Origin: a virus
Strand: one strand, 5' to 3'
IMG/VR virus record: IMGVR_UViG_3300027906_000186
Coordinates: 1-20,967 of that record
Length of the DNA: 20,967 nt
Shown piece after piece: positions 1-20,967 of this stretch; position 1 is the first letter of the stretch, and each line of letters starts with the position of its first letter. The notes beneath the pieces are model-generated. The model was given only the letters and a program-made list of their open reading frames with translations. It did no database searches and was not told where the DNA came from. Made by a program: the position numbers and the translations under genes.

Positions 1-315
1 GCAGCTACTACAAACTATTCTGATGTTACAGGTAACTCAGATGAAGCTACTGGCACAAATTATTCAGCAGGTGGACAGAACTTAGATAGCGGAGCAATAT
101 CACTATCGGGAACTACCGCTATAGTAGACTTTGCAGATGAAGTCTTTTCAAACTTAACTATCACTGCAAGAGGCGCAATTATATATAACTCATCAGCAAG
201 TAATAAAGCTATCGCAGTTTTTGACTTCGGTGGTGATGTTAGCGCAACAAGTGGTGACTTTACTATTGTGTTCCCAACAGCAGACGCTTCTAACGCTGTT
301 ATCCGCATAGCTTAA
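1..315 (+). CDS. C-terminal part of a virion-type protein (5' truncated)
   Basis: An open frame runs from the first base of the window to a TAA at 313-315, giving the last 104 residues of a protein whose start lies outside. It is rich in Ser, Thr, Ala and Gly and looks all-beta. It contains the stretch ITARGAIIYN, then AVFDFGGD, and ends in FPTADASNAVIRIA. From memory, marine phage structural proteins often carry this kind of ending (ARGAVIYN ... VAVLDFG ... FPAADASNAIIRI); the function of that family is not established. It is read in the same direction as the fibre gene and ends 12 bases before it, so it belongs to the same late operon. Capsid decoration or a fibre-associated protein are both possible. 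Confidence 0.75.
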   Translation, partial: AATTNYSDVTGNSDEATGTNYSAGGQNLDSGAISLSGTTAIVDFADEVFSNLTITARGAIIYNSSASNKAIAVFDFGGDVSATSGDFTIVFPTADASNAVIRIA

Positions 316-327
316 AGGTATATTACA

Positions 328-2892
328 ATGGCATTAATTACAAAAGATCGTGTAAAAGAAAGTACAACAACCACAGGTACAGGAGCTTATGCTCTAGGTG
401 GTGCTGATGCTACTTTTGATACATTTACATCGTGTATGTCTAATGGTGACACGACTTATTATGCCATTGCACATACCACACCAAGCACAGACGAGTGGGA
501 GGTAGGCATAGGTACATGGAATACTGGCAACACTCTCACTCGTACTACTGTTTTAGCAGGATCTAATGGAACTAGCGCAGTAAACTTTAGCGCTGGTACT
601 AAAAATATTTTTATGACTGTACCTGCAGACCAAACACGTCTAGGTATTACTTCAACTGTTGCAGAGTTAAACATACTAGACGGTGTAACTTCTACAGCAG
701 CAGAACTAAATATACTAGATGGTGTAACATCAACTGCTGCTGAACTCAATATTCTAGATGGTGTAACATCAAGTACTGCAGAGTTAAATATATTAGATGG
801 TGTTACATCAACTACTGCAGAGTTAAACATTCTTGATGGTGTGACTTCTACAACAACAGAGTTAAACATATTAGACGGTGTTACATCAAGTACTGCAGAG
901 TTAAACATATTAGACGGTGTTACATCAACTGCTGCTGAACTCAATATTCTAGATGGTGTTACATCAACTGCTGCAGAGTTAAACATATTAGATGGTGTCA
1001 CATCAACTGCTGCTGAACTCAATATTCTTGACGGAGTTACAGCTACCGCAACAGAGTTAAACATCATGGACGGTGTTACAGCCACTACTGCTGAACTAAA
1101 CTACGTAGATGGTGTAACCTCAAACATACAAACACAGTTAGATTCAAAATTAGGTGGAGGAAGCCTTTCATCAGATTTAACTTTTGCTGCTGGTGCAGAT
1201 TTGATTACTGCTACAGCAGGTACAGATAATCTCAGGATTGGTGATGGTGCAGGTGCTGCTATTGCTTCTGGTGCTATAGAAAACGTGGTTATTGGTACAG
1301 GTGCTGGAGCAGCTATAACTACTGGAGATAGGAATCTCGCTGTTGGATATAAGGCATTAAATAAAGTCACTGAAGGATTAAGAAACACAGCAGTAGGCTA
1401 TGATGCTTTGCTTACAGATACTTTAGGTAGTAAAAGTACAGCACTAGGCTTTGGAACACTAACAACACAAAACCTTACTTCAGCCACTGATACATATAAT
1501 ACTGCTGTAGGATATAATGCTGGTAATGATATTACAACTGGTACGAAAAACACTATAGTTGGTGGGGATGCTGGCGATCAATTAACTGTCGGAGAAAAAA
1601 ATGTAGCAATAGGCTATGATACTTTAACTGCAGATACTAAGGGCAGTAAAAGTACAGCAGTTGGTAAAGGAGCATTAACAACACAAAACTTTACTTCAGC
1701 TACTGATACACACAATACTGCTGTGGGGCATGATGCTGGTAATGATGTTACAACTGGTACGCATAACACGCTTATAGGTAGTCTTGCAGGAGATGCTCTA
1801 ACCACAGGCAGTTATAATACTGCGGTAGGTTATCAAGCACTTTCTGCCCAAACAACAGTTTCTGAAAATACTGCATTTGGTACATGGGCGCTCGCAGCAA
1901 ACACCTCTGGAACTTATAATGTTGCTATTGGCAAAAGTGCTATGGAAGGCAGCACAACTGGTGCTTCTAACGTAGCCATTGGCGTTACTGCTTTAGACGG
2001 TAATACAAGTGGTGGTGCTAATATTGCTATTGGTTACAACGCTCTTGGTGATAATACCACAAGTAGTGAAAACGTATTTGTAGGTCATAATGCAGGGGAT
2101 AATATGACTACAGGCGGCTATAGTGTTGGTATAGGCGCATATGCAATGGAAAATATTACTACAGGTCATAATAATGTTGGTATCGGTTGGAGGACGCTTG
2201 ATAGTATAACTACAGGAGCAGCAAATGTTGGTCTTGGGTCTTACACTGGACAATCAATGACCACTGGCAGTCAGGGTACATTTGTAGGTCACTATGCTGG
2301 TTTTGGTTCAACAGGAAGTCACAACACTTGTATTGGTCACGCTGCTGGTTATGCAAGTAATGCTGCCAATCAATTAGATACTGGTAGTTACAACATTCTT
2401 ATTGGTTCATACTCTGATGTTCCAGCAGAAGACACCGTTAATTCGGTGGTAATTGGAGCGTTAGTAGGTAGAGGTTCAAACACAGCCTATATTGGTGGAA
2501 GTTCTCATGCATATAATCACCCAAACGTTTCTTATTGGTCTGTTTACTCAGACCAAAGATTAAAGAAAAACATTAAAGATAGCACTGTTGGTCTTGATGC
2601 TATTAAAGCGGTAAAAATTAGAAGCTATGAGTACAAAACTAAAGATGATTTATCTGAAATAGAAGCTGATGGCCTAAAAGAAATCGATATTATTGAGCAA
2701 ACAGGAACACATGTAGGGGTTATAGCCCAAGAACTACAGGCTGTAATGCCTGATTGCGTAAAAGCAAATGAAACTACAGGCGTCCTTACAGTAAACCCAG
2801 AAAATCTACAATGGGCATTGCTTAAAGCAGTTCAAGAACTCTCAGCAAAGAATGATGCGTTAGAAGCTAGAATAAAAACACTAGAAGGATAA
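328..2892 (+). CDS. Repeat-rich tail fibre/spike with C-terminal S74 intramolecular chaperone
   Basis: 854 residues. Residues 1-105 are a head domain of a kind seen in marine phage fibres. Residues 109-264 are twelve tandem 13-residue units (consensus STAAELNILDGVT). Residues about 265-740 are a beta-rich shaft with 17-residue units of the NVAIGYNAL..TTG type. The end is a peptidase S74 domain: SDQRLKKNI with Ser741 and Lys746, the Ser-x4-Lys dyad of this family, then GVIAQELQAVMPD and a closing helix (ALLKAVQELSAKNDALEARI). In known S74 fibres the domain trimerises the shaft and cuts itself off before the Ser, so cleavage at Tyr740/Ser741 and release of a 114-residue chaperone is predicted. 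The ATG at 328 is preceded by AAAGG. The likely role is receptor binding at the tail. Confidence 0.92.
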   Translation: MALITKDRVKESTTTTGTGAYALGGADATFDTFTSCMSNGDTTYYAIAHTTPSTDEWEVGIGTWNTGNTLTRTTVLAGSNGTSAVNFSAGTKNIFMTVPADQTRLGITSTVAELNILDGVTSTAAELNILDGVTSTAAELNILDGVTSSTAELNILDGVTSTTAELNILDGVTSTTTELNILDGVTSSTAELNILDGVTSTAAELNILDGVTSTAAELNILDGVTSTAAELNILDGVTATATELNIMDGVTATTAELNYVDGVTSNIQTQLDSKLGGGSLSSDLTFAAGADLITATAGTDNLRIGDGAGAAIASGAIENVVIGTGAGAAITTGDRNLAVGYKALNKVTEGLRNTAVGYDALLTDTLGSKSTALGFGTLTTQNLTSATDTYNTAVGYNAGNDITTGTKNTIVGGDAGDQLTVGEKNVAIGYDTLTADTKGSKSTAVGKGALTTQNFTSATDTHNTAVGHDAGNDVTTGTHNTLIGSLAGDALTTGSYNTAVGYQALSAQTTVSENTAFGTWALAANTSGTYNVAIGKSAMEGSTTGASNVAIGVTALDGNTSGGANIAIGYNALGDNTTSSENVFVGHNAGDNMTTGGYSVGIGAYAMENITTGHNNVGIGWRTLDSITTGAANVGLGSYTGQSMTTGSQGTFVGHYAGFGSTGSHNTCIGHAAGYASNAANQLDTGSYNILIGSYSDVPAEDTVNSVVIGALVGRGSNTAYIGGSSHAYNHPNVSYWSVYSDQRLKKNIKDSTVGLDAIKAVKIRSYEYKTKDDLSEIEADGLKEIDIIEQTGTHVGVIAQELQAVMPDCVKANETTGVLTVNPENLQWALLKAVQELSAKNDALEARIKTLEG
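652..1119 (+). repeat. Twelve tandem 39-bp units encoding STAAELNILDGVT-like peptides
   Basis: Twelve exact 39-base units lie in phase with the fibre reading frame (starts 652, 691, 730 ... 1081). The peptide is almost constant: ELNILDGVT in units 1-10, ELNIMDGVT in unit 11 and ELNYVDGVT in unit 12. The DNA differs through synonymous codons. Units 3, 8 and 10 share one spelling (gctgctgaactcaatattct), while units 4, 7 and 9 share another (gcagagttaaa-atatta). Interspersed near-identical copies suggest past unit duplication and shuffling. Confidence 0.97.
1426..1777 (+). repeat. 216-bp-offset internal duplication in the fibre shaft
   Basis: The segment starting at 1426 (ggtagtaaaagtacagca...) recurs at 1642 (ggcagtaaaagtacagca...), an offset of 216 bases or 72 residues. 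Both copies encode GSKSTA-G-G-LTTQN-TSATDT-NTAVG--AGND-TTGT-NT. The copies remain in frame and differ mainly at single bases, so this looks like one tandem duplication of a shaft segment. Confidence 0.85.
1714..2274 (+). repeat. Eleven 17-residue (51-bp) beta-shaft repeats
   Basis: From Asn463 to residue 649 of the fibre, eleven units of exactly 17 residues follow without interruption (starts 463, 480, 497, 514, 531, 548, 565, 582, 599, 616, 633). Typical units are NVAIGKSAMEGSTTGAS and NIAIGYNALGDNTTSSE. The N-hydrophobic-A/G-hydrophobic-G strand and TTG turn resemble repeats of trimeric fibre shafts and adhesin heads (YadA/Hep_Hag-like). The fold is inferred from the pattern. Confidence 0.85.
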
Positions 2893-2896
2893 GTAA

Positions 2897-3148
2897 ATGT
2901 CTGATAAACCAACCCCTGCAAGAATAGCACATCACTACAAAGCAATGCAAGATTCTGTTACTGCATTAAACGCAGGAAAACCTTCCACTATGTTAGATGC
3001 TCAGTGGGTTACATATAAAGCAAATAATGTAGCACACTTGGAGCATATGAAAGCTATAACTTACACAAATGGCTCAGGTAAGAAACAATCATACTGGACT
3101 ACCGAAGACATGACTGCTGTTGACAAGGCTATTGCAGATCATAAATAA
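2897..3148 (+). CDS. Small protein of unknown function after the S74 fibre
   Basis: 83 residues, starting four bases after the fibre stop. Its Shine-Dalgarno (AAGGA) lies inside the end of the fibre gene, so translation is probably coupled. It is soluble and mixed in charge, with MLDAQWVTYKANNVAHLEHM in the middle and a short C-terminal helix (TAVDKAIADHK). No signal peptide, membrane span or catalytic motif is visible and I do not recognise the family. Its position between fibre and tail genes suggests a fibre-associated or tail-assembly protein, but that rests on context alone. Confidence 0.75.
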   Translation: MSDKPTPARIAHHYKAMQDSVTALNAGKPSTMLDAQWVTYKANNVAHLEHMKAITYTNGSGKKQSYWTTEDMTAVDKAIADHK

Positions 3149-3170
3149 ACTTTAATAAAGGCACTTGTAA

Positions 3171-3818
3171 ATGCTAAGTTTTGCAGCACATTCAGAGATA
3201 CCTATAGGTGAATTTGAATCTTCTCCACACAGAAATGTTGCACTTACAGGTGTAGTAGGTACTTCTGTTACTCCGGGCGTGAGTGTTAGTGGAGATAGAG
3301 CATTTGCTCTTACAGGCACTTCTGCTACTAGTGCTGTACAAGACTCAATAACAACAGCTACCGTAATTGCTAAAGGTAATGTGACTCCAACTGGAGTTGT
3401 TGGTACTTCTGCTGCTGGTGCTACTACTGGTTTAGGTTATATTGCCACAACTCCAACAGGCGTAGCTGGTACTTCTGCTTTAAGTGCTGTTTCTGCCACT
3501 GGTAAACACAAGCTATCATCACTAGTAGCGACAGGCGGTCTAGGTATTGGAGTTGCTGCAGAAGCTAATTTTACTATTGCTTCAGTTTCAGCCACAGCAA
3601 CCTTTGGTGACTTTGCAGATGAAGATGCTCAAGGTAGTACTCCAATAACAGGTGTGTCTGCCTCTGGTGCAGTAAATTGGAACAGTGATGATCCAGATAT
3701 ACCTAATGGTATATATAGAGCGCCAGAAGTTGTATTTCTAAATACAGACTTTAGAAGAACAGCAACGGTAAATATTGTACCTTATAAAGATTACAAGGTA
3801 TACATAACACGTAGATAA
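3171..3818 (+). CDS. Ala/Thr/Gly-rich repeat protein, probable virion component
   Basis: 215 residues with low sequence complexity. A TGV-GTS motif recurs (LTGVVGTSVTPG, PTGVVGTSAAGA, PTGVAGTSALSA), each followed by a small-residue strand. Residues 140-180 turn more acidic (FGDFADEDAQ), and the C-terminus is basic (DYKVYITRR). Such TG-[VS]-GTSA repeats are common, in my experience, in structural proteins of marine phages, where they look like short beta or Ig-like decorations. The ATG at 3171 has a weak AAAGG upstream and follows a 22-base gap. The exact role is unknown; a fibre- or tail-surface protein is the most economical reading. Confidence 0.7.
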   Translation: MLSFAAHSEIPIGEFESSPHRNVALTGVVGTSVTPGVSVSGDRAFALTGTSATSAVQDSITTATVIAKGNVTPTGVVGTSAAGATTGLGYIATTPTGVAGTSALSAVSATGKHKLSSLVATGGLGIGVAAEANFTIASVSATATFGDFADEDAQGSTPITGVSASGAVNWNSDDPDIPNGIYRAPEVVFLNTDFRRTATVNIVPYKDYKVYITRR

Positions 3819-3827
3819 GGATTTCTT

Positions 3828-4142
3828 ATGGCATATAAATGGCCTGATAAAGACCCAGATGAAATTGCAGACTTCAGTGTTGACTGGTCACGTTTCTTAG
3901 ACACAGATACAATAGCAAGTGTTGTTTGGTTAGCAAATGACACTGTATTAGCAATTAATGTTTCTTTGGGCGGTGCGAATAATGAGATAATTCTAATACA
4001 ACCAACCAATACAAACACAGTTGCAACTGCTCGTTTTGTAGGTGGGATAAATGGTACAAGATATAAGATTACTTGTAGGATTACCACAGCAGATTCAAAA
4101 GTCTTTGAAAGAAATATCTTTTTAAGGGTCAGGAGTATTTAA
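3828..4142 (+). CDS. Probable phage fibre-tail adaptor (small Ig-like protein)
   Basis: 104 residues. The layout is KWPDKDPDEIADFSVDWSRF, then DTDTIASVVW, a beta-rich middle, and VGGINGTRYKITCRITTADS near the end. It resembles small phage proteins annotated as fibre-tail adaptors: a KDPDE..DY..DWS..L opening, DTI..S.W, then GG..G..Y.V..R..T. The assignment is from memory of that pattern and has not been searched. It sits directly before the SU10-type adaptor and the nozzle, with AGGA upstream of the ATG, which fits a part of the tail connector. No catalytic residues are seen. Confidence 0.6.
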   Translation: MAYKWPDKDPDEIADFSVDWSRFLDTDTIASVVWLANDTVLAINVSLGGANNEIILIQPTNTNTVATARFVGGINGTRYKITCRITTADSKVFERNIFLRVRSI

Positions 4143-4144
4143 GA

Positions 4145-4834
4145 ATGGCTTACGATTTTATTGGCCTAGTTAATGATGTTTGTGGTAGACTAAATGAAGT
4201 CAAACTAACAACTACTAACTTTGCAACAACTACAGGTTATTACACTTTTGTCAAAGAAGCTGTCAATTCTTCTATAAGACATATTCAACAAGAAGAGTTC
4301 GAGTGGTCTTGGAATCATGTAGAGAATGAATTAACTTTAGTAGCAGGTGTATCAAGAGAACCTTTTCCTGCAGATGCTAAAGTTATAAACATGCAGTCTT
4401 TTAGAATAAAAAGAGATGCTACCATTGGTAACGGAACAGAATACCTAAAAGAAATAACATATGAAGAGTATTTAGAGAAGTATGTAGATCAAGAGTATGA
4501 CTCAGGTACATCAAACAGAGGTATGCCTCGAATGATTGTACGTGCGCCTAGTAGAGAGTTTATACTAGTGCCTGAGCCTGATGAAGCCTACACATTAGTT
4601 TATGAATATTACACACTTGGTTATGATTTAGAAGGACATGATGATGTACCCTCCATACCAGAACCATACAGACATGTTATTATAAATGGTGCTATGTATT
4701 ACGCATATCAATTTAGAAATGACGCACAAATGGCTAACATGTCTCAAGTATTGTTTGAAGATGGTATAAAACATTTAAGAAGCTTACATATAAATCGTTA
4801 CAAAGAAATAAGAGACAGAAGAGTTAGTTTCTAA
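4145..4834 (+). CDS. SU10-like head-to-tail adaptor
   Basis: 229 residues, close to the usual adaptor size. The start (FIGLVNDVCGRLNEVKLTTT, then FATTTGYYTFVKEAVNSSI) is followed by a conserved turn, EEFEWSWNHVE, and LTLVAGVSREPFPADAKVI. This is the pattern of the phage SU10 adaptor family, a ring between portal and tail nozzle in podoviruses. The C-terminal half is helical and ends in a basic tail (INRYKEIRDRRVSF). The stop overlaps the nozzle ATG by one base (TAATG), so the two are probably translated together. This pair is the best evidence for a short-tailed virion. Confidence 0.78.
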   Translation: MAYDFIGLVNDVCGRLNEVKLTTTNFATTTGYYTFVKEAVNSSIRHIQQEEFEWSWNHVENELTLVAGVSREPFPADAKVINMQSFRIKRDATIGNGTEYLKEITYEEYLEKYVDQEYDSGTSNRGMPRMIVRAPSREFILVPEPDEAYTLVYEYYTLGYDLEGHDDVPSIPEPYRHVIINGAMYYAYQFRNDAQMANMSQVLFEDGIKHLRSLHINRYKEIRDRRVSF

Positions 4835-7374
4835 TGGCTACAGGCTGGAATACATTCCCAATAGAGTTTAGAGGTGGTCTAATCTCTAACATGAGCTTAC
4901 TACAGCAAGGTATTAATGCTGTTGGTTCTGCCTCTACTTTACAAAACTTTGAAGTAGACAAAGAAGGTGGCTACAAAAAGATAAAAGGCTTTTCTAAGTT
5001 TACAGATTTTACAATTCCAGGAACAGGAGATACTTTAGGTCTTAAAGTAGTATCCAACGCTAGGTTAATTGTTGCACGTAAAGTAAACTCTGCTACCGTA
5101 ACAGAAAGACAGACTGCTACATCTACAGTAAACGGTGCTACTTCATCAACCACTGCAGTAGCCCTTGATACAAACACTGCTACAGCTATAGTAAATGGTG
5201 CTGTTTCTTCTGGTACTGCATTAACCTTAGACAGAGCAAGAACTTTTACAGCAGTAACAGGTAGCTCCTCTCTAGCTGGTGCAAGTGCTACATTTAACGT
5301 AACAAATACAAATGGCACGTACACAGCCGCAATAAATGCAGCAGGTACAGGCTTTAAAGTTAATGAAACGGTAACAGTAGTAGGTGCAAACTTAGGTGGT
5401 GCTACTTCAGCAAACAACGCAACTGTTACAGTTACTTCTATTGGTTCTAGTGCTGCTACATATACTAATCCAACGCAATCTAGCTATAGTGGTTCTGGTA
5501 GTAGTGCTACATTTAATATTACTAAAACAGGTACTACATACACAGTAGCTATTAGTGCTGCAGGTTCAGGTTACGCAGCTAATGAAACAATTAAAGTAGT
5601 AGGTACACAGTTAAATGGTGCTACTACTGCTAATGATGCAACTATTACAATAACTACAGTAAATGGATCAGGTGGCATAACAGCAGCTACCATAGCAGGT
5701 ACAGGTTTAGCAGAAGGACCAATAACAGGAGTTTCTATTGCTGGCACTGGTGTAAGTTTTACTGGAACTATCACTAAAGGAATGCTTGTAACTGGTACTG
5801 GTATCTCTGGGGATTTGGTAGTAAAGACAGTAACAAATCAGAATACTCTTGTATTAGATAGAGCAGCAACTATTGCTGATAACGTTGTACTTACTTTCAA
5901 TACCAATATAAAAGCAGGTATGTTTGTGACAGGTACAGGTATATCTGGTACGGTTACTGTAGCATCAGTTACAAATCAAAACAGTATAACACTTTCATCT
6001 GCTCAGTCTCTATCTGACAATACCGTTCTTACTTTTGGTGACCTTGTTACTGCAGATGTAGATAAAACTGCTTACTACTATAGCACTGGTACTGATTGGA
6101 TATTTACTGCTGTTAGTACAAACACAAACGGTGGTAAAGTAAATCAAGCTGATTTTAATTTTGATGGTACTGATAAGATTGTTTTTGTTGATGGTACAAG
6201 CTACCCTAGTATATACAATGTTTCTAATAATACACAAACAAATCTGACAGCCGCTAGTGCAAACATTAATACAGATGTGTTAGGCGCAGAACGTGTAGTA
6301 ATATTTAAGAACACAGCATTTTATACTAAAGAAAATAAACTCTACTTCACAGCACCATCAACTGTAGATAACTTCTCAGTAGCAGATGGCGCAGGTAGTA
6401 TAAACCTAGCACATAATATTACAGGTATAGTTGTCTTCCGTGAACAACTAATTATTTTTACAACAGACACAGTAAGCAGATTAACAGGTAGCTCTACTGC
6501 AGACTTTAGACTACAACCTATAACAGAAAATATAGGGTGTATAAATGGGGATACAGTTCAAGAGGTTGGTGGAGACATAATGTATCTTGCTCCTGATGGA
6601 CTAAGATTATTATCTGCTACGGATCGTATAGGTGACTTTGCTTTGGACGTTGCCTCTGATAAAATAAAAGAAGATGCTTCTAAATTTTTAAGTGGTACTA
6701 CTGCATACTGCTCTACTGTGGTTAGGGAAAAGTCTCAATATAGAGTTTTCTCTTATGTATCAAGTAGGGCTTCCTCTGCTTCTGATGGTTTGATAGCTAC
6801 TAAACTATCAGCACAAGGTTCAGATGGTATTGAGTGGTCTACTACAAAAGGAATAAAAGCTAGTGTTATAGATAGTGCATACAACATAACTAATGCTACA
6901 GAAACAGTAGCTTTTTCAAATAATGATAACTATGCATATTTACTAGATTCAGGTAATACTTTTGATGGCACAAACATAGAAGCTATTATGCAAACTGCAT
7001 TCATGCCTATAAATGATCCACAGATTAGAAAAACTTTTTATAAAGCTGTTTTATTTATAGACCCAGAAGGTACTATTGACTTAGACTTTTCAGTCAGATA
7101 TGACTTTGAATCTTTACTAAGAAACGATATTAGGCAACCAGATATAATAGAAATAAAAACAGCGACATCACCTTCTGTTGCAATCTTTGGTGGTGGTGCT
7201 TTATTTAACGCATCAGGTGGCGTTGTCTTTAGCTCTAACTTAGAAAAAGTATACCCTGTAAATGTAATAGGATCAGGAGATACAATAGCTTTACGGATTT
7301 CAGATGTAACATCAAATCCATCTTTTACATTAGACACATGTGTGTTAGAATATAAACAAAACGACAGGCAATAA
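4834..7374 (+). CDS. Tail nozzle (tubular protein B-like) with inserted repeat modules
   Basis: 846 residues. The start is typical of podovirus nozzle proteins: FRGGLISNMSLLQQG, then STLQNFEVDKEGGYKKIKGF. The second half (about 402-846) has blade-like motifs expected of the beta-propeller barrel, for example NFDGTDKIVFVDG, REQLIIFTTDTVSRLTG, DIMYLAPDGLRLLSATDRIG and YKAVLFIDPEGTIDLDF. Between them, residues about 95-401 are Thr/Ala/Gly-rich repeats: two copies of SATFN-T---TYT--I-AAG-G---NET and two copies of GM-VTGTGISG---V--VTNQN. These look like decorations inserted into the propeller. In the virion the nozzle sits below the adaptor and forms the DNA channel exit. The length is at the upper end for the family because of the insertion. 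Confidence 0.75.
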   Translation: MATGWNTFPIEFRGGLISNMSLLQQGINAVGSASTLQNFEVDKEGGYKKIKGFSKFTDFTIPGTGDTLGLKVVSNARLIVARKVNSATVTERQTATSTVNGATSSTTAVALDTNTATAIVNGAVSSGTALTLDRARTFTAVTGSSSLAGASATFNVTNTNGTYTAAINAAGTGFKVNETVTVVGANLGGATSANNATVTVTSIGSSAATYTNPTQSSYSGSGSSATFNITKTGTTYTVAISAAGSGYAANETIKVVGTQLNGATTANDATITITTVNGSGGITAATIAGTGLAEGPITGVSIAGTGVSFTGTITKGMLVTGTGISGDLVVKTVTNQNTLVLDRAATIADNVVLTFNTNIKAGMFVTGTGISGTVTVASVTNQNSITLSSAQSLSDNTVLTFGDLVTADVDKTAYYYSTGTDWIFTAVSTNTNGGKVNQADFNFDGTDKIVFVDGTSYPSIYNVSNNTQTNLTAASANINTDVLGAERVVIFKNTAFYTKENKLYFTAPSTVDNFSVADGAGSINLAHNITGIVVFREQLIIFTTDTVSRLTGSSTADFRLQPITENIGCINGDTVQEVGGDIMYLAPDGLRLLSATDRIGDFALDVASDKIKEDASKFLSGTTAYCSTVVREKSQYRVFSYVSSRASSASDGLIATKLSAQGSDGIEWSTTKGIKASVIDSAYNITNATETVAFSNNDNYAYLLDSGNTFDGTNIEAIMQTAFMPINDPQIRKTFYKAVLFIDPEGTIDLDFSVRYDFESLLRNDIRQPDIIEIKTATSPSVAIFGGGALFNASGGVVFSSNLEKVYPVNVIGSGDTIALRISDVTSNPSFTLDTCVLEYKQNDRQ
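5284..6036 (+). repeat. Two pairs of internal modules in the nozzle protein
   Basis: Module A occurs at 5284-5442 and 5503-5661 (residues 151-203 and 224-276, offset 73 residues). Both copies read SATFN-T, TYT-AI-AAG-G, NET--VVG--L-GAT-AN-AT-T-T. Module B occurs at 5770-5898 and 5908-6036 (residues 313-355 and 359-401, offset 46). Both read I--GM-VTGTGISG, V--VTNQN, then L-----S/ADN-VLTF. Neither belongs to the core propeller pattern. Confidence 0.85.
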
Positions 7375-7385
7375 GGAACAGTAAT

Positions 7386-7886
7386 ATGCCCAACGGATAC
7401 ACTAGACAGGATACTACAGGAGCGTTAGCCAACGGCAATCCTATTGATGCCGATTTGTTTAACAACGAATACAATGCAATAGAAAGTGCAATGAACGCTT
7501 CTACAGGTCACAACCATGATGGTACAACTGGTGGTGGTGCTACTATTAATAAGATTGGACCATCAAACGAGTTGGAAGCTGAGTCTGGTGCAGTCTTTCC
7601 AAAAGTTAATAACCTAATAGATCATGGTAAAACAGGCTTACGTTGGAAAGATGCCTACTACGCTGGTACAGTATATGCAGAGGATATTTCTGTGACAGAT
7701 GACTTAACTGTAGGGGATGACTTAACTGTAGGAGGTAATGTAGACCTTGGTGCTGGTTCAGGTTGGGTAATATATCAATCAGGTACAGACTTAAAGTTTA
7801 AGTACAACGGCACTGATAGATTTAAATTAAGTTCTGCAGGTGCTTTAACTGTAGAAGATAACGTAACAGCTTATGGAAGTGCATAA
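7386..7886 (+). CDS. Short tail fibre-type protein
   Basis: 166 residues. The N-terminus (MPNGYTRQDTTGALANGNPI, then FNNEYNAIESAMNASTGHNHDGTTGGG) matches a common phage fibre layout. In it a helix containing FN-EYNAI is followed by a His-x-His-Asp-Gly turn, here His-Asn-His-Asp-Gly-Thr, which in known fibres often marks the start of the beta-rich part. The second half contains a doubled DDLTVG (7698-7733) and WVIYQSGTDLKFKYNGTDRF. It follows the nozzle gene by 11 bases and its stop overlaps the next ATG (TAATG). An attachment role at the tail tip is inferred. No S74 or enzymatic domain is present. Confidence 0.65.
   Translation: MPNGYTRQDTTGALANGNPIDADLFNNEYNAIESAMNASTGHNHDGTTGGGATINKIGPSNELEAESGAVFPKVNNLIDHGKTGLRWKDAYYAGTVYAEDISVTDDLTVGDDLTVGGNVDLGAGSGWVIYQSGTDLKFKYNGTDRFKLSSAGALTVEDNVTAYGSA
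7698..7733 (+). repeat. Perfect-but-one 18-bp tandem duplication (DDLTVG x2)
   Basis: gatgacttaactgtaggg is followed directly by gatgacttaactgtagga. Only the last base differs and both copies read DDLTVG. It is a recent in-frame slippage or duplication in the fibre gene. Confidence 0.9.
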
Positions 7887-8935
7887 TGGCTTTACCTGCA
7901 TCAGGAAACTCTCTCTCTCTTAACCAGCTTCATGTAGAAGCAGGGGGAACTAGTGGTACTGAGTGTTCCTTAAATGACTCTGATATCCGTGACATCATAG
8001 GTGTATCTGCTGCTGGCTCACAGAATATAAATCAGTATTTTGGACAATCTTCAGAATCAATTTCTTTTGATGAAGTAATAACTGCAGACAATATTAGTAG
8101 TAATTCCGCTCAAACACTTTCATTTAGTGGCGGTGTTAGTGACCATGACGTTATTATAATACTTAACTATAATGCATCAGGCAAGTCTGCATCCCAACAT
8201 CAAAGTGATACTTCCCAAAGTGCTTATCCTATGATTACTAGTCCTGCTCAAGGCACAGGTGTAGACAATACAAGACATAACCTACGAATGGTTGACCCTT
8301 ATTCAATGTGGTTTCCTCATAAAGAATTTTGGCTATTAAGTGTACAAACAATAGTTTGTGGACCTAATACTGCAAATAGTTTTACTTGGAATCCAAACGA
8401 CACGGAAACTCCAACAAAAAATGCACAACTTGTTATGATGAAATATTCAACAGAAGCTGTCCAACAGGTAGCTCTTGTAAGCTATGCCCAAGGTGGAAGA
8501 AACGCTTTAGGTGAATATAGTAGTAGTATTGGTAGAACAAATGGTCAGGTTATTTCTGGCAGTCAAACTATGCAGGTTGCTAATGCTAATCTACACACCA
8601 ATGCTAATGTTGAAGGTGTAATTGCAGTAGTTGCAAAAGGTGGTGACAGAGTTTCTGCCACTTATGGTGGGCAATCGGCTTTTGATATGACCTTTGATAC
8701 AGCAGGAGATGTAAGCAATATTATAGGAAGTGCTACAGGTAGACCCACAACTAACTACGCAGGTACTGCAACAGGACACACTTATGGTCTTCAATACTAT
8801 GCTAAGAAAGAAGATAAGCCAGCTTCAGGTAACTACACTGATAGAACTCACGATGCAAGGGGTGCAGGTACGTCCTATGGCGGTGGGTTTGTTTATGCTA
8901 ATGTGTTTCTTCAACTTAGAACAGACGCCCCATGA
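7886..8935 (+). CDS. Tail fibre/receptor-binding-type protein
   Basis: 349 residues. The first 55 residues (SGNSLSLNQLHVEAGG, SLNDSDIRDIIG, then INQYFGQSS) match an N-terminal anchor common in marine phage fibre proteins: a SLS..-V..E.G start, a D.R...G turn and a closing YGKS-like motif. The remainder is a beta-rich, Tyr/Trp/His-containing head with no enzyme motif (PYSMWFPHKEFWLLSVQTI; TFDTAGDVSNIIG). The start overlaps the previous stop by one base and the stop overlaps the next gene's ATG (ATGA), so fibre and downstream gene are translated in series. The unrecognised C-terminal 290 residues probably hold the host-binding surface. Confidence 0.65.
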   Translation: MALPASGNSLSLNQLHVEAGGTSGTECSLNDSDIRDIIGVSAAGSQNINQYFGQSSESISFDEVITADNISSNSAQTLSFSGGVSDHDVIIILNYNASGKSASQHQSDTSQSAYPMITSPAQGTGVDNTRHNLRMVDPYSMWFPHKEFWLLSVQTIVCGPNTANSFTWNPNDTETPTKNAQLVMMKYSTEAVQQVALVSYAQGGRNALGEYSSSIGRTNGQVISGSQTMQVANANLHTNANVEGVIAVVAKGGDRVSATYGGQSAFDMTFDTAGDVSNIIGSATGRPTTNYAGTATGHTYGLQYYAKKEDKPASGNYTDRTHDARGAGTSYGGGFVYANVFLQLRTDAP

Positions 8936-9171
8936 CACCTGAAGAACTAGAAGATATGCTAGATCGTGCAGCCAAACGTGGAGCTACAGCAGCTTTACGT
9001 GAAGTAGGACTACATGATGATGATGCTAGAAAAGACATATCAGAAATGCGTAACTTACTAGAAGCATGGCGTGATACACGTAAAGGTGTTTGGTCAACCA
9101 TAGTTAAAATGTCAACCGTAGCAATCATAACATTCATTGCCGCATCATTGTGGATGCAAATAGGGAAATAA
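8932..9171 (+). CDS. DUF6127-like small membrane protein, possible holin
   Basis: 79 residues. The N-terminal half is an amphipathic helix region (EELEDMLDRAAKRGATAALR, then GLHDDDARKDISEMRNLLEAW), followed by one membrane span at about residues 56-76 (STIVKMSTVAIITFIAASLW). The layout and the phrase A..GA..AL.E.GLHD..A..DI.E...LL..WR fit DUF6127, a small family in alphaproteobacteria and their phages, from memory. A single C-terminal span on a charged helix also suits a one-span holin. It overlaps the fibre stop by four bases (ATGA) and precedes the internal virion genes by three. Function is not proven. Confidence 0.65.
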   Translation: MTPEELEDMLDRAAKRGATAALREVGLHDDDARKDISEMRNLLEAWRDTRKGVWSTIVKMSTVAIITFIAASLWMQIGK

Positions 9172-9174
9172 AAT

Positions 9175-11319
9175 ATGGCTCAGAAATTTGTAGGGTTTAA
9201 GCCTGAAACAATACAGAATAAAATACTACCAGCGTTGGGCTATAATGGACCTACGGATCAAAAGTCTATTAACTTGTTCCTAGCAGCTAACCCTGCAGCA
9301 GCAGCCAAGATGGGTAAGTACACTATGGCAGCTAGACAGATGGTTGAGGGTAAGCCTGTTGGTGCTTTTTTGGGTAAGCTTTTTAGTGACATAAAAATGG
9401 CAGCTAATCCATCTACGCAAACTCAAGACTATAGAGATAGGACAGAGGCAACAAAGAAGCGAATGGCTCAAGGAATTGCTCTCCCTAGTGATTCATTAGG
9501 TAAAGATATATTTGGTAGGCCAGCAAGTTCTCCTACACGTTCCCCTGCCCCTGCCCCTGCCCCAGCACTTCCAGTTTATAACACTCCATCAGTAGCACCT
9601 ACATCTGCTCCACAATCAGGAGTAGTAAGTATGCCGGGTAACACAAATGTTGGTGTTACAACAGGTGGTACAACTACAACAGGTGGCACGACTGGAGATA
9701 CAACTGTAAATAGAGCTAATACAATGCCAAGCGGTTCTTTACTAACACAACAAATAGGTAATGATCCTAATGCTATGGTATCTAGAGCAAACGTTGTAGC
9801 TGCAGATGGAGGTCCAGCAGCACTTATACCACAGGGTACAGGTCAAGCAGGACAAGCTACACAAGGACAGGTAACAACAGCAGGACAAGCATCTACAGTA
9901 GGAGCGCCTAGTGCTTTAACACCAGCGCAAATGCAAGCAGCACAATCAAGAGGTGACTTAGAGCAAGCTTTACAAAACTACTTAGCTGCACAAGGACAGG
10001 TCAATCCAAATTCTATTGTTGACCCTGAACAGATGGACCCTATGACAGCAGCAGCACTACAACTACAAGCTGCACAGCAAGGTCAGGCACAAACAGTACA
10101 AGCACCTAGCGCATTACAGGTAGCACCAGATCAACTAGTAGATGGCTCTGCTGTAGACATGTCACAGGTAGAAACCGAATTAGCTAAAAGTGACGCTGCA
10201 TCTGTACGAGATGAACTAGGTGGCTTAATGAAAGACTTTGAGGGAGAGAGGACACCTTCTTGGGCTGCAGGAGCTATGAGAACAGCAAATGCTGCTATGG
10301 CTCAACGTGGTTTATCTTCATCATCTATAGCAGGTATGGCTATCACACAAGCTGCTATGGAAGCGGCACTACCTATAGCTCAGATTGATACAGCAAACAA
10401 ACAACAGATGGCTATGCTAAAGGCTGAACAACGTGCCTCTTTTATGGGCATGGAGTTTGACCAAGAGTTTCAAGCAAAGGTTAGAAATGCAGCACGTATT
10501 GCTGAGATAGCAAATGTTAACTTTACTGCAGAGCAAGCCATAGCTCTTGAGAATGCTAAGATGGCTCAGACTATAGACCTAGCTAACCTGTCAAACAGAC
10601 AAGCTAAGGTTATAGCAGATGCATCTATCCTATCACAATTAGATTTATCTAACTTAAACAACAGACAACAATCTGCTGTACAGAATGCTCAATCTTTTCT
10701 AGCTATGGATATGTCTAACTTAGATAATGCACAGCAAATGACATTGCTTAAAGCACAAGAACTCTCTCAGTCTATACTAAGTGACACGGCTGCTGTAAAT
10801 GCTTCAAGACAGTTTAATGCTGCATCTGAGAATCAAACAAATCAATTCTTTGAATCTCTTAGCGCACAGGTAGGACAGTTTAATGCAGAGCAGATCAACG
10901 CTATAAACCGTTTTAATGCAGGTGAGACAAATGCACTAGAGCAATTTAATGTATCTCAAGATAATGCACGTGATCAGTTTAATGCACAGAACCACCTTAT
11001 AATTGCACAAGCTAATGCGGCATGGGCGCAAGCTATTACTACAGCAGCCAACGCTGCAGCCAACCAAGCCAACCGTGATGCGGCTCTTGTTGCTAACAAC
11101 CTCACAACTACAGCGTATAACAATGCAATACAACGTGAGCGTGACTTGTTAGCTTGGGCGTGGCAAGCAGGTGAAAACCAAAACGATAGAGACAGACACA
11201 TAGCTGTGGCACAAATAGAGGCTAGTGGAGAAAGTGCTAATCTAGTTGAGAATGCTGCTGGTAGTTTTATTAGTGAAATTGTTTCAGGTGTAGCAAAAAA
11301 TATACTTAAAGGTTGGTAA
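9175..11319 (+). CDS. Ala/Gln-rich internal virion (ejection-type) protein with coiled-coil repeats
   Basis: 714 residues. Residues 1-100 form a basic globular start. Residues 115-350 are low-complexity and probably unstructured: a Pro-Ala run at 124-131, Thr/Gly stretches, and Gln/Ala-rich segments such as GQAGQATQGQ. Residues about 355-680 are almost wholly helical. They hold a 22-residue repeat (DLANLSNRQ 468, DLSNLNNRQ 490, DMSNLDNAQ 512) and then Phe at exactly every 11th residue (547, 558, 569, 580, 591, 602). No membrane span is evident except a weak C-terminal amphipathic helix (FISEIVSGVAKNIL). The position before the lysozyme-like gene and the composition suggest an internal protein ejected into the cell envelope with the DNA. 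The function is inferred. Confidence 0.7.
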   Translation: MAQKFVGFKPETIQNKILPALGYNGPTDQKSINLFLAANPAAAAKMGKYTMAARQMVEGKPVGAFLGKLFSDIKMAANPSTQTQDYRDRTEATKKRMAQGIALPSDSLGKDIFGRPASSPTRSPAPAPAPALPVYNTPSVAPTSAPQSGVVSMPGNTNVGVTTGGTTTTGGTTGDTTVNRANTMPSGSLLTQQIGNDPNAMVSRANVVAADGGPAALIPQGTGQAGQATQGQVTTAGQASTVGAPSALTPAQMQAAQSRGDLEQALQNYLAAQGQVNPNSIVDPEQMDPMTAAALQLQAAQQGQAQTVQAPSALQVAPDQLVDGSAVDMSQVETELAKSDAASVRDELGGLMKDFEGERTPSWAAGAMRTANAAMAQRGLSSSSIAGMAITQAAMEAALPIAQIDTANKQQMAMLKAEQRASFMGMEFDQEFQAKVRNAARIAEIANVNFTAEQAIALENAKMAQTIDLANLSNRQAKVIADASILSQLDLSNLNNRQQSAVQNAQSFLAMDMSNLDNAQQMTLLKAQELSQSILSDTAAVNASRQFNAASENQTNQFFESLSAQVGQFNAEQINAINRFNAGETNALEQFNVSQDNARDQFNAQNHLIIAQANAAWAQAITTAANAAANQANRDAALVANNLTTTAYNNAIQRERDLLAWAWQAGENQNDRDRHIAVAQIEASGESANLVENAAGSFISEIVSGVAKNILKGW
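9542..9565 (+). repeat. CCCCTG hexanucleotide run encoding Pro-Ala
   Basis: Three cccctg units and a ccccag unit encode a Pro-Ala linker at residues 123-131 of the internal virion protein. The run stands out as a GC-rich patch in AT-rich DNA and could vary in length by slippage. Confidence 0.85.
10576..10980 (+). repeat. 22- and 11-residue helical repeats in the internal virion protein
   Basis: The region encodes three 22-residue units (D-[LM]-[AS]-N-L at residues 468, 490, 512) and then six Phe residues at an exact spacing of 11 (547, 558, 569, 580, 591, 602), four of them in (Q/R)FN. Eleven residues is three helical turns, the hendecad period of right-handed coiled coils, and 22 is twice that. 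Confidence 0.85.
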
Positions 11320-11334
11320 TTAAAAGGAAATAAC

Positions 11335-13236
11335 ATGCCAATGTACGATCCAAAGTTTTCAGTAAAACAAATGTACGACAACTATGGCAGTTCTCGTAGT
11401 ACTCCAAAAACTAATGCTAATAAACAGGCTGCTGACAGTATGCGCTCTGCAGGAATAGGTGGGCTTGGTGGTAGAGCTACTACTTCTTCAGCACAAAGGA
11501 TTCAAGATTCTTTTAGAGACATGCGTGAAAGTAGTAGGACTAGTGGTAGCACATATGATGTAGTACCCCAAGTGTTTCGTCAACCAACGCCACCACCACC
11601 TGAAGAAAAATCAAAACTTGAAGGTATAAAAGAAAAGGCTGTTAGTTTGTTTAACCTCTTTGGTGGGGATGAACCAAAAGAGAAAGAAACTAATTATGGA
11701 AATGTGTACAAAGGACCAATGTTTCGTGGGCCTATAACTCCGGGAGCTATTGAGACTAGGATAAGGGATGCAGTAGACTATAGTAAAGCACCTCCTATTT
11801 ATTATGGTGGCATACCTAATGAAGGTAACATGCGCTATGATGTAGTGCCACCTGCTAGTGCTAATCCAAACTTGCAAATAAATGCTCAAAAAACTGCCAT
11901 AAATAATATTATTAAAAGACTTGCTCCAAACAGCAAAGAGTACAAGATAAAAAGAGGTGACACACTATCTGAGATTGCTCAAAGAGAGGGTTTGAAGGTA
12001 AGCGATTTAGTAAAGATAAACAAAATAAAAGATAAACATCATATAGTTGAAGGTGAAACTTTAATTATACCTGCATCTCAAGAAGTGATAAAAGTTATGG
12101 ATTTAGTTGATAGTGTAGACCCAGACGCACAGTTCTATCAGTCTGGTGTACCTATGGAGCAGAGAATATTTGAACCAGAGCTAGGCTATGATGAGATAAC
12201 TTTACCCTCTGGGGCAACAATAGATAAAAAGATTGCTGGGCTAGGTGCTATACCAGAGGTTACTGTCACTGAGCTTGATGATGATTACGTAGCTGCAGAG
12301 GATACTACTAGGACATCTGACACACCATCTGCACCAACGCCTGATTATGCAACCATGAGCTTTGGAGAAGCAGGTAGACCTGATACTGGTGATGGTATAA
12401 TGACAAAGCCAAAGCTTCGTCCTGGAACTAAAAAATCAGAGAAAGAACTAGTACAAAAAACTCTTAACGATTTAGGTTATGATGCTGGTGCTGTTGATGG
12501 CGATATAGGTAAGGGTTCACAGAGAGCTATAAGAAAGTTTCAAACACAACATGGCCTAGCACCTACAGGTGATCTTGATCAAACAACATATAATATGATA
12601 ATATCAGGTGAATCTGATGCATATCCTGATCCAAGGCAAGAGATACCTTCAGATCAAATAGAAAGTATTACGTCTGATATAGGCGATTTTGAAATAATGA
12701 AGAAAGCGTTAGCTAAAATAGAAAGTGGTCCACACGGCTACAGTGTATATAAGTTTGATATAAAATACACAGATAAAGACAGACCTTTACCTAAAGGTAA
12801 AAAAGTAGGAGATATAAAATACAAAGCTGGCGATCTTTTATATGGAGGTTCAGGAGGTCACTACCTTGGTAAGTATCAGATGGGCAGAGATGCTTTGTCT
12901 GATGTAGGTGTGGGTTATAGTAAAGCAGAAAGAGAAGCGTTTCTAAAAAACCCATCAGCACAAGATGAAGCTTTTAAAAAGTTTACAGAAAATAATCACA
13001 TAAAGCTAACTAGAGAATCAGAACGTTATAGAAATATGACAAAAGAAGAAAAATTAGGTGTATTAGGATATGCTCATAACCAAGGCGCTACTGCTGCAAT
13101 AGAGTGGTTATTTACAGGTGTGTCTGGTGCAGATGCAAATGGAACTAAAGGAACTAAGTATACTACTAAAATAGCAGAAGCTTTTGCTGACCCTAATGCT
13201 GCATCAGTTAGAGAATTTTACGAGGTCACACCATAA
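11335..13236 (+). CDS. LysM + peptidoglycan-binding + lysozyme/transglycosylase-like cell-wall hydrolase
   Basis: 633 residues. Residues 1-200 are poorly ordered, with a PTPPPPEEKSK linker near 84-94. A LysM domain spans about 202-247 (YKIKRGDTLSEIAQREGL ... INKI ... HIVEGETLIIP). A peptidoglycan-binding type 1 domain spans about 366-423 (VQKTLNDLGYDAGAVDGDIG, then AIRKFQTQHGLAPTGDLD). The C-terminal 185 residues look lysozyme-like: KIESG with probable catalytic Glu463, then YLGKYQMG at 510-517 and LGYAHNQG near 577. The gap between the Glu and GKYQMG is long because of a Lys-rich insert. There is no signal peptide. It could be a virion-bound wall-cutting protein for entry, since it sits among internal virion genes, or the endolysin, since a holin-like gene follows with TAATG overlap. 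Confidence 0.8.
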   Translation: MPMYDPKFSVKQMYDNYGSSRSTPKTNANKQAADSMRSAGIGGLGGRATTSSAQRIQDSFRDMRESSRTSGSTYDVVPQVFRQPTPPPPEEKSKLEGIKEKAVSLFNLFGGDEPKEKETNYGNVYKGPMFRGPITPGAIETRIRDAVDYSKAPPIYYGGIPNEGNMRYDVVPPASANPNLQINAQKTAINNIIKRLAPNSKEYKIKRGDTLSEIAQREGLKVSDLVKINKIKDKHHIVEGETLIIPASQEVIKVMDLVDSVDPDAQFYQSGVPMEQRIFEPELGYDEITLPSGATIDKKIAGLGAIPEVTVTELDDDYVAAEDTTRTSDTPSAPTPDYATMSFGEAGRPDTGDGIMTKPKLRPGTKKSEKELVQKTLNDLGYDAGAVDGDIGKGSQRAIRKFQTQHGLAPTGDLDQTTYNMIISGESDAYPDPRQEIPSDQIESITSDIGDFEIMKKALAKIESGPHGYSVYKFDIKYTDKDRPLPKGKKVGDIKYKAGDLLYGGSGGHYLGKYQMGRDALSDVGVGYSKAEREAFLKNPSAQDEAFKKFTENNHIKLTRESERYRNMTKEEKLGVLGYAHNQGATAAIEWLFTGVSGADANGTKGTKYTTKIAEAFADPNAASVREFYEVTP

Positions 13237-13682
13237 TGTTTGGACTACCACTAGAATTAATAACAATGCTTGGCTCCACCGTACTAGGTGGGGTGATGTC
13301 CATATGGGGGCAAAGCATGAAGATGAAACAAGAGCAGAACAAGATGCTCATGGAACGTGCCAACGCTAATGCAAGCTTTGTAGCTGACGCACGTAACGCT
13401 GGAAAGAACGATAAACACTTCGCATGGACAAGAAGACTTATTGCATTATCTGCAGTCTTTGCTATAATAGTGTTGCCAAAGTTGGTTGCTGTGTTCTACC
13501 CAGAAGTAGGTGTGTACGTAGGCTATACTGAGATACAGGTAGGCTTCCTAGACTTTATCTTTGGATCAGGTCCAGAGGTAGTCAAGTGGCAGTATGCAGA
13601 AGGATTTGTAATAACACCATTAGATACACACATTGTATCAGCTATAGTAGGCTTATACTTTGGTGCAGGATTTACTAAGTAG
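13236..13682 (+). CDS. Three-span membrane protein, candidate holin
   Basis: 148 residues. A hydrophobic start (LPLELITMLGSTVLGGVMSI, residues 4-23) is followed by a charged coiled-coil stretch (about 25-60), a span at 66-88 (RRLIALSAVFAIIVLPKLVA) and a weaker span at about 126-146 (ending IVGLYFGAGFTK). No enzyme motif is present. The ATG overlaps the hydrolase stop by one base, the classic arrangement for lysis pairs, so a holin role is plausible. The family recurs, in my recollection, in marine phages without a demonstrated function. An alternative is a virion membrane protein used during entry. Confidence 0.7.
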   Translation: MFGLPLELITMLGSTVLGGVMSIWGQSMKMKQEQNKMLMERANANASFVADARNAGKNDKHFAWTRRLIALSAVFAIIVLPKLVAVFYPEVGVYVGYTEIQVGFLDFIFGSGPEVVKWQYAEGFVITPLDTHIVSAIVGLYFGAGFTK

Positions 13683-13691
13683 GAAAACAAA

Positions 13692-14216
13692 ATGAAGATA
13701 GAAATATTCAGCAGACCCATTGCTGGTCAGTCTTTGACAACTGAACCAAAGAACAATCCTTGGGAAAACCCTGCAGAGATGTCTGACGTAGAAGATATTA
13801 CTATGTTCTACATTGAAAGAATGGCTAACGATGAGGTGATAAATGACCTTGCTGCAGTATGTGATGCAGGTATATCTCTAAAGCCAATAGTTGACACTTT
13901 AATATCTTCTGCTGTTATGAGAGGTATACACTCAATAGATGCAGGTATGGTGGTTGCTCCCATCATACACGAGTTCCTAAAGCAAGCTATTACAACCACT
14001 GGTGTAACTGTTAAAGATGATGGCAGAGACTATCAGAAAGAAGCGGATCAAAAAGAGATACAAAGATTCCAGATTGCAGCAGGTAAGTATTTAAGTGAGA
14101 ACCCTGATGATGGAACTGATCCAGGAAAAGCATTACTGAGTGAGTTGGTTGAAGATCAGCCAGAGGAAGAAGACACACCAGAAGATAAGCCTCAAGGCTT
14201 GATGGCGAAAGGTTAA
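13692..14216 (+). CDS. Conserved phage protein of unknown function, probable virion protein
   Basis: 174 residues. The start IEIFSRPIAGQSLTTEPKNN, then PWENPAEMSDVEDITMFYIERMAN, resembles a family I recall from marine phages: a PIPGESLT.EPGN.PWE.P opening and a helical core holding a G..SID....API.HE-like segment (here GIHSIDAGMVVAPIIHEFL). The C-terminal 30 residues are strongly acidic (VEDQPEEEDTPEDKPQ). It has no membrane span or catalytic motif. AGGA precedes the ATG by a normal distance. It lies between the holin-like gene and two long internal-protein genes, so a structural or scaffolding role is likely but unproven. Confidence 0.7.
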   Translation: MKIEIFSRPIAGQSLTTEPKNNPWENPAEMSDVEDITMFYIERMANDEVINDLAAVCDAGISLKPIVDTLISSAVMRGIHSIDAGMVVAPIIHEFLKQAITTTGVTVKDDGRDYQKEADQKEIQRFQIAAGKYLSENPDDGTDPGKALLSELVEDQPEEEDTPEDKPQGLMAKG

Positions 14217-14220
14217 TAAG

Positions 14221-15693
14221 ATGGGATTTAATTGGAAAGCATTTACTGCAGCCTTTTTGGACAGGCAGACAGAGGGCATAAGAGAAAGAAGAAAAGAAGC
14301 TAAAGACTATGAAGAAGAACAGAAAGAAGCAGCTAATCGTAATGCTAAACTAGTCTCACAAAGAAATCTAGTAGCTCAAGATGCGGCACAGATAGGTGCA
14401 GCAGCACAACAGTTAGGAGCTACTAGAGAACAAGTTATTGCCGCTATGTCATCTGGTTCTCTGGGCATAAAACAATTTTACGAGAAGCTACTGAAAGCAG
14501 CTAATCAAAAAGGTGTCACAACATTAGGTGAGTCTGATGTAGAAGCAATTATTGATATGCCTGAAGTGTTTGAAGTTAATCCTAAATACATAGACGGTAC
14601 TCTTTTAGACTTTGCTAAACAAACTTATGGCGCTCAGACTAGATCCGACATGAAGAAAGAACCAATACAAACAAGCGACAGTGTTATGGCTCAGTTGTTT
14701 GGCTTTGATGCTATGAACCAAGCAAAGAAAAGCTTACAGGCAGAGTATATGGGTGGCATGTCTGTAGCTGACATAAATGAGCTTGCAGCCCAACAAGATT
14801 ATAACTCTTTGTTTAATGACTTAGGTGTCAACTTTTTTGATAAAGAATTTTATGGACCACCAGCAGCTTCTAAACTATTGAAAGATGTAACAGATGAAGC
14901 AGCAAGGGCAGAAGTAAGCTCTATAACAAAAGCACGTGTAAAAGCAGCAGTAGATGCTCTTAACGCAGCACAACATCCATTGGACGGTTCTGAGCCAAGT
15001 AGAACGAATGAAACCAAAGCTTCAGTTACAGCAGATGCTATTCAATATTCTATACAATTAGAGCTAACCCCACTAATACAGAGTGCTATAGATATGTATG
15101 GAACAACTGGTATCTTTGATCACCAGCCTACTTTAGATTTAATTAAGAAAACTTTAGGGGAAGACTATTTACAACAACAGCTAGAGTTAATACAAGGCAC
15201 AGAAAACACACTAGATAGTACAGATACATTAAGTGATAGAGAGGAAAATCTTGGTAGCGCAGAAGCAATTAGAACTGGAATGGGTGAAGCAGAAGCAAGA
15301 ACACAAACAGGTGTCATCGAACAGGAAGATACCCAAACGCAAACGCCCGATACAGAAACTCAAGAAACAACGCTACCTCCAGAAGAAGATGATGATGAGT
15401 TTGTACCCATCCCAAGGCCAGAAGGTAGGTCAGTCTTAGGACTAAGCACTGATGCACTTAATGCTCGTACAAAAGGGTGGGATAGAAAGTATGGAGGTAA
15501 GCTAGATCCTGTCACAGGTGAAAAGATTATGGTAGACCCAAGACCTGATGCAGGTGGCCCTAAAAATAAAGAGGTAGACGCAAGGACATCTACTGGTGTT
15601 AGGACTGGAAAGAAAAAGAAAGTAACAGCAAGAGAAGCGTGGGATATACTCTACGGAGAAACTCACAACTTTGATGGATCACCTAAGTTATAG
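14221..15693 (+). CDS. Probable internal virion protein (490 aa)
   Basis: 490 residues. The N-terminus is a long charged helix (TEGIRERRKEAKDYEEEQKE, residues about 17-40) that looks like a coiled coil. A helical middle follows, then a Thr/Gln/Glu-rich unstructured stretch (about 345-395: QTGVIEQEDTQTQTPDTETQ). The basic tail includes KKKKVTAREAWDILYGE. Similar proteins with an FxxFLDRQ...EERKEARxYEEEQ-type start sit beside large internal proteins in marine phages I have seen. It has no enzyme signature. It starts four bases after the preceding stop, with an overlapping ribosome site (AAAGGTTAATAAG). An ejection or internal-core function is inferred. Confidence 0.65.
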   Translation: MGFNWKAFTAAFLDRQTEGIRERRKEAKDYEEEQKEAANRNAKLVSQRNLVAQDAAQIGAAAQQLGATREQVIAAMSSGSLGIKQFYEKLLKAANQKGVTTLGESDVEAIIDMPEVFEVNPKYIDGTLLDFAKQTYGAQTRSDMKKEPIQTSDSVMAQLFGFDAMNQAKKSLQAEYMGGMSVADINELAAQQDYNSLFNDLGVNFFDKEFYGPPAASKLLKDVTDEAARAEVSSITKARVKAAVDALNAAQHPLDGSEPSRTNETKASVTADAIQYSIQLELTPLIQSAIDMYGTTGIFDHQPTLDLIKKTLGEDYLQQQLELIQGTENTLDSTDTLSDREENLGSAEAIRTGMGEAEARTQTGVIEQEDTQTQTPDTETQETTLPPEEDDDEFVPIPRPEGRSVLGLSTDALNARTKGWDRKYGGKLDPVTGEKIMVDPRPDAGGPKNKEVDARTSTGVRTGKKKKVTAREAWDILYGETHNFDGSPKL

Positions 15694-15702
15694 AGGAATA
15701 AT

Positions 15703-18700
15703 ATGGCAACTCTTTTTGAAAACCAACGTAAATTTGGAGATCTCTTAGGTCGGCAAAGTGCTAGTACTAGCCCTACACCTGACAGGGAAGAAGACTTTTA
15801 CATAGATAAAAACCTAACCCTAAAGAAAGATGACCTAACTAAGTACCAGTATGTAACACCCATACGTAGCTACATGGTAGAACGTAAAGGTGCTGACTAC
15901 AGAAACAAAACTGATGAAGAAGTGGTTGATGATTTTGTACAGCACATGCGTTACTTCAATGCAAACACTGTGTCAACTACAGGTGAACTTAGGTTTATAA
16001 ATAAAGCAGATGAAAAAACTAAAGCAAGGGCTGGTAAAGCCTATGAGATATATGAACAGCTAGGTAACGTGTTTCAGAATGATGGGGCTATGGGTGCTGT
16101 TGATGGTGTAAAAGACTACATCTTTGCTGCAGCAGCAGATCCAACAAACTATTTAGGTTTAATTACTGGTGGTGTAGGAAGACTTGCTGCAGGTAGTTTT
16201 ACAGTTACAGGTAAAAAAGTTGTTAAAGAGAGCGTAAGAAAAGCAGGAATGAAAGCCGCTTTAGATGGTGCAACTCGAAAACAAGTTAAAAAAGCTGCCA
16301 AGAAAGCAGGGATGGAAGCTACTAAGAGAGCAATCAACTCTGGTGTATCTAAGTATCAGTCTAAAAAAGTAGCAGAAAAAGTAACTAAGCAGGTAACAAA
16401 AGAAGGACGCAAGAGTATAGCTTTTGATGCTATGAAAGCTAAACAAGAGGAGCTTTTTAAACAAGCAGGTAAAACTGCTTTGAAAGCTACGGTTGTGGGT
16501 GATGCAGGTTTTGCTGTAATGCAAGATGTATTAGCTCAAAATACTTTGATGGAAGCTGGCGCACAAGAACAGTTTAGTAAAACACAAACAGCTTTCTCTT
16601 CTTTGCTGGGTGGTGTAGCAGGTGCAGCACAGCTAGGCTTTGGTAAGTTTCGTGGGGCGTCTGGCTTTGAAGACACAGGTAATACTTTAGAAAAAATAGC
16701 TAACTCTGCTATAGAAAGTAACTCAGCTATGTTTTCAAAGAAAGATTCCAAAGCTGTAGCAAAACAAATAAAACAAGACGTTAAAAAATGGAATGAGAAA
16801 GTAGCCAGAGGTTATGAGATAAACACTGCTGTTATGCCATCTGAATTAGTTAAGACTATAACATTAGGTGAAGACGGTAAAGGAGGTTTGGCAAAGATAC
16901 TACACGACAAAGGCAGGAAGATACCAAAAAATAAAAAGGTAGCTGATGTCATAACTAATGTAGTTAGATTCTTACCTGAAGAAGACCTTATTGAAATTAA
17001 CAAAGCTATGGGTAAGTACACAGACCTAAAGCTAGGAGAGATAAGTGAAGACGGAGGCACAGAGCTAAGAGATTTACTGGCTAAAGATATATCTGAAGCA
17101 GGTAAAACACTAGCTGTAATGTCACAGGCACGTAGAATTATAGATACAGGAATAGTGGCTGCTGGAGGCAAAGCTAAACGTACTCTGGAAGATGACATAG
17201 AAGATGCTGTTAATGAGGTTAAAAAACTAAAAGCAGCACAGCCTCTAAAGTATGGACAGTCTGTGTGGAAACGTTTACTTGTATCATCTCCTGCTACTAC
17301 CATGATTAACGTGGCTGGCTTTGCTCAGTACTACGTAGGTCAGACTATGGCTGACTTGTTTAACTCTACTATGTTAGGCATGAAAGCTATGGGTCAGATG
17401 ACATACAACACGGCTGCTGCTAGAGAGACAGCACGTCAAGCACGTGTATTAACTCAGATACAGTCACAAAAGTTCCGTAACTTACTTGACCCTTACACTA
17501 CACATGATACATACATGGATTTTTTAAATGATGCTAATAATGAGGCAACAAGGAAAAAATTATTTGAGACTATGGCAGGTGGCGTAGAGGCTACAGCAGA
17601 AAGGTTCAACATAAATCCTAATAGTAAATTGTATCAGAACGTAGAAGCGGCAGCACAGGCGGCAAGCAACGTGTCAGGAGTACGTATACAAGATAGCTTT
17701 ACTAAGTCTCAAATGTTTATGACAGAGATGGATAAGTATCTAAGACTGAATAAAAAGATGACTCTAAAAGAGGCTATAATAAAAGGAGAAGAACCTGATG
17801 TAGAAGCTGTGCAAGGTGCGCTGGACAGTACACTCAAGTCTGTGTTTGCAAAAGATTACACAACAGATGAGACACCAGAGCTACTACGTACTACAGCTAA
17901 GTTTGCTGAAACTTTTTCTAACACCCCAGGTTTTGGTACACTGTTACCTTTTGGTAGATTTTTTAACAATGTTTTAGCTACAACCTATCAGTGGTCACCA
18001 CTAGCTGCACCTCAGCAGTTCTATAAGTTTGCTAGAAACCTTTACACCAAAGAACCTGACGTAACAGACAGAGATGCTTTTGCTCGTATGGTTGTGGGTA
18101 GCACTGCTCTACGATTGTCTATGGATTTTGATAATGAGAGAAGAGAAAAAGGTTTAGGTGTATATGAAGTAGACGTTGGCGGTGGTACTATTATAGATGC
18201 TAAGAACACGTTTCCTTTTTCTATATGGTTAGCTGCAGGTAGAGTTTTGAACACCATGAGAAATGGTGAGCAGGTATCAGCAGACTTACAAAAAGAAATA
18301 GGTACACAGTTAGTTGTAGGTCAGCTTGCACGTGACGCACAGTTTGGCAACGACATAAACAATCTGTTAGATGTATTAACTAATGTAGATGTAGACAAGA
18401 GAGCAGCCTCTATAGATGGTTTCTACAAAGTAGGTGGTAACTTTATCTCAGGCTTTACTCGTCCTTTAGATGTACTCAATAAAGCTGTAGGTTTTGCTAC
18501 AGGCACAGACACAGCTAAAGATGTACGACAGGCAGAAGGTGGTGCTGTGTTTACACAGTCAGCTACTAAGTATGTTGATAACATATTTGAAACTTTTATT
18601 GATGCAGTAGAAGGTGTAACAGGTAAAGACTTTGAAGCTGTTAATAAAACTTTAACAGGAGAAGAATTAAATGTAAGCACAAGAGCAGGAGATGTCTATG

Positions 18701-19200
18701 ACGCTAATCCTTTTGCACGTATGTTTGGTCTAACAATAAAACCTAGTAGGACTTCTACAGAAATAGCATACTCAATGGCAGACATGGCTACGTGGAGTGC
18801 TAGTGAAAGAACAAACATGCCAGCTTACGATAAAATATTTAACGGTATGCTTGCGCCAATGTTGGAAAGATATACACAACAACTAGTGGACGATCCTAAA
18901 TTTCAAAAAGCTAACCTAGCTAATAAGCGTGACCAGCTTACAAAAACATTGAACCAAGTTAAAGAATTGGTTCGTGATAGGATGGATAAGTATGGAGATA
19001 GAGACACTCGTATATTAAATAAAGCCAGAAAAGCTTCTACAGGATTTAAAAAAGAAGTAAAGAGGGAAGCTTTAAAATTGATGGAAGAAAACTATGGAGT
19101 TACAGGAAAACTAGAAGACCTAAGTTGGCAAGAGCTTGAACTTTTTATAAGGTTAGGAAATTATATAACAGACGTAAATGAAGAGGTAGCTAAACTATAA
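15703..19200 (+). CDS. Very large probable internal virion/DNA-ejection protein (1165 aa)
   Basis: 1165 residues, the largest protein in the window. Landmarks are KYQYVTPIRSYMVERKGADY near 48-66 and a Gly/Ala-rich hydrophobic patch at 138-166 (DYIFAAAADPTNYLGLITGG). A Lys-rich stretch at about 170-265 is followed by a second Gly/Ala-rich patch near 295-312 (FSSLLGGVAGAAQLGFG). A further hydrophobic segment lies near 528-560 (SSPATTMINVAGFAQYYVG). No catalytic motif is visible. Size, position at the end of the structural block and partly membrane-compatible segments fit the giant internal proteins that podoviruses push into the cell to make a DNA conduit. AGGAA lies upstream of the ATG at 15703. 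I assign the role from context. Confidence 0.7.
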   Translation: MATLFENQRKFGDLLGRQSASTSPTPDREEDFYIDKNLTLKKDDLTKYQYVTPIRSYMVERKGADYRNKTDEEVVDDFVQHMRYFNANTVSTTGELRFINKADEKTKARAGKAYEIYEQLGNVFQNDGAMGAVDGVKDYIFAAAADPTNYLGLITGGVGRLAAGSFTVTGKKVVKESVRKAGMKAALDGATRKQVKKAAKKAGMEATKRAINSGVSKYQSKKVAEKVTKQVTKEGRKSIAFDAMKAKQEELFKQAGKTALKATVVGDAGFAVMQDVLAQNTLMEAGAQEQFSKTQTAFSSLLGGVAGAAQLGFGKFRGASGFEDTGNTLEKIANSAIESNSAMFSKKDSKAVAKQIKQDVKKWNEKVARGYEINTAVMPSELVKTITLGEDGKGGLAKILHDKGRKIPKNKKVADVITNVVRFLPEEDLIEINKAMGKYTDLKLGEISEDGGTELRDLLAKDISEAGKTLAVMSQARRIIDTGIVAAGGKAKRTLEDDIEDAVNEVKKLKAAQPLKYGQSVWKRLLVSSPATTMINVAGFAQYYVGQTMADLFNSTMLGMKAMGQMTYNTAAARETARQARVLTQIQSQKFRNLLDPYTTHDTYMDFLNDANNEATRKKLFETMAGGVEATAERFNINPNSKLYQNVEAAAQAASNVSGVRIQDSFTKSQMFMTEMDKYLRLNKKMTLKEAIIKGEEPDVEAVQGALDSTLKSVFAKDYTTDETPELLRTTAKFAETFSNTPGFGTLLPFGRFFNNVLATTYQWSPLAAPQQFYKFARNLYTKEPDVTDRDAFARMVVGSTALRLSMDFDNERREKGLGVYEVDVGGGTIIDAKNTFPFSIWLAAGRVLNTMRNGEQVSADLQKEIGTQLVVGQLARDAQFGNDINNLLDVLTNVDVDKRAASIDGFYKVGGNFISGFTRPLDVLNKAVGFATGTDTAKDVRQAEGGAVFTQSATKYVDNIFETFIDAVEGVTGKDFEAVNKTLTGEELNVSTRAGDVYDANPFARMFGLTIKPSRTSTEIAYSMADMATWSASERTNMPAYDKIFNGMLAPMLERYTQQLVDDPKFQKANLANKRDQLTKTLNQVKELVRDRMDKYGDRDTRILNKARKASTGFKKEVKREALKLMEENYGVTGKLEDLSWQELELFIRLGNYITDVNEEVAKL

Positions 19201-19210
19201 AGGAGGTGAC
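19201..19210 (+). promoter_or_regulatory. Near-perfect Shine-Dalgarno for the 24-codon ORF
   Basis: AGGAGGTGAC begins directly after the 1165-aa gene's TAA and lies six bases (from AGGAGG) before the ATG at 19213. It can pair with almost the whole anti-Shine-Dalgarno of 16S rRNA, far better than the AAGG/AGGA sites used by the neighbouring late genes. Confidence 0.85.
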
Positions 19211-19212
19211 CT

Positions 19213-19287
19213 ATGAGAAGGTATCTAAAGAGGCTATGGTGTGCCTTGAGAAATAAAAAGTGCAGTCCAACTTGTGACTGTGTATAA
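19213..19287 (+). CDS. 24-residue basic, Cys-rich small protein
   Basis: ATG at 19213 to TAA at 19285-19287 encodes 24 residues, starting MRRYLKRLWCAL and ending KKCSPTCDCV. The N-terminal half is an Arg/Lys-rich amphipathic helix with Trp and Leu. The C-terminal half has three Cys (C-x3-C-x-C) plus one earlier Cys10, which could bind metal or form disulfides. It is supported by the very strong ribosome site, the correct spacing and its place as last gene before the terminator, so it would share the abundant late transcript. The function is unknown; membrane binding or a metal-bound mini-domain are guesses. Confidence 0.65.
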   Translation: MRRYLKRLWCALRNKKCSPTCDCV

Positions 19288-19289
19288 AA

Positions 19290-19320
19290 GAAGGGGCGCT
19301 TAATGCGCCCTTTTTATTTT
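19290..19320 (+). terminator. Rho-independent terminator, probably bidirectional
   Basis: GGGCGC (19294-19299), loop TTAAT, GCGCCC (19305-19310), then TTTTTATTTT. A G-T and two A-T pairs extend the stem. It lies three bases past the 24-codon ORF on the plus strand. Read on the minus strand, the same hairpin is followed by CTTCTTTTA, a weaker U-run, so it can also end the converging operon. The plus-strand T-run overlaps the stop codon (19314-19316) of the 63-aa minus-strand gene. Confidence 0.9.
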
Positions 19321-19505
19321 GTATAGCTATGTCCTGCCCACATCTTACACTCAAGGAGTTTATCCCTAGCTTTCTTGCGTTGGTCATTATCCTCAAGGTT
19401 ATCTAGTAGGAACTTATCCACTACTCTTATGGCAGTGTTCAAGTCATTCTTGAACTGTTCACGCTTGGCCTCCATGTAATTTGTAGCTTCACGTTCTAGT
19501 TTCAT
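19314..19505 (-). CDS. Acb2/Tad1-like hairpin-domain protein, putative anti-defence protein
   Basis: 63 residues, wholly helical. After a charged first helix (REATNYMEAKREQFKNDLNT) comes IRVVDKFLLDNLEDNDQRKK, then ARDKLLECKMWAGHSYTK. The R-x2-A-x2-KL-x-E-x2-MWA-x-S pattern is what I recall for the Acb2/Tad1 helical hairpin (D..R..AL.KLEEA.MWA..AIA). Members of that group bind cyclic nucleotides or cADPR-type signals and so block CBASS or Thoeris immunity. The size fits the hairpin alone; no extra beta domain is seen. The ATG overlaps the nuclease gene's TAA by one base (TAATG on the minus strand), and AAAAGG lies upstream. The assignment rests on motif memory; a generic small coiled-coil protein is the alternative. 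Confidence 0.6.
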   Translation of the reverse strand: MKLEREATNYMEAKREQFKNDLNTAIRVVDKFLLDNLEDNDQRKKARDKLLECKMWAGHSYTK

Positions 19506-20068
19506 TAAGCTGCCTTTTCTAAATTTACTGATAGTTTATTTAATATATCTTTAGCCTGTTCTATACTTATCTTAAACCATTCACCTCTTTGTTCTTCAGC
19601 TATCTTAGATGCTGCTATGTGGGCTTTAGCTTCTGCTTTACGTCTGTTGTTTGTTACAACCGTATGCTCTAGTTTGTAGTCTCTGAAAGGACTGCTAGTC
19701 TGATAGCCATTACATCTATCATCAGCATCTACAGCCATACCTATCTTGACCCACTCAGACCAAGCAGGATTAGTTATAGCATACACGTATCCCTCTTTGA
19801 TAGAGTCTAACTTGTACGTACCATCAAAGGCTGCATCACTAAAAGTTTTGTAGCGTCCTGCTTTATATAGTGGGTGTGTTTTTGAGATGTACTTACCATT
19901 TACATACATTTGAGTTTTATTAGTTCTAACTGCATGCCTACGTGCCTCTTTTCTATGACATGTAATGCAATAGGGAAGACCTCCTGCTTTACCTCTTCTT
20001 ACATAGAAATCCCTAGCTGAATTTACACCTTTTATTAATTCAATATTACAACGTCTGCATTTACTCAT
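19505..20068 (-). CDS. Zinc-ribbon + GIY-YIG (T5orf172/MUG113-type) nuclease
   Basis: 187 residues when started at 20068. This ATG has a perfect AGGAGGT five bases upstream (20074-20080) and yields MSKCRRC, placing the first Cys pair at the very start. An in-frame upstream ATG at 20143 would overlap the 65-aa gene and has no such site. A Cys4 cluster (C4-x2-C7, C34-x2-C37) forms a small zinc-finger DNA-binding module. The C-terminal domain shows the GIY-YIG layout: GYVYAI at 93-98 (GIY), WVKIG at 106-110 (YIG), Arg118, Glu146 in RKAEAKAH, and GEWF at 162-165, as in T5orf172 proteins. Phage members may act as homing, DNA-processing or host-DNA nucleases; which applies here cannot be told. Confidence 0.8.
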   Translation of the reverse strand: MSKCRRCNIELIKGVNSARDFYVRRGKAGGLPYCITCHRKEARRHAVRTNKTQMYVNGKYISKTHPLYKAGRYKTFSDAAFDGTYKLDSIKEGYVYAITNPAWSEWVKIGMAVDADDRCNGYQTSSPFRDYKLEHTVVTNNRRKAEAKAHIAASKIAEEQRGEWFKISIEQAKDILNKLSVNLEKAA

Positions 20069-20069
20069 T

Positions 20070-20267
20070 CTATACCTCCTGTGGTATTTGTGTACACCAT
20101 ACCCAATAATCTGCTTCAGACATAGAGGGCGGTCTAGTAGCATCTAAATATTTACTACGTATATCTACAGCCACATTACATTTATCTCTACTTTCGTATA
20201 AGATATTGTCGGACATAACCATTGGCTCTCCATCAAACATAAAGAGTGCTACTAAGATCCAAGCCAT
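20070..20267 (-). CDS. 65-aa protein with hydrophobic N-terminus
   Basis: 65 residues. The start MAWILVALFMFDGEP is a short hydrophobic segment, too short for a confident span but possible as an inner-membrane anchor or export signal. Two Cys (30 and 58) and WVWC near the end could pair in a disulfide if exported. Small phage proteins with the layout MxWxLVxxFMxxGxP...C are, from memory, common in marine phages and have no known function. AAGGA lies upstream. The ribosome site of the nuclease gene lies inside this gene and only one base separates stop and start, so translation is coupled. Confidence 0.65.
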   Translation of the reverse strand: MAWILVALFMFDGEPMVMSDNILYESRDKCNVAVDIRSKYLDATRPPSMSEADYWVWCTQIPQEV

Positions 20268-20270
20268 ATT

Positions 20271-20387
20271 CTATTCCTTTACTTCGTAATATTGTTCAAC
20301 TTTATCGTTGACCCAAGGTTCAAGATACTTCTCTGCTACACTGAATGTGCCAAAGAAAACTATTATTGCTGTTGCTAATACGTCCAT
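20271..20387 (-). CDS. 38-aa single-span membrane protein
   Basis: ATG at 20387 to TAG at 20271 on the minus strand. AGGAG stands a normal distance upstream and overlaps the reductase stop region. The protein is MDVLATAIIVFFGTF followed by SVAEKYLEPWVNDKVEQYYE and a short charged end: a membrane helix at residues about 3-17, then an acidic amphipathic tail. It fills the gap between the reductase gene (9 bases away) and the 65-aa gene (3 bases away), which supports it as a real coding unit. The function is unknown. Confidence 0.6.
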   Translation of the reverse strand: MDVLATAIIVFFGTFSVAEKYLEPWVNDKVEQYYEVKE

Positions 20388-20396
20388 ATCTAACTC

Positions 20397-20967
20397 CTAT
20401 GTTATATCGACTATTTCACACACGTCACCAGAGCAAGCAAATGTTTGGCTCGACTTCGTGTTGTCTTCTTGTTCATACTCTGAAAGCTTGTTCCAGTCAA
20501 TCTTTTCTGGCATACACGATAATAAAAATTCGTAATCATGCTTACCACAATCTTGATAAGGTGCTTGCTGATAGGTATGGTCTGAGTGTGGTAGGAAAGA
20601 TACACCCGACATTTCATCGAAGTGTTTATAAACGAATGCTCCCACATCTAACCATTCGTCATCTCGTACTGATATCGTAACTGAGGGCTTATGCTCACAC
20701 CAATAGCGTTGGTACATGAGCCAAGTCTCTAGCTGTTCAATAGCAGTCATATCGTTGCGTGTTATAGCCATCTCTGGTGATTTGACAGGGAAGCTAAACA
20801 CAGTTGTAGTGTCACCCTTAAATACACAAGGCTCATTAGGAACCTTCTGATCTATCATAAACTGTGTAAGGGGATCTTTATTATCACCTCGTACAGTACG
20901 GATGTAATATGGAGAGTGACGAGCATGTATACCACTGGCACTGTCAACGAGTTGTGAGACAGTACCC
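20397..20967 (-). CDS. Class II (B12-dependent) ribonucleotide reductase, C-terminal part
   Basis: The frame runs in from the right edge without a stop; the last 189 residues are present. Diagnostic stretches are GTVSQLVDSASGIHARHSPY, then YIRTVRGDNKDPLTQF, and further on DEMSGVSFLPHSDHTYQQAP, typical of adenosylcobalamin-dependent ribonucleotide reductases in marine phages. The tail ends CSGDVCEIVDIT; the Cys-x4-Cys pair matches the C-terminal dithiol that re-reduces the active site in the monomeric class II enzyme. The enzyme makes deoxyribonucleotides for phage DNA replication and needs host-derived cobalamin. The active-site Cys and cofactor-binding parts are outside the window. It heads the leftward operon. 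Confidence 0.9.
   Translation of the reverse strand, partial: GTVSQLVDSASGIHARHSPYYIRTVRGDNKDPLTQFMIDQKVPNEPCVFKGDTTTVFSFPVKSPEMAITRNDMTAIEQLETWLMYQRYWCEHKPSVTISVRDDEWLDVGAFVYKHFDEMSGVSFLPHSDHTYQQAPYQDCGKHDYEFLLSCMPEKIDWNKLSEYEQEDNTKSSQTFACSGDVCEIVDIT

Follow-up and report, generated by a model that had tools for sequence, protein, structure and literature searches.

The gene at positions 19314-19505 (minus strand) of the window, by which we mean the whole stretch of 20,967 nucleotides analysed, encodes a predicted two-helix protein of 63 aa, which we place in the Acb2/Tad1 hairpin superfamily as one of its divergent members. The best reading of this gene, which we hold tentatively, is that it encodes a counter-defence nucleotide sponge with an altered pocket. 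The protein is compact and divergent and has the Acb2/Tad1 hairpin; it belongs to marine phages related to HMO-2011, and its gene occupies a variable accessory slot at the distal end of the early operon.

Several lines of evidence show that the hairpin ORF is a real gene and not a chance ORF. Firstly, translation of the ORF from 19505 to 19314 on the minus strand gives the 63-aa product MKLEREATNYMEAKREQFKNDLNTAIRVVDKFLLDNLEDNDQRKKARDKLLECKMWAGHSYTK, which contains the motif R43-x2-A46-x2-K49-L50-x-E52-x2-M55-W56-A57 exactly as it had been read in a previous inspection of the letters alone (hereafter, the sequence-only reading). Secondly, 18 IMG/VR loci encode this product at 80-98% identity. 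Comparison with one of the relatives (L016) gave changes by codon position of 9/4/26, the third position being the most variable, and the substitutions among relatives are mostly synonymous, which indicates that the ORF is translated and under purifying selection. Thirdly, the Roseobacter phages CRP-2, CRP-207 and CRP-603 encode a 68-aa homologue, 28-36% identical, at the equivalent position. Since E52, M55 and W56 are invariant even in relatives with an overall identity of only 27-41%, the motif cannot be attributed to chance. Two segments can be distinguished within the protein. Residues 20-62 (19320-19448, minus strand) form the segment homologous to the Pfam family PF24729, with 43 aligned columns and conserved A46, L50, E52, M55, W56 and A57, and residues 1-19 (19449-19505, minus strand) form the N-terminal part of the first helix, which cannot be aligned to the Acb2 N-terminus.

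The sequence-only reading had matched the end of the protein to the hairpin shared by Acb2 and Tad1. At the level of the superfamily this proposal holds through the relatives of the ORF, whereas the 63-aa ORF alone gave no match in Pfam, PHROGs, NCBIfam or the PDB, and none in PADLOC. PF24729 (Acb2_Tad1_hairpin) was found in 18 of the 31 relatives, with a best E-value of 0.0012 and all of them below its curated cut-off of 27 bits; this cut-off was therefore reached neither by the window ORF, which has no match, nor by its relatives. No other family among the 24,736 in Pfam was found in more than two of these 31 proteins. Similarly, phrog_1454, one of 38,880 PHROGs, was found in 20 of the 31, with a best E-value of 1.8e-6. 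When the marine family was aligned by hhalign with six PF24729 proteins that match at the curated level, the result was 95.3% (P 2.3e-8) over 43 ungapped columns, against at most 18.8% (P 0.0013) in a control of 300 column shuffles of the target, and the close window subgroup alone still gave 74%. A small alignment of Acb2 proteins only received weak hhalign support (31%, 19 columns), so that the firm link to the hairpin runs through bridging short proteins only.

This bridge starts with Sulfitobacter phage phiCB2047-B. The C-terminus of its protein SUFG_00048 matches PF24729 at 33.4 bits, which is above the cut-off, and it is the best target of the marine family profile (hhalign 94%); the window ORF itself is 30% identical to it over 33 residues (8e-5 for that single comparison). 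SUFG_00048 leads in turn to short proteins, mostly of 67-81 aa, encoded by Streptomyces, Gordonia, Mycobacterium, Microbacterium and Paenibacillus phages, in which PF24729 scores 53-90 bits. A profile of six of these bridging proteins matches both Acb2 homolog 43 (PDB 9ptq; 3.5e-8) and Tad1 (0.0055). The marine family profile also matches T4 Vs.4, weakly (12.2 bits), and a search of the PDB with the A2 profile found neither Acb2 nor Tad1. Based on the matches of the relatives to PF24729 and phrog_1454, the hhalign result set against its shuffles, and the phiCB2047-B bridge, we conclude that the hairpin ORF very probably shares common descent with the Acb2/Tad1 hairpin domain.

An AlphaFold single-chain model, for which the alignment consisted of the IMG/VR loci and the window only, predicts a hairpin of two helices (residues 2-36 and 41-62) with a pLDDT of 93. 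The helices are predicted to be antiparallel, and the hairpin has the L-x-E-x2-MWA core. The sequence-only reading had named Foldseek on a predicted multimer as a check; here it was run with single-chain models. On the one hand, in BFVD several neighbours that carry the name Acb2/Tad1 hairpin, as well as phiCB2047-B, superpose at 0.7-1.0 A over 42-49 residues, with weak E-values, from 0.14 upward, for the Acb2/Tad1-named matches. On the other hand, no Acb2 or Tad1 was present among the 50 PDB matches listed for either of two models, which were generic hairpins.

In size and helical hairpin region, the protein resembles short phrog_1454/PF24729 proteins such as those of Paenibacillus phage Lily (67 aa) and Mycobacterium phage Pharaoh (69 aa), and the ungapped alignment with these proteins contains conserved A, L, E and W positions. 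However, their F-x-[FY]-H N-terminus and their G-R-E-K...T signature are replaced in the window family, the R mostly by an acidic residue and the T by D, K or E. Acb2 homolog 43 (76 aa, six chains in the PDB entry) is compact like the window protein, but it keeps GREKS..TKLEEAM and has no significant direct match to it; it does weakly match the CRP-207 homologue UAW58928.1 (0.68). In the case of Acb2 itself (T4 Vs.4, PDB 7uq2; Pseudomonas phage, PDB 8h2j), the core of the C-terminal helix, KTKLKEASMWA, resembles DKLLECKMWA of the window protein, although Acb2 has a length of 88-93 aa and possesses an IKGY (Y8) segment and a T68, both of which the window protein lacks. The C-terminal hairpin of Tad1 (PDB 7uav, 8kbe) belongs to the same Pfam domain and is linked to the window protein through the bridging profile, but Tad1 has in addition an N-terminal beta-sheet domain (PMC12043709) that is missing here. 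SUFG_00048 shares its C-terminal hairpin with the window protein and differs from it in its length of 188 aa, its upstream RyR domain and its retention of the signature R and T. This one protein (L102, 1075-1641) combines the RyR domain (3.3e-10) with an Acb2/Tad1 hairpin (5.4e-8), which may have a bearing on how nucleotides are sensed or sequestered. In mycobacteriophages, hairpin members already carry the annotation of cyclic nucleotide sequestering proteins (PMC11953737), and a Balomoji gene is named 'cyclic nucleotide inhibitor'. Proteins of 61-81 aa that consist of the hairpin only are widespread, and the 76-aa Acb2 homolog 43 is represented in the PDB; the window protein is thus not unusually short, contrary to the previous statement that it is much shorter than the described proteins, and the term 'stripped-down' applied to it was misleading.

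The pockets in which immune nucleotides are bound by Acb2 and Tad1 lie between the protomers of a hexamer (PMC12043709). It has been reported that the Y8A variant of T4 Acb2 is binding-deficient and that T68M lowers its affinity (PMC12657230), and our residue-level statements on Acb2 binding rest on that work. The short N-terminal helix/loop of Acb2 with its binding tyrosine (T4 Y8, IKGY) has no counterpart in the window protein, in which the N-terminus is the helix KLEREATNYMEAKREQF; the helix that stands in place of the Y8 region is specific to the family, and its residues E6, A7 and F18 do not vary. T4 T68 corresponds to window D48 in an ungapped alignment that runs through the shared K-T-K-L / R-D-K-L segment, and this binding-relevant threonine is absent in all 46 family sequences, which have K (18), D (17) or E (11) instead. 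Window D41 aligns with the arginine of G-R-E-K, and most family sequences have an acidic residue there. The N-terminal antiparallel beta-sheet domain of Tad1 is likewise absent, the model of the 63-aa protein being all-helical and without strands. Judged by these residues, the family has kept the scaffold and lost the documented Acb2 contacts. The proposal that the protein is a sponge against CBASS or Thoeris is weakened, because the Y8 region is absent, the T68 position is replaced and the Tad1 beta domain is missing; at the residue level, binding of a CBASS or Thoeris signal is not supported. Filing of the protein as Acb2 was ruled out by the Y8 and T68 positions, and filing as Tad1 by the missing beta domain. 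Further hallmarks are, for Acb2, a homohexamer with dinucleotide and trinucleotide pockets and, for Tad1, gcADPR binding and Thoeris inhibition. Acb4, whose structure is not homologous to that of Acb2 or Tad1 (PMC11722364), was also rejected, its fold being beta-containing and tetrameric versus the all-helical model obtained here.

The family-wide loss of the ligand-binding positions documented for Acb2 (positions from PMC12657230) favours the main rival explanation, according to which the hairpin has been repurposed: it would bind a host protein, a nucleic acid or a phage factor, or act as a helical adaptor, and would no longer sequester nucleotides. We regard this as a serious possibility, nearly as likely as a sponge with an altered pocket. 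It also fits with the N-terminal third of the protein being a new helix that has its own invariant residues, and with two related loci that join a similar N-terminus, MDLELEAKAFMESKR, to a zinc-ribbon-like sequence. It should be noted, however, that the known sponges differ widely in ligand and pocket, so that the loss of particular Acb2 contacts leaves binding possible, and that the conserved core positions of the hairpin domain have been kept.

The hairpin gene is the last gene of the early operon and faces a convergent late operon, both in the window and in CRP-2, CRP-207 and CRP-603. A bidirectional terminator-like stem-loop (19289-19315; 11 pairs on the plus strand and 6 on the minus strand) separates the two operons, and the convergent late gene (15703-19200, plus strand; 1165 aa) ends at 19200, in agreement with the position at the end of an early operon given by the sequence-only reading. 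The late gene product is 46-57% identical to its CRP-207 and CRP-603 counterparts (57% for CRP-207 and 48% for CRP-603), phages that we take to be members of the HMO-2011-type group (PMC9038755, PMC6918029). Directly 3' of the late gene, at 19213-19287 on the plus strand, lies an ORF of 24 aa, MRRYLKRLWCALRNKKCSPTCDCV, that contains cysteine and has a strong ribosome site, AAGGAGGTGA. At 328-2892, also on the plus strand, the window encodes a tail-fibre-like protein of 854 aa in which TxxELNILDGVTS is repeated about a dozen times in tandem; the 208-aa ORF on the opposite strand at 459-1085 mirrors these repeats and is an artefact.

Upstream of the hairpin gene lies a gene for a GIY-YIG-type nuclease of 212 aa (T5orf172/MUG113; 19505-20143, minus strand), which matches Pfam T5orf172 at 8.8e-12 as well as MUG113, and whose stop codon overlaps the hairpin ATG as TAATG. 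Both the overlap and the nuclease domain had been recognised before, but the coupling is incidental: the nuclease gene is a lineage-specific, non-conserved insertion. The insertion (approximately 19507-20071), which sits between a 65-aa ORF (20070-20267, minus strand) and the hairpin gene, is missing in one relative (L004, around 4998-5001) of which both flanks align at 94-96%. Three other relatives (L006, L015 and L005) also do not have the GIY-YIG gene, and a fourth (L017) has a different ORF, of 166 aa, in its place; where the GIY-YIG gene is absent, the 65-aa ORF directly precedes the hairpin gene. A meaningful linkage between the hairpin gene and the nuclease was ruled out by the absence of the latter in several relatives. 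Further upstream, the C-terminal part of a ribonucleotide reductase (20397-20858, minus strand; phrog_367 positions 556-699 of 701) marks the early DNA-metabolism operon.

The presence of the hairpin gene itself is patchy. It was found in 7 of the 16 related loci that carry the late-gene end, a rough figure in that the 16 include near-identical contigs, and the remaining loci have an endonuclease VII, a GIY-YIG gene only, a zinc-ribbon-like ORF or nothing in the slot. This patchy presence, together with the varying upstream genes, shows that the hairpin gene is accessory and that its slot is hypervariable. The zinc-ribbon-like ORF of L112 and L113 (3019-3240, minus strand in both), in which the hairpin-like N-terminus given above is followed by a cysteine-rich sequence, suggests that genes in the slot have been replaced by recombination. 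No relatives of the close family were found in the contigs of 84,980 prokaryotic genomes (one genome per species), and this family therefore looks phage-specific so far; a prophage or host origin for it was likewise not found in that contig set.

The operon also bears on the possibility that the hairpin acts not on immunity but on the nucleotide metabolism of the phage or host, which it could tune by binding, for instance, a (cyclic) nucleotide close to the ribonucleotide reductase pathway of the phage. The gene does share its operon with the ribonucleotide reductase in the window, and in the CRP phages it lies downstream of ribonucleotide reductase, glutaredoxin or MazG-type genes. However, a gene with a core metabolic role would not be expected to occur patchily in an accessory slot, and the ribonucleotide reductase stays while the hairpin gene varies; we consider this explanation very unlikely. 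Slightly less probable still is that the protein is an unrelated small helical hairpin whose LxExxMWA likeness is due to amphipathic helix sequences having converged: proteins of two helices have a simple structure, the ORF itself has no profile match and its listed PDB neighbours are generic hairpins, but PF24729 is the sole recurring family in Pfam, phrog_1454 dominates the PHROGs, and the ungapped register and the shuffle control speak against it.

Our preference for the altered-pocket sponge follows from the occurrence of the domain in known nucleotide sponges, from the close family being phage-specific so far and from the accessory slot that the gene occupies. The helical hairpin would self-assemble, as in Acb2 and Tad1, and the assembly would sequester a host immune nucleotide in a pocket built from residues that differ from those of Acb2 or Tad1. 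We infer that the protein may oligomerise, bind a nucleotide and serve in counter-defence. In a more specific and rather improbable form of this proposal, a re-built pocket would enable this subfamily of sponges to capture a signal that the known Acb2 or Tad1 proteins do not bind, and that would belong to an uncharacterised nucleotide-signalling defence of marine Roseobacter, SAR116 or SAR11 hosts.

Most genes of HMO-2011-type phages have no assigned function. Phages of this type have been reported to be dominant and broadly distributed marine viruses (PMC9038755). The candidate counter-defence gene described here is present in phage isolates (CRP-2, CRP-207 and CRP-603), which makes a defined test possible. 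The question is whether the hairpin has retained the binding of immune nucleotides after losing the documented Acb2 contacts. If it does bind them, it would represent a new pocket solution. If it does not, the automatic 'Acb2/Tad1 hairpin' labels that are spreading in phage annotation would not imply a sponge function.
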